64,000 nt of DNA. Source: Natrinema sp. SYSU A 869 (GTDB lineage: Archaea > Halobacteriota > Halobacteria > Halobacteriales > Natrialbaceae). The position numbers and the translations under genes were made by a program. The notes beneath the pieces were generated by a model, which was not told the DNA's origin, did no database searches, and worked only from the letters and a program-made list of their open reading frames with translations. The number at the start of each line of letters is the position of its first letter. The stretch's first letter is position 1. The stretch lies in NCBI RefSeq assembly GCF_019879105.1, contig NZ_CP082249.1, forward strand, positions 1,426,001 through 1,490,000. The letters are read 5' to 3'. Shown here in pieces: positions 1-64,000 of the stretch.

Positions 1-1032
1 GTCGGCGACAACATCGTCTCCTCGTCGTCGCTGTACGGCGGGACATACACCTACCTCACCCACACCGTCGAAAAGCGCGGCATCGAGACGAAGTTCGTCG
101 ACACGCTAGAGTACGACGCCTACGAAGAGGCGATCGACGACGACACCGCGTTCGTTCACCTCGAGACGATCGGCAACCCCGCACTCGTCACGCCGGACAT
201 CGAACGAATCGCCGATATCGCCCACGATCACGACGTGCCGCTGTTCGTTGACAACACCTTCGCGACGCCGTATCTCTGCCGGCCCCTCGAGCACGGTGCG
301 GACCTGGTCTGGAACTCGACGACCAAGTGGATCCACGGCGCGGGGTCGACTGTCGGCGGAGTCCTCGTCGACGGCGGTTCCTTCCCATGGGAGGAGGGCA
401 ACTATCCCGAGATCACCGAGCCGAATCCGGCCTACCACGGCGTGAACTTCCGGGAGACGTTCGGCGACATGGCATTCTCGGTTGTTGCCCGCACGCGCGG
501 GCTTCGCGATCTGGGGAACCAGCAGGCCCCCTTCGACGCCTGGGTTACGCTCCAGAAACTCGAGTCGCTACCCCTGCGCATGGAGAAACACTGTGACAAC
601 GCGATGGTCGTCGCAGAGTATCTCGAGGACCACTCGAACGTATCGTGGGTCAACTACCCGGGCCTCGAGAGCCACGAGACCCACGAGAACGCGACGGAGT
701 ACCTCGATGGGGGCTACGGCGGCATGATCACCTTCGGGCTCGAGGGCGCTGACGGGTCCGACACGGACCCGTCTGCTCGCGAGACGTCGTCTCGAACTGG
801 CTACGACGCCGCGGAAACGGTCTGTAACGAGGTCGACCTGACGAGCCTGCTGGCCAACGTCGGTGACGCGAAGACGCTGATCATCCATCCCGCGAGCACG
901 ACCCACCAGCAGCTCACCGAGGAGGAGAAGCTGGCGGGCGGCGTGACCGACGACCTCGTGCGTCTTTCGGTGGGGATCGAAGATGTCGACGACGTCATCG
1001 CAGACCTCGATCAAGCGATCGAGAAGGTGTAA
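1..1032 (+). CDS. metY: O-acetylhomoserine aminocarboxypropyltransferase (sulfhydrylase), 5' partial
   Basis: PLP enzyme of the Cys/Met-metabolism family that makes homocysteine from O-acetylhomoserine and sulfide. The reading frame is open from base 1, so the N-terminus (roughly 90 residues by comparison with the family) lies outside the window. Visible are the VDNTFATP stretch (PLP-contacting Asp), the Schiff-base lysine in STTKWIHG (Lys codon at 325-327) and the C-terminal [10 protein letters not shown] and RLSVGIED motifs shared by MetY and cystathionine gamma-synthase. An acidic insertion ([13 protein letters not shown]) after GMITFGLEG is a haloarchaeal elaboration. The MetY call over MetB rests on the NYPEITEP and FGDMAF segments, which are typical of the long sulfhydrylase branch. 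Confidence in the family is high, in the exact substrate moderate. Confidence 0.88.
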
Positions 1033-1156
1033 ATCGGCAGTGACTGCGGCCCGGACCGACCGTGGCTCGGAGTGACCGCGACCACGGCCGGACGACAATT
1101 CCAGCGCGCTGTAACTAGCCCTCGTCGTTAAGTTCTCGGCGTTCGACTGGTCGACT

Positions 1157-1546
1157 ATGCCGACCGGGCTACTCACGTCAGACGCGTCGGAACAGATCGT
1201 TACGACCTGTCGAACGGCCATCGGCGACAGTCTTCGTTCGGTCACTTACTTCACGCGCAACGACTACGAGCAGGTCTACCTCCGCGAGGACTTAGAGCGC
1301 GACGCTGACCTCTCGACGTTCATCGGCCACGAGTGGCGCGGCTTCAAGACCACCCAAACCGCCTATGAGGGGTCGGAGCTCGGCGGGTACGACTATACGA
1401 TTCGGGTCTTCGAGAACGGCTTTCTGATTCGCGTGACCAACGACAGCGAGGGCGTCCTCGCCACCACCGACGGGCTGACGGTCAAAGACTTCGAAGAAGT
1501 CGCGACGGCGCTCGACTCGTTCCTCAACAGTCGCGAGATTTCGTAG
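1157..1546 (+). CDS. Conserved haloarchaeal protein, 129 aa
   Basis: Soluble acidic protein with no catalytic motif that I recognise. The sequence has a regular alpha/beta look: an N-terminal helix (ASEQIVTTCRTAIGD), a central region with Tyr-rich strands (YDYTIRVFENGFLIRV) and a C-terminal helix (VKDFEEVATALDSFL). The ATG at 1157 is preceded by the A/T-containing GTTAAG at about 1129. It resembles small conserved hypothetical proteins that are widespread in Halobacteria, but I cannot name the family with certainty. Its end overlaps the 3' end of the opposite-strand ORF at 1524-1715 by 23 bases. Confidence 0.75.
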   Translation: MPTGLLTSDASEQIVTTCRTAIGDSLRSVTYFTRNDYEQVYLREDLERDADLSTFIGHEWRGFKTTQTAYEGSELGGYDYTIRVFENGFLIRVTNDSEGVLATTDGLTVKDFEEVATALDSFLNSREIS

Positions 1547-1715
1547 CGGGGTCGTCGCTCGAGCTCGAGCGGTCGACATCGCTATCGGCCGCGTCTCGAT
1601 CGTCCTCGTCGTCGGCGTCCGCCTCGCCGATCGGCAAGCCGGAGCCGTGGTCGCCGTCCGTTCCGAGGAGGCGAGCGAAGCGACGACGTTCCGCAGCGTG
1701 TCTGTCTAGACTCAT
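1524..1715 (-). CDS. Small acidic hypothetical protein, 63 aa
   Basis: Begins MSLDRHAAERRRFARLLG and then turns into an extremely Asp/Ser-rich tail (EADADDEDDRD, SSSSDDP). The basic N-terminal helix followed by an acidic tail is a common form for small haloarchaeal proteins. The 5' flank on the minus strand contains CCATATTAC, a plausible TATA element roughly 35 bases upstream of the ATG. No domain is recognised. It is convergent with the 1157-1546 gene and overlaps it by 23 bases, so a spurious ORF is possible. Confidence 0.4.
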   Translation of the reverse strand: MSLDRHAAERRRFARLLGTDGDHGSGLPIGEADADDEDDRDAADSDVDRSSSSDDPATKSRDC

Positions 1716-1904
1716 GCCACTGCTAGAGGTTGGTTTCCCTTGTAGTAATATGGGTCGTTTTCGGTAGAAACTCGTTACTTCCCTCGTGAAACGATTCCAT
1801 CGCCGCCCCGCGGTTTCCGCCGTGTAAATAGTTTTCTACGAGCCGGACCGTGTGGCGTCGGCACAGCGTAACACCCTTTTCTGCCACGCCCGTGGGTATC
1901 TCCA

Positions 1905-2435
1905 ATGACAGATCTTCCAGACCCCGTCGCCAGCGAACTCGAGTCCCACGATGCGTTCGATCGGACCGACGACGGCTACGGCCTCACGACGACCGTCTTC
2001 GAAACGACGATCACGGCCGATGACGCCGACGGGAAACGCGACGGCCGGTTTCACGTGACCGTTACCCTTCCGACGCTCGACGCAGCCGTCGCCGACGAAG
2101 TCGTCGCGACCCCAGTCGAGGACGGCTGGTTCGAGACCCTCGAGCGACGCCTCCAGGACGTTTTCACCGTCGCCCACACGAGCACCCACGACGAGCCGGT
2201 CATCGAACGCGACGCCGACGAAGTTCGAGTCCGCCTCGAGTACACTGCCTGGGACGCCGGCGAGGGTGCCGACGACGCCAAAGCGCTGGTCGAGTTCGTC
2301 GAGGGCACCTTCGCACAGGGGATCATCCCCGGCTACGAGTACCAGGGTGAGGCGGCGACGCTGCTCGAGAACGCCCAGGGCAGGGGCCAAGAGGCTGCAG
2401 ACGGTGACGGAAACAGTGGCGGCATGCCGCTGTAA
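1905..2435 (+). CDS. DUF5813-like haloarchaeal protein
   Basis: A 176-aa acidic cytoplasmic protein. It has two strand-rich halves (FHVTVTLPTLDAAV and VRVRLEYTAWD) and a C-terminal helix with the motif GIIPGYEYQGEAA, followed by a disordered Gly/Asp tail ending GGMPL. The arrangement matches my recollection of the uncharacterised DUF5813 family found in almost all Halobacteria. No function is known. The ATG start at 1905 follows the A/T-poor spacer closely, as expected for a short leader. It is followed three bases after its stop by the first inverted repeat of the 2438-3036 spacer. Confidence 0.72.
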   Translation: MTDLPDPVASELESHDAFDRTDDGYGLTTTVFETTITADDADGKRDGRFHVTVTLPTLDAAVADEVVATPVEDGWFETLERRLQDVFTVAHTSTHDEPVIERDADEVRVRLEYTAWDAGEGADDAKALVEFVEGTFAQGIIPGYEYQGEAATLLENAQGRGQEAADGDGNSGGMPL

Positions 2436-2437
2436 AC

Positions 2438-2509
2438 CGAAATTTTGCTCTGCGGTCTGTCGCGCTGGCGGCTTCGCCACACAGCGCGACGTCCCTCGGC
2501 AAAATTTCG
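2438..2509. repeat. Stem-loop module A of the 2.4-3.0 kb spacer
   Basis: An 11-base inverted repeat, CGAAATTTTGC at 2438-2448 and GCAAAATTTCG at 2499-2509, is perfect. It encloses a second perfect 9-base stem, GTCGCGCTG at 2459-2467 with CAGCGCGAC at 2482-2490, and a small GGCG/CGCC stem in between. It starts three bases after the stop codon of the 1905-2435 gene and could work as its 3' structure. The same 11-mer recurs in variant form around module B. Confidence 0.8.
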
Positions 2510-2885
2510 ATCAAAAGCACTCCTCGCTCCCGTCGGTCGCTCGTCGGCCCAAGCGCTTCGCGCTCGGTGAACAGCGTCGCTCGGGTCCGCCGAACCACTC
2601 GCTAGCTGACACAACACCTGATGACCAGTTCACGATCAACACGCTCGCTCTCATCAGTCGCTCGCGGTGAGTATGGTCGTCTCGTCAGATGCGTCACCGA
2701 CTCTAATGGCCGGGAGCGGGGCTCGAGCAGACGCGAGAGCCACACGACTCGGGGGAGGGCAGGCCGCTACCCGATACCGACCGCGAGCGAACCCGAAGGG
2801 TGAGCGAGCGGGCCGACGACTGACCCAGAAGCCGCGCGGAGCGCGGCTGGTGGGGAAAGAAGAGTGCTTTTCATCGAAGTTTTGC
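2499..2885. repeat. 27-base inverted repeat bracketing 330 bases
   Basis: Bases 2499-2525 and 2859-2885 are reverse complements of each other at 24 of 27 positions (mismatches at three single bases). The enclosed 2526-2858 has no convincing gene. It does contain two short hairpins, AGCGC-TTC-GCGCT at 2552-2564 and GCCGCGC-GGA-GCGCGGC at 2831-2847. The arrangement resembles a MITE or a pair of opposed dispersed intergenic repeats. No target-site duplication is obvious. Confidence 0.65.
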
Positions 2886-2888
2886 CGA

Positions 2889-3016
2889 GTGCGGTCGCGA
2901 AGCGACCGCACGTGGTTCGAGACGCCTTCGGCGTCTCGTCATCAAGCGAAACCTTCGGTTTCGCGGACCTCGCGAATCTTCGATTCGCTCAGTCACGAGA
3001 GAGCGAAGCTCTCTCG
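2889..3016. repeat. Tandem array of five perfect hairpins with 3-base loops
   Basis: Five consecutive perfect hairpins lie end to end: 2889-2911 (10-bp stem, loop GAA), 2918-2938 (9 bp, TTC), 2946-2964 (8 bp, TTC), 2972-2988 (7 bp, TTC) and 2996-3016 (9 bp, GAA). Each stem has a different sequence but the loop is always GAA or its complement. The array ends 25 bases before the stop codon of the minus-strand RAM protein at 3042-3272, so it would lie in that gene's 3' region. Confidence 0.85.
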
Positions 3017-3041
3017 AACGACAGCGCAAAAGTTCGGTCCT

Positions 3042-3272
3042 CTAGTCCATCGCGATGTACGTCTGCGTATCCTCGATGCCCGCAATAGTCTGGATATGGG
3101 TAGCCGCGATCTCCTTGACTTCGGCGGGCGTCTCGACCACCGCTTTCGCGATGAGATCGACGTCACCGGCAACGATGTGGGCCGACTGGACGCCGTCGAT
3201 GGATTCGATGTTGTCTCTGAGTCGATCCGCCTCGCCCGTATTCGCCTTGATCATGATGAACGCTGTAACCAT
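3042..3272 (-). CDS. Stand-alone Lrp/AsnC ligand-binding (RAM) domain protein
   Basis: A 76-aa protein consisting only of the C-terminal effector domain of Lrp/AsnC regulators: MVTAFIMIKANTG at the start, the central VQSAHIVAGDVDLIAK strand and the terminal GIEDTQTYIAM. It has no HTH, so it cannot bind DNA by itself. It probably forms oligomers and senses a small molecule or modulates a partner. Its ATG overlaps the TGA of the upstream trkA gene by one base (TGATG), with GGAGGTG about 9 bases before the ATG, so the two are translationally coupled. That coupling suggests a role with the TrkA protein. A close paralogue lies at 4293-4523. Confidence 0.9.
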   Translation of the reverse strand: MVTAFIMIKANTGEADRLRDNIESIDGVQSAHIVAGDVDLIAKAVVETPAEVKEIAATHIQTIAGIEDTQTYIAMD

Positions 3273-4045
3273 CAGTTAACACCTCCAGTGTCGGAGTCAG
3301 TCTCCGAATCAGGGTCCGTTTCCGTCTCGAGTAGTTCCGTCGCCGCCGAACTCGAGTTCTCGCCCGCGTTCGCGGCAGCACGCGGCGCCGTCTCGCCAAC
3401 GAGGAGCTGGCGGACCTCGCTCAGGACATCGAAGTCTGCGAGGACGACGAGTCGGTCATCGTCCTCGAGCGAGAGGTCTTCGGTGGGAATCTCGAGGTCC
3501 TGGTCGCGCTTGCCGAAGGCGAGGACTGTCGCATCGGCGGGGAGGTGCAGTTCGCTGATCGTGTAGCCGTTGACGGGGGCCACGTCGGTGATCGTGAGTT
3601 CGACGACCTGCAGGTGGGGGGCGATGTCGGCGATGGCGCGGATCGTTCCGCCAAGCAGGGCGTTTTTCGCGCCGATCGCGCCGAGGCGCTCGGGGTAGAT
3701 GATCTCGTCGACCTGATCCGCGTACTTGCGGTAGATCCCCTCGCGATAGGCTTCGTCGATCCGCATCACGGTTCGACAGCCGTAGTGGTTCCCGATCATG
3801 CAAGCGGTGAAATTGACGTTAAGGTCGCCGGTCAGCGCACCGATGGCGTCGGCATCCCTGATACCAGCCTCCTCGAGAACGTCTTCGCGGGAGCCGTCGC
3901 CATCGACGACGGGAAATCCCTGATCGCGGGCGCGTCTGAGCGTCGGCTCGTCGCGTTCGACCATCGTCACCTCGTGGTCTTCGTCACGCAAGACGCGTGC
4001 TGTGCGCAGACCGACCCGTCCAGCCCCGATAATCACGAACCGCAT
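3272..4045 (-). CDS. trkA: TrkA-type potassium uptake regulator (RCK_N plus RCK_C)
   Basis: A 257-aa cytosolic regulatory subunit for K+ transporters or channels. The N-terminal Rossmann domain shows GAGRVG at residues 7-12 and an acidic end of beta-2 (MVERDE) for NAD(H) binding. GDGSREDVLEEAGI and ADAIGALTGDLNVN follow, as in the family. A C-terminal RCK_C domain (about residues 135-215) includes LHLPADATVLAFGKR. The last 40 residues are a disordered, Asp/Thr/Ser-rich acidic tail. No Trk membrane subunit lies nearby. The gene is co-transcribed with the RAM protein downstream. Confidence 0.92.
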   Translation of the reverse strand: MRFVIIGAGRVGLRTARVLRDEDHEVTMVERDEPTLRRARDQGFPVVDGDGSREDVLEEAGIRDADAIGALTGDLNVNFTACMIGNHYGCRTVMRIDEAYREGIYRKYADQVDEIIYPERLGAIGAKNALLGGTIRAIADIAPHLQVVELTITDVAPVNGYTISELHLPADATVLAFGKRDQDLEIPTEDLSLEDDDRLVVLADFDVLSEVRQLLVGETAPRAAANAGENSSSAATELLETETDPDSETDSDTGGVN

Positions 4046-4201
4046 GAACGGAAGTACATCGGCACCGGTGAATAAGTTTGTCCCCGATTACCATGGGAGG
4101 GGTTCGATCGGACGGGGCAACCCGAAGGGTGATTTCGACGGCAAAAGCGGGTTCGAACGCCGATCGACGGCCGCGACGATCCGTCTCCGCGGGGACGGGT
4201 C

Positions 4202-4283
4202 ATACGGTCTGCTGTAACTGTGTACCGGCGCACCCGCATGGCGGGTCGCGAATGCGCCGGAACTGACTTACAGTAGTCCGTAT
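4202..4283. repeat. Three-tiered cruciform between trkA and the second RAM gene
   Basis: An 82-base nested inverted repeat. The outer arm 4202-4217 pairs with 4268-4283 (14 of 16 bases), the middle arm CCGGCGCA at 4225-4232 pairs with TGCGCCGG at 4253-4260, and the inner arm CCCGC at 4233-4237 pairs with GCGGG at 4241-4245 around ATG. On the minus strand it begins 10 bases after the stop of the 4293-4523 gene and ends about 155 bases before the trkA start. It may be a terminator, an attenuator in a RAM-trkA transcript, or a small mobile repeat. Confidence 0.75.
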
Positions 4284-4292
4284 CACTGTCCG

Positions 4293-4523
4293 TCACCCCA
4301 TTGCAATGTACGTCTTCGTGTCGGTGATACCCCCCAGTCCTTGAATACTCGAGGAAACGGTCTGGAGGATGTCGTAGACCTCCGGCGCGTCGACCTCCGC
4401 GATGATGTCGTAGTTGCCCGCGACGATGTGTGCGTCGGTGACCGAGTCAAGGCCGTTGATCTCCGCGAGCAGCCCCTCGGACTTTCCGGCGGCCGTCTTC
4501 ACCATGATGAACGCGTGAACCAT
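4293..4523 (-). CDS. Second stand-alone Lrp/AsnC ligand-binding (RAM) domain protein
   Basis: A 76-aa RAM-domain protein starting MVHAFIMVKTAAGKSE, with HIVAGNYDIIAEVDA and a terminal GGITDTKTYIAMG that closely mirrors the ending of the protein at 3042-3272. A longer in-frame start at 4658 exists but gives an Arg/Ser-rich extension unlike the family, so the ATG at 4523 is preferred. It has no HTH. It is followed on the same strand by a large cruciform and then trkA. Probably an effector-sensing partner; the effector is unknown. Confidence 0.9.
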   Translation of the reverse strand: MVHAFIMVKTAAGKSEGLLAEINGLDSVTDAHIVAGNYDIIAEVDAPEVYDILQTVSSSIQGLGGITDTKTYIAMG

Positions 4524-4629
4524 CGGCGGTGTGGTACACCATGCCACGACTAAAGGCTTTGCCCGAATCGATCGTCGAGATCCCGCTCGAGAACGCGGGT
4601 AGTCGAGGAAATGAAAGGCCAACGAGCAA

Positions 4630-5235
4630 CTATCTGGACTCTGCCACTGCCGCGGCAAGCGCGTCCGTCACCGCTTCGAGCACCGCATCCGGCGACTGCG
4701 TCGCGTCGACGCGGACGAAGCGGTCGGGGTCGCGTTCGATCAATCGCTCGTAGTTCGTGCGGACCGACTCGAGGTACTCGGCTCGCTCGAACTTGTTCGT
4801 TGTTCCCGCGCGGGTCGCGGCGGTCTCGGGATCGAGATCGAGGTAGATCGTCAGATCCGGTTCGATCGAAAACGGCCGGTGAATGTCGACGACATACTCG
4901 AGCGGGTCGTCGAGATTGTGACTGTCGGCCGCCGCAAGCGTCGCGCCCTGGTATGCAAAGCGAGAGTCCGAGTACCGATCGGAAATGACGAGATCGCCGC
5001 GCTCGAGGGCGGGTTCGATCACCCGCGAGAGGTGGTCGGCGTGGTCGGCCGTGTAGAGGAACAGTTCTGCCAGCGGGTCGGCGTCGTCGTCCTCGATCGA
5101 GCGGTAGACGGCGTCGCCGTACCAAGAGTCGTCCGTCGGCTCGCGCGTGAACACGGTGTCGGGGTACCGGTCCTGTAGGGACTCCCAGATCGTCGTCTTG
5201 CCGCTGCCGTCCAGTCCCTCGAGCGTGACCAGCAT
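4630..5235 (-). CDS. tmk: Thymidylate kinase
   Basis: Phosphorylates dTMP to dTDP with ATP in DNA precursor synthesis. The 201-aa protein has the P-loop GLDGSGKT at residues 7-14, the TREPTDD segment (base recognition Arg) and the [11 protein letters not shown] motif characteristic of dTMP kinases (DR[YH]). A LID region with [10 protein letters not shown] follows. The ATG at 5235 is immediately before [10 protein letters not shown], the typical start. It runs divergently from the NDUFA9-like gene with a 111-base spacer containing TATTTA-type elements for both. Confidence 0.95.
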
Positions 5236-5346
5236 GTTCCCACCTCGTGGAGAGCACTATTTAGATGTAGCACAATCCGTCGAGCCTCGAGTCGCCTTCT
5301 CACGTAGCCGCCCACCTATTTATCGCTGCGGGGTCATATTCCGTCC

Positions 5347-6267
5347 ATGAACGTCCTCGTCGCTGGTGGCACCGGCTTCATCGGCACGAACCTGTGTTCG
5401 GAACTGGTCGAGCGCGGCCACGAGGTGACGGCGCTCTCTCGATCCCCGGACGGCGAGGGACTCCCCGACGGCGTCGCGTCGGCGATGGGCGACGTCAGCG
5501 CCTACGATTCGATCACTGACACGGTGGCGGACCACGACGCTGTCGTCAACCTCGTCTCGCTCTCGCCGCTCTACAAGCCCCGCGGCAGCCCGGGTCATGA
5601 GGCGGTCCACCTCGGGGGCACCGAGAACCTCGTCCGGGCCGCCGAAGCCGGCGACGTCTCCCGATTCCTCCAGATAAGCGCGCTCGGTGCCGATCCGAAC
5701 GGTGAGACGGCCTACATCCGCGCCAAGGGCAAGGCCGAGACAGTGGTCAGGGAGTCCACGCTCGAGTGGACGATCGTCCGTCCGTCCGTCGTCTTCGGCG
5801 ATGGTGCGGAGTTCGTCGAGTTCACGAAGACGCTGACGACGCCGTACGTGACTGGGTTACCGGGCGGCGGAAAAACGCGGTTCCAGCCCATCTGGATCGG
5901 TGATCTCGCCCCGATGCTGGCCGATGCGCTCGAAGACGAGTCCCACATCGGTGAGACCTACGAACTCGCCGGGCCACAGATCGCCACGCTCGCGGACGTC
6001 ACGAAACTGGTCTACGCGGCCGAGGGAAAAGACGTCACGATCGTCACGATCCCGATGGGGCTGGCGAAACTCGGCCTCTCGGCGGCCGATTCGCTACCGT
6101 TCATCCCCTTCGGCTCTGATCAGGCCCGATCGCTCGAGTTCGACAACACGGTCGACGACAACGACGTGACCGTGTTCGGCCGCGATCCGGCGGACCTGCG
6201 GACGCTCGGATCGTATTTCGGCCTCGAGCGGACCAGTCACCGGGAAAAACGGCCGGAAGCGGTCTGA
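5347..6267 (+). CDS. NDUFA9-like NAD(P)-binding atypical SDR
   Basis: A 306-aa Rossmann protein with GGTGFIG at residues 7-13 and an SDR-like YIRAKGKAE segment (Y-x3-K). The rest resembles the complex I NDUFA9 / nucleoside-diphosphate-sugar epimerase-like branch. These proteins bind NAD(P)H and in archaea act as reductases of unknown substrate. Motifs such as RPSVVFG, QPIWIGDLA and YELAGP are the family hallmarks. A promoter-like CTATTTATC lies about 20-25 bases upstream of the ATG, consistent with a leaderless transcript. It is monocistronic. Confidence 0.85.
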   Translation: MNVLVAGGTGFIGTNLCSELVERGHEVTALSRSPDGEGLPDGVASAMGDVSAYDSITDTVADHDAVVNLVSLSPLYKPRGSPGHEAVHLGGTENLVRAAEAGDVSRFLQISALGADPNGETAYIRAKGKAETVVRESTLEWTIVRPSVVFGDGAEFVEFTKTLTTPYVTGLPGGGKTRFQPIWIGDLAPMLADALEDESHIGETYELAGPQIATLADVTKLVYAAEGKDVTIVTIPMGLAKLGLSAADSLPFIPFGSDQARSLEFDNTVDDNDVTVFGRDPADLRTLGSYFGLERTSHREKRPEAV

Positions 6268-6442
6268 CGTTGTCGCCGCCTCACTCTCTCAATAGTTCTA
6301 CTCTCTGCTCATACGTAATATAAAAATACCTATAGGCGGAGTAATTACTTTTTTCTCGAGCACGAGAATAGGCCGAATACCGCCTTGTTCCGTCGGTTAG
6401 GTGCAATAGTAAATTAATCGAGAAAGTCAGGGTTGCACAAGA

Positions 6443-6448
6443 TTTATA
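6443..6448 (+). promoter_or_regulatory. TATA box of cetZ
   Basis: TTTATA within GATTTATATCC, 46-51 bases upstream of the cetZ ATG. This predicts a transcript with a short 5' leader. The preceding 6300-6420 is markedly A/T-rich for this genome, with CATACGTAATATAAAAATACC at 6310-6330, and could hold additional promoter elements. Confidence 0.6.
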
Positions 6449-6493
6449 TCCTCCATTGCACTGTTACCAATTCAACGGAGCCCCTAACAAACA

Positions 6494-7678
6494 ATGAAGT
6501 TGGCGATGATCGGATTCGGACAGGCCGGTGGCAAAATCGTCGATCGATTCCTCGATTACGACGATCGGACGGGTAGCGGAATCGTCCGGGCAGCGATCGC
6601 TGTCAACTCCGCGAAAGCGGACCTCATGGGTCTGGATAATATTCCACAGGAGAACCGCGTACTCATCGGCCAGGCCCGGGTAAAGGGCCATGGCGTGGGT
6701 GCTGACAACGAACTCGGCGCGGAAGTCGCCGAGGAGGACATCGACGAGGTTCAAAACGCCATCGACCAGATCCCGACCCACGAGGTCGACGCCTTCCTGA
6801 TCGTTTCCGGGATGGGCGGCGGCACCGGATCGGGCGGCGCGCCGGTCCTCGCCAAACACCTCAAGCGAATCTACACGATCCCCGTCTACGGGCTCGGCGT
6901 CCTGCCGGGCACGGACGAAGGCGGTATCTACACTCTCAACGCGGCACGGTCCTTCCAGACGTTCGTCCGCGAAGTCGACAACCTACTCGTCTTCGACAAC
7001 GACTCCTGGCGACAGACCGGCGAGTCCGTCGAGGGTGGCTACGATCAGATCAACGAGGAGATCGTCCGCCGCTTTGGCGTCCTCTTCGGTGCCGGCGAGG
7101 TCGGCGACGGGCAGGAAGTCGCCGAGAGCGTCGTCGACTCCTCTGAGATCATCAACACGCTCTCCGGCGGTGGCGTCTCCACCGTCGGCTACGCCTCCGA
7201 GGAAGTCGAACTGAACTCGGGCGGCGGGCTGCTCTCGCGGTTCACCGGCGACGGTGGCGGCGGGACGGACGATGATCTCGACGCTGCGAACACGACCAAC
7301 CGCATTACGAGCCTCGTTCGCAAGGCCGCACTCGGCCGGCTCACACTCCCCTGTGAGATCGAAGGCACGGAGCGCGCCCTGCTCGTGCTCTCTGGTCCAC
7401 CGGAGTATCTGAATCGAAAAGGCATCGAACGCGGCCGCAAGTGGCTCGAGGAGGAAACGGGCAGCATGGAAGTTCGCGGTGGCGACTTCCCCCGAGAGGA
7501 GCCCGAGGTGTCCGCGGCGATCCTGCTGTCGGGCGTGACGAACGTCCCGCGGATCAAGCGACTCCAGCAGGTCGCCATCGAGGCACAGGACAACATCGAC
7601 GACATCCAACAGGAGAGCGAGGAGAACCTCGAGGAACTCGTCGAGGACGACGAGGACGAACTCGAGCCGCTGTTCTAG
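6494..7678 (+). CDS. cetZ1: Tubulin-like cytoskeletal GTPase CetZ
   Basis: A 394-aa member of the archaeal CetZ family, which forms dynamic filaments and controls cell shape and motility-associated rod development in Haloferax. It has the N-terminal GFGQAGGK, the GTP-binding GGGTGSGG loop near residue 110, and the T7-loop region GGYDQINEE that would contact the next subunit's nucleotide. The C-terminus is a long acidic tail (EENLEELVEDDEDELEPLF), as in tubulins and CetZ. The start MKLAMIGFGQAGGK is that of CetZ1-type proteins. A glycine-rich loop (SGGGLLSRFTGDGGGGTDDD) is variable in the family. It is a single-gene unit. Confidence 0.93.
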   Translation: MKLAMIGFGQAGGKIVDRFLDYDDRTGSGIVRAAIAVNSAKADLMGLDNIPQENRVLIGQARVKGHGVGADNELGAEVAEEDIDEVQNAIDQIPTHEVDAFLIVSGMGGGTGSGGAPVLAKHLKRIYTIPVYGLGVLPGTDEGGIYTLNAARSFQTFVREVDNLLVFDNDSWRQTGESVEGGYDQINEEIVRRFGVLFGAGEVGDGQEVAESVVDSSEIINTLSGGGVSTVGYASEEVELNSGGGLLSRFTGDGGGGTDDDLDAANTTNRITSLVRKAALGRLTLPCEIEGTERALLVLSGPPEYLNRKGIERGRKWLEEETGSMEVRGGDFPREEPEVSAAILLSGVTNVPRIKRLQQVAIEAQDNIDDIQQESEENLEELVEDDEDELEPLF

Positions 7679-7839
7679 GCCGCCGTTCTTTTGTATTCGA
7701 CGGCGCGAGCGCCACACTCGTGTCAGTGTCAGGGGGGACGACGATCGATACTGCTTTTCGGCGAGCAGATCGCCCGCTATCGACCGATAGCACTCCGACG
7801 TGCTTTTGAGCGCGCCCGGACTACCGCAACCAGATTCAG

Positions 7840-8556
7840 ATGCGCGTCGTGGTCCCGTTCGCCGCCGAGACGCCGAAGACTAGACTCGAGTCCGTACTCT
7901 CTCCGAGTGAGCGCTCGCGGTTCGCCCGCGCGATGCTCGTCGACGTGTTGCGTGCGATCGTCGCGGCGGGCCACGAGCCGACGGTCGTCTCGACCGCACC
8001 GCTCGAGCTCGACGCCCTCAAGCTCCCGGGCGAGGTCGCCGCGGTCACCGCAGTCGCGGTCGACGAGCGGCCGCTGAGTGAGGCGGTCAACGCACGGTTG
8101 CCCGGCAGCGACGGCGGGAACGAAGGAGACAGCGCGGACAGCGATCCCGATCCCGACCGCGACCCCGTCGCCGTCGTCATGGCGGACCTCGCACTGGCGA
8201 CCCCCGATGCGCTCGAGCGGCTCCTCACAACGTCGGCCGACATCGCGATCGCACCGGGGCGGGGCGGTGGGACGAACGCGCTCGTCGTTCGCCACCCCGC
8301 GTTCCGCGTGGACTACCACGGAGCCTCCTATCTCGACCACCGCGAGATCGCTCGCGAGGTCGGGGCCGGCCTCGAGACGGTCGACTCGTTCCGGTTGGCC
8401 ACGGACATCGACGAGCCGGCGGACCTCGTCGAAGTACTCGTCCACGGTCGCGAGAGCGATCGTGCGCCCGCTCGTCTCCGGGAAATCGGGCTCGTACTCG
8501 ACGATCGGGACGGACGGGTCGGCGTCGCTCGCGACGATGCTCGACCGTCGGAGTGA
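7840..8556 (+). CDS. cofC: 2-phospho-L-lactate guanylyltransferase (F420 biosynthesis)
   Basis: Transfers a guanylyl group to 2-phospholactate, forming the activated precursor of the F420 side chain. The 238-aa nucleotidyltransferase-like fold begins MRVVVPFAAETPKTRLESVLS, matching the CofC signature of Lys/Arg near the N-terminus. It continues with MADLALATPDALE and a GRGGGTNALVVR loop for GTP. An acidic low-complexity insert (SDGGNEGDSADSDPDPD) near residue 95 is not in bacterial homologues. cofG follows after 68 bases on the same strand, so they form an F420 operon. Confidence 0.92.
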   Translation: MRVVVPFAAETPKTRLESVLSPSERSRFARAMLVDVLRAIVAAGHEPTVVSTAPLELDALKLPGEVAAVTAVAVDERPLSEAVNARLPGSDGGNEGDSADSDPDPDRDPVAVVMADLALATPDALERLLTTSADIAIAPGRGGGTNALVVRHPAFRVDYHGASYLDHREIAREVGAGLETVDSFRLATDIDEPADLVEVLVHGRESDRAPARLREIGLVLDDRDGRVGVARDDARPSE

Positions 8557-8624
8557 AGTCTACTTGTCATGAATATCACTGCGAAGTGAAGCCCTTATGT
8601 GCCGAGCGACGACACTGGGAGGTA

Positions 8625-9803
8625 ATGTTTCCCGGGGCGAGTGAGTACGGCGTCGATATCGCGGTCGACGATGCGGCCGTCGAGGAGCTCCGTCAGGTCA
8701 GCCCGAACGATGTCGACGCACCGTCGGCGCTGACGTTTTCGCGCAACGTGTTCATTCCGCTCACGACGGCCTGTCGCTACACCTGTACGTACTGTACCTA
8801 TTTCGACCCGCCGGGCCAGGCCTCCCTGCTCTCGCTCGAGGAGATTCGCGAAATCTGCCAACGCGGAGCCGACGCAGGCTGTACGGAGGCGCTATTTACC
8901 TTCGGTGACGACCCCGACGAGCGCTACACCGAGATCCACGCCAAGCTCGAGGAGTGGGGCCACGACTCGATCCACAGCTACCTGCGCGAGGCCTGTGAAG
9001 TGGCACTCGAGGAGGGGCTACTCCCCCACGCGAACCCGGGCGATCAGACCCGCGAGCAAATGGCGACCGTCGCAGACGTTAACGCCAGTATGGGCGTGAT
9101 GCTCGAGACGACTGCCGAGGTCGGAGCCCACGCCGGGCCGCGGCGCAAAGTGCCCGGCCAGCGGCTACGGACCCTGAAAAACGCGGGCGAACTCGACATT
9201 GCCTTCACGACCGGGATTCTCGTCGGGATTGGCGAGAACTGGCGGGACCGCGCGGAGAGCCTGCTGGCGATTCGGGAACTCCACGAGCGCTACGATCACA
9301 TCCAGGAGGTGATCATCCAGCCCGTGGTGGATAACGAACGCTGGTCGGACGGCTCACCCGATCTCGCGACGATGCGACAGGTGACGGCGATGGCCCGCGT
9401 CGCCCTACCCGAGGAGGTTTCGGTGCAGGTGCCGCCGAACCTCGCGCCCGCGAAAGATCTGATCGACTGCGGCGTCGACGATCTGGGCGGCGTCTCGCCG
9501 GTCACCGATGACCACATCAATCCCGACTACAAATGGCCCGCGCTCAGGGAACTCGAGGAGATCGCCGCGTCGGCGGCTCTCCCGCTCGGGGAACGGCTCC
9601 CGGTCTACGAGCGGTTCCTGCCGCCGGCCCTGCGAACGGACGGGTTCGACGGGCAGGTCGCCGACGGTGCGGGGAGCGGCGGTTCGGACGGGAGTCGCGA
9701 CTGGATTTCGCCGACCATCCGGGACGCGCTCGCGGCTGACGATTCAGCGGGCGAGCGCTATCGGGCAGTGCTTCAGGACGAAACGGCGACCGCCCCGCGC
9801 TGA
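8625..9803 (+). CDS. cofG: FO synthase subunit 1 (7,8-didemethyl-8-hydroxy-5-deazariboflavin synthase)
   Basis: Radical SAM enzyme that, with CofH, builds the deazaflavin chromophore FO. The cluster motif CRYTCTYC (C-x3-C-x2-C) appears near residue 50, followed by FDPPGQASLLS and the substrate region AHAGPRRKVPGQRL. The frame is open further upstream (GTG at 8553, overlapping the cofC stop), but that extension does not look haloarchaeal. The ATG at 8625, preceded by GGGAGGT, yields a 392-aa protein of normal length. The C-terminal 60 residues are an acidic, Gly-rich haloarchaeal extension. Its partner cofH is about 8 kb away. Confidence 0.94.
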   Translation: MFPGASEYGVDIAVDDAAVEELRQVSPNDVDAPSALTFSRNVFIPLTTACRYTCTYCTYFDPPGQASLLSLEEIREICQRGADAGCTEALFTFGDDPDERYTEIHAKLEEWGHDSIHSYLREACEVALEEGLLPHANPGDQTREQMATVADVNASMGVMLETTAEVGAHAGPRRKVPGQRLRTLKNAGELDIAFTTGILVGIGENWRDRAESLLAIRELHERYDHIQEVIIQPVVDNERWSDGSPDLATMRQVTAMARVALPEEVSVQVPPNLAPAKDLIDCGVDDLGGVSPVTDDHINPDYKWPALRELEEIAASAALPLGERLPVYERFLPPALRTDGFDGQVADGAGSGGSDGSRDWISPTIRDALAADDSAGERYRAVLQDETATAPR

Positions 9804-9861
9804 GCGAGGCCAGCGGTACGCTACCGGTCGGATGTCAATCGGACTGTTCTCAATATTTGAC

Positions 9862-9880
9862 ATTACCAGTAGTTGGTAAT
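9862..9880. terminator. Inverted repeat downstream of cofG, probable terminator
   Basis: ATTACCA at 9862-9868 and TGGTAAT at 9874-9880 form a perfect 7-base inverted repeat with a 5-base spacer, followed by ACGTTTTGTT. It lies in the A/T-rich 225-base space between the convergent cofG and the minus-strand monooxygenase, where a terminator is expected. A T-run is the known archaeal intrinsic signal; the hairpin contribution is uncertain. Confidence 0.45.
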
Positions 9881-10028
9881 ACGTTTTGTTATTCAAAATT
9901 GGTCACGAAACTCACGATACGTACATATCAAGCAGTTACCGGAGCAGCTATCGACATTTCTGAGATCTATCAAAGCCCACCTGATGAATACAGAGCATGA
10001 GTTCAGCGGAGCGATAGCTATAGATTCC

Positions 10029-11443
10029 TTATTTTTCGCTTGATGAGCTGGCAACTTCAGCTGGTTGTGATTCGGCCTCCGCACTGCTGAACAACCCGGA
10101 GAGTGGCGAGAGCACGCGCCACATCACATGTGGACGAAATAACGAGGACGGCGGTCGTTCGAACTGGATCACCCGGGTGAGCGCTTCCGTCAGGACGGGG
10201 TCTCGGCGGGCCCGTCGCTTAAGCCGACCTACGTACCACCCGGCGAAGCGGCTTCCGCTGGGCCGTGGTCCCTCGGTCTCCGGGAATTCGAAGTCCGGAC
10301 CGACGCCCATTGACCACGCGATGTCGATAACGGATGTCGCGGCCTCGAAGAACCTCGCCGCGAGGGCGTCCTCGCCGTCTGCGAGCGTGTGGTGAAGAAC
10401 CAGGGCCTCGAATGCGGCAACGGTCATCCCCTGCGCGTAGATCGGGTTGAAACTGGCGATGGCATCGCCGACGACGAGGAGGCCCTCCGGGAACCGCTCG
10501 AGATACTCGTACCGGTACCGGCGGCTGCTCGGAATCGGATACCTGTCGACGGTCTCAGAGGTGACTCGTGCCTCGTCGAGCAGTTCCGCCACCGCCGGAG
10601 TCGCCAGACCCTCCGCGAACTGTCGGAATCCGTCGATATCGTCGGGTGGGTGATCGCCGTGAAACCCGTGGAGGTTCACGATCCAGCGGCCGCCCTCAAT
10701 CGGCACGACTAGCGCCCCTCGGCGGTAGGGATGGGACGCCGGGAGGAACACTGTCCGCCGGTTGCCGGGGGTCGCTCGATCTGCACGGTCCCGTACTGCA
10801 GGTCGACGCGGACCTCATCGAGCGGCGGTTTCTGGTACCCGTGCTCGGCCAGCCAGTTGGGAGTACGACTGGTTCGACCGGTCGCGTCGACGACGAGGTT
10901 CGCTTCGAGCGTGGTCGTCTTGCCGGACTCGTTTCGAATCCGGACGCCCTCGACGACGCCCCGATGGTCGTCGTGGCGGTAGTCGAGGAAGGTGCATCCG
11001 CCCCGGAACTCGACGCCCTCAATGGCGGCGAAGCGGCGGCGCATGATCAGTTCCAACAGCGGCCGGGTGGCACAATACATCGAACGTTCCACCCCGGACT
11101 GGGCGAGTTCGATGTCATCGTCGTAGAACTCCACGTCTGACCCGGTATCGACCGCAACCCCGCCGGCGTCAATGAGGGCGTCACAGTAGCCGGGGAACAG
11201 GTCTTCGATGGTTGCGCGGCCGCCTTCCAGTAATCCGTGCGGTTGGCTTGATTGGGGAACTCCAGGTCGGGGCTCCGGCTCGTCGGCGAGTTGATCGCGA
11301 TCGATGATCGTGACGGCGGCGAACCGGTCTGCGAGGACTCTGGCGGCGAGCAGACCGGCGACACTGCTTCCCACGACGACCGCTCGGCAGCCCGTATCGC
11401 GAACGCTCTCGGGGTCATAGCAGGGAACGGTTGCGAGCGTCAT
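10029..11443 (-). pseudogene. FAD-dependent monooxygenase/oxidoreductase, frameshifted
   Basis: One gene in two frames. The N-terminal part (11443 down to about 10771, 220 residues) shows the FAD-binding VVGSSVAGLLAARVL with GxSxAG, a second-strand acidic end (IIDRD) and VVDATGRTSRTP. The C-terminal part (down to 10029) has GDAIASFNPIYAQGMTVA, the GD-containing ribityl/FAD motif of the 2-polyprenyl-6-methoxyphenol hydroxylase class. Adding one C on the minus strand (the G-run at 10767-10771) joins ERPP to GNRRTVFLP and restores a protein of about 471 aa, so the break is a single-base loss. As written, the first frame stops at 10709. Both halves keep their motifs and codon style, which argues for a recent lesion or a sequence error. 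Substrate unknown. A FilR1-like regulator is encoded just upstream. Confidence 0.85.
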
Positions 11444-11690
11444 GACGAGCGCCCCCCGTGTTTATTCTGGATCTCGCTGTTCTCAACGGGATTCGGACGA
11501 TCGGTTGGTGGAATCACCATCGGTATGGTCCCTCGTGTTCAGTCGAGTGCACTGACTAGATTGCGTCATGGGACGACGAGACTCACTCCGAGTGCACACT
11601 GATGGATAGGTTGGCGACTGCTATCCCATTACCCGATAAGTAAATGCCCACGGTGTGAACGGATACGTCGAGTAAACGCGGTCGGAACCG

Positions 11691-11708
11691 GCTGTGTTCT
11701 TACACAGC
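11691..11708. terminator. Hairpin downstream of the FilR1-like regulator
   Basis: GCTGTGT at 11691-11697 pairs perfectly with ACACAGC at 11702-11708 around a TCTT loop. It sits 33 bases past the stop of the minus-strand regulator gene. It could be a terminator for that gene or an operator upstream of the monooxygenase. The remaining spacer 11444-11690 has a minus-strand promoter-like GAATAAAC about 20 bases before the monooxygenase ATG and no other gene. Confidence 0.45.
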
Positions 11709-11740
11709 TACGTCTCGTCGCGGGAAGTTCATCTACCTAA

Positions 11741-12574
11741 TTATTCGTCTTCGAAGGCCTCGATATTGACGTGAGTTGCGTCAGCCCGTTGGCTGTCAAT
11801 TACGTTGTGGGCCCACAACCGAACGGTCTCGTTCTTGCTCTGGATTGGAACGCCGTATGAGTCCTCGATGGGTTCGGGACCGCTCTTCTTGATCAACACG
11901 GTATCGTCGAAGATCCACAGGTTGCAAGGGATGGGACCTTGGACCCGGACCACGTCGCCACCTCCGTCGAGAATGTCCCTCCAGCGTTCCCGTCGCTCGG
12001 GCTGATCATGGAGGTACTCGATGAGTTCGTCGGTGAGCACGTACTCTGCGTTCAATTGACCTGCTGTGATGCGGTCACGCATCGCCCGTGCAAGCGGTCC
12101 CGGCGGTGCGAGATGCGTTAAGACGCGGAACTCGGTGGTCTCTCGAATCAGATCGGTGAAGTAGTCGACCGTCTCCATCGGATCGTCCTGTTCTGGTCGC
12201 AGGACGGATGCATCACTGAAGTGGTGCAACCCGATGGACAACTCGTCGGCTGGGAGCCAAGCCACTGCTTCATCAAGCCGCCGAATGGCTTTGACCGAAT
12301 CTATGAACGGCCGTACCTGCGCCATGAGATGTGTCCCCATCGGCGTTCCAACGTAGTTGCCGTCCTTGGTTCGTCGTACCCAGTCACGCTCTTCCAGTTC
12401 GTTGACGATCCGATCAAGCGTTGTCCGTGAGATGTCGGTCAGATCCGCCACATCCCGGCGCGAATATGGCCCTTTAGTAAGGGTATCAAGTATAATAACG
12501 CGATTGGGAGATCGCGAAAGATACTCGATGTCCTCCAATGCCTCGATCGGAATTGCATCGTCCCCATTTCGCAT
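11741..12574 (-). CDS. HTH transcriptional regulator with FilR1-like middle domain
   Basis: A 277-aa protein. Residues about 12-75 are a winged helix (YLSRSPNRVIILDTL, then RRDVADLTDISRTTLDRIVNEL as recognition helix). The rest matches the FilR1-type regulator middle domain (formerly DUF1724) found in methanogen and haloarchaeal regulators, including FRVLTHLAPPGPL and LWIFDDTVLIKKSGPEP. Such proteins are single-component regulators, usually ligand-responsive. It is transcribed in the same direction as, and upstream of, the FAD monooxygenase, separated by 297 bases, so it is a candidate local regulator of it (inference). Confidence 0.85.
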   Translation of the reverse strand: MRNGDDAIPIEALEDIEYLSRSPNRVIILDTLTKGPYSRRDVADLTDISRTTLDRIVNELEERDWVRRTKDGNYVGTPMGTHLMAQVRPFIDSVKAIRRLDEAVAWLPADELSIGLHHFSDASVLRPEQDDPMETVDYFTDLIRETTEFRVLTHLAPPGPLARAMRDRITAGQLNAEYVLTDELIEYLHDQPERRERWRDILDGGGDVVRVQGPIPCNLWIFDDTVLIKKSGPEPIEDSYGVPIQSKNETVRLWAHNVIDSQRADATHVNIEAFEDE

Positions 12575-12694
12575 ACTCCCAATTCGTGGTGCGTGTTAAC
12601 AAGATTTGGTGCCAGGTTCAGAGTCTCCCTTCGACGATCGATGGGCGATGAGAGATGCTCACATCGTGCCGAGCGTCGTGCGCTTTGTCGAGCG

Positions 12695-12985
12695 ATGAAA
12701 CTCACAGTGTTCGATCACTGGACGCACGCCGACGGTACGGTTGATCAGGTCTTCTCCGAGGCAGTGAATCGAAACGATCTCCCAGTCAGCGTAGCCGCCG
12801 TCACCCTTCTCGACCGCTGGTTCAGGCTCACCGATGACAACGTTCTGGGACAAATCGACGCATCGGTCGGTGAAACGGGCGAACTGAGTCGACTGGTACG
12901 CGAGTACCGACGACCCATCCTGCCCGCCGCTGCAGAGCTTAGTTGTAGAATCGCAAGATGGCCAGAAGAATCACTGGCGAGGTGA
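12695..12985 (+). CDS. Hypothetical protein, possibly a gene remnant
   Basis: An ATG at 12695 opens a 96-aa frame beginning MKLTVFDHWTHADGTVDQVFSE, with a plausible helix-strand pattern up to about residue 80 (LLDRWFRLTDDNVLGQ). The last 15 residues (CRIARWPEESLAR) run into the antisense of the small membrane gene at 12939-13112 and are probably not genuine. The acidic character and codon use look coding, but I recognise no family. It may be a gene whose 3' end has been lost. Confidence 0.35.
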   Translation: MKLTVFDHWTHADGTVDQVFSEAVNRNDLPVSVAAVTLLDRWFRLTDDNVLGQIDASVGETGELSRLVREYRRPILPAAAELSCRIARWPEESLAR

Positions 12986-13112
12986 TGATGAACGCGATGA
13001 TGCCGAACGGAACGAATGCCATTGGGAGAACGGATAGCAGCAGTAGTGCGAGGATACAGACCAGTAGTATGATGATGGCGTTAAGGCGGTGTATTACCCC
13101 ATCGTCTGCCAT
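12939..13112 (-). CDS. Small two-helix membrane protein, 57 aa
   Basis: Starts MADDGVIHRLNAIIILLV and contains two hydrophobic segments (about residues 11-30 and 32-52) with a short charged C-terminus RFYN. A minus-strand TATA-like tract at 13131-13143 (TTTTTATATTTTA on the coding strand) lies about 25 bases upstream of the ATG at 13112, fitting a leaderless transcript. A longer frame to 13205 reads through that promoter and is rejected. Function unknown. Confidence 0.7.
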   Translation of the reverse strand: MADDGVIHRLNAIIILLVCILALLLLSVLPMAFVPFGIIAFIITSPVILLAILRFYN

Positions 13113-13164
13113 TGTACCAAGAGCTACTTCTAAAATATAAAAATGTTCGGGTTGCGATTCCCAG

Positions 13165-13398
13165 TTACTCGCGCTCGAGGCGGCCCGGAGCGACAGCACA
13201 GCCACAGGGAGAGGCGGTCGCCTCGAGCGGCCCGCTCACGGATACCACCCAGACGGAGCGACCGCAGGTGGGGCAGTCGGGGAGCGACGATTCAAACGTC
13301 TCGAACGACTCGTCGTCGTCAGTCATCGCGACCTCCGCGGTCGGCGCGGCCGGTCTCGAGCGTCCGGAGTCGTCGCTGGTCGTTGGAGTTGATTCCAC
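13165..13398 (-). CDS. Small CPxCG-type zinc-ribbon protein
   Basis: A small protein with LPDCPTCGRSVWVVS and a second Cys pair in SPCGCAVAP, giving a four-cysteine zinc ribbon. Two starts are possible: 13398 (77 aa, with a Ser/Thr/Pro-rich leader) or the internal ATG at 13326 (53 aa, MTDDDESFETFESS). The shorter form resembles other haloarchaeal zinc-finger micro-proteins more. Such proteins are often regulatory or protein-protein adaptors. Its promoter region is shared head-to-head with the candidate RNA gene that starts near 13441 on the other strand. Confidence 0.65.
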   Translation of the reverse strand: MESTPTTSDDSGRSRPAAPTAEVAMTDDDESFETFESSLPDCPTCGRSVWVVSVSGPLEATASPCGCAVAPGRLERE

Positions 13399-13412
13399 TG
13401 TCGTGCGGGACG

Positions 13413-13418
13413 TTTATA
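13413..13418 (+). promoter_or_regulatory. TATA box ahead of candidate structured RNA
   Basis: TTTATA in GACGTTTATATCCCGG. At the normal archaeal spacing of about 26 bases it places a start near 13441, exactly where a run of stem-loops begins and no plus-strand protein gene follows. Confidence 0.55.
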
Positions 13419-13440
13419 TCCCGGTAGAATGTACGCGTTC

Positions 13441-13565
13441 ATGGCTTTCGGACCCTCTCGGGTTGGAAGCCACGTCTCGGGTGGCTCTAGCACCCGGGGC
13501 ATTTCGATGCGTGCCCCATTGCGTGTGCGTTCGGAGACCGGCTTCCGCTTGAATGTTCGCACGGC
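13441..13565 (+). ncRNA. Candidate structured non-coding RNA
   Basis: Four successive stems follow a well-placed TATA box. Stem 1 covers 13443-13471 (GGCTTTC/GGAAGCC continuing into GACCC/GGGTT around TCTC, 12 pairs). Stem 2 is CGGGTG at 13478-13483 with CACCCG at 13491-13496. Stem 3 is GGGCA at 13497-13501 with TGCCC at 13512-13516. Stem 4 closes GTGCG at 13525-13529 with CGCAC at 13558-13562. A/T-rich TTATAATTA follows at 13571. I do not recognise it as tRNA, SRP RNA or RNase P RNA. A minus-strand ORF across it is Arg/Pro-rich and unconvincing. Confidence 0.45.
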
Positions 13566-13569
13566 GTGA

Positions 13570-13913
13570 CTTATAATTACTGGAGAGTACTGTGATATCT
13601 ATTCGATGCGGCTCGAGTACAGGTGGTTTCTTCGCTGAAGTTCTCGAATGAAGCGGTTCGGTTGAGAGTGATACGACCGGCGACGAGCGTCTTGCTCATG
13701 CTGGCAACAGGGAATCGCCACGCCCTCCCTAGCCGATTCACTCGCGCAAGGTTGTGTCGCGGTTCGTCTATGACTTACGCGTCACTTCGTTCCCCGTTCC
13801 GCTTTCGAGGCGCTCCGCCCATCGCGCCTCGCACTCACCGCGACACAGCGCGTGCCACCGCATGGTGGAAAGCAGAGTCAGTGGAAGCGCCGACGACCCG
13901 GTCCGTCTCGCCG
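13570..13913. other. Spacer without a gene, with dispersed-repeat-like text
   Basis: About 340 bases with no convincing ORF. The stretch around 13700-13740 (AACAGGGAATCGCCACGCCC and the following CTCCCTAGCCGATTC) has the look of an intergenic repeat that I associate with Natrinema-type genomes, from memory only. GAGGCGC near 13808 pairs with GCGCCTC further on. Nothing else is seen. Confidence 0.4.
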
Positions 13914-14372
13914 TTACGGCGAAAAATACGCGTCGTGGACCGCGAGTCCATCGTCCTCGAGCACCGGTCCCTCGACCGTCGTCTCACCGTCGGCCCGGTC
14001 GACGACCTCCTCGCAGGGGATTTCGATCACGCCGTCGCCCCGGAGTTCCGCGAGCGAGTCGCCAGTAACGCTGTAGACGACCCGGCCGAGTCCCGCGTAG
14101 ACGATCGCGCTCGCACACATGGGACACGGTTCAGTGCTGGTGTACATCGTACACGCCGCTCGCTCGCTCGGCTCGAGTTCGCTCGCGGCCCACCGGGCCA
14201 GTTTGAACTCCGGATGGGCCGAAATGTCGTCGTCGGTGAGCGTGGTGTTCTCGGCCGTCCGGACGAGTTCGTCGTCGACGACCAGCAAGGAGCCAAAGGG
14301 AGTGTTGCCGCCTTCGACCGCCGATTCGGCGAGTTCGATTGCCTGTCGAACGTAGGATTCGTCGGTCGCCAT
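13914..14372 (-). CDS. Nucleoside deaminase (cytidine/guanine/tRNA-adenosine deaminase superfamily)
   Basis: A 152-aa zinc hydrolase. The zinc and catalytic motif is HPE in ISAHPEFKLARWA (His ligand, catalytic Glu) and the second is PCPMC (two Cys ligands) in TSTEPCPMCASAI. The start MATDESYVRQAIELAESAV at 14372 is typical; an ATG five codons earlier (14387) is possible, and the very long upstream extension of the frame is Arg-rich antisense of the SDR gene. The sequence fits guanine-deaminase-like proteins better than TadA, but the substrate cannot be fixed. The SDR gene lies 92 bases upstream on the same strand. Confidence 0.88.
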   Translation of the reverse strand: MATDESYVRQAIELAESAVEGGNTPFGSLLVVDDELVRTAENTTLTDDDISAHPEFKLARWAASELEPSERAACTMYTSTEPCPMCASAIVYAGLGRVVYSVTGDSLAELRGDGVIEIPCEEVVDRADGETTVEGPVLEDDGLAVHDAYFSP

Positions 14373-14464
14373 ACCAGCCGATTCCATCGCCGCCACCGAA
14401 ACGCTTCTCCTCGCTCGAGCGGCGGCGGTCGCCGATCGCCGATCGAACGCGTCCGATCCGCCGA

Positions 14465-15223
14465 CTACGAGCAGGAGAAGCCGCCGTCGACGATCAGCGC
14501 CTGCCCGGTGATCCAGTCCGCTTCGTCGCTGGCCAGAAACAGCATCGCGTTGGCGATGTCTTCCGGTTCCCCGAGTCGCTTGAGCGGATAGTACCTGGCC
14601 AACTCTTCTTTGGCCTGTTGCCACTCCTCTTCGGTTCGATTTTTGCGGGGCATCGCCGTGTCCGTGACGCCCGGACAGACCGCGTTTGCCCGGACGCCAG
14701 CCGGCCCGATCTCTGCCGCAACCGTCCGCGTGAAGTTGACGACCGCACCCTTCGACAGCGAGTATGCACCCAGTTTCGGCGCGCCGATGACCCCGGCCAG
14801 CGACGCGGTGTTGACAATCGCGCCCGATCCCTGCTCCTTGAAGTGCGGAATCACGGCGTGGCAACCGTTCCAGACCCCCTTGACGTTCACGTCGATGACG
14901 CGGTCGCGCTCGCCCTCGTCGATCGCCTCGATCTTCGAGCGCTGGTGGCTAACCCCCGCGTTGTTGAGCATGATATCGAGGCCGAACTCCGAGACTGCCT
15001 CGTCGACGGCCGCATGGACTGCGTCCGCGTCGCGAACGTCCAACTCGAGTGCGGTCCCGTCCCGATCCATGCTCTCGACGCGATCGATCGTCTCCTCGGC
15101 TCCCTCGAGATCGACGTCGGCCGCGATGATCGTCGCGCCCTCCTCGGCGAACAGTTCGGCCGCTTCTCGGCCGAGACCGGACCCTGAACCTGTGATAAAC
15201 GCTGTCTTGCCTTCGAGTCGCAT
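14465..15223 (-). CDS. Short-chain dehydrogenase/reductase
   Basis: Classical SDR of about 252 aa. It has the coenzyme loop TGSGSGLG (residues about 11-18), an acidic residue after beta-2 (AADVDLEG) favouring NAD(H), NNAG, the catalytic Ser in NTASLAG, YSLSK (Tyr/Lys), and a C-terminal ITGQALIVDGG. The two starts (15229 or 15223) differ by two codons; MRLEGKTAFITG at 15223 is chosen. An insert in the substrate loop (PRKNRTEEEWQQAKEEL) is usual for the 3-oxoacyl-ACP reductase-like group. Substrate unknown. Confidence 0.9.
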   Translation of the reverse strand: MRLEGKTAFITGSGSGLGREAAELFAEEGATIIAADVDLEGAEETIDRVESMDRDGTALELDVRDADAVHAAVDEAVSEFGLDIMLNNAGVSHQRSKIEAIDEGERDRVIDVNVKGVWNGCHAVIPHFKEQGSGAIVNTASLAGVIGAPKLGAYSLSKGAVVNFTRTVAAEIGPAGVRANAVCPGVTDTAMPRKNRTEEEWQQAKEELARYYPLKRLGEPEDIANAMLFLASDEADWITGQALIVDGGFSCS

Positions 15224-15335
15224 ACACACACGTTATCAAGAGCCATTATAAATTATCGTCCCGAGATCGGGGCTCGAGCGCGGCAGTGTCTCGGGAGAAC
15301 ACAGCGTTATCCGCCTCGGCCCCACGATACCGCGT

Positions 15336-15980
15336 ATGCACGTCGATCTGAGCCAGCCGATCGAGACCGGGATGCAGACGTATCCCGACGATCCCGCGGT
15401 CACCGTCCGGCGACACGCGACCCACGAAGACCATGGCGTCCGCGTTGATGCCCTCGGGTGCGGAAGCCACACCGGAACCCACGTCGATGCGCCCGCACAC
15501 GTCGATCCGGACGGGAAGACCCTCGAGGCGTACCCGCTCGAGCGGTTCGTCTTCGATGCCGTCCGGATCGATTGCCGCGATCTCGGGGACCGCGAGCCGA
15601 TTCCCGCCGCTCGAGTTCCCGACGCCGACGCCGACCTCGCAGCGTTCTGGACCGGTTGGGACACTCACTGGGGGACCGACCGGTACCTCGAGCACCCCTA
15701 CCTCTCGCCGGCAGCGGCCGAGACCTGCGTCGAACGAGGGTTCGACGTGGCCGTCGACGCGCTCAATCCCGACCCGACGCCGACGGAGAGCGCCGGCGAG
15801 GACGAGCCCGAGGGGTTCCAGGCACACCACGCGCTGTTGGGCAACGATCTGCTGATCCTCGAGAACCTGACGAGCCTCGAGGCAGTCGGAGAACGGTTCG
15901 AACTCCGAGCGTACCCGATCGCGCTCTCGAGCGACGGTGCGCCGGTGCGAGCCGTCGGCGTCGAGAGTACCGCAGAGTAA
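15336..15980 (+). CDS. Cyclase-family / kynurenine formamidase-like metal hydrolase
   Basis: A 214-aa protein of the cyclase (KynB-like) family. The metal-binding signature HTGTHVDAPAH is at about residues 45-55, preceded by LSQPIETGMQTYPDDP and followed by a second His pair in QAHHALLGNDLLILENL. Members hydrolyse N-formylkynurenine or related amides. No tryptophan-degradation neighbours are visible, so a physiological substrate is not assigned. An acidic loop (PTPTESAGEDEPEG) is a halophilic insertion. Divergent from the SDR gene with a 112-base spacer. Confidence 0.85.
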   Translation: MHVDLSQPIETGMQTYPDDPAVTVRRHATHEDHGVRVDALGCGSHTGTHVDAPAHVDPDGKTLEAYPLERFVFDAVRIDCRDLGDREPIPAARVPDADADLAAFWTGWDTHWGTDRYLEHPYLSPAAAETCVERGFDVAVDALNPDPTPTESAGEDEPEGFQAHHALLGNDLLILENLTSLEAVGERFELRAYPIALSSDGAPVRAVGVESTAE

Positions 15981-16031
15981 CGCCAGACTCGTGCGATCTC
16001 ACCCAGGGCCGCAGTGGAATCCCGGTGAGTG

Positions 16032-16682
16032 CTACCGAACGCGTCTGCCGTTCGTTTCCGGACCGGACAGAAACCATTTGAGGAGAGTCGCTTCGCCGCG
16101 GCGGAGAATCGTACTCGCCGTCCCTTTATCGATCCCGACCGTCTCGGCGAGTTCCGCGAGCGTACACTCCCGTGGGATTTCGTAATAGCCCTCCCGTATC
16201 GCAGTTTCGAGGAGTTCGCGCTGGCGATCAGTCACCAGCGTGTCCGCGTCCGTGGTGCTCACCAGCGACTGCAGTTCGTACGCCGCGTCCGAAGCCTCGA
16301 GCGTCGCCCGAAGTCGGTCGAGTTCGTCACGCGTCCCGGTCAGGTCGAATTCGAACCAGCCGTTTCGAGCGGTAACCGGGAACTCGACGGGGAGTGCTGA
16401 CCGTTCGACGAAATCGTAAAGGCCGGTGTCGGTCGTCTCGTACTTGCCGAGTGCGCGTCCGTCGGCCGACTCGAGCAGTTCGAACTGGGAGATTGCGGGA
16501 TGAGAACGTAACGCGTCGACGCTCGCGTCCGGGTTCTCCGTACGAATCTCACCGAGTTCGATCGCTCGTTCGCCAGTTCGGTATCCCGTCAGGAGCGTAA
16601 ACGTTGCGTCGGGGAACGTCTGTGAGATCTCTCTCACCCAGATGCCCTCCGGAAGACGGATCCGAAACTGTGCGCGAATCAT
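16032..16682 (-). CDS. Bat-type HTH-10 transcriptional regulator
   Basis: A 216-aa protein of the bacterio-opsin-activator-like family. The N-terminal sensory portion (MIRAQFRIRLPEGIWV onwards) has an all-beta pattern. The C-terminal HTH-10 domain carries LVTDRQRELLETAIREGYYEIPRECTLAELAETVGID, split here as LVTDRQRELLETAIREGYYE and TLAELAETVGIDKGTAS, the recognition helix. The alternative upstream start (16943) runs through antisense of the neighbouring gene and is rejected. It is divergent from the DUF4188 gene (138-base spacer), which it may control (inference). Confidence 0.88.
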   Translation of the reverse strand: MIRAQFRIRLPEGIWVREISQTFPDATFTLLTGYRTGERAIELGEIRTENPDASVDALRSHPAISQFELLESADGRALGKYETTDTGLYDFVERSALPVEFPVTARNGWFEFDLTGTRDELDRLRATLEASDAAYELQSLVSTTDADTLVTDRQRELLETAIREGYYEIPRECTLAELAETVGIDKGTASTILRRGEATLLKWFLSGPETNGRRVR

Positions 16683-16820
16683 GGCCCGTTGCCGGTGAGA
16701 GCCGGGAGCCGTCGGACGCTGGACTCGCACCGGTCTCCGCCGTTCGGATAGCGGCCGATCGGGTTCGACACCAACATGTTGGGGTAATCGGCACGGACGC
16801 TCCCCGCGATCATTAGCGTG

Positions 16821-17372
16821 ATGCCAGAACAGCATCGCAGCGCCGACGGAGTGATCGAACAGAAAGTGACCGCCGACCGCGACGAGGCGTTCGTCGTCTT
16901 CCACATCGGACTCCGTATTAACGCGTTCTGGAAGGTTCACCAATGGCTCCCGTTGTTGCTCATCGCACCGCGGATGGTTCGTGAACTGGTCGCTGATTCG
17001 GAGTCAGGGTTGCTCGAGAGTCGAACGGTGGTCGGTCCGGGAATCCACCATATCGGATTCGTCCAGTACTGGGAGTCGTTCGATGCCCTGCGAGAGTATG
17101 CCCGTGACAGTGACCGATTGCACGTCCCTACCTGGCAAGACTACTACCAGAGTGGAACCAAATCAGACGCTGCCGTCGGCATCTGGCACGAAACGTATCT
17201 CGTGCAGGCCGACGAGTACGAAACCGTATACAACAACATGCCGCCGCACGGACTCGCCGCATGCGACGGGACGGAGATCGTGCCAGCAGCCGACCAGCGG
17301 GAGGCGGCTGCCGGTCGGCTGGGTCACACGGACGAAACGGATTCCACCGGCGACGCGAGCGAGGCGAGTTGA
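16821..17372 (+). CDS. DUF4188 / monooxygenase-like protein
   Basis: A 183-aa protein resembling the DUF4188 (Monooxy_af470-like) family, a ferredoxin-like alpha/beta fold related to heme-dependent dehydratases and monooxygenases. Family features seen are FHIGLRINAFWKVHQWLP near residue 30, GPGIHHIGFVQYWESFDALREYA and the conserved Trp in HVPTWQDYY. The C-terminal 40 residues are a low-complexity halophilic tail. A GTG three bases before the ATG at 16821 is possible. Reaction unknown. Confidence 0.75.
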   Translation: MPEQHRSADGVIEQKVTADRDEAFVVFHIGLRINAFWKVHQWLPLLLIAPRMVRELVADSESGLLESRTVVGPGIHHIGFVQYWESFDALREYARDSDRLHVPTWQDYYQSGTKSDAAVGIWHETYLVQADEYETVYNNMPPHGLAACDGTEIVPAADQREAAAGRLGHTDETDSTGDASEAS

Positions 17373-17461
17373 TATCGGCGTTCGAGCACGTCACGCTTCG
17401 AGCGAGTCAACGGAACTGAATCGACAGATATCCTCCGTCACTGATCGACGCGGCTCGCCGA

Positions 17462-18838
17462 TCAATTGTCGGCGGGAACGCGCTCCTCGCGCTCCGCTCG
17501 AGTCAAAAGCGGCGTGCCGTCGGCCCTCGGTCCGAGTCGAGGGCCAAAGGGTGGCTCGTCGGGGTCGATGACGCGGCGCTTCTCGTAGTCGGTCGAGCGC
17601 TCGACCGGCACGCGACCAATCGAGGCGATCATCTCGACGTAGTCCTCGAACGAGCGGAACTCGCCGTGCTCGCCGCCGGCACGGGTCGTAATCTCCTCGG
17701 AGAGGATCGTCCCCATGTAGTCGTCGGCCCCACAGTTGAGCATCTTCAGACCCTGCTCGTCGCCGTACTTCACCCAGGAGGACTGAATGTGATCGATGTT
17801 GTCGAGGAACAGTCTCGAGACGGCGATCATCAGTTCGTCCTCGTCGATGCTCGGGCCGCTCGAGACCACGTCGTGTTCGAACAGCGGCGTGTTCTGGTGG
17901 ATGAACGAGAGTGGGACGAACTCCGTGATGTTACCGGTCCGATCCTGCAAGTCCCGAATCCGCTTGAGGTGCATCGCGCGGTGAGCTTCGTTCTCGACGT
18001 GGCCGTACATGATCGTTGCCGTCATTCCGAGGCCGACGTTCGCGGCGGCCTCCATAGCCTCGAGCCAGCCGTCAGTACTGATCTTGCCGGGACAGATCAC
18101 TTCGCGGACCTCTTCGACGAGGATCTCGGCGGCGGTGCCGGGAACGGTATCCAGTCCGGCCTCCTGCAGCCGTCGGTAGACGTCCTCGTAGGACCAGTCG
18201 GTGCCCCGCCGGGCGTGGTAGGCCTCTTCGGGCGTCATCGAGTGGACGTGGGTCCCGTCGACGCTCATTGCCGAGAGCTGGTCCGTATAGGTACCGGGGC
18301 TGGTGTCGTACCGTTCGGGCGGTTTGTAGTTGACCTCCTTCGGGTTCGGATGCTCGTCGAGGATCTCCCGGTGTTCCTCGTCGAGTGCGAACGCGGGGTG
18401 GAGGCCGGAGACCGAGGTGACCTCGTAGATGCCTCGATCGACGGCGTCAGCGACGATTTCGCGGGACTCCGCGGGCGTCTTCGTGAAGCCGGCCGTCTCG
18501 ATCTCCGTCTCACTTTCGAAGGTGTGAGCGGCGTCCTTGAAGTTACAGAAGAGACAGCCCACGTTACAGGCCGTCGTGACGTTGTTGTTCAGGTTCGCGA
18601 TGAAGGTGACCTCCTCGCCGACCTGCTCGGCGCGGCGGCGGTCGGCCGCCTCGAGCACGCGCTCCTTGCGTTTCCGGTCGATCCCCTCGCTGTCCGTTCC
18701 CGTGGTGAATAACTCGATCGCGTCGTCGACCGTGAGTCGGTCGCCGTCGCGTGCCTTTGCCAGTGCGTTCTCGAAGGACTGGTCGGTCTCGGGAACGTAA
18801 TCGAACGTGAGGTCGGCCTCGGTCACCGGTCGCTCCAT
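17462..18838 (-). CDS. cofH: FO synthase subunit 2 (5-amino-6-ribitylaminouracil-tyrosine hydroxyphenyl transferase)
   Basis: Radical SAM enzyme that condenses tyrosine with 5-amino-6-(D-ribitylamino)uracil, the first step of F420 chromophore formation. The 458-aa protein has CNVGCLFCNF (C-x3-C-x2-C) near residue 90, SVSGLHP, PGTAAEILVEEVREVICPGK and a CofH-type C-terminus with NCGADDYMGTILSEEIT. The start MERPVTEADLTFDYVP at 18838 is natural. It is transcribed alone, separate from cofC-cofG. Confidence 0.95.
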   Translation of the reverse strand: MERPVTEADLTFDYVPETDQSFENALAKARDGDRLTVDDAIELFTTGTDSEGIDRKRKERVLEAADRRRAEQVGEEVTFIANLNNNVTTACNVGCLFCNFKDAAHTFESETEIETAGFTKTPAESREIVADAVDRGIYEVTSVSGLHPAFALDEEHREILDEHPNPKEVNYKPPERYDTSPGTYTDQLSAMSVDGTHVHSMTPEEAYHARRGTDWSYEDVYRRLQEAGLDTVPGTAAEILVEEVREVICPGKISTDGWLEAMEAAANVGLGMTATIMYGHVENEAHRAMHLKRIRDLQDRTGNITEFVPLSFIHQNTPLFEHDVVSSGPSIDEDELMIAVSRLFLDNIDHIQSSWVKYGDEQGLKMLNCGADDYMGTILSEEITTRAGGEHGEFRSFEDYVEMIASIGRVPVERSTDYEKRRVIDPDEPPFGPRLGPRADGTPLLTRAEREERVPADN

Positions 18839-18983
18839 CGACGTAACGATACCCGTACAGCGAGAAAAGCATGGTGGATTCGCTGACTCGCGGGGACATG
18901 CCGGCGTGTCGGTCCGCGTCGATCCCGATCGCGAGGGGACCGTCGCGGTCGGACGCCACTGTTATCGGCGTGAGACGAACGAA

Positions 18984-19985
18984 TTACGTCGTTTCTCCGG
19001 TCGGCCACTGTCGGACGTCCGATTCGACGAGGCCGAGCAACAGTCGTCGACGTTCGGACAGATTCTCGACGGACTCGTCGAACATCTCGTCGGGAACGGT
19101 CGGGACGCCCGCATCGCGAAGAGGCTCAAGGTCCTGTGCGGGCGGGGTTCGATCTGCGGGTTCGATGAACCCGTTGTGAAGCGTCTCGAGATAGCTGTGG
19201 ACGCTCGCCCGTACGTTTTTCACGATCGTGTCGCTCGGACGGTCCGGTTCGGGGACGCCGAATCGCAGCAGCGTGAGCGTTTCGTCGAGGAGAGCGACGC
19301 TCGTCACCGGTGCTCGTTCCGTCTGTCCGCTGTGGAAGTAGTGAAGAATCGGGTACGCCTTGTGGTTCGCCGTGAGCGTGTTCAACTGCGACGCGAGCGC
19401 GTTCAGGGACAGCTCCAGTCCGTCGAATTCGTCGCCGTTCCAACTCGTCCGGACGATCTCGTCGCTCCGCGTCCCGAGCCCGCTCACGCTGCTCGCGAAG
19501 GATCGTTTCTGCGTGACGGCGTCGAGGACGGAGAGTACGTAGGTGACGGTCAGGGTGACAAAGAGCATCCCGCTGGCCGTCGTGAGTATCATCGCGATCT
19601 GCCACGGTCCCTCTCGCGGAGCGAAGTCGCCGTTCCCCAGCGTGAAGATCGTGTATCCGGTGACGTAGAAGCGATCCGACCAGGAGATCGACCCCCCGTT
19701 GACCGTATCGATAAGCGGGTACTCGGCGCTCGCGAAGACGAGCGTCCAGCCGGTCCAGAGGAGGATGATCCAGACGAGGAGGCCGATCACGAGGATCGAC
19801 GGCCCGGAGAGGGTGAGCAGTCGGGAGCGCCGATCGCCGACCTGTCGGAACACGCGCCACGTCACCGCCATCAGCCACGAGGTGAGCGGACCGGCACTCC
19901 CCTCCACCCAGAGCGTCGTCCACAGGAGATCCACGACGACGATGACGAGCAGGAGTATCCCGAGAACGAGCGGGATGAACTCCAT
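18984..19985 (-). CDS. Pore-domain ion channel with cytosolic helical domain
   Basis: A 333-aa membrane protein. Hydrophobic helices lie at about residues 3-23, 60-85 and 128-155, and a pore-loop sequence TIFTLGNGDFAP lies between the last two. TLGNGD corresponds to the TxGxGD potassium-selectivity filter with Leu and Asn at the variable positions. The C-terminal 170 residues (from LDAVTQKRSF) are soluble and helix-rich and may be a gating domain. The family is Ion_trans_2 (Pfam PF07885). Selectivity is not certain because of the Asn. It is divergent from the 20232 gene. Confidence 0.85.
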   Translation of the reverse strand: MEFIPLVLGILLLVIVVVDLLWTTLWVEGSAGPLTSWLMAVTWRVFRQVGDRRSRLLTLSGPSILVIGLLVWIILLWTGWTLVFASAEYPLIDTVNGGSISWSDRFYVTGYTIFTLGNGDFAPREGPWQIAMILTTASGMLFVTLTVTYVLSVLDAVTQKRSFASSVSGLGTRSDEIVRTSWNGDEFDGLELSLNALASQLNTLTANHKAYPILHYFHSGQTERAPVTSVALLDETLTLLRFGVPEPDRPSDTIVKNVRASVHSYLETLHNGFIEPADRTPPAQDLEPLRDAGVPTVPDEMFDESVENLSERRRLLLGLVESDVRQWPTGETT

Positions 19986-20231
19986 TTCATCGCCACCTCG
20001 AGATCAAACGGGGGATCGGTTCGTCGAGAGCGACTATCCCCGGGCAAGTAGCCATCGTCGTCAGTGCGACGTTCCGGTCCGAAACCAGTGTGAGCACACT
20101 GTCGAATTCGGCCTCGAGGCGGAAAACGCTCGGTCCGGCGTACGCCTCTCGCTTTCGCCGTCGACGCTTCGATACCGGACTCGTCGAACGCAGGTCCCGG
20201 AACTATCGGCGCGGGACACGAACGGTCGCCC

Positions 20232-20522
20232 ATGAGCTCACGAACGCCGGCGGAGTGCGTGGATCTCGCCCTCGACGAGGGGGCCGACGAGGAGAACAGA
20301 GCAGGTGCGATTCGCGAACTGAAAACGGCGAACGAGTGCGACGAACTCGCCGCGCTCGTCCGCGAAGAGCGCATCGCCGATCAGTATCGACACCAAGCTC
20401 TCGAAGCGTTAGCGACGCCCCAATGCGATTCGGCGCTCCGCAAACTCGTCAATAAGGGGCCGCTCGAGGGGGCGCTTGGCGAGGAGGCCGAAGAACTGCT
20501 GGCGACCGTCGAGGACGACTGA
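20232..20522 (+). CDS. Small helical HEAT-like protein, 96 aa
   Basis: All-helical acidic protein (AECVDLALDEGADEENRAGA, CDELAALVREERIADQYRHQ, ALEALATPQCDSALRKLV) with spacing reminiscent of two or three HEAT-type repeats. No enzymatic motif. Similar small proteins are common in Halobacteria without an assigned role. It sits between the divergent channel gene and purC. Confidence 0.7.
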   Translation: MSSRTPAECVDLALDEGADEENRAGAIRELKTANECDELAALVREERIADQYRHQALEALATPQCDSALRKLVNKGPLEGALGEEAEELLATVEDD

Positions 20523-20664
20523 GGGCAAGGGATCTTGTATGGGACCGGGCCGAAGGAGAGTCACCGATTGCGGGTTACCTGCACGATATTGAAACCTTCT
20601 TACGCTCCGGCCACGGCAACTGAAGTATGAGTGACGGCGGCGAATATGTCCTGAGGTGTCACAC

Positions 20665-21684
20665 GTGACGAGCGTCAAAGAGTTCCGCATCGAGGAAGCG
20701 GCGACCGACGAGGAGTTCGGCCGCGGGGCGTTCGTCTTCACCGACGACTACTCAGTGTTCGACTGGGGAAAGATGCCCGACCAGATCCCCCAGAAAGGCG
20801 CAAGCCTCTGTACGATGGGCGCGTTCAACTTCGAACTGCTCGAGAGCGAGGGCGTCTCGACCCACTACCGCGGGGTCGTCGAGAACGGCAATGTCGTCGA
20901 CCTCGAGGACGCCTCCCACCCGCCCTGGGAGATGGCCATCGATCTCACGCAGGTGCCCGACCTGCCCCACGAGGGTCGGGAGTACGACTACGACCACTAC
21001 CACGACGCGGCCGGCGAGAACTACCTAATCCCCCTCGAGATCGTCTTCCGCAACCGGGTTCCCGTCGGCTCGAGCCTGCGGAGCCGGACCGACCCGGCCG
21101 ACCACGGACTCGAGTTCGAGAGCTGGCCCGACGAAGCCGTCGACCTCGAGGAGCCGATCGTCGAGTTCTCCACGAAGTACGAGGAGGGCGACCGCTATCT
21201 TGAGCGCGCGGCGGCCGACTCGATCGCCGGAAAGGCGGCGATCGAGGACCTCGAGTCGCTCGCCCGCGAGGTCAACCGGATCGTCACCGAGCGAGCCGAC
21301 TCAACCGGATTAGTCCACGAGGACGGCAAGATCGAGTGTTGCTACTATCAGGGCGAACTCTACGTCGCGGATGTCGTCGGTACCTTCGACGAGAACCGCT
21401 TCAGTTACGAGGGCACCCAGCTCTCGAAGGAGGTCCTCCGCCAGTACCACAAGCGCACTCAGCCCGAGTGGGTACAAGCTGTCGACGCCGCCAAGGCCGA
21501 GGCGAAACGGGAGAACGTCGCCGACTGGAAATCGCTCTGCGACGTGGAGCCCGAGTCGCTCGAGGAATCGGTCCTCGAGACCGCCAGCAACCTGTACTGC
21601 GCTGGGGCCAACGCCTACATCGGGCGGGAGTTCTTCGACGCACCGCCGCTCTCGAGCGCGATCGGTGCGGTCCAGCGGCTGTAG
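20665..21684 (+). CDS. purC: SAICAR synthetase (phosphoribosylaminoimidazole-succinocarboxamide synthase)
   Basis: Purine pathway enzyme condensing CAIR with aspartate using ATP. The protein has FTDDYSVFDWGKMPD near the start, VPVGSSLRSR, GKIECCYY and a C-terminal LSKEVLRQYHKRTQPEW. This fits the haloarchaeal PurC, which is longer (339 aa) than the 240-aa bacterial enzyme. The GTG at 20665 is chosen because GAGGTG precedes it by six bases; an in-frame GTG at 20656 would place that motif inside the gene. It is not clustered with purS-purQ, which lie 6 kb downstream. Confidence 0.92.
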   Translation: MTSVKEFRIEEAATDEEFGRGAFVFTDDYSVFDWGKMPDQIPQKGASLCTMGAFNFELLESEGVSTHYRGVVENGNVVDLEDASHPPWEMAIDLTQVPDLPHEGREYDYDHYHDAAGENYLIPLEIVFRNRVPVGSSLRSRTDPADHGLEFESWPDEAVDLEEPIVEFSTKYEEGDRYLERAAADSIAGKAAIEDLESLAREVNRIVTERADSTGLVHEDGKIECCYYQGELYVADVVGTFDENRFSYEGTQLSKEVLRQYHKRTQPEWVQAVDAAKAEAKRENVADWKSLCDVEPESLEESVLETASNLYCAGANAYIGREFFDAPPLSSAIGAVQRL

Positions 21685-21784
21685 CGACCGACTTGTTTCG
21701 CGAACTCAGTTCGATCGGACACGAATTTGGAGACGCACATGCTGTCGAATGGTATCGTTTCGCAACCTCGGTTGGACAAAGTAA

Positions 21785-21799
21785 CCCTCATATTGAGGG
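21785..21799. promoter_or_regulatory. Palindrome overlapping a TATA-like element
   Basis: CCCTCA-TAT-TGAGGG, a perfect 6-base inverted repeat around an A/T core, lies 26-40 bases upstream of the ATG at 21825. A site that covers the expected TATA position is typical of archaeal repressor operators. No regulator is assigned. Confidence 0.4.
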
Positions 21800-21824
21800 A
21801 CTGGGTATAGTCGGACGACCGCAA

Positions 21825-22031
21825 ATGAGCCTCGCCACCAGTGGAGTCACAGCGGGTATCGTCCTGTTCAACCTCACTACCGGGATCACGGCCGTCGCGA
21901 GCGTCATGCTGGCAGTGTTCATACTCGCGATGGTGCTGTTCGCCGTCGCACCGCTGTTCTCGTCGACGTGGATCGGCCAGCAGGACGTGACGTCGACCGC
22001 CACGTCCCACGCCGAGCCGAGCGACGACTAA
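21825..22031 (+). CDS. Small membrane protein, 68 aa
   Basis: Starts MSLATSGVTAGIVLFNLTTG. A single long or two closely spaced hydrophobic segments (residues about 9-46) are followed by a polar tail ending HAEPSDD. The sequence ITAVASVMLAVFILAMVLF is transmembrane. The frame is open far upstream, but that part is antisense-type sequence within purC, so the ATG at 21825 is chosen. Function unknown. Confidence 0.6.
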   Translation: MSLATSGVTAGIVLFNLTTGITAVASVMLAVFILAMVLFAVAPLFSSTWIGQQDVTSTATSHAEPSDD

Positions 22032-22416
22032 GTCGCGGGCTTTTCTCGACTCCCGTTCATCGGTCGCAAGCGTAGCCACTCTCTCGTCCATTCGCGACGA
22101 CTACCGACCATGAAGCGGCAGGGACGGTGTATGATTCGCTCCGAGTGCGGCCGGCGGGAAACTGTGACGCCCGAGTGGGGGCGACACCGTCGCCGACGCC
22201 ATCGCGGCCATCGTCGAGGCGTCTCCGCGAGCAGAACTGCACCTCTCCGACGGCGACGGGATTCGATCGGCGGGAGGGCAGGGCTCGAGGGTCGGTTCCG
22301 GATGACGTGTCGTTGGCGGTCGTTCCAGCGGTTCAGGGCAGCTCTATGGTGGGTGGCCGTACTGAAGACGAGCACAGGGAGAACCGATAATACGCAGCTG
22401 ACTCGTTACATCGTAT
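22032..22416. other. Spacer of 385 bases without a complete gene
   Basis: No intact ORF with haloarchaeal composition. One frame from about 22174 reads GGDTVADAIAAIVEASPRAE and continues protein-like to a TGA near 22305, but it has no start codon and a stop immediately upstream, so it may be a decayed gene fragment. A/T content is low and no clear promoter was found except ahead of 22417. Confidence 0.4.
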
Positions 22417-23217
22417 ATGGCCGCCGAACTCCATCGAACACATCACCTCGAGTGCGAGGGGTTCGCCGAAGAGTTCCGGTCCCTCGTCGAGATGGTCCTC
22501 CCCGACACGACTGCTGCTATCGTCCGGCTTCACGAAGACGAGATGGAGATGGAACCGGACGGCGACGACTGTCGTCGGACGTGGAACGCTCTTTGACATC
22601 GAGGAGAGCGGGTCCCCGAGCAGGACCGGAACGAGGCCACTGCATGGCGCATTCCGACGACTACTGAAACGGGACAGGAAGCGCTGTTCGACCTGATTAC
22701 ACTCACGGATGGGATCGCCGGAGCGCACTTCGTCTTTCAAATCGAACTTCGTAACAGCGGCGCTCCCGTTCTTGAGTCGATCCCGCATCACTCGGACGCG
22801 GGGGTCGATGCGACACTGCTCGAAGGAGAGATCCGGGCAAACGAAATCGTCGGACTCAGTGGACACGACGCGTGTTTGGTCCCGACTGAGACACAGTTCG
22901 ATTGGGTCGCCGAGGATCGCCGGTGGAAGATACAGGGCGGCTCCCTCTGTGTTGAGACGCTCGACGGTCGAAAAGCGAGTTGTTACGGACTGACTGGCCT
23001 CGAGCAGGCGACGATTGCTGACGACGGGACGGTTCTCGGTCTCACCTGGAAAGCGGGGGAACTTCCGAACGATTCCGTCGGGAAGTTGCTCTCGTGGTTC
23101 ATGGACAAACTGTACGATCCCCCGCAAGCAGTGCCCTGCGAGACGCCCAAACGAGCGAACGCGGTCAACGCGCACCTACAGGAGTTGCTCGCGGCCTACG
23201 ATGGGCGAGAGATATAG
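22417..23217 (+). pseudogene. Unknown haloarchaeal protein interrupted by an in-frame stop
   Basis: A frame from the ATG at 22417 (MAAELHRTHHLECEGFAEEF) to the stop at 23217 would encode about 266 aa but is broken by TGA at 22594-22596. Between roughly 22565 and 22610 the neighbouring frame is the protein-like one (TVVGRGTLFDIEE), after which the first frame resumes with ERVPEQDRNEATAW. The simplest explanation is two compensating one-base indels about 40 bases apart, rather than a point stop. The C-terminal part (LTWKAGELPNDSVGKLLSWF) looks intact. No domain recognised. Confidence 0.65.
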
Positions 23218-23403
23218 CGCTCATGTCTCATACCAGATCAATGAACCGGTCGCGGTGGCGCGCTGTGGCGCGGTTTGCCGTCGGTGAACCGTAGAACGAA
23301 TGTGCGAGAGTCGACGAACAGTGCGTCGCTGATGGCGAGGGGGCGGTAATGGCTTGCAACTGAGTGCCTAACTCCGATACCGCTCACGGGTGAAGGCCCG
23401 CAC

Positions 23404-23811
23404 ATGCAAGAAGACGAGTTCTACAGACTGGTACAGGAAGCGGGCCACCTCGACACGATGGATGACGCACAGGCCGCGACCGCGGCAGTCCTCGAGACGC
23501 TCGGCGAGACGGTGACCGGCGGCGAGGCCGAGAACGTCGCTGCACAGCTCCCCGACGAACTGGCCGGAATCGTCGAAGACGCCGACCACGACGGTGCCGG
23601 CTACGACCGAACGGACTTCGTCGAACGGGTGGGCGACCAGCTTCGGGGCACGGACATCGAACCCGACGACGCCGGACAGTACGCCGACGCGGTCACCGAC
23701 GCCCTCGCGGTCGCGCTGACGGACGGCGAGTTGCAGGATCTAAAGTCCCAGCTCGATGACGAACTCGATCCGCTGTTCGAGGGCGTCACAGCCGACCGAG
23801 AAAACGTCTGA
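23404..23811 (+). CDS. DUF2267 domain protein
   Basis: A 135-aa acidic protein matching the DUF2267 family: MQEDEFYRLVQEAGHLDTMD, then AATAAVLETLGETVTGGEAE and AAQLPDELAG, followed by a second helical repeat (FVERVGDQLRG, ALAVALTDGELQDLKSQL). Family members are helical, of unknown biochemical role, and are often found near stress genes. The ATG at 23404 is preceded by GGTGAAGG. Downstream lies a small zinc protein. Confidence 0.9.
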   Translation: MQEDEFYRLVQEAGHLDTMDDAQAATAAVLETLGETVTGGEAENVAAQLPDELAGIVEDADHDGAGYDRTDFVERVGDQLRGTDIEPDDAGQYADAVTDALAVALTDGELQDLKSQLDDELDPLFEGVTADRENV

Positions 23812-23978
23812 TCGGACCGCGCGGACCGACGGCGGAATCGGCTTTGCCGACCAGCCGAACCCGAACGTCGTTCGATGGGTTTGCCGTCCTATACCGGGTA
23901 CGCGTCCAGTTCGGACGGCCGTGGCCGAATACGCCGCAATGGATTCGTTCAAGTGGGTCTCGTTCCACCTGTCAACCG

Positions 23979-24149
23979 ATGACTGATTCGACGGACGAAG
24001 ATTCGCCCGAGTGTCGACAGTGTGATAGCCCCGTTGGACCGTCTTCCGAACAGCGCGTCGTGACGACGGTCGAGGACGGAACCGCCGTCCATCGTCACTT
24101 CTGTAGCGACGACTGCCGCGAGCAGTGGGAGTCGTCGAACGCGGCCTAA
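23979..24149 (+). CDS. Small TRASH-like zinc protein, 56 aa
   Basis: Starts MTDSTDEDSPECRQCDSPVG and contains two Cys pairs, CRQC and FCSDDC, with a His-rich connector (TAVHRHFCSDDCREQWES), the pattern of a TRASH or zinc-ribbon fold as in DUF7576-type haloarchaeal proteins. The longer upstream frame from 23844 is basic and not halophilic, so this ATG is chosen. Possibly a metal sensor or adaptor. Confidence 0.75.
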   Translation: MTDSTDEDSPECRQCDSPVGPSSEQRVVTTVEDGTAVHRHFCSDDCREQWESSNAA

Positions 24150-24284
24150 CTGGCACACCGCCTCGTATCGCGTCGTCCGTGGAATCGTGCGACGACGACC
24201 TCGCCCTGATTCTCGAGCCGGCCAAACCCGTCAAACTCGCTACCGATCCGAACAGTCAACCGCGCGCGACGCGGACCGCCAGAC

Positions 24285-24929
24285 ATGGCGTCCGACGGAA
24301 TCCAGACCGTGACCGACATTGCTCTCGAGGACGTGACGCTCGAGGGCGAACTGATCGTGCCGCCGGAATCGAGTGGGCTCGTCGTCTTCGCTCACGGGAG
24401 CGGGAGTAGTCGGCACAGTCCGCGAAACAACTTCGTCGCGGAGACGCTGCGAGAACGGGGCCTCGGGACGCTCCTGTTCGATTTACTGACCGAGGCCGAA
24501 GACCGGCATCGGGAGAACCGGTTCGACATCCCCTTGCTGACCGACCGGCTCGTTGCGACGACCGAGTGGGTCCGCGAGCAGCCGGAAACGAGTACGCACT
24601 CGATCGGCTACTTCGGTTCCAGTACGGGAGCCGCAGCGGCACTTCGCAGCGCGGCCCGACCGGAAACAACGATCGACGCAGTGGTCTCGCGCGGCGGCCG
24701 GGTCGACATGGCGGCCGACGTCGTCGACGACGTGACCGCGCCGACCCTGCTCGTCGTCGGCGGCGATGACGAGTCGGTTCGGACGGTAAACCGGGAGGTC
24801 TACGAGGCCCTCGCCGTCGAACGCGACCTCCGAATCATCGAGGGCGCAGGCCACCTCTTCGAAGGCGAGGGCGAACTCGAGGCGGTCGCCGACCACGCTG
24901 CCGACTGGTTCACGACGCACCTCGAGTGA
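24285..24929 (+). CDS. Alpha/beta hydrolase of the dienelactone hydrolase type
   Basis: A 214-aa cytoplasmic hydrolase. It has an oxyanion-side VVFAHGSGSSRHSPRN near residue 35, the nucleophile elbow GSSTG (Ser near residue 113), an acidic residue in LLVVGGDDESV and the catalytic His in IEGAGHLFEG. Close homologues are often annotated dienelactone hydrolase and sometimes occur fused to a phosphoribosyltransferase; here it is free-standing. Substrate unknown. Confidence 0.88.
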   Translation: MASDGIQTVTDIALEDVTLEGELIVPPESSGLVVFAHGSGSSRHSPRNNFVAETLRERGLGTLLFDLLTEAEDRHRENRFDIPLLTDRLVATTEWVREQPETSTHSIGYFGSSTGAAAALRSAARPETTIDAVVSRGGRVDMAADVVDDVTAPTLLVVGGDDESVRTVNREVYEALAVERDLRIIEGAGHLFEGEGELEAVADHAADWFTTHLE

Positions 24930-25104
24930 GCGGGATACCATCGGCAGCGCCGCGGTGACTGGTATCGACCGATTCGTGCGCAGTGGCGCGCGCTGTTCCG
25001 CGATGAACGATGAGTGAACACGGAACGAAACTGCGCGAGGGCGTCTCGAACAGCGGGGACCGTCCGCTGTCGAAACAGGAGGAAAATCAGTTCGGCGACG
25101 GCAC

Positions 25105-26055
25105 TTACGAATCGTCGGCGACGGCGCTGCCGATTCCGTCGACCGGCCGATCCGGCGTGAACTCCCCGATTTCGTCGGGCAGGCCGAGCTGGTAGTGCGT
25201 ACCGTTCTCTCGAACTGACGTCCGACCGCGGTGAACCGAAACGTCGCCGTTCAAGTGAAGCTGGACGGCCTCGAGCAAGGCGTCGGCCTCCAAGGGCTGG
25301 CCGCGGTGTTTCATCTCCGCGATGTCGGCGTCGTCGGGGACATCGAACGCGCGCTGGGTGATGATCGGCCCCTGATCGAGGTCGGTCGTGACGTAGTGGG
25401 CCGTGACGCCCGCGACCCGAACGCCCTCCTCGACGGCCTGGCGGTAGGCCTCCGCGCCGGGGAACGCCGGCAGCAGGGAGGGATGAACGTTGATGATGCG
25501 GTCCTCGTAGCGGAAGACGACGTTGGGGCTGAGAATGCGCATGTATCGCGCGAGGACGATCAGGTCGACGTCGTACTCCGCGAGGAGTTCGAGCAGTTCG
25601 TCCTCGTTTTGCTGGCCGCCCTCGTCGCCGATGTCGTGGAAGGGAACGTCATAGTGTTCGGCCAGCGGTTGGAGGTCGTCGTGGTTCCCGATGACGACGC
25701 CGATGTCCGCGCCGAGTTCGTCGTTGGCCCATGCCTCGAACAGGGCCTCGAGGCAGTGGCTCTCCTTTGTGACGAGGACGGCGATCTGCTGAGTCTCGCG
25801 GTCGGCGGGGAACCGGACCTGAGCGTCGAGTCCGAGGTCGTCGCCGAGTGTCTGGAGGTCTTCCCGAAGCGTCTCCTCCGTACAGACCATCTCGGAGGTA
25901 TCGACGGCGAGATACATCCGGAAGACGCCGTCGCGAACCGCCTGATCGAGGTCCTCGATGTTGATCCCGCGCTCGAACAGGAGGCTGGTCACGTTCGCGA
26001 CCAGTCCGGCGTCGTCGTCTCCGATTACCGTAATTTCGGTTACGTCGGTCGTCAT
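25105..26055 (-). CDS. purU: Formyltetrahydrofolate deformylase
   Basis: Hydrolyses 10-formyl-THF to THF and formate. The 316-aa protein has an N-terminal ACT domain (TEITVIGDDDAGLVANVTSL) and a formyltransferase-fold C-terminal domain with IGNHDDL, HPSLLPAFPGA and the Asp-containing TTDLDQGPII. ATG choices are 26064 or 26055 (MTTDVTEITV); the latter is the family start. A C-terminal extension of about 40 residues (VRENGTHYQLGLPDEIGEF) is halophile-specific. Free formate could feed a formate-dependent PurT-type step; no purT is in the window. Confidence 0.92.
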   Translation of the reverse strand: MTTDVTEITVIGDDDAGLVANVTSLLFERGINIEDLDQAVRDGVFRMYLAVDTSEMVCTEETLREDLQTLGDDLGLDAQVRFPADRETQQIAVLVTKESHCLEALFEAWANDELGADIGVVIGNHDDLQPLAEHYDVPFHDIGDEGGQQNEDELLELLAEYDVDLIVLARYMRILSPNVVFRYEDRIINVHPSLLPAFPGAEAYRQAVEEGVRVAGVTAHYVTTDLDQGPIITQRAFDVPDDADIAEMKHRGQPLEADALLEAVQLHLNGDVSVHRGRTSVRENGTHYQLGLPDEIGEFTPDRPVDGIGSAVADDS

Positions 26056-26064
26056 CGCTGCCAC

Positions 26065-26487
26065 CTCCGATCGAGCGAATTGCGATCTATCACGACGGAT
26101 TGCAGTCTACGGGCGGCTAAAAGTCCTGCTTTCCGGCGAGGGGCGTGCGAATTACCCGCACTCCGTTCGTTGTCCGACATAGCTATCGGAAAAATCCTAC
26201 AGAGGGAGCAATGAAGGTGATGATCAGTTCACGTGTAACGAGACAGCCTCCGGGTATCGATATCGGAACACGGTCCGACCGGGACGAACGCTCGCGACAA
26301 TCGTTCATTCGCGGCCTCCCAGCGGACGTATGACGGACGCCCTGATCGGACCCCTTCCCCGTCCCGCAGACGATTTTATTTTGTCGTACAATAGATCGTA
26401 AGATGTCTGACAGGGTTTTATACGGCAATCTGTAATAGGCGTTTCTAGTCACGGACAGTGACAGTCGCCAGCCGATAGGTGAACACA
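26065..26487. other. 423-base spacer between purU and the HalOD1 gene
   Basis: No coding frame is convincing. The right part is A/T-rich, with GATTTTATTTTGTCG near 26372 and GGGTTTTATACGG near 26414, the second being a good TATA box about 70 bases before the HalOD1 ATG, implying a leader. The left part likely holds the purU promoter. Confidence 0.5.
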
Positions 26488-26802
26488 ATGACGGTAACAT
26501 CCGACGATCACGGCCGATCACGAATCGATCGCGAACGGAAGACAGCGTTTGTCTCCCACGACTGGACCGGCAACGACTCGCTGACGACGACGATCGTCTC
26601 GACGATTGCGGCGCTCTCGAACAGCGACCCGATCGAGGTCGACCGGCTCTACGACCAGATCGACCCCGAGAGCCTCGAGACGCTCTTCGCACCGACGAGC
26701 GGCGCTGCCGCCCGGAATACCGGCCAGGTTTCGTTCCGGCTGGACGCGTACACGATCACCGTCCACGCGACGGGCGATATCGTTGTCGTCCGATCGACGT
26801 GA
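26488..26802 (+). CDS. HalOD1 output-domain protein
   Basis: A 104-aa stand-alone HalOD1 domain, a haloarchaeal signalling output module often found at the end of response regulators. Signature parts are TTTIVSTIAALSNSDPIEVD, LYDQIDPESLETLF and the closing GQVSFRLDAYTITVHATGDI. A GTG nine bases earlier is also in frame. A paralogue lies at 37473-37808. Biochemical role unknown. Confidence 0.88.
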   Translation: MTVTSDDHGRSRIDRERKTAFVSHDWTGNDSLTTTIVSTIAALSNSDPIEVDRLYDQIDPESLETLFAPTSGAAARNTGQVSFRLDAYTITVHATGDIVVVRST

Positions 26803-26940
26803 TCGGCCATCGGGCGACTGCCTTCTCGGGCCGACCGAGTGAGCCGTGACCGATCACCGCGTAGCCTACCGGTATCCACGAACGTGCATTACGGAGTCAA
26901 GGCGAAAGCGTTTTTGAGCACGGTTACGGGGTAACAGGTA

Positions 26941-27192
26941 ATGACCGCCTACACCGCGACGGTGACGGTTCGACTCAAACGGGGCGTGCTGGACCCCGAG
27001 GCCGAGACCACGAAGCAAGCCCTCGAGCGACTGGGCTTCGACCTCGAGGACCTGCGGTCGGCCGACCGCTTCGAGGTCGACCTCGAGGCCGACTCCGCGG
27101 ACGACGCGCGCGAGCGCGCAGACGAGATGGCCGAACGGCTGCTGGCGAACCCGACCATCCACGACTACGACGTGGAGGTCGTCGAACGGTAG
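26941..27192 (+). CDS. purS: Phosphoribosylformylglycinamidine synthase subunit PurS
   Basis: Small 83-aa subunit that bridges PurQ and PurL in FGAM synthesis. Typical start MTAYTATVTVRLKRGVLDPE and LERLGFDLEDLRSADRFEVD. The stop codon at 27190-27192 directly abuts the purQ ATG at 27193, so the two are co-translated. A TATA-like TTTTTGAG is seen before the start. purL is not in the window. Confidence 0.95.
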   Translation: MTAYTATVTVRLKRGVLDPEAETTKQALERLGFDLEDLRSADRFEVDLEADSADDARERADEMAERLLANPTIHDYDVEVVER

Positions 27193-27885
27193 ATGACCGT
27201 TGCAATAATTCGGTTCGGCGGCTCGAACTGCGACCGCGATGCCGACCGCGCGCTGGCACACCTCGACATCGACGCCGAGATCGTTTGGCACGAGGACGGC
27301 CTCCCCGAGGACACGACGGGCGTCGTCCTCCCGGGTGGCTTCTCCTACGGCGACTATCTTCGAGCGGGTGCGATGGCGGCCCGCTCGCCGATCATGGCCG
27401 AGGTCCGCGAGGCCGCATCCGACGGCGTTCCCGTTCTCGGGGTCTGTAACGGAGCCCAGATCGGCTGCGAGTCCGGACTGACCGAGGGTGCGTTCACGAC
27501 TAACGAGAGCGCATGCTTCCAGTGTGAACACGTCTATCTGCGCGTCGAGCGCGCGGACACGCCCTGGACCGCCGCCTACGACGAGGGCGAGGTCATCGAG
27601 ATCCCGATCGCCCACGGCGAGGGCCGCTACGAGATCGACGACGACCGATTGGCCGAGCTCGAGGACGAGGGTCGAGTCCTCTTTCGCTACTGCGATGAGA
27701 ACGGCGAGACGGGCCCCGACGTGAATCCGAACGGGTCCAAGCACAACGTCGCCGGCGTCCTCGGTGAGCGCGAGTCCGTCGCGGTGTTGATGCCACACCC
27801 CGAACGCGCGACGCTTCCCGATATCGGCCCGACCGACGGGCAGGGCGTCCTCCGAGGGTTCGAATCGGTAGAAGGCGGCGTTTAG
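27193..27885 (+). CDS. purQ: Phosphoribosylformylglycinamidine synthase subunit PurQ (glutaminase)
   Basis: Class I glutamine amidotransferase, 230 aa, providing ammonia to PurL. It shows RFGGSNCDRDADRAL, the oxyanion LPGGFSYGDYLRAGA, the nucleophile Cys in VLGVCNGAQIG and the His/Glu dyad in MPHPERATLP. It follows purS with zero spacing. Confidence 0.96.
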   Translation: MTVAIIRFGGSNCDRDADRALAHLDIDAEIVWHEDGLPEDTTGVVLPGGFSYGDYLRAGAMAARSPIMAEVREAASDGVPVLGVCNGAQIGCESGLTEGAFTTNESACFQCEHVYLRVERADTPWTAAYDEGEVIEIPIAHGEGRYEIDDDRLAELEDEGRVLFRYCDENGETGPDVNPNGSKHNVAGVLGERESVAVLMPHPERATLPDIGPTDGQGVLRGFESVEGGV

Positions 27886-28002
27886 GCGCGAGAGATCCCG
27901 TTTTCGAGTGCTGACTGCTTGACGAGTGCGACGACTCAGTTTGTGAGTCGAGTCGAAGAGTAATAGTGCCGGGGTGCGTTGTGGTCGATCGGAATACAGG
28001 GG

Positions 28003-31000
28003 ATGGGCACGAATATCGGACCGTACGCTCGAGTCGTCGCGGTCGGTTCCGACGCCGGAACCGTTATCGAACGCGCCTTCGAGGAGCGCGGTGTGGCGAC
28101 CGAAGCGGTTCGGACGATCGATGCGTGTCTCGAACGCCTCTCGAGTGTCGACTGCCTCGTAATCGTTGGATCGCCCCCGGACGCCGATCCCGTGGACTGC
28201 TGCAGGGAAATCCGGGATCGCCGGTCCGACGTCCCGATCGTCGTCTTTCCCGACGACGGCAGCGAAGCGCTCGCGGGCGCGGTCGTCGCCGCGGGAGCCG
28301 ACGGCTACGTCCCCCAATCGCAAGGAGTTGAGACGCTCGTCGAACGACTTGACGCGTTGCTCGCCGATCAATCGGTTCTCGACGACTGCTCCGCGAATGC
28401 GACCGCAACCGACGCTACACCGCCGGCATCTGCGGACGCCACCGCGGATCGGCTCGAGTCACTCATCGAACAGTCGCCGCTTGCAGTCATCGAGTGGACG
28501 CTCGAGTACGAGGTCCGAGACTGGAACCCGGCGGCGACCGAGCTGTTCGGCTATACCGCCGACGAGGCGATCGGCGAATCCGCCGTCGGACTGGTCGTCC
28601 CGGAATCGGACCGTGACACTATTCTCGAGTTACGAGAACGGATCGCCGACGGTGAATTCGACAGCGGTTCGTTCTATCGGATCAACCCGAACGTCCGCAA
28701 GGACGGGACGACGGTCACCTGTGAGTGGTTGAACGCGCCGCTGGTCAATAACGAGGGCGAGGTCGTCAGCGTCCTTTCGTTCGCACGGGACGTTACTGCC
28801 GAGCGCAAGCGTGCGAACGCGCTCGAGGCACTGCAGGAGACGTCCCAGGAGCTACTGCGAGCCGAGTCAACCGACGAGATCGCCGACATCGTGATGGCGG
28901 CGACCGAAGACATGATTGACCGGCCGCTGGCCGCGATCCGGTTCTTCGACGAGGAACGCGAGACGCTCGAACTCGCTGGGGCAACGGCGACACTCGACGA
29001 CCATACTGGCGATATCTCATCGATCAACGCAGACAACACCGTCCTCTGGGACGCCTATACCGACGGCGATCCGACCGTCGTCGAGACCGTCTCGGCGGAC
29101 CAGCTCCCGTACGATATCGAGACGGATGTCGGGGACGTAGTCCTCCAGCCACTCGGCGACCACGGCATGTTGGCGGTGGCAGCATCGGGAGTGGACGAGC
29201 TCGATGACGCTGAGATCCATCTGATCCACATCCTCGCTACGACGGTCGAAGCGGCGCTCGATCGGTCGGCACGCGAGCGCGAACTCGAGCGGACGAGGAC
29301 CATCGTTGAGACGGTCGGCGACTGCGTTTACCAACTCGACCGTGACGGCCGGTTCGTCACGGTCAACGACGGGATGAAAGACAAGACCGGATACGAGCGA
29401 GAGGAACTTCTCGGCGAACACGTCTCGCGGATACTCACCGACGAGAGCGTCGAACGCGGGCAGCGACACATCCGGGAACTCATGGCCGACGACGAGCGGC
29501 GTATCACGACGTACGAAGTCACGTTGACCGGGTCTGACGGCAAACAGATCCCCGCCGAAGTCAGTATGTCGCTGCTGCGATCCGACGGCAGCGCCGAGGG
29601 AACGGTCGGCATCACCCGTGACATCGGTGACCGCAAGCGAATGGAGCGGAAACTGGTCGATCGGAAGGCGAAAATCGAAGGGCTCCACACCGTCTCCTCT
29701 CGGCTTGAGGGCTGTGAGAGTCGGGCGGCGATCTACGATGTGGCCGTCGAAGCGGCCGAAGACGTCCTTGATTTCGACGGCTGTTTCGTCGACAAGGTCA
29801 GCGGGGAGTCCCTCGTCACGGAAGCCGCGTCATCCGGTCTCGAGATCGGCCGCGGGGAGCGACGCCCAATTGAGGAGGGGATCGCCGGACGGTCCTATCG
29901 GACGCGGCGACCGTACCGCATCGACGAAATCGATTCGGACGACGGGATCACGCCCTGCGTCGACGACTGCCAGTCGGTACTGAGCGTTCCGATCGGCGAC
30001 CACGGCGTGTTTCAAGCCGTTTCGGCGGAGCTGAACGCCTTTACGGCGGCTGACGAGGAACTAACGGAACTGTTGCTGTCTCACGTCACCGACGCGCTCG
30101 ATCGGATCGCGTTTGCGGAGCGACTGCGGGCCGAACGCGACCGGTTCGCGGCGCTGTTCGAGAACGTTCCCGACGCCGTCGTCAGCGTCACGCGACTCAA
30201 GGATGGCCCGACTGTTGAGGAAGTCAATCCGGCCTTCGAACGGATATTCGGCTACGACGAGACGGAACTCGTCGGGACACCGCTCGACGAGGTCATCGTG
30301 CCACCCGCTCAGATGACTGAATCCGATACCCTCAACCGACGGGGCAGCCACGGTGAAGTCGGCGAGGCGGAAGTCAAACGCCAAACTGCGGACGGATTGC
30401 GCGATTTCCGGCTGCGGGTCGTCCCGATGGAGATGGACGGGTCGTCAGATCGCGCCTTCGGACTCTATACCGATATTACTGCCCAGAAACAGCGACAGAA
30501 GCGCCTCGAGATACTCAATCGGGTCCTCCGCCATGACCTGCGCAATGGCATGAACATCATTAACGGCTGTGCGGAGATGCTCGCGGACGCCGTCGATGAC
30601 GCAGACCGCGAGTACGTCGAGACCATCAGAAACCGGACAAGCGAACTCACTGGCCTCGCGGAGAAGACCCGAGCCGTCGAACGCATTCTTGACCGCGAGA
30701 CGGTTGCGGCTGGCCCCGTCGACCTCTCCGAGGCCGTCGAGGGAGCGGTCGACCGCCTCGAGAGCGCCCACTCCGACGTCGAGGTCACCTGCTCGCTGCC
30801 GGACCGGACCTTCGCTCGCGCCGACGAGTACCTCCGGACCGCCATCTTTCAGGTGCTCGAGAACGCCGTCGAACACAACGACCGATCGCGGCCAACCGTC
30901 GATGTGACGCTGCGCGACCGGCCGGATGACGAGGTATTGACGCTGTCGATCGCCGACGACGGCCCCGGCATACCCGCCGAGGAACGAGAACTGCTCGAGG

Positions 31001-31197
31001 GCGATCGAGAGATCACTCAGCTGCGCCACGCCAGCGGTCTCGGACTCTGGCTGGTCAACTGGGTCGTCACGCAGGCCGGCGGCCAGCTTTCCTTCGAAGA
31101 CAACGAGCCCCGCGGCACCGTTGTCACGCTCGCGGTGCCCCGTGCGGACGCGGAGTCGGTTTGCTCCGCGTCGGACGGTACGGCCGCCAGTGATTAG
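28003..31197 (+). CDS. Multi-domain PAS/GAF histidine kinase
   Basis: A 1064-aa cytoplasmic sensor kinase. Domains in order: a degenerate receiver (about 1-125, no Asp at the phosphoacceptor position, IVGSPPDADPVD), PAS (about 140-265), GAF (about 275-430), PAS (435-550), GAF (560-700), PAS (715-830), HisKA with the H-box RVLRHDLRNGMNI, then HATPase_c with N-box FQVLENAVEHN, ADDGPGIP and GLGLWL. No membrane segment. The ATG at 28003 is chosen over a GTG at 27979. No cognate receiver is adjacent, so it is an orphan kinase. Confidence 0.92.
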   Translation: MGTNIGPYARVVAVGSDAGTVIERAFEERGVATEAVRTIDACLERLSSVDCLVIVGSPPDADPVDCCREIRDRRSDVPIVVFPDDGSEALAGAVVAAGADGYVPQSQGVETLVERLDALLADQSVLDDCSANATATDATPPASADATADRLESLIEQSPLAVIEWTLEYEVRDWNPAATELFGYTADEAIGESAVGLVVPESDRDTILELRERIADGEFDSGSFYRINPNVRKDGTTVTCEWLNAPLVNNEGEVVSVLSFARDVTAERKRANALEALQETSQELLRAESTDEIADIVMAATEDMIDRPLAAIRFFDEERETLELAGATATLDDHTGDISSINADNTVLWDAYTDGDPTVVETVSADQLPYDIETDVGDVVLQPLGDHGMLAVAASGVDELDDAEIHLIHILATTVEAALDRSARERELERTRTIVETVGDCVYQLDRDGRFVTVNDGMKDKTGYEREELLGEHVSRILTDESVERGQRHIRELMADDERRITTYEVTLTGSDGKQIPAEVSMSLLRSDGSAEGTVGITRDIGDRKRMERKLVDRKAKIEGLHTVSSRLEGCESRAAIYDVAVEAAEDVLDFDGCFVDKVSGESLVTEAASSGLEIGRGERRPIEEGIAGRSYRTRRPYRIDEIDSDDGITPCVDDCQSVLSVPIGDHGVFQAVSAELNAFTAADEELTELLLSHVTDALDRIAFAERLRAERDRFAALFENVPDAVVSVTRLKDGPTVEEVNPAFERIFGYDETELVGTPLDEVIVPPAQMTESDTLNRRGSHGEVGEAEVKRQTADGLRDFRLRVVPMEMDGSSDRAFGLYTDITAQKQRQKRLEILNRVLRHDLRNGMNIINGCAEMLADAVDDADREYVETIRNRTSELTGLAEKTRAVERILDRETVAAGPVDLSEAVEGAVDRLESAHSDVEVTCSLPDRTFARADEYLRTAIFQVLENAVEHNDRSRPTVDVTLRDRPDDEVLTLSIADDGPGIPAEERELLEGDREITQLRHASGLGLWLVNWVVTQAGGQLSFEDNEPRGTVVTLAVPRADAESVCSASDGTAASD

Positions 31198-31212
31198 CCG
31201 TTTGCCAACATC

Positions 31213-31377
31213 CTATCGGCCCCACTCGTAGAACCACCAGCTACCGCCGAGGAGCATGAGCCCTGCACCCAGCGCGGAAGTCGCGGGCTCGGGAAACACG
31301 AACAACAGGAAGCCGACAACGATCAATACCGCTGGCTCGAGTTCGTTCCAGTAGCTCGAGAACGACGGGAGTGCCAT
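31213..31377 (-). CDS. Small membrane protein, 54 aa
   Basis: Starts MALPSFSSYWNELEPAVL. Two hydrophobic segments (residues about 16-30 and 33-45) are interrupted by FPEPAT, with an ending GSWWFYEWGR. The coding sense is supported by its uniform hydrophobicity and a clean ATG and TAG. Small membrane proteins of this kind occur widely in Halobacteria without assigned function. It is convergent with the kinase gene. Confidence 0.65.
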   Translation of the reverse strand: MALPSFSSYWNELEPAVLIVVGFLLFVFPEPATSALGAGLMLLGGSWWFYEWGR

Positions 31378-31451
31378 AGTGATCCGTCACCGGCTCGCAG
31401 TAAAGTACGTCGCCCTGAACCCGCTGTGTGATTGCCGGTCGGTCGAACCGC

Positions 31452-32552
31452 TCACCGGGTCAGCGGCTGATTGAAGCTCCGCTCGCGCTCGATGACCGTC
31501 TCCCAGGTCAGTTCGCACTCGCAAGAGACCTGCTCGAAGACCGACGGATCCTGACGTAGATCGAAGTCCTTGATCGCCTTCTGGACGAGATCATCACACT
31601 CCTGACAGTTGTGAGGCCCCCGATCGGAGCCGTGACCGACCGGATCCGAGACGACGATGGCGTCGACATCGGCCGTTTCCTCTAAGACCTGTGCGACCGA
31701 CCAGAGCCACGGCGGGCGATAGCCGTCCTCGAAGTAGAGGTCGTCGACCATCGTGTAGCGCTGGACGTTACACGGGTTCATCGAAACGGTGTGACAGCCG
31801 GCAACGTCGGCACAGCGCTCGACCGACGAGATCATGTCGTCGACGGCTTCGGATTCGGTGAGGAAGGGCGGTTTCATCAGAAGGTAGGCCTTAATGCCGG
31901 CCTTCGCGTCGCTGCCCGCGTCCTCGTCTGCAGCGGCGGCTTCCGCGCAGGCGTCCTCGAAGTCAGCGAAGTCAAAGTACTTGTTCACGCAGTCGTGACG
32001 CACGCGATCGGTCGCCGTCTCGAGGCCAATCGCGACGTCGGTATCAAGCCCGTGTCCGGTGAAGTCGCCGATTTTCTCGCGGTCGACGAAATCGGGTAAG
32101 GACTCGACGACGATCCGGTCGCGGTCAGCGAAGGTGTCGGCGATCGCCTGACGGCTCTCCGCGCCGACCTCGCGCTCGTCGAGGAACGATCCAGAGGTGT
32201 AGATCTTGATGAGGTCGGCGGGGTCGTCAGCGTTGTCCGCCTCGTGGGCGAGACAGACGTCGATCTGGTCCATCAGCGCGTCGTGGGAGACGGAGCCGCC
32301 GTCGACGCTCTCGGCGACGTAGCCACACATCGTACAGCCACCGGCGCGGGCCCACCGGCAGCCGCCGGTGTTGAGAATGATCGTCAGACTCGACTTGACG
32401 CCGTCGGGAGTGTTGTCCTCGTCGAGCCAGACACGGGTCGGCTCGTGGGGGTCGTAGCTGGCCTCCTTTCGCGAGCGGATCTCCCGCATCGCTTGATTGT
32501 GGGCGTCCATGCCCTTGCCCTGCTCGTAGACCTCGGGCGTGGGTTTACTCAT
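31452..32552 (-). CDS. raSEA: Archaeosine biosynthesis radical SAM protein RaSEA
   Basis: Radical SAM lyase that, with ArcS, converts preQ0-lysine in tRNA (position 15) to archaeosine. The 366-aa protein has an unusual cluster spacing, GCRWARAGGCTMCGY (C-x7-C-x2-C), IKIYTSGSFLDEREV and GLETATDRVRHDCVNKYFDF as in Elp3-like SAM enzymes. A zinc-type pair CQEC/CECE follows near the end. The ATG at 32552 (MSKPTPEVYEQGKGMD) is preferred over a basic extension from 32645. tgtA and arcS are within 8-11 kb, on the opposite strand. Confidence 0.92.
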   Translation of the reverse strand: MSKPTPEVYEQGKGMDAHNQAMREIRSRKEASYDPHEPTRVWLDEDNTPDGVKSSLTIILNTGGCRWARAGGCTMCGYVAESVDGGSVSHDALMDQIDVCLAHEADNADDPADLIKIYTSGSFLDEREVGAESRQAIADTFADRDRIVVESLPDFVDREKIGDFTGHGLDTDVAIGLETATDRVRHDCVNKYFDFADFEDACAEAAAADEDAGSDAKAGIKAYLLMKPPFLTESEAVDDMISSVERCADVAGCHTVSMNPCNVQRYTMVDDLYFEDGYRPPWLWSVAQVLEETADVDAIVVSDPVGHGSDRGPHNCQECDDLVQKAIKDFDLRQDPSVFEQVSCECELTWETVIERERSFNQPLTR

Positions 32553-32729
32553 TACCGCCCGGTAGCCGCCCAATCGGTAAAGACCCGTCGCCCTCACACG
32601 GCCACTACCGGGGCCACTTCTACTCGAAGATATTTTCCATCGCAAAAATATGCTTGACCCATAACTACTGTTTAATATATAAGTATATAATAATTAATAT
32701 TATTACTCGTGGGCGACAGACGCTAGTTG

Positions 32730-33709
32730 ATGTCGAAGGATAACACGGCTGGCAATGGTATCAAGAAACAATTGACGACTCGGCGAGGTGCGCTCGCGAC
32801 ATCGAGGCGGCTGCAGGTGCGTTGATCGGCACGAGTGGCGCAGTCAGCGCAGCGAGCGACGACGCGTCGATTTTGGTCGATCCTGACCAGCCGGTAATCG
32901 GAGAAGAAACGTCGTTCACTAGCTCGGTCGCGTTTGCAGAGTACGAGTGGGCTATCGTTGGCCCGAGCGGTTTCGAGTTGTATACCGGGCGGACAGTCTC
33001 GACCACGTTCGAGGAGGCCGGAGAGTACACGGCGCACCTCACAATCAACCAGTCCGATGGGGAGTCTACGTACGTGACCACGAGCGGACAGGTTCTGGAA
33101 TCTCGCGATGTTGACCCAACTGCAACCATCAAGTTCTCGCCACAGGACCCGGTGTACAACCCCATCATGTTCGACGCAAGCGGATCCACTACCCCTGCCG
33201 GCGAGATCGAGAGCTATGATTGGTACTGGCAGAACGTATCCTACACTCCGGATGAGCCGGTCTTCGATGGCTCCCCGAACGGTTCTGGAGAGACGTTCGA
33301 ACAGGGGTTCAGTACCGGAACCACGTTCAAAGTCGGGCTGGAGGTTACAAACACGGCCGGCAATACTGACCAGGCGACGGTAAAGTTCACTCCTGAGGAG
33401 AATCCGAATACGCCGAGTGCGGAAGTACTCATTGACGGTGAAGAAAACGAATATCTTCCGTCGAATCCAGTCGAGTTCGATGCCAGCGGGTCGACGAGTC
33501 CGAACGGCAGTATTGTCGAATACAACTGGAAGATTACCACCGTCGATACTGACGAAACATACCACGAGAGCGGTGAAGTCGTCACAAAGCAACTCGAACC
33601 TGAAGTGCAACACCGTGTCCAGTTGACCGTCGTCGACGAGGTTGGCAAAGAAGACACAGAACTCGGACCAACGTTCTGGCCCGACGCCGACAATGTTCCA
33701 GAACAGTAA
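32730..33709 (+). pseudogene. Secreted PKD-domain protein with frameshift in its signal peptide
   Basis: The ATG at 32730 begins MSKDNTAGNGIKKQLTTRRG, a twin-arginine signal start (TTRRGALAT). The frame then stops at 32823-32825. From about 32801 the next frame reads IEAAAGALIGTSGAVSAAS, the hydrophobic and cleavage region. It continues as about 295 residues with PKD-type repeats: DASGSTTPAGEIESYDWYWQ, VEFDASGSTSPNGSIVEYNW. One base lost near 32799 explains both halves. PKD domains are beta-sandwich adhesion folds of surface proteins. An AT-rich promoter tract (32655-32705) precedes it. Without correction no secreted product would be made. Confidence 0.7.
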
Positions 33710-34107
33710 TTGGCCGCTGCACTCGCTTAGCAACTACTCCCTGTTCTTTTCGATCCGGTATATCACGTCACACCGACCCTGTACCACCGATCCGGACACT
33801 TCGAGAAACCGTTACTCGAGTACGACCGCTGTATTCATCATCGGCCCAGTTGCTGTAGCAGTCACCAAAGTGTCCATTTTCAAGGATCCGTAGCTGCTGA
33901 TGTATGGCCATGGTCAGTTCTGTCCGAGAACTGTCGTGACCCGTCAGCGGTGCCCCTCCCGTCAACATGTTGTGAAGACTGCGACTGGCTCCCCAGTCCG
34001 CTCAGTGCAGTGCTAGGAACGGTTGACTTTCACAGAAAGTAGCTGGCGGCTCCGCCGCGATACGTATGTACTGAAAAATGGAATAGTCGCTGCACTCGGA
34101 TTGCGGA
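33710..34107. other. Spacer of about 400 bases with no supported gene
   Basis: A/T content is higher than elsewhere. A minus-strand frame at 33768-33968 contains MAIHQQLRILENGHFGDCYS and could be a remnant of a mobile-element or hypothetical gene, but it has no convincing family. No terminal inverted repeats were found. Confidence 0.35.
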
Positions 34108-35577
34108 TTAGGATTCGGTCTCGTTGTCGTCCTCGTCCGTCGTGATCTCGAGGTCGTCATCTTCGTCCGACTCGTTCGTCTCAGTCATCTCGTCGTCCGA
34201 CTCCATCGTCGCGTTCTCGCTACTGATGCCCTCGAGTTCGCTCGCGTCCCCGAGCGTGAGGGTGTCACTGGTCGCGTTCTCGATCGTGATCGATGACGCG
34301 GAGAGGGTGGAGATGGTTTCACCGGAACTGGCGTCGCTCTCCGTTACGTTCGATTCCGTCTCGTTGTCTTCCTCATCGGTGATCTCGAGATCGTCACTTT
34401 CGTTCGTCTCGTTGTCTTCCTCGTCAGTAATCTCGAGGTCCGTACTCTCGTTTTCCGTCGCGTTTTCGTCTGCATCCATGCCGACGCTGTCATCCGCTTC
34501 CTCGACCGAGTCGACGCTCATCGATTCGATCGTGACCTCGTCGACGTCGAACTGTTCGATCGTGAGGTTCTCGATCTCCTGAGACTCGTTTTCGGTTTCG
34601 ATCGGCTCATCGTCGGTCGTCTCGTTCTCGGAGACATCGAGTTCGTCGCTTTCGTTCGTCTCGTTGTCCTCATCGGAGATCTCGAGATCGTCACTTTCGT
34701 TCGTCTCGTTGTCTTCCTCATCGGAGATCTCGAGTTCGTCGCTTTCGTCTGTCTCGTTGTCGGAGACGTCGAGGTCGTCACTCTCGTTAGTCACATTCTC
34801 GTCCGACTCATTGTCGACCATCTCGGTTTCACCAGCGTCCTCACCGGCGGTCAGCTCTTCGATGGTCAGCGTCTGGACGTCCATCGTCTCGATGGTCAGG
34901 TTCTGGATCGTCACCTCGCTGGCGTTCTCGTCGATCAACGATTCGTTGCTGGCGGTTTCGGTCTCCGTCGCGGTGTCGTTCTCGTCGTCTTCGACCTCGA
35001 CGTCGGTTTCCGTCTCGTTCTCGTCGTCTTCGACCTCGACGTCGGTTTCCGTCTCGTTCTCGTCGTCTTCGACCTCGATGTCGGTTTCCGTCTCGTTTTC
35101 ACCGTCGTCCGACTCGTTCGTCTCCGCGTCGGGGGACTCCGTCCGCTCCACGTGGTCCGACGCGTTGTCTCCGCCGTCACGCTCGAGGTCCTCGACCGAG
35201 ACGCCCTCGAGCTCGAGTTGCTCGAGCTGGATGTCCGAGAGGGTCACTTCCTCGCTGCTTTCGTTGGTCTCGATGCTCTCGGTGTCAGTTTCGTTCTCCT
35301 CGGTGTCGTTGCTGTCGAGTTCGTTCTGGAGTTCTTCGACGTCAGCGTCGAGCTGTTCGACGTTCAGTTCCTCGATCGTCGCGTTCTCGACGGTGACGTT
35401 GTCGAGCTCGAGTGTACTGACCTGTACGTTCTCGAGCGTCGCGCTCGATTCCGATTCGCCCATGTCTCCGGCGTCGTCGCCCGCGGCCCCTGTCGCACCG
35501 GCGAGGGCAGGACCCCCCGAAAGTGCGACCAGCAGCGCAACGAGTGCAACACCGATTTTCTGTGGTTGTGAAACCAT
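34108..35577 (-). CDS. Secreted, sequon-saturated acidic repeat protein
   Basis: A 489-aa protein with a Sec-type signal (MVSQPQKIGVALVALLVALS, then GGPALAGA). The mature part is almost only Glu, Asp, Thr, Ser, Asn. Two repeat classes are seen: EVEDDENETETD (residues about 165-200) and NETNESDDLEISDEE (about 270-320 and 380-410). Four short modules with alternating hydrophobic residues, such as LENVQVSTLELDNVTVENA, VTIQNLTIETMDVQTLTIEE and IENLTIEQFDVDEVTIESMS, separate the acidic linkers. I count about 35 N-x-S/T sequons by eye. There is no PGF-CTERM or membrane anchor at the C-terminus. Probably an N-glycosylated surface or extracellular protein; function unknown. Confidence 0.85.
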   Translation of the reverse strand: MVSQPQKIGVALVALLVALSGGPALAGATGAAGDDAGDMGESESSATLENVQVSTLELDNVTVENATIEELNVEQLDADVEELQNELDSNDTEENETDTESIETNESSEEVTLSDIQLEQLELEGVSVEDLERDGGDNASDHVERTESPDAETNESDDGENETETDIEVEDDENETETDVEVEDDENETETDVEVEDDENDTATETETASNESLIDENASEVTIQNLTIETMDVQTLTIEELTAGEDAGETEMVDNESDENVTNESDDLDVSDNETDESDELEISDEEDNETNESDDLEISDEDNETNESDELDVSENETTDDEPIETENESQEIENLTIEQFDVDEVTIESMSVDSVEEADDSVGMDADENATENESTDLEITDEEDNETNESDDLEITDEEDNETESNVTESDASSGETISTLSASSITIENATSDTLTLGDASELEGISSENATMESDDEMTETNESDEDDDLEITTDEDDNETES

Positions 35578-35923
35578 ACGCGATTCTCTACCCCGGATGC
35601 GGGCTAAAACGAGGCGACTGTTACGGGATTATCTTAGAGAAAATCAGCGTTAGAACCGCGCACTGGTCTCTAATCTTTGATTCATCTATCGAGACCGATG
35701 ATGGTCACAGTCGTCACAGAGAAGCATTTTCATGCTGCGATGATCGCTCGTCGCGAAGACGACTGTCGTGCTCGTGACTGCTGGGAGCACACCGTCGACG
35801 GGACGGAACGAGACGTTTACCGGCCCGCTCACAGTTTCATCGGCCAGAGCGGTGCACAAACGTTCGACTGACCACCGGTCGAAAACCGTCACGACTTACG
35901 TCCGACGGTCCAACCCTCGAGCA
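35578..35923. other. Spacer between the acidic protein and tgtA
   Basis: About 350 bases with promoter-like TTATCTTAGAG near 35630. Short ORFs seen here (for example 35677-35871) are not of haloarchaeal composition. No repeat or RNA was recognised. Confidence 0.4.
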
Positions 35924-37399
35924 ATGCGCGAGTCCTTCGAAGTCCGGGACACTGACGCCGGCGGTCGCATCGGTGAACTCACCGTGCCCCGCGCCGAGAC
36001 AACCGTCGAAACCCCGGCCCTGCTGCCAGTTATCAATCCGAATCTCGACACGATCAGCCCTCGCCGGCTCGCCGACGAGTTCGGCGCGGAGATCCTCATC
36101 ACGAACTCCTATATCATCCACAGCGACGACGAGCTCCACGAGCGTGCGCTCGAGGAGGGGCTCCACGAACTGCTCGATTTCCCTGGCGCGATCATGACCG
36201 ACTCCGGCTCCTTCCAGCTCTCGGAGTACGGCGAAATCGACGTCACGACCGAGGAAATCCTCGCCTTCCAGCGCGATATCGGCTCCGACATCGCCACTCC
36301 TGTCGACATTCCGACCCCACCAGATGTCTCCCGCGAACGCGCCGAGTCGGATCTCGAGACCACCCAGGACCGACTCGAGGTTGCCGAGGCCGCCGACACG
36401 GGCGAGATGCTCGTCAGCGCGCCCGTCCAAGGGTCGACGTATCCGGAGCTACGCGAGCAGGCCGGTCGCCACGCCGATGGAACCGACCTCGACGTCTTCC
36501 CGGTCGGCGCGGTCGTTCCGCTGATGAACGAGTACCGATACGACGATATGATCGACGTCGTCGCCGCCGCCAAGCGGGGACTGGGGACCGACGCGCCCGT
36601 GCACCTCTTCGGTGCCGGCCACCCCATGATGTTCGCCCTCGCCGTCGCGATGGGCTGTGATCTATTCGACTCCGCGGCCTACGCGCTGTACGCTCGCGAC
36701 GACCGCTACCTGACGGTCCGGGGGACCCGTGCGCTCGACGATCTCGAGTACCTCCCCTGTTCCTGTGCCGTCTGTACCGACCACTCGCCGGATGAGCTGC
36801 GCGCGCTCCCCGACGCCGAGCGTGAGTCCGAACTCGCCGCTCACAACCTCCACGTCACCTTCGCCGAGATTCGCCGGATCAAGCAGGCAATCCGTGCAGG
36901 CGACCTGCTGGAACTCGTCGAACAGCGCGCCCGTGCTCACCCGACGATGCTCGACGGCTACCGAACGCTGCTCGATCACACCGCCCAACTCGAGCGCTCG
37001 GATCCCGTCTCGAAGGGATCGTTCTTCTATACCTCCCACGAGAGCGCTCGCCGTCCCGAAGTCGTCCGTCACCACCAGCGCCTCGAGCGGTTGTCCGTCC
37101 CCGACTCCCTGCTCCTGACGGAGGGGAACGCACCGCGGAGCGACGAGTTTGACGATTCCTGGCGAGTCGAACCGCCGTTCGGCCCCTTCCCGCGAGCGCT
37201 CTCGAAGAGCTACCCGCTCACCGCGGAAATCCCCGAACGGACCGATCGGGCCGCCCGCGAGGCCGCGGCTGACGGCGTCGCTCGACTCGTCGCGACGAAT
37301 CCGGAGACGGCGTTTACCCTCGCCCACGAGGGGTGGCCAATGGACGTCCTCGAGCATGTCCCCGACGACGTCGCGGTCATGGATCTCACCGCGAACTGA
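35924..37399 (+). CDS. tgtA: Archaeosine tRNA-guanine transglycosylase
   Basis: Exchanges guanine-15 in the D-loop of archaeal tRNA for preQ0. The 491-aa protein has the active-site [13 protein letters not shown] (Asp), [36 protein letters not shown] and the zinc site CSCAVC with a following His. The PUA region of the fused archaeal enzyme is missing here and is carried by arcS. The ATG at 35924 ([19 protein letters not shown]) is the natural start, as the upstream frame is Arg-rich. Confidence 0.95.
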
Positions 37400-37472
37400 T
37401 CGGACCTGCCACCTCCCATCGAAAAATCAACCCTCGTCACGTGATCCAGCTGGGTCACAGCGAAGCCGTCGG

Positions 37473-37808
37473 TTATGCGTCAGTCTGCGCCGTGTTCCCA
37501 GGACCGACCGGAACCGACTCAGCGACCAGCGAGCCATCGACCGAGATCGAGCCGCCATCGGTACAGTCCACGGTGACCGCGTGACCGTCGTACGTGAACT
37601 CGAGTCGGCCGCTGAGGGGGCCACCACCCTGGGTTGGCGCGAAGAGAGAATCAAGTGCGTCCGGATCGATCCACTCGTAGAAGGGCGGAAGTCGGGTCGG
37701 ATCCATTCCCCGGTGTGTCGCGACTGCAGCGACGACGGCAATGCTCACTGACTCGTGGACCCCGTCGCTGAATGACCCGTTGAATGAATTATTCACGACG
37801 TATCTCAT
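37473..37808 (-). CDS. HalOD1 output-domain protein
   Basis: A 111-aa stand-alone HalOD1 domain: SVSIAVVAAVATHRGMDPTR, FYEWIDPDALDSLFAP, then GRLEFTYDGHAVTVDCTDGG. The minus-strand tract TTTTATTTA (37817-37825) lies about 13 bases before the ATG at 37808. That is close, so transcription may start inside the coding region or the start may lie a few codons later. Paralogue of the 26488 gene. Confidence 0.85.
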   Translation of the reverse strand: MRYVVNNSFNGSFSDGVHESVSIAVVAAVATHRGMDPTRLPPFYEWIDPDALDSLFAPTQGGGPLSGRLEFTYDGHAVTVDCTDGGSISVDGSLVAESVPVGPGNTAQTDA

Positions 37809-38047
37809 CGCTCGAGTAAATAAAAGGCTGCCGCCCATACCGTGTCGTATCGAGCCTCCCCTGGATAGTGCAAGGCCCCTCGGCGACTGCGTTGCGCTTG
37901 AGAAACATCCCCGACCGGCGGTCTCCCGGCAACAAGCGCTTGCTGATTCTGGCAGACGAGCCTCGTCATGACTGCCCACGCGGTCGGGGACCCGATCGAC
38001 TCGCCCGGATCGGAACATCGAAGACCCAGGCGGCATCCGGTTGCGGT

Positions 38048-38404
38048 ATGCTCGGCCCAACAGTAGTCGGCGGTGGCGTCCTCGTCGCTCTGGTACTCGT
38101 ATTGTGGCTGTTCAAACGCGTTCGCGGTGGCTCCGCGGATGAACAACAGTCACGGAAACGTCACAGAGAGGCTCAGAAACGCGACCCGCCGGTCGATATC
38201 GGTGATATCGAAACGGTGGCGATTCGCGAGTTCACCGACCACCACACCGGCGAGCGACAGGCAGTCACCAAAGTCGAGGGGTTCGTTATCTTCGTCGAGG
38301 ACGTGCCCGATAGCTGCGAGCCAACGGATACGATCCGGGCCAAGGTCCTCTCATTTAACCGCGGCCACACATCGGCGACGGCAACGTACCTCGAGACCGT
38401 CTAG
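38048..38404 (+). CDS. Membrane-anchored TRAM-domain protein
   Basis: A 118-aa protein with an N-terminal transmembrane helix (GPTVVGGGVLVALVLVLWLF), a basic linker (KRVRGGSADEQQSRKRHRE) and a C-terminal TRAM-like beta domain (KVEGFVIFVEDVPDSCEPTD, TIRAKVLSFNRGHTSATATY). TRAM domains bind RNA in tRNA-modifying enzymes and small archaeal RNA chaperones. A TRAM tethered to the membrane is unusual. It sits between archaeosine genes, but no functional link is shown. Confidence 0.75.
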   Translation: MLGPTVVGGGVLVALVLVLWLFKRVRGGSADEQQSRKRHREAQKRDPPVDIGDIETVAIREFTDHHTGERQAVTKVEGFVIFVEDVPDSCEPTDTIRAKVLSFNRGHTSATATYLETV

Positions 38405-38494
38405 ACGGCGTGAGCCGACGCTGTCGGTGAGATATCGATACCAGCCGAAAAACGCGTCGGATGGGTCGATGGCGGTCGACCTGATTTCGGTACG

Positions 38495-40507
38495 TTACTC
38501 GTGTCGTCGGAGGGCGAGCGTCGTCAGCAATCCGGCGACTGCAGCGAGTCCGACACCGAGCCCGAAGCCGGGAACGCTATCGGAGTCGGAGTCGTCCTCG
38601 CTGTCCGTTTCTTCCGAACTTGCCTCCGTGTCGAGACCGAGGTAGTCGCGCATGCCGTCAGTGTCGACCTCGGGGAACTCTTTGTCCCAGTCGCCGGCCT
38701 GGTGGACGGTCGTCTCGGAATTGATCACACTGAGGTGTTCGATATCCGATTTGTTTGCCGACGCGGTGTCGATATCATCCATGTCGTCGACGTAGACGTA
38801 CGTGGACGTGGTGTTGCCGTCGGTTTCTGTCGCGACGCCGCTAATGCCGACGGTGTCACTGAACGTCTCAGTGACCTTGCTCATGTTGTCGAACTTCGCT
38901 CCCGCTTCGACTCGAACCGAGTCGCCGGTAATGCTGCCGTCGATCCGGGCGACCTCGAGGTCGGATTCGGAGAGCGCCGTGAGGAACTGGTCGGTTTCCG
39001 AGTTCGTCGACCCCGTCGGGCCGCTCTGGGCGGACTGGGCCATCGCGTCGATCGCCTGCCCGGCCAGATCCTCGCCATCGATCTCGAACTGTCCGTCGAC
39101 CGCGAGCTGGTCACCGTCGGTTTCGGCCGTCAGACTGAACGTGACGTCGTTCGGCGTCTCGATGTCGTTCGCCTCGAGTTCGGTGATGTAGGCCTCCCAG
39201 TTTTCCGTGTCACTCGTGAGTTCGGCGTCGAGTTCGAGCTCGTTAGTGGAGGTCTGCTCGACCGAGGCATCCCACTGGATGTCCCACGTGAGGTCAGCCG
39301 CCTGCTGTGCCTCGATCGCTGCGCGGGCGTCCTCGAGATCTTCCTGTGAGATCTCACCGTTCATGTCGGTCGACTCGGCGACATCGAGCATCGCGAGCGT
39401 GAGTTCGTCGTAGTTCTCGAGTGCGATTTCCCACTCGATATCGATCGCACCGTCGCTCTCGCTCATCGTGAACTCGAACGTCTCGATCTCGAGTTCGGTG
39501 ACGCTCGCTGCGACATCCTCGGCTTCTGCCTGACTCAGATCAACCGACTGGTCGTTTGCCAAGGCAGCCGCGAGCTGCTGCTCGATACCGGCGTCGATCC
39601 CAGTGTATTCGACGGTGAAATCGAGCGTGAGTCGGTGTTGACCGGTGGAGCGTTCCTCGAACTCGTACTCAGAGATCTGGATGTCGCTCGTCCCGCCCAT
39701 CTGCATCGCAATCATGCCGTACTCGTCCTGCAGGGTCTGTTCAGCCGCTTCTCGAGTCTCCCACTGATCTGCCTCCCAGTCGGAGATGTCCTGTTCCTGG
39801 GCCATGTCGAGGGTATAGCCGTCACTCGTGTCCTCGAGGGAGATGTCCATGGACGTTCCGTCACCGGCGGAAAGCGTCGAGTCCTCGACGGAGACGGTAC
39901 CGGCCGTCTCGAGTCTGTCAGCCGAGGCAGTCACGTGTCCGTCGGTTGTAACCTCACCGGAGGACGTGGAATCGCTCTCGAATGTCCCGGTCGCGGTCGC
40001 ATCGAACTGGTTCGTCTCGTCGGAGACTTCACCGGAGATATCAACGGAGAGGTCCGTGACCTCGTCCGGCTGTTGCATGATAAGGGAACCGTTACCGGAG
40101 AACCCCTGCTGGTCGAGGATCGCCGAGAAGCTTCCTTCCTCGAACTCCTCGCTGTCGAAGTCATCCTCGAGGTCGTCGGCGACCAGCATGTGGACCAGTC
40201 CTTCACTGGCGTTCATGCCTAGGTCAAGCTGGTTGACGTCCGATTCATCGTCGTAGCGGAGGACGGCGCTGCCGTCATCGCGGAGGTAGATCTCGTCGGC
40301 CGGATCGAGGTCCGATTCAGCCTGCGAGATCGTCTCGTACGATTCGACGGATCCCTCCGTCGCTTCGGCGGTCGTCGTCGAACCGCCGTAGATGGCCGGC
40401 AGTCCGATCGTCGCTACACCGACGGCTGCAACAAGAAGAACGACGAGAAACGCTCGCGTGCCGTTCTTCAGTTGCTGTCTCGAGTCTGGTCTTCTGTCCG
40501 ATGGCAT
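38495..40507 (-). CDS. PGF-CTERM surface protein
   Basis: A 670-aa exported protein. The N-terminus is positively charged (MPSDRRPDSRQQLKNGTRAF) followed by a hydrophobic segment (residues about 19-42). The long acidic ectodomain has several beta-rich segments and Asn sequons. The C-terminus has the PGF-CTERM sorting signal (SVPGFGLGVGLAAVAGLLTT followed by a basic tail), the substrate motif of archaeosortase ArtA, which replaces the tail with a lipid anchor. A Ser/Asp-rich stalk (ETDSEDDSDSDS) precedes it. No catalytic domain was recognised. Confidence 0.88.
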   Translation of the reverse strand: MPSDRRPDSRQQLKNGTRAFLVVLLVAAVGVATIGLPAIYGGSTTTAEATEGSVESYETISQAESDLDPADEIYLRDDGSAVLRYDDESDVNQLDLGMNASEGLVHMLVADDLEDDFDSEEFEEGSFSAILDQQGFSGNGSLIMQQPDEVTDLSVDISGEVSDETNQFDATATGTFESDSTSSGEVTTDGHVTASADRLETAGTVSVEDSTLSAGDGTSMDISLEDTSDGYTLDMAQEQDISDWEADQWETREAAEQTLQDEYGMIAMQMGGTSDIQISEYEFEERSTGQHRLTLDFTVEYTGIDAGIEQQLAAALANDQSVDLSQAEAEDVAASVTELEIETFEFTMSESDGAIDIEWEIALENYDELTLAMLDVAESTDMNGEISQEDLEDARAAIEAQQAADLTWDIQWDASVEQTSTNELELDAELTSDTENWEAYITELEANDIETPNDVTFSLTAETDGDQLAVDGQFEIDGEDLAGQAIDAMAQSAQSGPTGSTNSETDQFLTALSESDLEVARIDGSITGDSVRVEAGAKFDNMSKVTETFSDTVGISGVATETDGNTTSTYVYVDDMDDIDTASANKSDIEHLSVINSETTVHQAGDWDKEFPEVDTDGMRDYLGLDTEASSEETDSEDDSDSDSVPGFGLGVGLAAVAGLLTTLALRRHE

Positions 40508-40687
40508 ACTCTGACTTCCAACTGCTACCGTATAAAGATTAATTTTCCAAAGTGTCTCTCGATAGATTCGGTTACTAGTATCGGGAAATACAGCGTAAAA
40601 TAGTCACGATATACGAGGGATAACCGACTCGAGATTCCAGTCACCTGCTATCGACAACCTCTTTCGCTCGCCCCGGTCATATCGAGT

Positions 40688-42439
40688 ATGACCGACTATT
40701 TCGAAGTGCACGAGCGCGACGGGGCCGCGCGCGTGGGCGAACTTCGCCTCTCCTCGCCGCGGTCGACGCCCGCACTCGTTGACGATGTCCTCGAGGACGC
40801 AGGCTCGCTCTGGAGCGGGGACCGCGAACTCCCCGCAGGCGACGACTCACAGCTGACCGTGCTTCCACACCGGGCGTTCCCCGGTGGCACCGCCGAGGAA
40901 GTTCAAGAATCGTTCGCCGTCGACGCCCCCGATGTCGACTACCCCAGCGTCGCAGTCGTCTCGAGCGAGAGCGTCGAATCGCAGGGAACGGACGCCTACG
41001 CCCTCTCGAACGTCCAGTCCGTGATGGGCCACGGTGCAGCACTCGTCGAGGCCGTCGTGAACGTCCGCGAGGCCATTCCCGCAGACACCGCCCTGCTGTT
41101 CTCCGGGGTTGCAACGCCGCGGAACGTCGCCCTGCTGGCCTACGCCGGCGTCGACCTGTTCGACGAAACGGCTGCTGTTGTGAAGGGCACTGAAGGCCGC
41201 TATCTCACGACCGACGAGGCGTATTTCCTCGAGGACCTCGAGGAACTTCCCTGCTCGTGCCCGGCCTGCCAAACGCCCCGCGAGGAGTTCACTCGCGAGG
41301 ACTGCGCCGAACACAACGTCAACGCCCTCGAGTCTGAACTGGCGATCGTCCGCCGGCGGATCCGGGACGGCCGCCTCCGCGATTACGTCGAAGGGCAGGC
41401 TCGTCACGACCAGTGGTTAACCGCCGCGATGCGCGAACTCGACTCACAGTGGGGCTATATCGAGGAGCGGACGCCGATTCTGCGGGACGCCCGGATCGAC
41501 GCCGCGACCGCGGACACCCTCCGTCGGGTGGAGATTCAGCGCTTCGCCGATCGGGTGACGACGCGGTACCGAAACCGGTTTCAGAACCCGCTCGTGCTCG
41601 TCCCCTGTTCGGCCGCCAAGCCCTACAGTGAGTCCCAGAGTCACCGCCAGTTCCACGACGCCATCCAGTGGCGCGCCCACCTCGTCTCTATGACGAGTCC
41701 CATCGGCGTCGTCCCCCAGGAACTCGAGACGACCTATCCCGCCCAGCACTACGATACCGTCGTGACGGGTCGCTGGTCGGAAGACGAGAAACAGTTCGTG
41801 AGCACGGTCTTAGAGCGCTACCTTGAGCGCAACGAGTATCCGTCGATCATCGCCCACGTCCCCGATGAAGGCTACCGCGACATCGTCGAGCGCGTCGAGG
41901 AGCGACTCGACCTCGATATTACCTACACGGTCGCTGAGCACCCGACCGACGACGAGTCACTCGCAAACCTCTCAAGTGCCCTGTCTGGCGAACTGAAGTA
42001 CGCCAAGCGCGAGCGCGAGCATAACACCGTCCGCGCAATCGCGGACTACCTGCTCGGCGACGGGGCCGGTGACGACCTCTTCGAGGATATCCAGACGACC
42101 AGCCGCTACCCGAAGATCCAGGTCCGTGATTCCGAGGACACCCAGCTCGCGACGATGGTGCCGCAGTACGGCACGCTGTCGTTCACGCTCGCGGGCGCGC
42201 GCCGTTGGCTCGAGAGCGACGCACCGACGAAGCGCGTCGAGATCGATGGGTTCGTCCCCCACGGCAGCGTGCTCGCGCCGGGAGTCGTCGACGCCGACGA
42301 GGACATCCGCGTCGGCGACGAGGTGGTCGTCGAGGGGCCGAAGGCCTTCGCCGTCGGCCGCGCCGAGATGTTCGGCCGCGAAATGGCCGAGAGCACGCGC
42401 GGAATCGCCTGCGAGATCCGCCACGTCGAAGAGACGTAA
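40688..42439 (+). CDS. arcS: Archaeosine synthase subunit alpha (ArcS)
   Basis: Attaches lysine to preQ0 in tRNA, giving the substrate of RaSEA. The 583-aa protein has a degenerate TGT-like N-terminal half (SVMGHGAALVEAVVNVREAI, VDLFDETAAVVKGTEGRYL), a zinc motif CSCPACQTP, a central ArcS-specific domain (LVLVPCSAAKPYSESQSHRQ) and a C-terminal PUA domain (FVPHGSVLAPGVVDADEDIR). The start MTDYFEVHERDGAARVGELR is typical. Together with tgtA and raSEA this completes the pathway on the preQ0 side. Confidence 0.93.
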   Translation: MTDYFEVHERDGAARVGELRLSSPRSTPALVDDVLEDAGSLWSGDRELPAGDDSQLTVLPHRAFPGGTAEEVQESFAVDAPDVDYPSVAVVSSESVESQGTDAYALSNVQSVMGHGAALVEAVVNVREAIPADTALLFSGVATPRNVALLAYAGVDLFDETAAVVKGTEGRYLTTDEAYFLEDLEELPCSCPACQTPREEFTREDCAEHNVNALESELAIVRRRIRDGRLRDYVEGQARHDQWLTAAMRELDSQWGYIEERTPILRDARIDAATADTLRRVEIQRFADRVTTRYRNRFQNPLVLVPCSAAKPYSESQSHRQFHDAIQWRAHLVSMTSPIGVVPQELETTYPAQHYDTVVTGRWSEDEKQFVSTVLERYLERNEYPSIIAHVPDEGYRDIVERVEERLDLDITYTVAEHPTDDESLANLSSALSGELKYAKREREHNTVRAIADYLLGDGAGDDLFEDIQTTSRYPKIQVRDSEDTQLATMVPQYGTLSFTLAGARRWLESDAPTKRVEIDGFVPHGSVLAPGVVDADEDIRVGDEVVVEGPKAFAVGRAEMFGREMAESTRGIACEIRHVEET

Positions 42440-42470
42440 ACCGTCTCGCGACGAGGCTCCCCAGGACCGG

Positions 42471-42602
42471 TCACGCCACGTCGCAGGAACAGTCCTCTGA
42501 GACGTCCGTCCGACAGGACGGACACCGACAGCCGTTCACGAACCCGTTGACCGAGCGCCCACACTCCGGACACTGCCAGATTCTCGATTGCAATCCACCC
42601 AT
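42471..42602 (-). CDS. Zinc-ribbon micro-protein, 43 aa
   Basis: MGGLQSRIWQCPECGRSVNG with a second pair CPSC forms a two-CxxC zinc ribbon, followed by a Cys-rich tail (EDCSCDVA). The ATG at 42602 is preferred; an in-frame ATG at 42668 would add 22 residues of Gln/Asn/Arg-rich sequence. It is convergent with arcS. Confidence 0.55.
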   Translation of the reverse strand: MGGLQSRIWQCPECGRSVNGFVNGCRCPSCRTDVSEDCSCDVA

Positions 42603-42773
42603 CACTGTCTCTCCGTGATTCCGACTAGGCTGAAAGGTGTTTCCCTGTGTCTCAAGGCGAGAAAGCAACGCGAGGTGTCGCTCAGTAGCGGGCGAGAGAC
42701 GCCGTCCGCCCTCAGAGTCCCGATTCGTTCGAGCGGGGCGTCGACCGCTCTTCGCCGAGCACCGACGGCCGGG

Positions 42774-42878
42774 TCACCGACCCGGACACTCCTTGAGCAG
42801 GTGCTCGTGATAGATGGCCGCCGGAACCCGCTCCCCGCAGAGTTCACAGTCGCGGTGGTCGTCGCTCTCGTCCGTCAC
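42774..42878 (-). CDS. C2HC-type zinc-finger micro-protein, about 34 aa
   Basis: From the GTG at 42878 the frame reads MTDESDDHRDCELCGERVPA and then IYHEHLLKECPGR. Two Cys in CELC, a His pair (YHEH) and a further Cys suggest a small zinc finger. Longer frames reach 43148 but are basic. Its length and start are uncertain. Confidence 0.45.
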   Translation of the reverse strand: MTDESDDHRDCELCGERVPAAIYHEHLLKECPGR

Positions 42879-43075
42879 GAGCGGACCTGCCACCTGCACC
42901 GAAATAACGGCCGCGATTTGCCGATTGATCTGTGCGCTTTGCTCTTCTGAACCGTCTCTGACGGCCGAGAGCCGCCGTTCATCCCGGTTTCGGACCGGTC
43001 CGTTTCCGGGACTTACTGTCAAATCGTATATTTGTATTATATACCTAGACGACGTACGTAGTACTGGTGAGTTCG

Positions 43076-43675
43076 ATGAACGGTATTTCAGCAGACACTG
43101 CACACGCCGAGGGCTACTCCCTTGAGAACGAATGGCGAACACTCGCAATCGCGGGCGGGATCGTCGGGCTGATCGGGCTACTCGCGATGGCTGCGCCGGT
43201 GGTCACCGGACTGTCGGTATCACTCATGCTCGGGATCTTCCTCGTCGCGGGCGGACTCGTCCACGGCATCCACGCGTTCGCCGCGCGCGGCTGGCGCGGC
43301 TCGGTCTGGCAGACGACGCTCGCGATCGTCTCGGTGCTCGCCGGGCTGGCCGCGCTCGCGGCACCCACCGTCGCGCTCGTCACCCTGACACTGGCACTTG
43401 TGGCGTATCTGGCTGTCCACGGTCTCGCCGAACTCGCAATGGCGATGCGGATGCCCGGGTCCGCCGGTCGAACCTCGATTGCCGTCAGCGGCGTCATCGC
43501 GATCGTTCTCGCCGGACTCCTCTGGGTCGGCTTCCCGGCGACCGCGGCCTGGGCGATCGGCCTTCTGGTCGGCGCGAACCTCCTCGTGACCGGCCTCTCG
43601 ATGGTGACCGTCGCCGTAGCCGCCCGCCCGATCGATGACGCGACCTCGCCCGCGACCAAACCTCGCGGTGTGTAA
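43076..43675 (+). CDS. HdeD/DUF308-family membrane protein
   Basis: A 199-aa protein with six hydrophobic segments arranged as three pairs (IAGGIVGLIGLLAMAAPVVT, VSLMLGIFLVAGGLVHGIHA and so on), the DUF308 repeat typical of the HdeD acid-resistance family. The ATG at 43076 is chosen; a GTG nine bases earlier is possible. A TATA-like GTATTATATACC is at 43033-43044. Its role in archaea is unknown. Confidence 0.85.
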   Translation: MNGISADTAHAEGYSLENEWRTLAIAGGIVGLIGLLAMAAPVVTGLSVSLMLGIFLVAGGLVHGIHAFAARGWRGSVWQTTLAIVSVLAGLAALAAPTVALVTLTLALVAYLAVHGLAELAMAMRMPGSAGRTSIAVSGVIAIVLAGLLWVGFPATAAWAIGLLVGANLLVTGLSMVTVAVAARPIDDATSPATKPRGV

Positions 43676-43773
43676 TCTCTTTTCGGCCGCCGGCCGCGCC
43701 AATCGAGTCACAACCTTCGGGTCCGTCGACGGGAGACTGATTCCGAGGAACTGACTAGTCGCAACTATTTAAT

Positions 43774-43793
43774 GTTTTAGGCCCACCTAAAAC
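43774..43793. promoter_or_regulatory. DtxR/SirR-type operator
   Basis: GTTTTAGG at 43774-43781 and CCTAAAAC at 43786-43793 form a perfect 8-base inverted repeat around CCCA, between a TATA element (TATTTAA, 43766-43772) and the ATG at 43796. Its TTTTAGGC/CCTAAAA form matches the metal-dependent DtxR-family box known from haloarchaea. It overlaps the expected transcription start, so binding would repress the operon containing the regulator gene. Confidence 0.75.
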
Positions 43794-43795
43794 AT

Positions 43796-43927
43796 ATGGA
43801 AGACGATCCGCTAGGGGATCGCAGGCCGATGCGGCCGCTCGTCGTGTCGTCGCTCGTCTCCCATCTCAACGCGTTTCGCGAGGACCACCAGCGACTCGGC
43901 TGCGATCACCCCACTCGAGACGCATGA
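43796..43927 (+). CDS. 43-aa leader protein overlapping the regulator gene
   Basis: The ATG at 43796 directly after the operator opens a 43-codon frame, MEDDPLGDRRPMRPLVVSSL onwards, ending RDA-TGA, whose stop overlaps the ATG of the DtxR gene (ATGA at 43924-43927). Translational coupling is therefore likely. It has no known domain. It may be a genuine micro-protein or a leader whose translation controls the regulator. Confidence 0.55.
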   Translation: MEDDPLGDRRPMRPLVVSSLVSHLNAFREDHQRLGCDHPTRDA

Positions 43928-44310
43928 CGGACGCGTCCCAGTACCTGCTCGTCTGCTATCTCGCCGCCCGTGACGGTGGCGAGCCGGTTTCCCCGGGGTA
44001 CGTCGCGGACGAACTCGAGCGATCGCCGGCGGTCGCGACGGAAACCCTCCAGCGACTCGAGACGCAGGGCTATCTCACCTACGAACCGTACGAGGGGGCG
44101 ACACTCACCGCTCAGGGGCGGGAGACGGCCGCCGACCTGTATGAGACCTACGTCGTCCTGTCGGCGTTTTTCAATGATGTGCTCGGCCTCGCGGAACCCG
44201 AGCGGGAGGCGATGGCGCTTGCAGGGAACGTCAGCTCGCTCGTCACTGAACGGGTCGCTGAAACGCTTCTCGAGGCCACCGACGTGGAATCCGTTGACGT
44301 CTGTGTCTGA
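43924..44310 (+). CDS. DtxR-type metal-dependent transcriptional regulator (short form)
   Basis: A 128-aa protein with an N-terminal winged helix: QYLLVCYLAARDGGEPVSPG, YVADELERSPAVATETLQRL (recognition helix), YLTYEPYEGATLTAQGRETA. It ends with a short dimerisation helix (AFFNDVLGLAEPEREAMALA), giving a DtxR/SirR-like regulator without the SH3 extension. The operator upstream indicates autoregulation. The Dps gene downstream is a plausible target. Confidence 0.85.
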   Translation: MTDASQYLLVCYLAARDGGEPVSPGYVADELERSPAVATETLQRLETQGYLTYEPYEGATLTAQGRETAADLYETYVVLSAFFNDVLGLAEPEREAMALAGNVSSLVTERVAETLLEATDVESVDVCV

Positions 44311-44470
44311 CCGTTTCTACCCGAGGCTAGTCCGGTTTCGCGGCCTGTAACTCCGTCAAAGACGATGGTTCACGAGGTGAACAGTACCGAGGCGGCAAAC
44401 GCCGTCGAGAGAGAAGTGAAAATCTTAGTCGGATCAGCGAACGCGCCCTCGCATCGAGCGATCGGCCGTG

Positions 44471-45016
44471 TTAGTTTGTGGCCGACTCGAGGACGAGCGT
44501 GTCGTCTTCGAGGTAGTGTTCGATGTGATGGGCGTGTTCCTCGATGGTCTCGAGTTGCTCGCGGAGCATTTGTGCGGTCGCGTGATCGCCGAGCCCCGCC
44601 GTGAGCTCGATGTGGTCACGGTAGCTCTCGATAATGTCGCCCATCATCTCGAGGTCGTTCGCGAGCGATGTCCGGATATCGTAGACGTCCTCGTCCTCGG
44701 GCTCGACGGTGGCGTTCTCGGCCAGCGTCGTCATGCTCGCGTGCGGAACGCCGCCCAGTGCCTGGAGCCGTTCGGCGACCTCGTCGGCGGCTGCCTCGAC
44801 GTCCTCGTAGACCTCCTGAAGGAAGACGTGCACGTCGAGGAACTCCGCGCCTTCGACGTTCCAGTGGTGTTTGTGGAGCTGGTGGTAGAGGACGTATGCG
44901 TCCGCGAGGTCACGGTTTAGCGCCTCGACGATCTGCTCGGCCTTCTCGGGCTCGAGTCTGAGCGCGTTCTCCTCGACGGTGCCGGCTTCCTGTTGGACGG
45001 TCTTCTGCGTGTTCAT
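44471..45016 (-). CDS. dpsA: Dps-type ferritin (DpsA)
   Basis: Forms dodecameric shells that store iron and protect DNA. The 181-aa protein has the family motif LYHQLHKHHWNVEGAEF and FLQEVYEDVEAAADEVAERL, which supply the His, Asp and Glu of the inter-subunit ferroxidase site. The ATG at 45016 (MNTQKTVQQEAGTV) is preferred over an upstream start. The promoter has an A/T-rich box (AAAATATAATTAAG on the coding strand) with a TTTAGG half-site next to it, similar to the DtxR operator 1.2 kb away. Confidence 0.93.
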   Translation of the reverse strand: MNTQKTVQQEAGTVEENALRLEPEKAEQIVEALNRDLADAYVLYHQLHKHHWNVEGAEFLDVHVFLQEVYEDVEAAADEVAERLQALGGVPHASMTTLAENATVEPEDEDVYDIRTSLANDLEMMGDIIESYRDHIELTAGLGDHATAQMLREQLETIEEHAHHIEHYLEDDTLVLESATN

Positions 45017-45276
45017 CACAAGAGAAAGATAGGCCTGCTCCCACATATAACTTTTCAACTTAATTATATTTTTTCGTGTGACCTAAACCTCGAGCGCGGT
45101 CGCCTCGATGACGGGGTGTCCGGTCGAATGCGCGCCTGCAGCGATGATTCGGATCTACCACCGGCCGCTGGACTCCCCCATTAGTGATCGGAATACATCA
45201 TCGAGCGATAGAATTCGAACGGCGCTCCCGCGTTAAGGCTGACTCGGGGCGTGGAGCTGCAAAAACGCGGAACTCG

Positions 45277-46968
45277 TCACTCGCCGAAGACGGAGGTGAA
45301 GAACTTTCGTTCGGCCGTCCGGAGGTGCTGGTTGAACGTCGCCGGCGCGATCCCGAGGCGCTCAGCGATCTCCTCGCCGGTGCTGCCCCGCGGCCAGTCG
45401 AAGTAGCCCGCGAAGTAAGCCGTCTCGAGTGCCGCTCGCTGTTTCTCGGTCAGTTCCTCCTCAAGGACCGACGACGAGCCGGTGTCGCTACGCTCGCTGC
45501 GTTCGGTGGTTCGCTGGGCGAGGTAGGTGATATCGTCGCGCTGGGACCTGATGAGTTCGATCATCTGGCGAGTGTCCCGGCCACGCGGGAGTTCGACGAC
45601 GAACCGGAACTCACCGTCAGAGATCGTCGCCGACGCGACGCGGCCGCCGTGGGTGGCGATCGCCTCGAACAGGGAGACCGCCGCGGGCGCGACGAGTTCG
45701 AACTCGAGTTCGTCGCGTCTGACCGAGAGGAATCGGACGTCGCCGATCCCGTCGGTGTGGTCGATGGCCTCGGCAAATGCTTCCTGCGAGACGCCCTGTG
45801 CCGAGCCGTAGGCCAGCAGCGCCTCGTCACCACCGACCAGTTGTTCGACCTCGATCGTACACGATTCGGTCGCAGAGAGTTCGACCAGTTCCTCGGCCAT
45901 CGCCTCGACGCGGAACTCGAGTTCGACGACGGCGTCGCTGACCAGTGCGTCCCTGCGTTCGATCGCCGTGATCGCGTGGGCGATGACGTCGCCGATCCGG
46001 GCGAGGACGCCGGTCTCCGGCCCCTCGAACGCCCGTGGCGACGACGAGTACACGTTCAATACGCCGTAGACGAGGTCCTCGTGGACGATCGGGATCGCCG
46101 CCGACGACCGGTAGTTGCGAGCGCGTGCCTGCTCCTGCCACGGCTCGAACTCGGGGTTCGTCTGGATATCGCTCATGACCTGGACCTGCCCGGTCCGGAT
46201 CGCCGTTCCCGAAGGTCCCCGCCCGGCTTCGTTGCTCTCATCGGCGGAGATATCGATCTCGTCGAGATAGCCGTCCTCGAAGCCGGCCGCTGCCTTCGGG
46301 ACGACGCGGTCGCTGCCCGGATTGACCCCGCCGATCCACGCGAACCGGTAGGCGTCCGACTCGGCGAGTCGATCGCAGACCTCCTGTTCGAGTTCCGCCT
46401 GCGTTTCGGTCGTGATCACCGCGTGGGTGATGTCGTGGACGATCCGGTTGAGTCGGTTGAGCGCCTCGAGGTGTTCGCGCTGCTGGCGGCGTTCTTGCTC
46501 CTGGCGAGCGCGCTCGATTGCGTGGTGAATCGTCCGCACCAGCAACTCGCTCGTCACCTCGTCTTTCACGAGGAAGTCCTGTGCACCGCGTTGAATTGCC
46601 TCGACGCCGACCTGCTGGTCGCGGACGCCCGTCAGGACGACGATCGGCGTCTCGCCCATCTCCTCGTGGACCCGTTCGAGGGTCGTCAGCCCCTCGCTGT
46701 CGGGGAGGTTTAGGTCGAGCAAGACGATGTCGGTGGGCTCGGACTCGGCCGTCTCAAGGCCCTCTTCGAGGCGAGTTTCCCGCGAAATCTCCGGTGTTCG
46801 CCCGGTCGATTCGACGGGACTGACCCGCTGGGCGAGCTCTTCGGTGTCCCGGAGCATCTCCTGAATCAGCCGGGCGTCGCCGGGGTTATCCTCGATGAGG
46901 AGGATGCGAAGCGTGTCGGCGGTTTCAGCGTTCTGCTCAGTCTCGGTCTCGGCGTTCGTCTCGCTCAT
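45277..46968 (-). CDS. Response regulator with GAF and bat-type HTH
   Basis: A 563-aa regulator. The N-terminal receiver (about residues 20-150) has IEDNPGDARL, the phospho-Asp in VLLDLNLPDSEGL and Lys in DFLVKDEVTS. It is followed by a GAF domain (about 175-330, NYRSSAAIPIVHEDLVYGVL), a bacterio-opsin-activator sensory domain and a C-terminal HTH-10 (FDWPRGSTGEEIAERLGIAP). Its ATG overlaps the stop of the upstream response regulator by one base (TGATG). It is the likely DNA-binding output of the operon. Confidence 0.93.
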   Translation of the reverse strand: MSETNAETETEQNAETADTLRILLIEDNPGDARLIQEMLRDTEELAQRVSPVESTGRTPEISRETRLEEGLETAESEPTDIVLLDLNLPDSEGLTTLERVHEEMGETPIVVLTGVRDQQVGVEAIQRGAQDFLVKDEVTSELLVRTIHHAIERARQEQERRQQREHLEALNRLNRIVHDITHAVITTETQAELEQEVCDRLAESDAYRFAWIGGVNPGSDRVVPKAAAGFEDGYLDEIDISADESNEAGRGPSGTAIRTGQVQVMSDIQTNPEFEPWQEQARARNYRSSAAIPIVHEDLVYGVLNVYSSSPRAFEGPETGVLARIGDVIAHAITAIERRDALVSDAVVELEFRVEAMAEELVELSATESCTIEVEQLVGGDEALLAYGSAQGVSQEAFAEAIDHTDGIGDVRFLSVRRDELEFELVAPAAVSLFEAIATHGGRVASATISDGEFRFVVELPRGRDTRQMIELIRSQRDDITYLAQRTTERSERSDTGSSSVLEEELTEKQRAALETAYFAGYFDWPRGSTGEEIAERLGIAPATFNQHLRTAERKFFTSVFGE

Positions 46969-47429
46969 CACTTATCGACCTCCGGCGGGAGCCGCACGAC
47001 CGAGAACCAGAACTTCTCAAAGGCACGGACCGTCTCGATGAACTCGTCGGGATCGACCGGCTTCGTAAGGTAGGCGTTGGCGTGGAGTTCGTAGGATTTG
47101 ACGATGTCTTCCTCTGCCCGCGAACTCGTCAACACGATGATTGGAATCGATCGCAGCGCCGGATCCTCCTTGAGTTCCTCGAGGACCTCTTCGCCGTCCT
47201 TGCCGGGCAGATTGAGATCCAAGAGGACGAGGTCCGGCCGCGGTACGTCGGCGTACGGTTCGCGCTGGGACAGGAAGTCCAGTGCCTCGGCACCGTTGGA
47301 GACGACGTGCAAGTCGTTCTCGATCCGGCCCTGTTTGAACGCCTCCTTGGTCAGGCGGACGTCGCCAGGGTTGTCCTCGACGAGCAAGATCTGTGCCGGT
47401 TCGGCCCGAAAGCTGTCTGAGTCACTCAT
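46968..47429 (-). CDS. Rcp1-like single-domain response regulator
   Basis: A 153-aa CheY-like protein: ILLVEDNPGDVRLTKEAFKQ, the phospho-Asp in DLVLLDLNLPGKDGEEVLEEL, Thr in IIVLTSSRAEEDIV and Lys in AYLTKPVDPDEF. This belongs to the Rcp1 subgroup often paired with PAS/GAF kinases. The start at 47429 overlaps the kinase stop at 47422 by 8 bases. Confidence 0.93.
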   Translation of the reverse strand: MSDSDSFRAEPAQILLVEDNPGDVRLTKEAFKQGRIENDLHVVSNGAEALDFLSQREPYADVPRPDLVLLDLNLPGKDGEEVLEELKEDPALRSIPIIVLTSSRAEEDIVKSYELHANAYLTKPVDPDEFIETVRAFEKFWFSVVRLPPEVDK

Positions 47430-50400
47430 CGGTTGGGAAGTCCGTATCGGTTGCCGTATCGCCCTCGAGGGGTGTCGCCGTCTCCGGGATGGCTGGCAGT
47501 TCGACCGTGAACGTCGATCCCTCGCCGGGGTCGGAGACGACGGTAATCTCGCCGTCGTGGCGCTCGGCGATGCGTTGACAGAGCGCGAGTCCGATACCGG
47601 TTCCGGCGTACTCCTCGTGGCTGTGGAGTCGATCGAACACCTGGAAGATGCGATCCGTATCGTCCGACTCGATCCCGATCCCCCGATCGCGAACTGAAAC
47701 GATCCATTTTGCATCTGTTTTCTCGGCGAATACGGATATACGTGGGGTTCCGTCGCCCGAATAGGTAATCGCGTTATCGAGTAAGTTCTGGAACAGCTGG
47801 CGGAGCTGTCCCGGGTCGCCGTACACCTGTGGCAGCGAGTCGACCGTGATCTCGGCGTCGGTCTCGTCGATCCGCACCTCGAGGTCGGCCAGCACGTCCG
47901 CGAGGACGGCTTCGCAGTCGACGGGCCGGAACGAATTGCCCTGCGTGTCGACCCGCGAGTACTGGAGCAGGCCGTCGATCATCTCCTGCATCCGGTTGGC
48001 ACCGTCGACCGCGAACTCGATGAACTCCTCGCCGTCGTCGTCGAGCACGTCGGTGTACCGTCGCTCGACGAGCGTGAGATAGCTCGAGATCATCCTTAAT
48101 GGCTCCTGCAGGTCATGGGAGGCCGCGTAGGCGAACTGCTCGAGGCGCTGGTTGGACTCCTCGAGGTTGTCGACCAACTCCTCGAGTTTGCGCTGGGATT
48201 TTCGCTGGTCGGTCACGTCCCGGCCGATCCCGGTCACGACGGGGTCGCCGTCGGGGTTCTCGAGCGTCGACGCGACGAACTCGTAGGGGATTTCAGTCCC
48301 GTCTTTCGTCTGTATTATCGCTTCCACGCGCGTATGGCCCGTCTCGAAGGCGTCTGCGATCGCGGTCGCGATCCTGTTCGCGTCCTCGCCCTCGAAAACT
48401 CCAGTGCGTGCATCGACTCGACCTCGGCGTCCGTATAGCCCGTCACCTCGGTGAGAGTCTCGTTCCACCGTTTGAGGTCCCCCGTCTCGTCGAGTACGTA
48501 GAACACGTCGTCGACTGCGTCGAGAACATCGTCGGTGAACTCCTTGAACCGCTCGAGGCGCGCTTCCCGCTCGCGCAGTTGGCGCTGTTTCGCCTTGGCC
48601 TCGGTGACGTCCTGCACCATGAGCATCCCGGCGAACACGTCGCCTCGGTCGTCTTCGACCGGCAGCGCGTGGGCCGTCCACTCGCGGTCGTGCATGGCGA
48701 ACTCGAACGAGCGATGCTCGCCCGCGATCGCGGCCCGAAAGTTCGATTCGAACGTCTCGCGCGTCTCACTTTCGTAGCGCTCTCGGACCGTTTGTCCGAC
48801 GAACTCCGAGACGGAGAGATCGATCTCATCAAGGATTTGCCCACCGGCGAGCGTGTACTCCAGATCCTCGTCGAACAACGCGACGAGTCCGTTGGGGAAC
48901 TGCTCGACCAGCGTCCGGTAGCGCTGTTCGCTCTCCGCGAGGTCACGCTGGCGAGCCTGGCGCTCGAGTTCGTAGCTGACCCACTGGGTCGCGAGTTCGA
49001 CGAAGGACCGCTCCGCCGGGGTGAACGGTTCCGAACGGGACGACTCGTCCTCAAAACAGAGGGTCCCGTAGGAGTCACCGTCGACGACCACCCGGCCGCC
49101 GAGATACGAATCGAGATCCCACTCATCGTAGGCGTCCTCACTGACCCCGTGCTCGAGCGGTGAGTCAGTAAACGCGAACAGGTCATCCGATTCGATCGTT
49201 CGCTTGCAGTAGGCGGTCGACAACGACGTGACCGAGCCCGGTCGGAATCGATCATCACCGCCGCTTGCGTGTGTCACCGCGAAGCGGTCATTGGCCGCGT
49301 CGGTCCGGGCCAGAAAGCCGCCCTCGAGACCGAGCCGCTCGCGGCCGAGCGCGAGCAGGTCGTCGATCTTCTCGTCGAAGCTCAGTTCGCTATCGGCGGT
49401 GATCGCGTAAAGGCGCTGTAAGGTGCGGTTCGTCTCCGCCAGTTCTCGTTCGGTCTCGTTGCGTTCGGTAACGTCCTGAAAGTAGATCGATAGTCCCGTC
49501 TCGGAGGGATAGGCGTGGACCTCGTACCACGCATCGAGCGGCGGGAAGTACTCCTCGAAACTGGTCGGTTCCTGCGTTTCCATCGCCCGCCGATACTCCG
49601 TCTCGAACGTCGAATCCACGGCGGCCGGAAACACATCCCAGACGTTCTCCCCGAGCAGTCCCTTGTCTTCGGGGTCGATCAGCGCTCGCGCTCGCTCGTT
49701 GACGTACGTGAACTTCCACTCCACATCGAGCCCGAAGAAGGCGTCCGCGACTCGGTCGAACGTCGTCTCGAGTTCGCTCTCGAGGCGTTTGCGGTCGGTG
49801 ATATCTTCGATGGCGAAGACGGCACTGGTCACCTCGCCGTCCTCGGTCTCCAATGGCGAGCCGTTGATTGATAGCCAGACGCGGCTCCCGTCCGGCCGCC
49901 GGACGTTCATCTCGTGGTCAAAGATGTCCGTCCCGGCGTCGACGACTCGATCGAACGGCAACTCGTCCGCCGAAATGAGCTCACCGCCCTCGGTTCTGGC
50001 GTCCCAGCAGGAATCGTCGTCGGAGAGTGCGGTGATCTCTGCCCGCGTTCGGCCGAAGATTTCCGCGGCACGCTCGTTGGCGAACGCGACGCCCCCGTCA
50101 GCGTCGACGGCGACGATTCCCGTCGGACTCGTCTCGACGATGCCGTCCGCGACCGTGTCGGTCGCCGGCTCCTGTCGCCGCGCTCGGTGGTTCTCAATCG
50201 CCGCTGCGAGGAGGTCCGCGACGCTCACAGCGAATTCGACCTCGTGCTCGGCGAACTCTCGGTTGTCCGTCGTCTGAACGCCGAGCATCCCCCAGGGACT
50301 GGCAGGAGGGCCGATACTGACGCCGAGCACGCCGGCACCACCGTGACCGGCGAGCGACGCGAGCGCTGGCGCGTTGCAGTTCCAGTCGTCGCGGTCACGG

Positions 50401-50714
50401 GTGGTGACGACCGGCTCCGCGGATTCGAGCACGCGGCCGACCCACGAATCGGCGTCAGCAGGGAGCGTTGCCGAACCCACAGTGTCCCCGTCCCGACCGA
50501 CGCCCAAACGTCGCACCGCCGTGTCACCGTCCGGACGCAGTTCGAGGACCGAGCAGCCGTCGACCTCGAGGACGTCCCGGACAGTCCTGGCCGCGTCGGT
50601 CAGCAGATCGTCGAGATCGGTCGACTCCAGAGCGATCCGGCCGAGGTCGGCGACGGCTTCCTGACACCGGATCCGAGAGCAGGAAGCATCTGACGAAGGA
50701 TCGGCGGCAGCCAT
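47422..50714 (-). pseudogene. Multi-PAS/GAF sensor histidine kinase, frameshifted
   Basis: The first frame runs from the ATG at 50714 (MAAADPSSDASCSRIRCQEA) through GAF (about 20-190), PAS (200-320), PAS (325-450), GAF (460-620) and PAS (630-740), reaching GYTDAEVESMHALEF, then derails into Arg-rich sequence. A second frame picks up with FEGEDANRIATAIADAFETG and has the HisKA H-box AASHDLQEPLRMISSY, then HATPase motifs (QNLLDNAITYS, RDRGIGI, GTGIGLALCQ). Adding one T on the minus strand (the A4 run at 48395-48398) joins them into about 1097 aa. All functional motifs are intact, so a single-base loss, real or technical, is the only defect. Confidence 0.88.
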
Positions 50715-50992
50715 AGTACGATTCAAAATGCGATCAGACGGTGTAAACCTAGCGCCGGACTCTCTCGAAGCGAACGCTCGCGTCGCAATGACGGTCGCGG
50801 TCAACGACCGGTCGTGGCTCAGCCGTTTCCGTCGATAGCCGAATCGTCCGACCGTCGCGAAGCGCTCAGCGATCCAGTTTCGGTCCCAGCCGAGCAGCGC
50901 GACAACGCTCTCGAACTAAGTCCGAATTTCCGCAACCGGTTCCGAGCGGAGCGTGCAGCGTTACTCGACCGTCCACAGTCGAACGTACAGCG

Positions 50993-51856
50993 TTACTCGG
51001 CCGCCCGCAGTCGAATCGTGATCCCGTCTGGGTCCGTGAACTCGATACCGTCGTCGGCTGTAGTGACCGATACGTCGTCGCCGACCAGCCGCTCCCGAAT
51101 CGTATCGATCGCGTCCGCGTCTGGAACGAGGAGTTCGAACCACTCTAGTCCCAGTCCGTCGGCCGGTGTCGACCGCTGGTTCCACGTGTTTACCCCGATA
51201 TGATGGTGATAGCCGCCCGCCGCGAAAAAGCACGCACCCGGCGCGAACGACATCGAGACGTCGAAACCCAGCGTCTCCACGTAGAACGAGCGCGCCGCCT
51301 CGAGCGAGGACACCTCGAGATGGACGTGACCGAGAGTCGTTCCGTCGGGGACCAGTTGCGGGCCGTTCGAAACCGTCGCGTCGTCGGCCGCAGCCGTGAG
51401 GGCGGCGAGATCGAGCGGACCGCCGGCAGCCTGAACTGAACCGTCCTTAGTCCGCGGCCACACATCCCGCGGTCGGTCACAGTAAATCTCGACGCCGTTG
51501 CCCTCGGGGTCGGTACAGTACAGCGCCTCGCTGACGCCGTGATCGGAGGCTCCATCGAGGGTCCAGCGGTCGCGAACCCGCTCTAATGCACACCCCAGCG
51601 CCTCGCGCGAGGGGACCCTGAACGCGTTGTGATAGAGCCCCGTCTCTTGCTCGCCGCGCGGCTCGGCGTCCAGGTCCTCGCGCAACACGAGTAGCGGCGT
51701 CTCACTGACGCCGAGCGTCGCCCTCGTCTCGCCTCGGTTCTGGACGCGGAGTCCGACGACGTCGCAATAGAACTCGATCATCGCCGCCCGGTCGGCGACG
51801 GAGAGTGCAGTCCGACCGGGACGAGTGTCGTCCGGAAGCGCCGGGGCTCGACTCAT
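50993..51856 (-). CDS. VOC-family protein, CatE-like extradiol dioxygenase
   Basis: A 287-aa protein with two vicinal-oxygen-chelate modules. Module 1 (about 10-130) has LSVADRAAMIEFYCDVVGLR and DPEGNGVEIYCD. Module 2 (about 165-285) has LGHVHLEVSSLEAARSFYVE and FAAGGYHHHIGVNTWN, ending in FTDPDGITIRL. His residues in HVHLEV and HHHIG and an acidic residue near each end are candidate metal ligands, as in catechol-2,3-dioxygenase. Substrate unknown. The ATG at 51856 (MSRAPALPDDTRPGRT) is chosen; the upstream frame is basic. Confidence 0.88.
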   Translation of the reverse strand: MSRAPALPDDTRPGRTALSVADRAAMIEFYCDVVGLRVQNRGETRATLGVSETPLLVLREDLDAEPRGEQETGLYHNAFRVPSREALGCALERVRDRWTLDGASDHGVSEALYCTDPEGNGVEIYCDRPRDVWPRTKDGSVQAAGGPLDLAALTAAADDATVSNGPQLVPDGTTLGHVHLEVSSLEAARSFYVETLGFDVSMSFAPGACFFAAGGYHHHIGVNTWNQRSTPADGLGLEWFELLVPDADAIDTIRERLVGDDVSVTTADDGIEFTDPDGITIRLRAAE

Positions 51857-51927
51857 ACGTTCCCTATGGGAGCGACCCTCGTAAGTGGCTCTTTTGGCCA
51901 TGCGGGAATACGAGGGGCGCGTCGCCG

Positions 51928-52956
51928 TTACTTCGAATCGCTGTCCTCGTCGGGCCCGTCGACAAGCCGATAGGTCCGTCCCCGGCGCTCGCCGACGGCC
52001 TCGATCAGGTCGTAGTGGACCATCTTCGTCAGGTAGTTCCGTAGCGTCCGGTTCGTCTTCGGCTCCTCGACGCGACGCTCGTACTCGTCGTAGAGTTCGC
52101 CCGGTTCGATCTCGCCCGCCTCGTCAATCACATCGTACAGCACCCGCTGGTGTTCGATCAGCCCCTCGACGGTCTTCCGACGGATCGCCGTCCGCGCGTC
52201 CGGGATCGCCGCCTCGACCGTCTTGTCGGTGATCGATTCCACCCCCCGTCGCTCCGCGCGGCGGGCCGCCGACCGGAGGATGCCGATTCCCACGCGGGCA
52301 TCCCCCGACGCGGCGTCGGCGATTGTTCGCAACTGCGAGTCAGCCACGACCGCCGGCTCGAGCGCCTTTGCCGCCCGCTCAGCGAGGATTGCGGTGAGTT
52401 CGTCGGTGCCGTAGCGATCGAAGCGGACGCGGGTGCCAGCGTGGAGCCGCGATCTAACGCGGTCGTCGAAGCCTGCGAACAGTTCCACCTCGCGGTTGGC
52501 GATCAACACGGGTGAGACGTGGGGCAACCGATGGAGGTCGTATAACGCGGCCGTCTCCTCTAACTGGTCGACCTCATCCAAGATGGCGACGATCGGCCCC
52601 TCGTCCGCCCGGGAGAGCCGCTCGAACAGTTCGTCTTTCGGCGTCGAGCGGTGGACGTTAACCGCCCGATCGATCGCCTCGAGAACGCTATAGAGCACGC
52701 GAAACCGCGTGTACTCCTGCCAGCAGTTGACGTAGGCGACACGGACCGTTGGTTCCTGTTCGCACAACTGGGCGAGCGTGTAACGGGCGATACAGGTCTT
52801 GCCGACGCCCGTCGGCCCGAAGAGGAAGGCCGGATCCGGCCGTCCGTCGTACAGCAGTGGCTCGAGGGTCTCCGAGAGATGGGTCACCTCGTCGTGGCGG
52901 TGGACCACCTCGGTGGGCACGAAGTCCTCACGCAGGACGCGGCCATCGACGATCAC
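51928..52956 (-). CDS. orc: Orc1/Cdc6-family replication initiator
   Basis: AAA+ initiator, 342 aa from the GTG at 52956. Walker A GPTGVGKT (in FLFGPTGVGKTCIARYTLAQ), Walker B VAILDEVDQL, a sensor segment in PVLIANREVE, and the arginine-finger region AGTRVRFDRYGTDELTAIL. A C-terminal winged helix follows (IEHQRVLYDVIDEAGEIEPG). The upstream ATG at 53049 would add 31 residues, but a TATA element (TTTAATA, complement of 52981-52987) about 28 bases before the GTG argues for a leaderless transcript starting there. It is shorter than the main origin-associated Orc1 proteins. Which origin it serves is unknown. Confidence 0.88.
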   Translation of the reverse strand: MIVDGRVLREDFVPTEVVHRHDEVTHLSETLEPLLYDGRPDPAFLFGPTGVGKTCIARYTLAQLCEQEPTVRVAYVNCWQEYTRFRVLYSVLEAIDRAVNVHRSTPKDELFERLSRADEGPIVAILDEVDQLEETAALYDLHRLPHVSPVLIANREVELFAGFDDRVRSRLHAGTRVRFDRYGTDELTAILAERAAKALEPAVVADSQLRTIADAASGDARVGIGILRSAARRAERRGVESITDKTVEAAIPDARTAIRRKTVEGLIEHQRVLYDVIDEAGEIEPGELYDEYERRVEEPKTNRTLRNYLTKMVHYDLIEAVGERRGRTYRLVDGPDEDSDSK

Positions 52957-53033
52957 ACCGGACCGGTTCGGTCTCGATGCTATTAAACGACGCCGGGGCG
53001 GTTCCAATACTTCCGAAACATCGGCCCAATTCG

Positions 53034-53045
53034 ATATCGCGATAT
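53034..53045. promoter_or_regulatory. 12-base palindrome in the orc upstream region
   Basis: ATATCGCGATAT is a perfect palindrome located about 50 bases upstream of the TATA element assigned to orc. It could be a regulator or initiator binding site; a second copy was not found. Confidence 0.35.
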
Positions 53046-54296
53046 TCAATTTATCGTTTACAACCGGGCCTGTTTCGTCCGGAATGACGGCACAATCTCG
53101 GGTGGGTCGTGCAACGCGGGAGAGCGACGGGGTATCGGAAACCGCACCGAGATTTCTGGACGAGCAATCTGTGCAGACGACGGAACATCGGATACCCGTA
53201 TTTCGGCAGCCGTTCGATCCGACTCGAGTTCGCTGCCGATTTCACGAGACGGTACCCTGGCATCGGTCCCACCCGGTTCCGCTGTCGTCGATTCGGGCTT
53301 GTGTCGACCCGCTCGGCAACCAACGGGCCTGGATTGGACCGCACTCCGCCGTCCGGACGGTCGCCTTCCCTTGCACTCGAGCCGGCGGTCGTGAAGTCAA
53401 CGCCGATCCCGTTCGACTCATCCGTGCCTGGGATCGTCTGTGGTAGCACTCCGCACGACCGCAGGCGGTTGAGTCGCCGTCCGAGTCAACAGCGATGACT
53501 GCGGATCGACGCGAATTCGCCTGCCATCGACACGCTCCGTTGAGCGCTGCCGAAAACCAGAACCGCGTCGGTTGGAAATCGAACGGGAACCGGGAATCTG
53601 ACATCTCACTCCAGGGGTTTGCGGTGGGGAAATAGTGATTTGCTGCCGTCACTCCGGATACCCGAACCGAGGCCAGTCCCGCGACACGACTGGGGACAGG
53701 AGACTCGGGAACGGAATGACGATCAATAGACCAGAGCGGTCGGCGAGGAACCTGTATCTCTCGAATCGATTCGGTCACTCCCGCTCGGTCTCGTTGATCA
53801 TCCAGTCATCGGGTCCCGACTCACGAGCGCGATTGAACCTTGAGTAGTACTGTACTTGCAATCGCTCCCATACCCATCGGAGTCGACCGCTCACTCGGTG
53901 GTCTTCGGAGCTGACTCGGTTCAGCCCTCCCTCGGACCGTCCGGGAGTACCACGTGAGACGATACCGAGTGGTCATGGCAGAGAGCGAGGCGACCGACGT
54001 GTGATGTGGCCCGTAATTCGGTCTACCCGCCGATTCGGGGATTGAGAGCCGAATCCCCGTCCGCCGTCATACCTCACCATGAATTATATGTCGATATATG
54101 AATTCCGTCCGAGCTCGATCACGACACCGATCGCACCGGCGGATCGAACTAATCGGATATTGGCCGGACGCGGCGGGTACGAGCGTGTCCCGAAACGGTT
54201 CGAGATCGAGAGCAATCGATCGCTTCGGTGTGGTGGGTCGCGAGCGGCGGTCGATACGGATCGCATACTAATGCCGGCAGTCGGTGGCAGGGTCGT
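53046..54296. other. 1.25-kb region without a convincing gene next to orc
   Basis: Frames of up to 178 codons exist, but their products are basic or neutral with no acidic bias, overlap on both strands and match no family I know. The region is bordered by the orc gene and the GNAT gene. I looked for repeated ORB-like elements (TTCCAG-GGAAAC-type with a G-run) and found no series of them. It has a G-rich element near 53612-53632 (AGGGGTTTGCGGTGGGG). Its role is open. Confidence 0.4.
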
Positions 54297-55151
54297 ATGA
54301 GCATGCATCCGACGGGCTCGCTCGAGAACGACATCCAGCGCCGTGTCTACGAGTACGTCGAGCGTAACGGTGCCGTCACGCCGGCCGAGTTGGCCCGCTC
54401 GATCGAGATCGACGACGGCCGCGCGCACTCGAAACCCGCCCGATCGGGGACTTACACCGAAACTGTCGCGCCGGAACCGGACGAACTCCAGTCGTGTCTC
54501 GAGGCGCTGCAAGCGGAGGGCTATCTGACCGAAGTCGACGGGAAGTACCGGATTGCGCTCTCGGCGACGACGACTGATCTGGACTGCGAGGACTGCGTCG
54601 TCACCATCCGGCCAGCCCGCGAGGAGGACCGGGAGGGCGTCGTCGAGACGATGCGGACGGTCGCCGACGGCACGTATGTCGTCGCCGAGACCGTCGCGAC
54701 GGAACTCGAGCGCGAGTCGGCGCTCGTCCGGGCCAACGAGGAGCGATCGCGGGTCTTCTTCGTCGCGGTCCGCGGAGAGCGGTCGGCGGACGAGGACGCG
54801 GCGGAGAGTGATACGGCGGCTGGTTCGTCAGAGTCGGACGACGACGATGTCGTCGGTTGGCTCCACTTCGATGCACCCGAGCTCCCGTCACTGCGCCACA
54901 CTGCGGAGGTGACCGTCGGCGTCGATCCCGACTACCGGCGGCAGGGGATCGGCTCCGAACTGCTCGAGTACGGCCTCGAGTGGGCAACCGACGCGGGCTA
55001 CCGGAAGTGCTACCAGAACGTGCCCGCGACCAACGAGGCCGCGATCGAGTTCCTCGAGGAAAACGGCTGGCAGCGAGAGGGCGAGCACGAGGGACAGTAC
55101 CGTCTCGAGGGCGAGTTCGTCGACGAGATCATGCTGGCGACGTGGCCCTAA
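54297..55151 (+). CDS. GNAT acetyltransferase with N-terminal winged helix
   Basis: A 284-aa protein. Residues about 8-85 look like a winged helix (LENDIQRRVYEYVERNGAVT, PAELARSIEID, LEALQAEGYLTEVDGKYRIA). Residues about 100-284 are a GNAT domain with the acetyl-CoA loop DYRRQGIGSELLEYGLEWA and the late NEAAIEFLEENGWQREGEHE. An acidic insert (RSADEDAAESDTAAGSSESD) in the middle is halophilic. Protein or small-molecule acetylation; the target is unknown. The ATG at 54297 is chosen. Confidence 0.85.
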   Translation: MSMHPTGSLENDIQRRVYEYVERNGAVTPAELARSIEIDDGRAHSKPARSGTYTETVAPEPDELQSCLEALQAEGYLTEVDGKYRIALSATTTDLDCEDCVVTIRPAREEDREGVVETMRTVADGTYVVAETVATELERESALVRANEERSRVFFVAVRGERSADEDAAESDTAAGSSESDDDDVVGWLHFDAPELPSLRHTAEVTVGVDPDYRRQGIGSELLEYGLEWATDAGYRKCYQNVPATNEAAIEFLEENGWQREGEHEGQYRLEGEFVDEIMLATWP

Positions 55152-55301
55152 TCCCCGAGTCGTATCGGAAACGCGTCGTATAGCCTGATAGTCTGCCTTG
55201 CCTGCTGTCGCACAACTGTAACGCCTGTGTCTCGCTGTCCCCGTCGGAGCGCCGATCGAATCGGGAACATTTTCTTGTCAGTCTATCCCATACCGGACCG
55301 T

Positions 55302-55688
55302 ATGGAAGAAATTTCCCTCGGTGTTCCGGAACCGATACTCGATCGACTGCCGGCCGACGACGAGACCGTGGCGGCGGACATGCAGAAGGCGGTCGCGGGC
55401 TGGGAGGAGCAGTTCAATCGGATCCTCGAGGAGGCCGACGACGAGCGCGAGGCCGCCGGGACGGTGCTCGAAGCGATCGACCGGTTCGAGGAGCGCTACG
55501 AGACGTACGACGCGTTCGTCCCCGAGTTGCGAGCGTGGGGACAGTCACCGATCTACGCCATCGCGTGGCGGACCCTGTACGCCGACGTGATCGCACAGCT
55601 GCACGACCACGACGAACTGGGCGAGCACCTCGATCGGGAGCGGAACGCGCGGCTGGTCGAGGACGGGATTCGATTGCAAGATCTGTAA
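55302..55688 (+). CDS. Conserved haloarchaeal helical protein, 128 aa
   Basis: Acidic protein that starts MEEISLGVPEPILDRLPADD and is largely helical (VAADMQKAVAGWEEQFNRIL, AAGTVLEAIDRFEERYETYD), ending IRLQDL. No motif is known to me. The ATG at 55302 follows a promoter-like tract near 55270. Confidence 0.75.
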   Translation: MEEISLGVPEPILDRLPADDETVAADMQKAVAGWEEQFNRILEEADDEREAAGTVLEAIDRFEERYETYDAFVPELRAWGQSPIYAIAWRTLYADVIAQLHDHDELGEHLDRERNARLVEDGIRLQDL

Positions 55689-55867
55689 GGGTCGCCGGTC
55701 AGCGACTCGTCGATCGTCCCTCGAGCGTCATATCAGATCTCTATGTATCCCTAAATAGCCCTACCGGAGCGAGGAAGCCCTGCAATCGCGATTAACCAAC
55801 TGATTCAATAGTAACTGAAATGTATAGTAGAGAAACAGTTTTGTAGTCACACTCGAGAGATGGACGT

Positions 55868-56353
55868 GTGGCAACGACGACCGACGGGACGGCTTCGGAC
55901 GAGACCGGCGCGGTTGATCTGACGACGCGCGTGCGCCGTCGCGTCCTCCCGGCGCTCCATCGGCTCAAGGAACCGTTCGGTGGCTACGCGATCTGTCGGC
56001 AACACCCGGCGGAGTACGTCGGGACCATCAGACACGGCCTGGACGCGGTTCGGACAGCGCTCGCGGATCTGGCCTTCGAGTCAGAGCCGATCGCATCGCT
56101 GAAGATCCACGACGACGGGCGGCTCTCGGCGGGCAGTTGGGTTCGACGCGAGTCACCGCTGGCGACGTGGCAACTCCATGTCACGCTGTTTCGGACGGAC
56201 GAGGGAGTCGTCGAGGTGTTCGCCCACCGCGAGTATTCGTGGCTCCGCCACCCCTACAAACACTATACGCAGGCGGGGTGGGACGTCCGCGGCGGTGTCA
56301 AACGGATGCGATCACTGCTGTCGACACACGGCGTTCCGTTTTCGATCGAGTAG
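55868..56353 (+). CDS. Conserved hypothetical protein, 161 aa
   Basis: Starts with GTG, MATTTDGTASDETGAVDLTT, then RRVLPALHRLKEPFGGYAIC. The middle has EYVGTIRHGLDAVRTAL and LATWQLHVTLFRTDEGVVEV, the end FAHREYSWLRHPYKHYTQAG. The composition is more balanced than that of neighbours but coding-like. The family is not recognised; similar single-domain proteins occur in haloarchaea. Confidence 0.7.
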   Translation: MATTTDGTASDETGAVDLTTRVRRRVLPALHRLKEPFGGYAICRQHPAEYVGTIRHGLDAVRTALADLAFESEPIASLKIHDDGRLSAGSWVRRESPLATWQLHVTLFRTDEGVVEVFAHREYSWLRHPYKHYTQAGWDVRGGVKRMRSLLSTHGVPFSIE

Positions 56354-56391
56354 CGTCGCGACGGTATCGACTGCTCAAGCCACTCACCGTC

Positions 56392-56781
56392 ATGCCAAGC
56401 GTTGAACTTCCGGGCCAGACTAGAGGTGATATGGAATTCGCTGTGTCCCGAACGGGGACGACGCTCGTCACCCTTCATGGTGGCTCCGATACAACCGCCC
56501 GTGACGAGGCGACGACGACGCTCGCGGATACCTTCGAGACCCTCGCCGACGAGGAGACGGTCACCGACTGGGAAATCGGGGACGCGACCGTCTACGAACA
56601 TCCGACTGGCCCATTCGACCCGTACACGATCACGCTCGAGTTCGCGGTGACGGTGACCGTCGAGGCCGACGACGCCGACGAGGCGGCCGAGATCGGTGCG
56701 AGTACGATCGACGAGGCGCTCGCCAACGCCGATGTCGACGCTGTCTCGTACACGTCGTCGCCAACAGCGTCAGCGGCCTAA
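56392..56781 (+). CDS. Conserved hypothetical protein, 129 aa
   Basis: Starts MPSVELPGQTRGDMEFAVSR; an internal ATG (56431) gives a 116-aa form. A beta-strand-rich core (TITLEFAVTVTVEADD) and helix (ADEAAEIGASTIDEALANAD) suggest a ferredoxin-like alpha/beta fold. No function known. Confidence 0.65.
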   Translation: MPSVELPGQTRGDMEFAVSRTGTTLVTLHGGSDTTARDEATTTLADTFETLADEETVTDWEIGDATVYEHPTGPFDPYTITLEFAVTVTVEADDADEAAEIGASTIDEALANADVDAVSYTSSPTASAA

Positions 56782-56872
56782 GTCGGACCCGATCCCGATC
56801 GTTCGGGGAGCAGTCACGAAAATCGACCGACTCATCGCCCGGACTTATGTCGTCCGAACACGATTGTGGCGT

Positions 56873-57151
56873 ATGGAAATCGATCTCCGGTTCTTCGCTA
56901 CCTTTCGAGAAGCCGTTGGGGAGAAGGAGCGAACACGTGCGGTCGACGACGATGCGACCGTCGGCGACGTCCTCTCCGGCCTCGAGACCGAGTACGACGG
57001 GCTCGAGGGGCAGTTGCTCGAGGACGGAGCGGTCCGACCGCAACTGAGCGTGCTGAAAAACGGCCGCAACGTGGTGCACATGGCGGGCGTCGACACGTCG
57101 CTCGAGGAGGGTGACGTGGTGTCGGTGTTTCCGCCGGTCGCCGGCGGGTAA
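56873..57151 (+). CDS. samp1: Ubiquitin-like small archaeal modifier protein 1 (MoaD-like)
   Basis: A 92-aa beta-grasp protein, MEIDLRFFATFREAVGEKER, with SVLKNGRNVVHMAGVDT and the essential C-terminal VFPPVAGG. In Haloferax, SAMP1 is both conjugated to proteins and required as the sulfur carrier for molybdopterin synthesis. The C-terminal Gly-Gly is intact. The ATG at 56873 is natural. An aldehyde ferredoxin oxidoreductase lies 3 kb away, but there is no direct operon. Confidence 0.92.
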   Translation: MEIDLRFFATFREAVGEKERTRAVDDDATVGDVLSGLETEYDGLEGQLLEDGAVRPQLSVLKNGRNVVHMAGVDTSLEEGDVVSVFPPVAGG

Positions 57152-57227
57152 CGGCGGCGGAAATCCACGCCAGCCCGCGAGGGGCCTCACCCCAGTATTT
57201 TTTATCAATTCCGTAAGAGTATCGCGT

Positions 57228-57437
57228 ATGCTCGACGCAGTTGCGGAACTGATACTGGACCTGGGGTTCGACCGGCTCATCGGCCACAACGACGAGCGAA
57301 CGCCGATCCAACAGGTCTGTCTATTCCTCGGCGTCGTCTTCGTGTTGCTCGCGATCGCCCTCGCAGTCGTCAGCGGTCCGCTGTACGGATTCGCAGCGGG
57401 AGTCGTCGGACTGGCACTGCTCTTGTACGGTGCATAA
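57228..57437 (+). CDS. Small two-helix membrane protein, 69 aa
   Basis: Starts MLDAVAELILDLGFDRLIGH; two hydrophobic segments (residues about 27-46 and 49-68) end GLALLLYGA. A TATA-like TATTTTTTATC lies about 25-35 bases upstream of the ATG. Function unknown. Confidence 0.7.
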   Translation: MLDAVAELILDLGFDRLIGHNDERTPIQQVCLFLGVVFVLLAIALAVVSGPLYGFAAGVVGLALLLYGA

Positions 57438-57529
57438 GCCATACGTTGGCACATGACACAACGATATCCGGCGTTACGTCTGCCGGCGATTTCGAGAACG
57501 CTTTACGCCTCGTTCGACTCGAGAAAACC

Positions 57530-58324
57530 GTGACGGGAACTGACGGCAGCGACGCGGATGAGCGTTCCAGTGCGGCCGTTGATCGGACGGACGACGCGTC
57601 GGTCGGCGATACTCCGGTCTCCGCGAGCGACGGGAGCGAGACGGTCACGTTCGACCGAGCGGGGATCCGGGCCGGCTTTCTCACCTGTCTCCCGGTCGCG
57701 CTCGGCGTCGGCGGTTACGGGGTCGCCTTCGGCATGCTTGCGCGCCAGGCCGGGCTGAGCGTCGCCGAGGCGGCGCTGATGAGCGCGACCGTCCTCGCCG
57801 GTGCCGCCCAGATCGTCGCCGTGGAGCTCTGGGCGGAGCCGCTCCCGGCCGCGACGATTATCCTCGCAACGCTCGCGATCAACCTGCGGTACTCCCTGAT
57901 GGGCGCGGCGCTAGGGCCCTGGTTCGAGCGGCTCTCGGCACTGCGAAGCTACGGGAGCCTCCTGTTGATGGCCGACGAGAACTGGGCGCTGACGATGCGC
58001 GATCTCCAATCCGGCAGCGGTCGGGGCGCGTTTCTGCTGGGGACCGGCATTGTGATGTGGGTCTTCTGGGTCGCGTCGACGATCGTCGGAGCGGCCGCCG
58101 GCGGCGTGATCGGCGATCCGGCTCAGTACGGCATCGACTTCGTCCTCGCGGCGGTCTTCGTCGCGCTCGCGGCCGAACTCTGGGAGGGCCGTTCGACGCT
58201 CGTTCCGTGGCTCGTCGCGCTCGCAACCGCCGTCGTCGCGGCGGAACTGATCCCGGGCCAGTGGTACATCCTGCTGGGCGGCTTCGCGGCCGCCGCAGTG
58301 GAGGTGGTCCGCCATGATCGGTGA
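57530..58324 (+). CDS. azlC: AzlC-family branched-chain amino acid exporter permease
   Basis: A 264-aa permease. It has an acidic N-terminal leader (SDADERSSAAVDRTDD), then membrane helices, with AGIRAGFLTCLPVALGVGGY and GVAFGMLARQAGLSVAEAAL as the AzlC start and a long C-terminal series. The GTG at 57530 is chosen; a TTG 84 bases earlier is possible, but no upstream ATG is in frame. The stop overlaps the azlD ATG by 11 bases, so AzlC and AzlD are made together, as in the two-component AzlCD exporter. Confidence 0.88.
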   Translation: MTGTDGSDADERSSAAVDRTDDASVGDTPVSASDGSETVTFDRAGIRAGFLTCLPVALGVGGYGVAFGMLARQAGLSVAEAALMSATVLAGAAQIVAVELWAEPLPAATIILATLAINLRYSLMGAALGPWFERLSALRSYGSLLLMADENWALTMRDLQSGSGRGAFLLGTGIVMWVFWVASTIVGAAAGGVIGDPAQYGIDFVLAAVFVALAAELWEGRSTLVPWLVALATAVVAAELIPGQWYILLGGFAAAAVEVVRHDR

Positions 58325-58634
58325 GGGGGCGCTCGAACTCGACCCGCTCGTCGTCGGCGTCGTCCTCGCGATGGCGCTCGTGACCGCGCTCACGAAAATC
58401 GGCGGGCTCTGGCTCCTGCGCCGGATTGAGGTGAGCGAGCGCCTCGAGGCGGGGCTTTCGGTCCTGCCGGGTGCGATCGTGATCGCGATCCTCGGGCCGG
58501 AACTGGCCGCCGGTGGTCCGGCGGAGTGGGGCGCTGCGGGCGTCGTCTTGCTAGTCATGTGGCGAACGGAGAGCATCCTGCTCTCGCTGTGTAGCGGCGT
58601 CGGGACTGTGGTCCTGTTCCGGGCAATCGTGTAA
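58314..58634 (+). CDS. azlD: AzlD-family small permease subunit
   Basis: A 106-aa membrane protein with four hydrophobic segments. VLAMALVTALTKIGGLWLLR and SVLPGAIVIAILGPELA correspond to the AzlD family, the small subunit that AzlC needs for export of branched-chain amino acids and analogues. It overlaps azlC by 11 bases. Confidence 0.88.
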   Translation: MIGEGALELDPLVVGVVLAMALVTALTKIGGLWLLRRIEVSERLEAGLSVLPGAIVIAILGPELAAGGPAEWGAAGVVLLVMWRTESILLSLCSGVGTVVLFRAIV

Positions 58635-58695
58635 TTCGAGTTACACTCGGTACAGACGAACGTGAATTTATCCGTTCGGCCGTCAAACGTGTGGT

Positions 58696-58956
58696 ATGGA
58701 AACTCGTCTCGAGCGCTCCTTTCGCGGTATTTCCGAACGGCTCGTCGTTCGCTACCTGACGAATCTGGGCGGTGAACGGGTCGACGAGGACACCGTCGCG
58801 GGTGACGACTGGACGGCGACATTTTCCTCCGAGACGGTCGACGTCGGTCCCTCACTGAAACTGACCGAGGTAACGATCGTCTTCGACGGTGACGAAGAAA
58901 CTCTCGAGCCGCTCGTCGAGCAGTTCGCCCAGAAAGCGATGCGCGCGGGTGGATAG
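58696..58956 (+). CDS. Conserved haloarchaeal protein, 86 aa
   Basis: METRLERSFRGISERLVVRY and TVDVGPSLKLTEVTIVFDGD suggest a compact alpha/beta fold; it ends VEQFAQKAMRAGG. It is co-transcribed with the next gene, since its stop is directly followed by ATG (TAGATG). Family unknown to me. Confidence 0.72.
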   Translation: METRLERSFRGISERLVVRYLTNLGGERVDEDTVAGDDWTATFSSETVDVGPSLKLTEVTIVFDGDEETLEPLVEQFAQKAMRAGG

Positions 58957-59358
58957 ATGGCGGGCCAGCCGATCGAGGGGCAGGTGCTCGTGCTCACGGC
59001 GGCTAAGGCGAGCGTCCCGCCGACCCGGCTGCCTGACTTGGTCGAACGTGCACAGGCGGTCCTGGGCCCAGCTATCGAGCGATACCGCCGCGAGTACGAG
59101 CGGCTCTATGCGGCCGACGACCTCGAGATATTCCTCGTCGACTGGGGCCACTGGGAGGAGATCGGCGACGAGATCGGCGTGACCGATCGCGATCTGTCCG
59201 CCGTCCGCCGAGCACACGAGGAACAGTTACTGCGGATCGGCCGGCGGACGGATCGCGAAGACGAGTTCGACACAGCGCTCGAGATTCGGGAACCGGTGGT
59301 TATCGGGTCTGACGGGGACGAAACCGCCAGCGATGGCGACGAGAACGGCATCGAGTAG
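58957..59358 (+). CDS. Conserved haloarchaeal protein, 133 aa
   Basis: Starts MAGQPIEGQVLVLTAAKASV; helical middle (LPDLVERAQAVLGPAIERYR, REYERLYAADDLEIFLVDWG) and a disordered acidic tail. It abuts the preceding gene. No function known; the pair is probably a complex. Confidence 0.72.
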   Translation: MAGQPIEGQVLVLTAAKASVPPTRLPDLVERAQAVLGPAIERYRREYERLYAADDLEIFLVDWGHWEEIGDEIGVTDRDLSAVRRAHEEQLLRIGRRTDREDEFDTALEIREPVVIGSDGDETASDGDENGIE

Positions 59359-59371
59359 CCGAGCCGATCGG

Positions 59372-59665
59372 ATGGTATCGACGCCGGAGAGCGAAAAACG
59401 CCAGTTCCTCGAGTCCAAACCCGAAGCGCGTCTCGTCGTGTACGACGAAGTCAATTCGGCCTACCGAAGCGTCATCGCGACGGGAGATCTCCAGAGAATC
59501 GAGCCGTCGGCGCTGACGCCCGACGAAATCGCCCAGTACGGGGACGCAAAGCGGCCGCTGTTCGAGATCTGGGCCGAAGGAAAGGACGCGCTGAACATCG
59601 AACTCTACCGACTCGCGCCGGCGACACTCAACGGGCGGCGGACAGAAGTCGACCGCGAGGAGTGA
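59372..59665 (+). pseudogene. N-terminally truncated pyridoxamine-5'-phosphate-oxidase-like protein
   Basis: The frame begins MVSTPESEKRQFLESKPEAR, which in the PPOX/FMN-binding split-barrel family is an internal position. The first strands of the barrel, about 50 residues, are missing and the upstream DNA encodes a different gene. The rest (YRSVIATGDLQRIEPSALTP, FEIWAEGKDALNIELYRLAP) is intact to the stop. Either a remnant or an unusually short homologue; binding of FMN would be doubtful. Confidence 0.6.
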
Positions 59666-59683
59666 GACGCGGAGATCAAGACG

Positions 59684-59878
59684 GTGGCGGTCGAGGAGTC
59701 GAGCGTAACCGCGGTCGTGACGTGGGTCATGTCGGAAGAACGGGAGTCGAACGGCGAGATTCGACTCACTGCTGACGGGGACGTAGATCACGTCGGCGGC
59801 TATACGGATGTCGGGCTACAGGCGGTCTGCGAGTGGAACGACGATGGCGAACTCGTCGCGGGCTCCGGTACAGCCTGA
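59684..59878 (+). CDS. Small hypothetical protein, 64 aa or less
   Basis: A GTG at 59684 opens the frame MAVEESSVTAVVTWVMSEER; an ATG at 59729 would give 49 aa. Strand-rich (EIRLTADGDVDHVGGYTDVG). Composition is acidic as in real haloarchaeal genes, but its size and position next to a truncated gene make it uncertain. Confidence 0.4.
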   Translation: MAVEESSVTAVVTWVMSEERESNGEIRLTADGDVDHVGGYTDVGLQAVCEWNDDGELVAGSGTA

Positions 59879-59969
59879 CGGCCTCCGCACGGCTTCCGAT
59901 CGACAAGTACCGACCTGTACGCCGGACACTGCCGAACCGGACGCGAAAAAACGAATCCGACGTTCCCGC

Positions 59970-61895
59970 TCAGTCGTCGCTTGGTGCTGCTGCGCTGCCT
60001 TCGCTGCTGACGCCCGTGCCCGGACCGAGGTCGATGCCGAGTTCGTCGAGTTTCTCATCGGGAACGACGCCGTCGACCCAGCCGCGGTGGTCGTAATACT
60101 CTGCTTTCATCTCGTCGAGTTCGCAGTACTCGCCCTCCGAAGCGCCCTGACCCGGGATACCGTCCTCGAGGAAGCGTGCTGGGAGCGAGTCGTCGCTGCC
60201 ATCGAAGCCGTTGAGATTGTTGTAGTAGCGCTCTAAGTTGTAGACTCGTTCGCCGGCCTCAAGGAGTTCGTCTTCGGTGACGTCGCGGCCGGTCATGCCG
60301 TTGTACTGGAGGACATACTCCTCGATCCCTTCGGCGAACGCGTTGAACTTGCAGATGTCGAAGGAGTCCGAGATCGCGTGGAGATCCTGGAATTGGGCGG
60401 TGAGTTCGCCCTTGCCCTCGTACTCGTAAGGATCGACCTTCTCGGGGATGCCGAGGATTTCGGCGGCGGGGGTGTACCCCCGCAGGTGGCAGGCCCCGCG
60501 GTTCGAGGTGGCGTAACCGATGCCCATGCCCTTCAGACAGCGCGGGTCGTAGGCCGCGATCGTCTGGCCCTTGACTGCAAGCGAGTTCTCGTGGGCCTCC
60601 TTGCGGTCGGCGACCCGACGCGGCCCCTCGGCCAGCAGATCCGCGAGGTCGTCCTCGCGGTGGGCGATCCGCTCGATCATGTCGATCATCGTCTCGGCGT
60701 CGCCCCACTCGAGTTCGCCGACACCCTCGAGTTTGCCTTCCTCGGTCATCTCCATGGCCATCGCCATCATATTGCCAGCGTCGATGGTGTCAACGCCCAT
60801 GTCGTTACAGCGGTCGATCATGAGCGCGACGGCGTCGCGGTCGGTGTGGCCGGAGTTCGGTCCGAGCGCGTACGCTGACTCGTACTCGTAGGACTCGGTC
60901 CGGACGTTCATCTCCTCGCCCTTGTGCATCTTCTGTACCTCGACTTCCTTCTTGCAGGCGACGGGACAGGAGTGACAGGTTGGTTCGTCGACGAGGATGT
61001 TCTCGCGGACGTTCTCGCCGGAGACGCGCTCGGCGTCGATGTCGACGTCCTCCGCGTCGCGCATGCTTTCGGTCGACGTGTATCGCCCGTTTTTCGTCGG
61101 GAGGCCGTCCATCTCCTCGCCGATGTTCATCAGGACGTTCGTCCCGTACATCGAGAGGCCGCCCTCGTTGGGTGCGGTGACCTCGGATTCTGTGATGGCT
61201 TGCATCGCCTGCTGGTGGCCCTCCTTGAAGGTCTCCGAGTCGGCCGGTTTCGGCATCTTCGTCGTAGACTTGACGACGACGGCCTTGAGGTTCTTCGACC
61301 CCATCACGCAGCCGGTGCCACCGCGGCCGGAGGCCCGGTCGTCCTCGTTCATGATCGAGGCGAACTTGACCTCGTTCTCGCCACCGGGGCCGATTCCCAT
61401 GATGCTGAGGTTCTTTCCGTAGGAGCCCTCTACCTCCTCTTCGATCGCGTCGCGCGTATCGTGGAATCCCTCTCCCCAGAGGTGGGAGGCGTCTCGAAGC
61501 TCGACCTCGCCGTCCTCGATGACGGCATAGACCGGGTCGTCGGCCTGTCCCTCGAACAGCAGCCCATCGAAGCCGGACCACTTGAGCCGAGCGCCCGACC
61601 AGCCGCCGTGGTGACTGTCGGTGACGGTCCCGGTCAGCGGCGACTTCGTACAGACGGCGATCCGGCCGCTCATCGTTACCTGCGTGCCCGACAGCGGCCC
61701 GTTCATGAACGCGAGCAGGTTGTCGGGTCCGAGCGGCTCGACATCCGGCCCCTGATCGAAGACGTACTTTACCCCGAGTCCTCGCGCACCGATATACTGC
61801 TTCGCGTCCTCGTCGTCGATTGACTCGTACGCGACCTCCCCGTCCGAGAGATCAATGCGAGCGACCCTATCTTGAAATCCGCCGAGTTCTGTCAT
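59970..61895 (-). CDS. aor: Aldehyde ferredoxin oxidoreductase family protein
   Basis: Tungsten or molybdenum bis-pterin enzyme, 641 aa, oxidising aldehydes to carboxylic acids with ferredoxin. The N-terminal domain has YIGARGLGVKYVFDQG and FMNGPLSGTQVTMSGRIAVC; the region GRGGTGCVMGSKNLKAVVVK is the family signature. The 4Fe-4S ligands are CHSCPVAC plus a distant Cys in FDICKFNAF. The C-terminal tail is acidic (GVSSEGSAAAPSDD). It is transcribed alone, with an inverted repeat in its upstream region. Confidence 0.92.
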   Translation of the reverse strand: MTELGGFQDRVARIDLSDGEVAYESIDDEDAKQYIGARGLGVKYVFDQGPDVEPLGPDNLLAFMNGPLSGTQVTMSGRIAVCTKSPLTGTVTDSHHGGWSGARLKWSGFDGLLFEGQADDPVYAVIEDGEVELRDASHLWGEGFHDTRDAIEEEVEGSYGKNLSIMGIGPGGENEVKFASIMNEDDRASGRGGTGCVMGSKNLKAVVVKSTTKMPKPADSETFKEGHQQAMQAITESEVTAPNEGGLSMYGTNVLMNIGEEMDGLPTKNGRYTSTESMRDAEDVDIDAERVSGENVRENILVDEPTCHSCPVACKKEVEVQKMHKGEEMNVRTESYEYESAYALGPNSGHTDRDAVALMIDRCNDMGVDTIDAGNMMAMAMEMTEEGKLEGVGELEWGDAETMIDMIERIAHREDDLADLLAEGPRRVADRKEAHENSLAVKGQTIAAYDPRCLKGMGIGYATSNRGACHLRGYTPAAEILGIPEKVDPYEYEGKGELTAQFQDLHAISDSFDICKFNAFAEGIEEYVLQYNGMTGRDVTEDELLEAGERVYNLERYYNNLNGFDGSDDSLPARFLEDGIPGQGASEGEYCELDEMKAEYYDHRGWVDGVVPDEKLDELGIDLGPGTGVSSEGSAAAPSDD

Positions 61896-61950
61896 AGTAA
61901 CCGTTCTCCCTTGTATACAACCTCTATCATGTTAGGCGTTCTCAGCCAAT

Positions 61951-61970
61951 CGTAACCAAAAAAGGTTACG
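61951..61970. promoter_or_regulatory. Inverted repeat upstream of the aor gene
   Basis: CGTAACC at 61951-61957 and GGTTACG at 61964-61970 form a perfect 7-base inverted repeat with an A6 spacer, 56-75 bases upstream of the aor start. GTAACC-type half-sites recur at 61898-61903 and 62063-62069, so this may be an operator cluster. A promoter-like CCTAAATAAC lies next to it. Confidence 0.5.
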
Positions 61971-62159
61971 TTATTTAGGGCGGAGACACGTTACTCATCG
62001 CTCGACGGAACCGACGGCGACTCGAGGCGAACAGTCGGCTGCGCTGGCAAGCACTGCGAAAACGTAACCGTCAGTACTCTCGTTTGCGCGGGCGAGCGAC
62101 GGGGAGTCCAGACGGACGGTCCGCGGGCCGGTCCCCAGCGGCGCTCGGCGTCGCAGCGG

Positions 62160-62375
62160 TCATAACAGCAGCGCGACCACCGCGAGGATGATGAAGATCA
62201 GGACGAAGATCCGTGCGATCTCCATCGAGATCCCGGCGACGCCGCGGGCACCGACGGCTGCGGCGACGATTGCGAGGACGAAGAAGATGATCGCCCAGTA
62301 CAGGAACCCACCGCCGCCCATCTGCAGCGGAGTTGCGAACGCGAACATAGCAACGGCTCCCACGACGAGCCACAT
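62160..62375 (-). CDS. DUF1328-family small membrane protein
   Basis: A 71-aa protein with an N-terminal hydrophobic segment, the DUF1328 core LYWAIIFFVLAIVAAAVGAR, and IARIFVLIFIILAVVALLL. DUF1328 proteins (YtjA type) are small integral membrane proteins of unknown function, often stress-induced. The start at 62375 adds an extra hydrophobic leader compared with the bacterial form, which starts near the LYW motif. Confidence 0.9.
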   Translation of the reverse strand: MWLVVGAVAMFAFATPLQMGGGGFLYWAIIFFVLAIVAAAVGARGVAGISMEIARIFVLIFIILAVVALLL

Positions 62376-62460
62376 AAACCTCGGCGACCGTCCGCGACCG
62401 TTCTCGGTGCTAAGCTGGGGCTACAGGTCTCAGGCCGTGAAATTCACTGCGATGGGATGG

Positions 62461-64000
62461 CTACGCGTCCCCGAAGAAGGCGCGACAGAGTTTCGCCTCG
62501 GCCGTCCGCAGGTGTTCGTGGAACGTCGGCCGCGAGACGCCCATCGACTGGGCGAGTTCCTCGCCGGTCGTTGGCCGGGGCCACTCGAAGTAGCCGCCGA
62601 GATAAGCCCGCTGTAACGCGCCGAGCTGGCGGTCGGTCAGCGCCTCTTCGAGACGAGCGGCGAACTCCTGGCGAGTCTCGCCGTTGCGTTCGCGTTGCTG
62701 GAAGGAGACGACGTCAGTCCCGTCGTACCGGTCCTCGACGGCCTCGACGACCGAGCGGACGTTCGCCGAACGGGGAATCTCGAGGGTGATCCGCGCGCGG
62801 CCGGCCTCGGTTTCGATCGTCTTCGTGCGGGCACCGCGCTCGGAGAGCCACCCGACGAGGTCGATCCCGCCAGTCAGTTCCACGAGACACTCCTCGTCGC
62901 GCTCGACGACGATCCGGCAGTCCACGTCGGCCAGTTCGTCGGCAACGGCGGCGATCTCGTCGGCGCTCGCGCCGGTAACGGTAAACAGCGACGCTGTCTC
63001 GTCGTCAGTGCGGTGGACCGACCGGCGGTACTCGAGTTGACAGTCGGCGTCGGCGGAGAGGGTGACCGGCGCGAGGGCGCGATCGGTCACCGTGAGTTCG
63101 ACGGCGACGACGGCGTCGGTTGCGAGCATGCGGCTGGTCTCGCGGGCGTTGACGCCGCTAGCGATCGCGCGGGCGAGCGCGGAGAGGATCACCGTTTCGC
63201 GGTCGTCGATCGCACGATCCGTCCGTATCGTCACCACGCCGTATTCGATCCCGTTGTACGACAGCGGGAACGCAGCTCGGGTCCGTCCGTCGACGGTATC
63301 GACGGCGGGTTCGGTCGTCGCGAGCGCCTCAGCAGCGGGGTGGTCGGCATCGGTCGCGACGGATTCGTCGTCCGGCCCGTCGCCGGCGCTCGAGCGGCTA
63401 TCGATCATCCCGGTCGCAGGATTGCGCTCGCCGATCCAGACCCCGTCGTAGGCGTCCTCCGCGGCGATCCGCGCACAGACTTCATTCTCGAGTTGCGAGC
63501 GGTCGGTCGAGCCCGCGACGACAGCGGTGACATCGTGAATCAGCCCCTCAACGCGATCGAGGATGTACTCGAGTTCCTCGGTTCGGCGTTCGAGGGCGAG
63601 TTCGGCCTCCTTGCGCGCGGTAATGTCGTTCTGGAAGCCGACGTAGTTGGTCACGCGGCCGTCCCCGTCGCGGACGGGGGCGATAGTCACCTCGTTCCAG
63701 AACTCGGTGCCGTCCTTGCGGTAATTCTTGAGTTCGACGGTGACGGGTCTCTCCTCGTCGATGGCCGCCGCCATCTCGGCGATCGCCGTCTCGTCGGAGT
63801 CCTCGCCCTGCAGGAACCGACAGTTCCGGCCGACGACCTCGTCGTACCCGTAGCCCGTAATTTCCTCGTAGGCCTCGTTGATGTACACCAGCGGGTTGTC
63901 CTCGCGGTCCGGATCGGAGATGGTGACCCCGACGGGGGCCTCCTTGAGCGCGCGGTCTTTCACTATCCGGTCGCTCGCGCCCGATCGCGAGTCGGCCGCG
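62461..64000 (-). CDS. LOV/PAS-GAF-bat regulator, 5' partial
   Basis: The frame extends to the end of the window, so the N-terminus is missing; the GTG at 63963 is an internal candidate start. The visible part has a PAS domain with the LOV photoactive motif GRNCRFLQG (Cys that forms the flavin adduct), ELKNYRKDGTEFWNEVTIAP and YVGFQNDITARKE, then a GAF domain (about 160-300 counted from 63963), the bat sensory domain, and a C-terminal HTH-10 (YFEWPRPTTGEELAQSMGVS). A blue-light-sensing transcription regulator is likely by homology; flavin binding is inferred from the motif. Confidence 0.9.
   Translation of the reverse strand, partial: AADSRSGASDRIVKDRALKEAPVGVTISDPDREDNPLVYINEAYEEITGYGYDEVVGRNCRFLQGEDSDETAIAEMAAAIDEERPVTVELKNYRKDGTEFWNEVTIAPVRDGDGRVTNYVGFQNDITARKEAELALERRTEELEYILDRVEGLIHDVTAVVAGSTDRSQLENEVCARIAAEDAYDGVWIGERNPATGMIDSRSSAGDGPDDESVATDADHPAAEALATTEPAVDTVDGRTRAAFPLSYNGIEYGVVTIRTDRAIDDRETVILSALARAIASGVNARETSRMLATDAVVAVELTVTDRALAPVTLSADADCQLEYRRSVHRTDDETASLFTVTGASADEIAAVADELADVDCRIVVERDEECLVELTGGIDLVGWLSERGARTKTIETEAGRARITLEIPRSANVRSVVEAVEDRYDGTDVVSFQQRERNGETRQEFAARLEEALTDRQLGALQRAYLGGYFEWPRPTTGEELAQSMGVSRPTFHEHLRTAEAKLCRAFFGDA

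Follow-up and report, generated by a model that had tools for sequence, protein, structure and literature searches.

The locus lies within a window of 64,000 nucleotides from the haloarchaeon Natrinema sp. SYSU A 869 (by window we mean the whole stretch of DNA that was analysed) and comprises two overlapping minus-strand open reading frames (ORFs), together with hairpins and promoter-like elements:

13165..13326, minus strand: zinc-ribbon-like ORF, 53 aa (MTDDDESF...CPTCG...PCGC...), with its ATG at 13326-13324 and GGAGGT ahead of it
13323..13442, minus strand: upstream ORF, 39 aa (MNAYILPGYKRPARQ...), its stop overlapping the start of the zinc ORF as ATGA
13406..13423, no strand assigned: palindrome P, CGGGA-CGTTTATA-TCCCG, within which lie codons of the upstream ORF and the hexamer 13413-13418; may be the core of a plus-strand promoter
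13441..13550, plus strand: predicted RNA antisense to the mRNA leader, proposed from G-U bias, fold and TATA spacing
13442..13472, plus strand: hairpin A (of the predicted antisense RNA), 13 pairs in the fold, abutting the upstream start codon on the minus strand
13465..13478, minus strand: inner arm of helix D (GGCTTCC plus GAGAC in the mRNA), competing with hairpin A
13478..13496, no strand assigned: hairpin B, invariant stem CGGGTG/CACCCG with a variable loop of 6-7 nt
13497..13516, no strand assigned: hairpin C, GGGCA/TGCCC, from fold and conservation
13533..13546, minus strand: 5' arm of helix D, GGAAGCCGGTCTCC, at the predicted mRNA start
13570..13583, minus strand: TATA-like element, CCAGTAATTATAAG, the predicted mRNA promoter, from spacing in relatives

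The initial annotation had read this locus as a compact, stand-alone structured RNA of four successive stems transcribed from a TATA box at 13413-13418; it had weighed the gene content of the plus strand only, although two minus-strand ORFs (13442-13323 and 13326-13165) overlap the promoter region. While the candidate RNA is structured and under selection, with hairpin A selected on the plus strand, it is not a compact RNA that stands on its own, but runs antisense to the structured leader of a gene with two ORFs on the minus strand. As judged by comparison with its relatives, the locus is one member of a multicopy gene unit rather than a lone non-coding RNA gene. Nucleotides 13440-13518 of the plus strand have a predicted fold of -39.7 kcal/mol (z -3.4; 0 of 200 shuffles equally stable), the fold of the whole 138-nt stretch being weaker (z -1.98). 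The first three stems (A, B and C) hold on the plus strand, but a local fourth stem is unsupported, its region serving as distal arm in a long-range helix (13465-13471/13540-13546). The stems are very strongly conserved among relatives. The description of the RNA as unrecognised also holds: Rfam searches of both the window and the locus, at the gathering score and at E up to 5, gave zero matches.

The genome of Natrinema sp. SYSU A 869 carries 23 copies of the element, dispersed over the chromosome and two large replicons; the largest contig has 13 of them, and the two smaller contigs have 4 and 6. Many copies were recovered in a search of 61 related genomes. We scanned for the core pattern GTCTCGGGTG-N-CACCCGG, with the reversed pattern as a control. 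Of the 242 genomes in the class, 42 contain it, almost all of them from the window's family (Natrialbaceae), with a maximum of 28 copies per genome; the control gave single matches only in the same 242 genomes. A longer pattern detected at least 120 stretches in a scan of 84,980 species and, among the matches listed, all came from Natrialbaceae-type genera, including Natrinema, Halopiger, Halovivax, Natrialba, Halostagnicola and Natronorubrum. The element is present on plasmids of Natrinema, Halostagnicola, Halopiger, Natribaculum and Halomontanus; phage records searched with it gave zero matches. The copies on the two smaller replicons (L037-L049) have in common a plus-strand ORF (MSESEYRDDRLIAVALTEF...) at about +260 from the element, which has no family match. 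A degenerate relative in a genome of another family (L028, genome G043) has hairpin A, the upstream ORF and a small CPRCG...PCEC protein, and is without the B hairpin.

The zinc-ribbon-like ORF is, by its substitution pattern, under purifying selection, with dN/dS of 0.11-0.67 and below 1 in every group of relatives. A small CPxCG + PCGC protein lies opposite nearly every copy in the window's genus and, in the wider set, a small ORF with two cysteine pairs (a loose criterion) is found downstream in 201 of 227 copies. Other genera have a different small partner, either of the CxxC...CVDCLAALGMLEF type or with a HalOD1-like domain ahead of a CPxCG...PCGC end. The GP..PCGC family of the zinc protein matches no curated family in Pfam or NCBIfam, the structure prediction is of low confidence (pLDDT 73.5), Foldseek with this model found nothing below E 0.3, and PADLOC gave one weak match and otherwise nothing. 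As judged by its hydropathy (GRAVY -0.19, best 15-residue value 0.98) and net charge (-7), the protein does not have the character of a small hydrophobic membrane toxin. In several copies a second small zinc ORF (CxxCGA...GWWLCDDCEL) is located further down the minus strand.

The invariant CATG bordering hairpin A is the start codon of the upstream ORF on the minus strand. The frame that this codon opens runs up to the zinc ORF, ending at -6 to +17 nt relative to the zinc ATG, in 166 of the 172 distinct copies; the other two frames do so in 5 and 1 copies. This holds although the distance from the upstream ATG to the zinc ORF takes 47 different values between 83 and 251 nt across the 172 copies. 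An upstream ORF overlapping the downstream gene, a trait of hok/mok-type systems, is present in these 166 copies, and we infer that translation of the zinc ORF would be coupled to that of the upstream ORF. Past its first 14 codons the upstream ORF shows little amino-acid selection, so that we argue for its translation from frame conservation; weak amino-acid selection is what one expects where an ORF is translated for coupling. With a net charge of +9 for 13323-13442 and a median of +6 over 195, the upstream peptide is strongly basic, while the zinc protein is acidic (-7), which is unusual for a salt-in archaeon; the active product could be the peptide itself. Fusion of the upstream ORF and the zinc-ribbon in one frame occurs in some genomes of Halovivax type and in a few others.

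Since a G-U pair on one strand is an A-C mismatch on the other, the two can be set against each other as a strand test. Counted on the plus strand, and with related sequences treated as independent, G-U:A-C is 85:19 in the inner part of hairpin A (185 distinct hairpins) and 26:7 in its outer part, but 1:26 in helix D and 2:12 in palindrome P; the bias in hairpin A is alike in all three promoter classes. This pattern argues that hairpin A is maintained in a plus-strand RNA, and D and P in a minus-strand RNA: both strands are predicted to fold. We detected no clear strand preference for stem C. The inner stem and loop of hairpin A are hypervariable, with compensatory change. When the minus RNA is folded from its predicted 5' end, helix D closes around hairpins C and B and the upstream ATG is mostly unpaired; helix D and hairpin A are mutually exclusive.

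A TTTATA hexamer does occupy positions 13413-13418, as first annotated, but its degeneration in 53 of 227 copies, about a quarter (TTTTTG, TTTAA/TTTAAG), makes it unsafe as promoter evidence. On the minus strand it is read as TAT AAA, two codons of the upstream ORF, and it also forms part of palindrome P; the arms of P covary (CGGGA/TCCCG swaps with CGAGA/TCTCG). The T-rich (TTT) core is exactly 27 nt from the CATG in 212 copies, a fixed spacing that fits a plus-strand promoter, and the hexamer may promote a plus-strand RNA antisense to the leader. On the minus strand, about 190 of 214 copies have a TATA-like sequence at a distance of 23-25 nt from the D arm. A search for terminators found none, and a sigma-70 promoter scan is meaningless for archaea.

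The divergence of the copies differs by segment. Ten copies on the two smaller replicons are nearly identical: they do not vary in palindrome P, the ORF start and the stems (pairwise difference 0.000) and vary little in the zinc ORF (0.050), but the difference per column reaches 0.42 for the inner part of hairpin A and 0.69 for loop B. Loop B (GCTCTAG here, 13484-13490) takes 128 sequences in 233 copies. Within a genome it is identical in 1 of 1153 pairs, as compared to 11.3-11.8 expected from genome-label shuffles; by the yardstick of different-genus pairs the deficit is moderate (1 seen, 6.7 expected, P 0.009). We prefer a comparison at matched flanks, because sharing of loops between genomes partly reflects descent: at a flank identity of at least 90%, loop B is common to 0 of 48 paralogue pairs and to 10 of 33 between-genome pairs (Fisher P 5e-5; all these pair counts treat related sequences as independent). 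Comparison of the copies thus establishes, at the level of sequence, a multicopy family with coupled frames, structure on two strands and hypervariable loops that are unique within a genome.

Of 116 loops, 61 are within one mismatch of the reverse complement of another loop, exceeding a position-aware null of 500 simulations (mean 31, maximum 52). Forward-sense neighbours are enriched too (84 vs 57), and hairpin inversion therefore stays a suggestion only. Orthologous B loops that look inverted (CTGGATC vs GTTCCAG; L095 and L097/L098, L003 and L007) hint at inversion as a source of new loops. U-turn (YUNR) motifs, considered as a sign of kissing loops, are more frequent than in simple shuffles but not above the position-aware null, and were dropped for this reason.

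Our preferred reading, probable in our judgement though held with caution, is that the unit is a multicopy antisense-RNA/leader-ORF control module akin to hok/mok/sok and equipped with orthogonal recognition loops. The minus-strand mRNA would start at about 13548, and its 5' end would fold back through helix D around hairpins C and B, exposing the ATG of the upstream ORF; ribosomes finishing this ORF would restart at the overlapping ATG of the zinc protein. The plus-strand RNA would start at about 13441, opposite the upstream ATG, fold as A, B and C, and be fully complementary to the leader. The two RNAs would first make contact through their variable loops, B and A; pairing would spread from there and block translation of the upstream ORF and hence that of the zinc protein. 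Here we infer both transcripts, the kissing contact at the loops and the repression. With 23 such units in one cell, the loops would have diversified such that each antisense RNA recognises its own mRNA only; loop diversity probably keeps the copies from silencing each other.

The mutual exclusion of D and A, with A abutting the ATG, would also suit a cis-acting leader switch, in which the minus mRNA alone matters, D versus A at the upstream start senses a condition or ligand, and the loops reflect fast hairpin mutation. Such a switch is in keeping with D and P having their G-U pairs on the minus strand, and the enrichment of mutual reverse complements in the loop set suggests inversion as the route of mutation. 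We nevertheless hold it to be unlikely: the plus-strand G-U pairs of hairpin A (85:19 and 26:7) are unexpected if only the minus RNA folds, and fast mutation leaves unexplained why paralogues never share loops while equally similar copies from different genomes do.

It is improbable that the plus RNA is instead a guide whose loop B supplies a seed of 6-7 nt for targets at other sites, with the zinc protein as the RNA-binding partner of this guide. The variable loop is exposed and small zinc-ribbon-like proteins adjoin nearly every copy, but the loops of orthologues change even where the flanks retain 90-98% identity, a change that a conserved target in trans should counteract, and the partner proteins vary among genera. 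A free-standing compact non-coding RNA transcribed from the TATA at 13413, as originally proposed, we consider very doubtful: while the TATA and the stems are present and the plus-strand fold is stable, the conserved unit includes two conserved ORFs and a promoter-like element on the minus strand. Finally, dispersal over the chromosome and two large replicons and the palindromic hairpins would befit a DNA-level mobile repeat (either a non-autonomous transposon or a site of integration, with palindromes that function as DNA), but this is hardly credible for a unit that contains an ORF under purifying selection, has a strand-specific G-U bias and, between replicon copies, shows homology running on into the neighbouring sequence without a sharp end.

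If the antisense-controlled module is the right reading, its nearest known counterpart is hok/mok/sok, where Sok blocks translation of mok, which is needed for that of the downstream gene, and hence blocks hok (PMC4147584). As in this system of plasmid R1, the haloarchaeal unit has an antisense RNA (predicted here) opposite the leader, an upstream ORF and a folded mRNA 5' region; unlike it, the unit is archaeal, its product is acidic, soluble and zinc-ribbon-like where hok encodes a hydrophobic peptide, it occurs in more than 20 loop-distinct copies per genome, and there is no sequence relation. In the Ibs/Sib systems of Escherichia coli the antisense RNA carries target recognition domains (PMC8309996). 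These too have several paralogous loci per genome, but IbsC is a 19-aa membrane peptide, unlike the zinc protein. Ibs/Sib loci are far fewer in number and are not known to have a coupled upstream ORF. Loop-loop recognition, with loops setting the specificity, is a feature of CopA/CopT-tap-repA and of RNAI/RNAII, and repA/tap has a coupled leader ORF. By contrast with plasmid copy control, there are many copies per replicon here and no replication gene as a constant neighbour: instead of a replication initiator, the small two-cysteine-pair ORF lies downstream (201 of 227 copies). A hydrophobic membrane toxin is typical of type I systems but not universal, RalR and SymE being cytosolic (PMC8309996).

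With its small size and two cysteine pairs, the zinc protein resembles the C(P)XCG zinc-finger micro-proteins of Haloferax volcanii, some of which are described as affecting stress adaptation, biofilm and swarming (PMC6562870, PMC11241148). We found no antisense-RNA module described for the C(P)XCG micro-proteins, and the GP..PCGC family stands outside the curated families. Our literature search, in which subscription papers were thinly covered, found neither an archaeal type I system nor this module described; according to the account of a 2025 study, type I toxin-antitoxin systems were until then known only from Proteobacteria, Firmicutes and Tenericutes (PMC12390103). Antisense control of the unit, if true, would extend a type I-like architecture to archaea and offer a natural experiment in how many antisense RNAs can remain orthogonal within a cell, each genome having more than 20 loops of 6-7 nt, all borne on an invariant stem, and the distinct sequences numbering more than 100. 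A class of small zinc proteins in haloarchaea, often lacking annotation, would be accounted for as well. A bolder version is possible, if tentative: that the units form the first archaeal family of type I-like antisense modules for addiction or immunity, each cell holding dozens of mutually orthogonal copies whose loops diversify, perhaps by hairpin inversion, and which have been re-paired with small zinc proteins that differ between genera.

Relatives of the zinc ORF are also found in other haloarchaeal families, where the leaders (upstream 300 nt) are of different sequence and likewise strongly hairpin-rich (L296, L307, L304 and L308); in L296 and L307 the leaders have the closing arms CACTCGCGGC ... 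GCCGCGAGTG.
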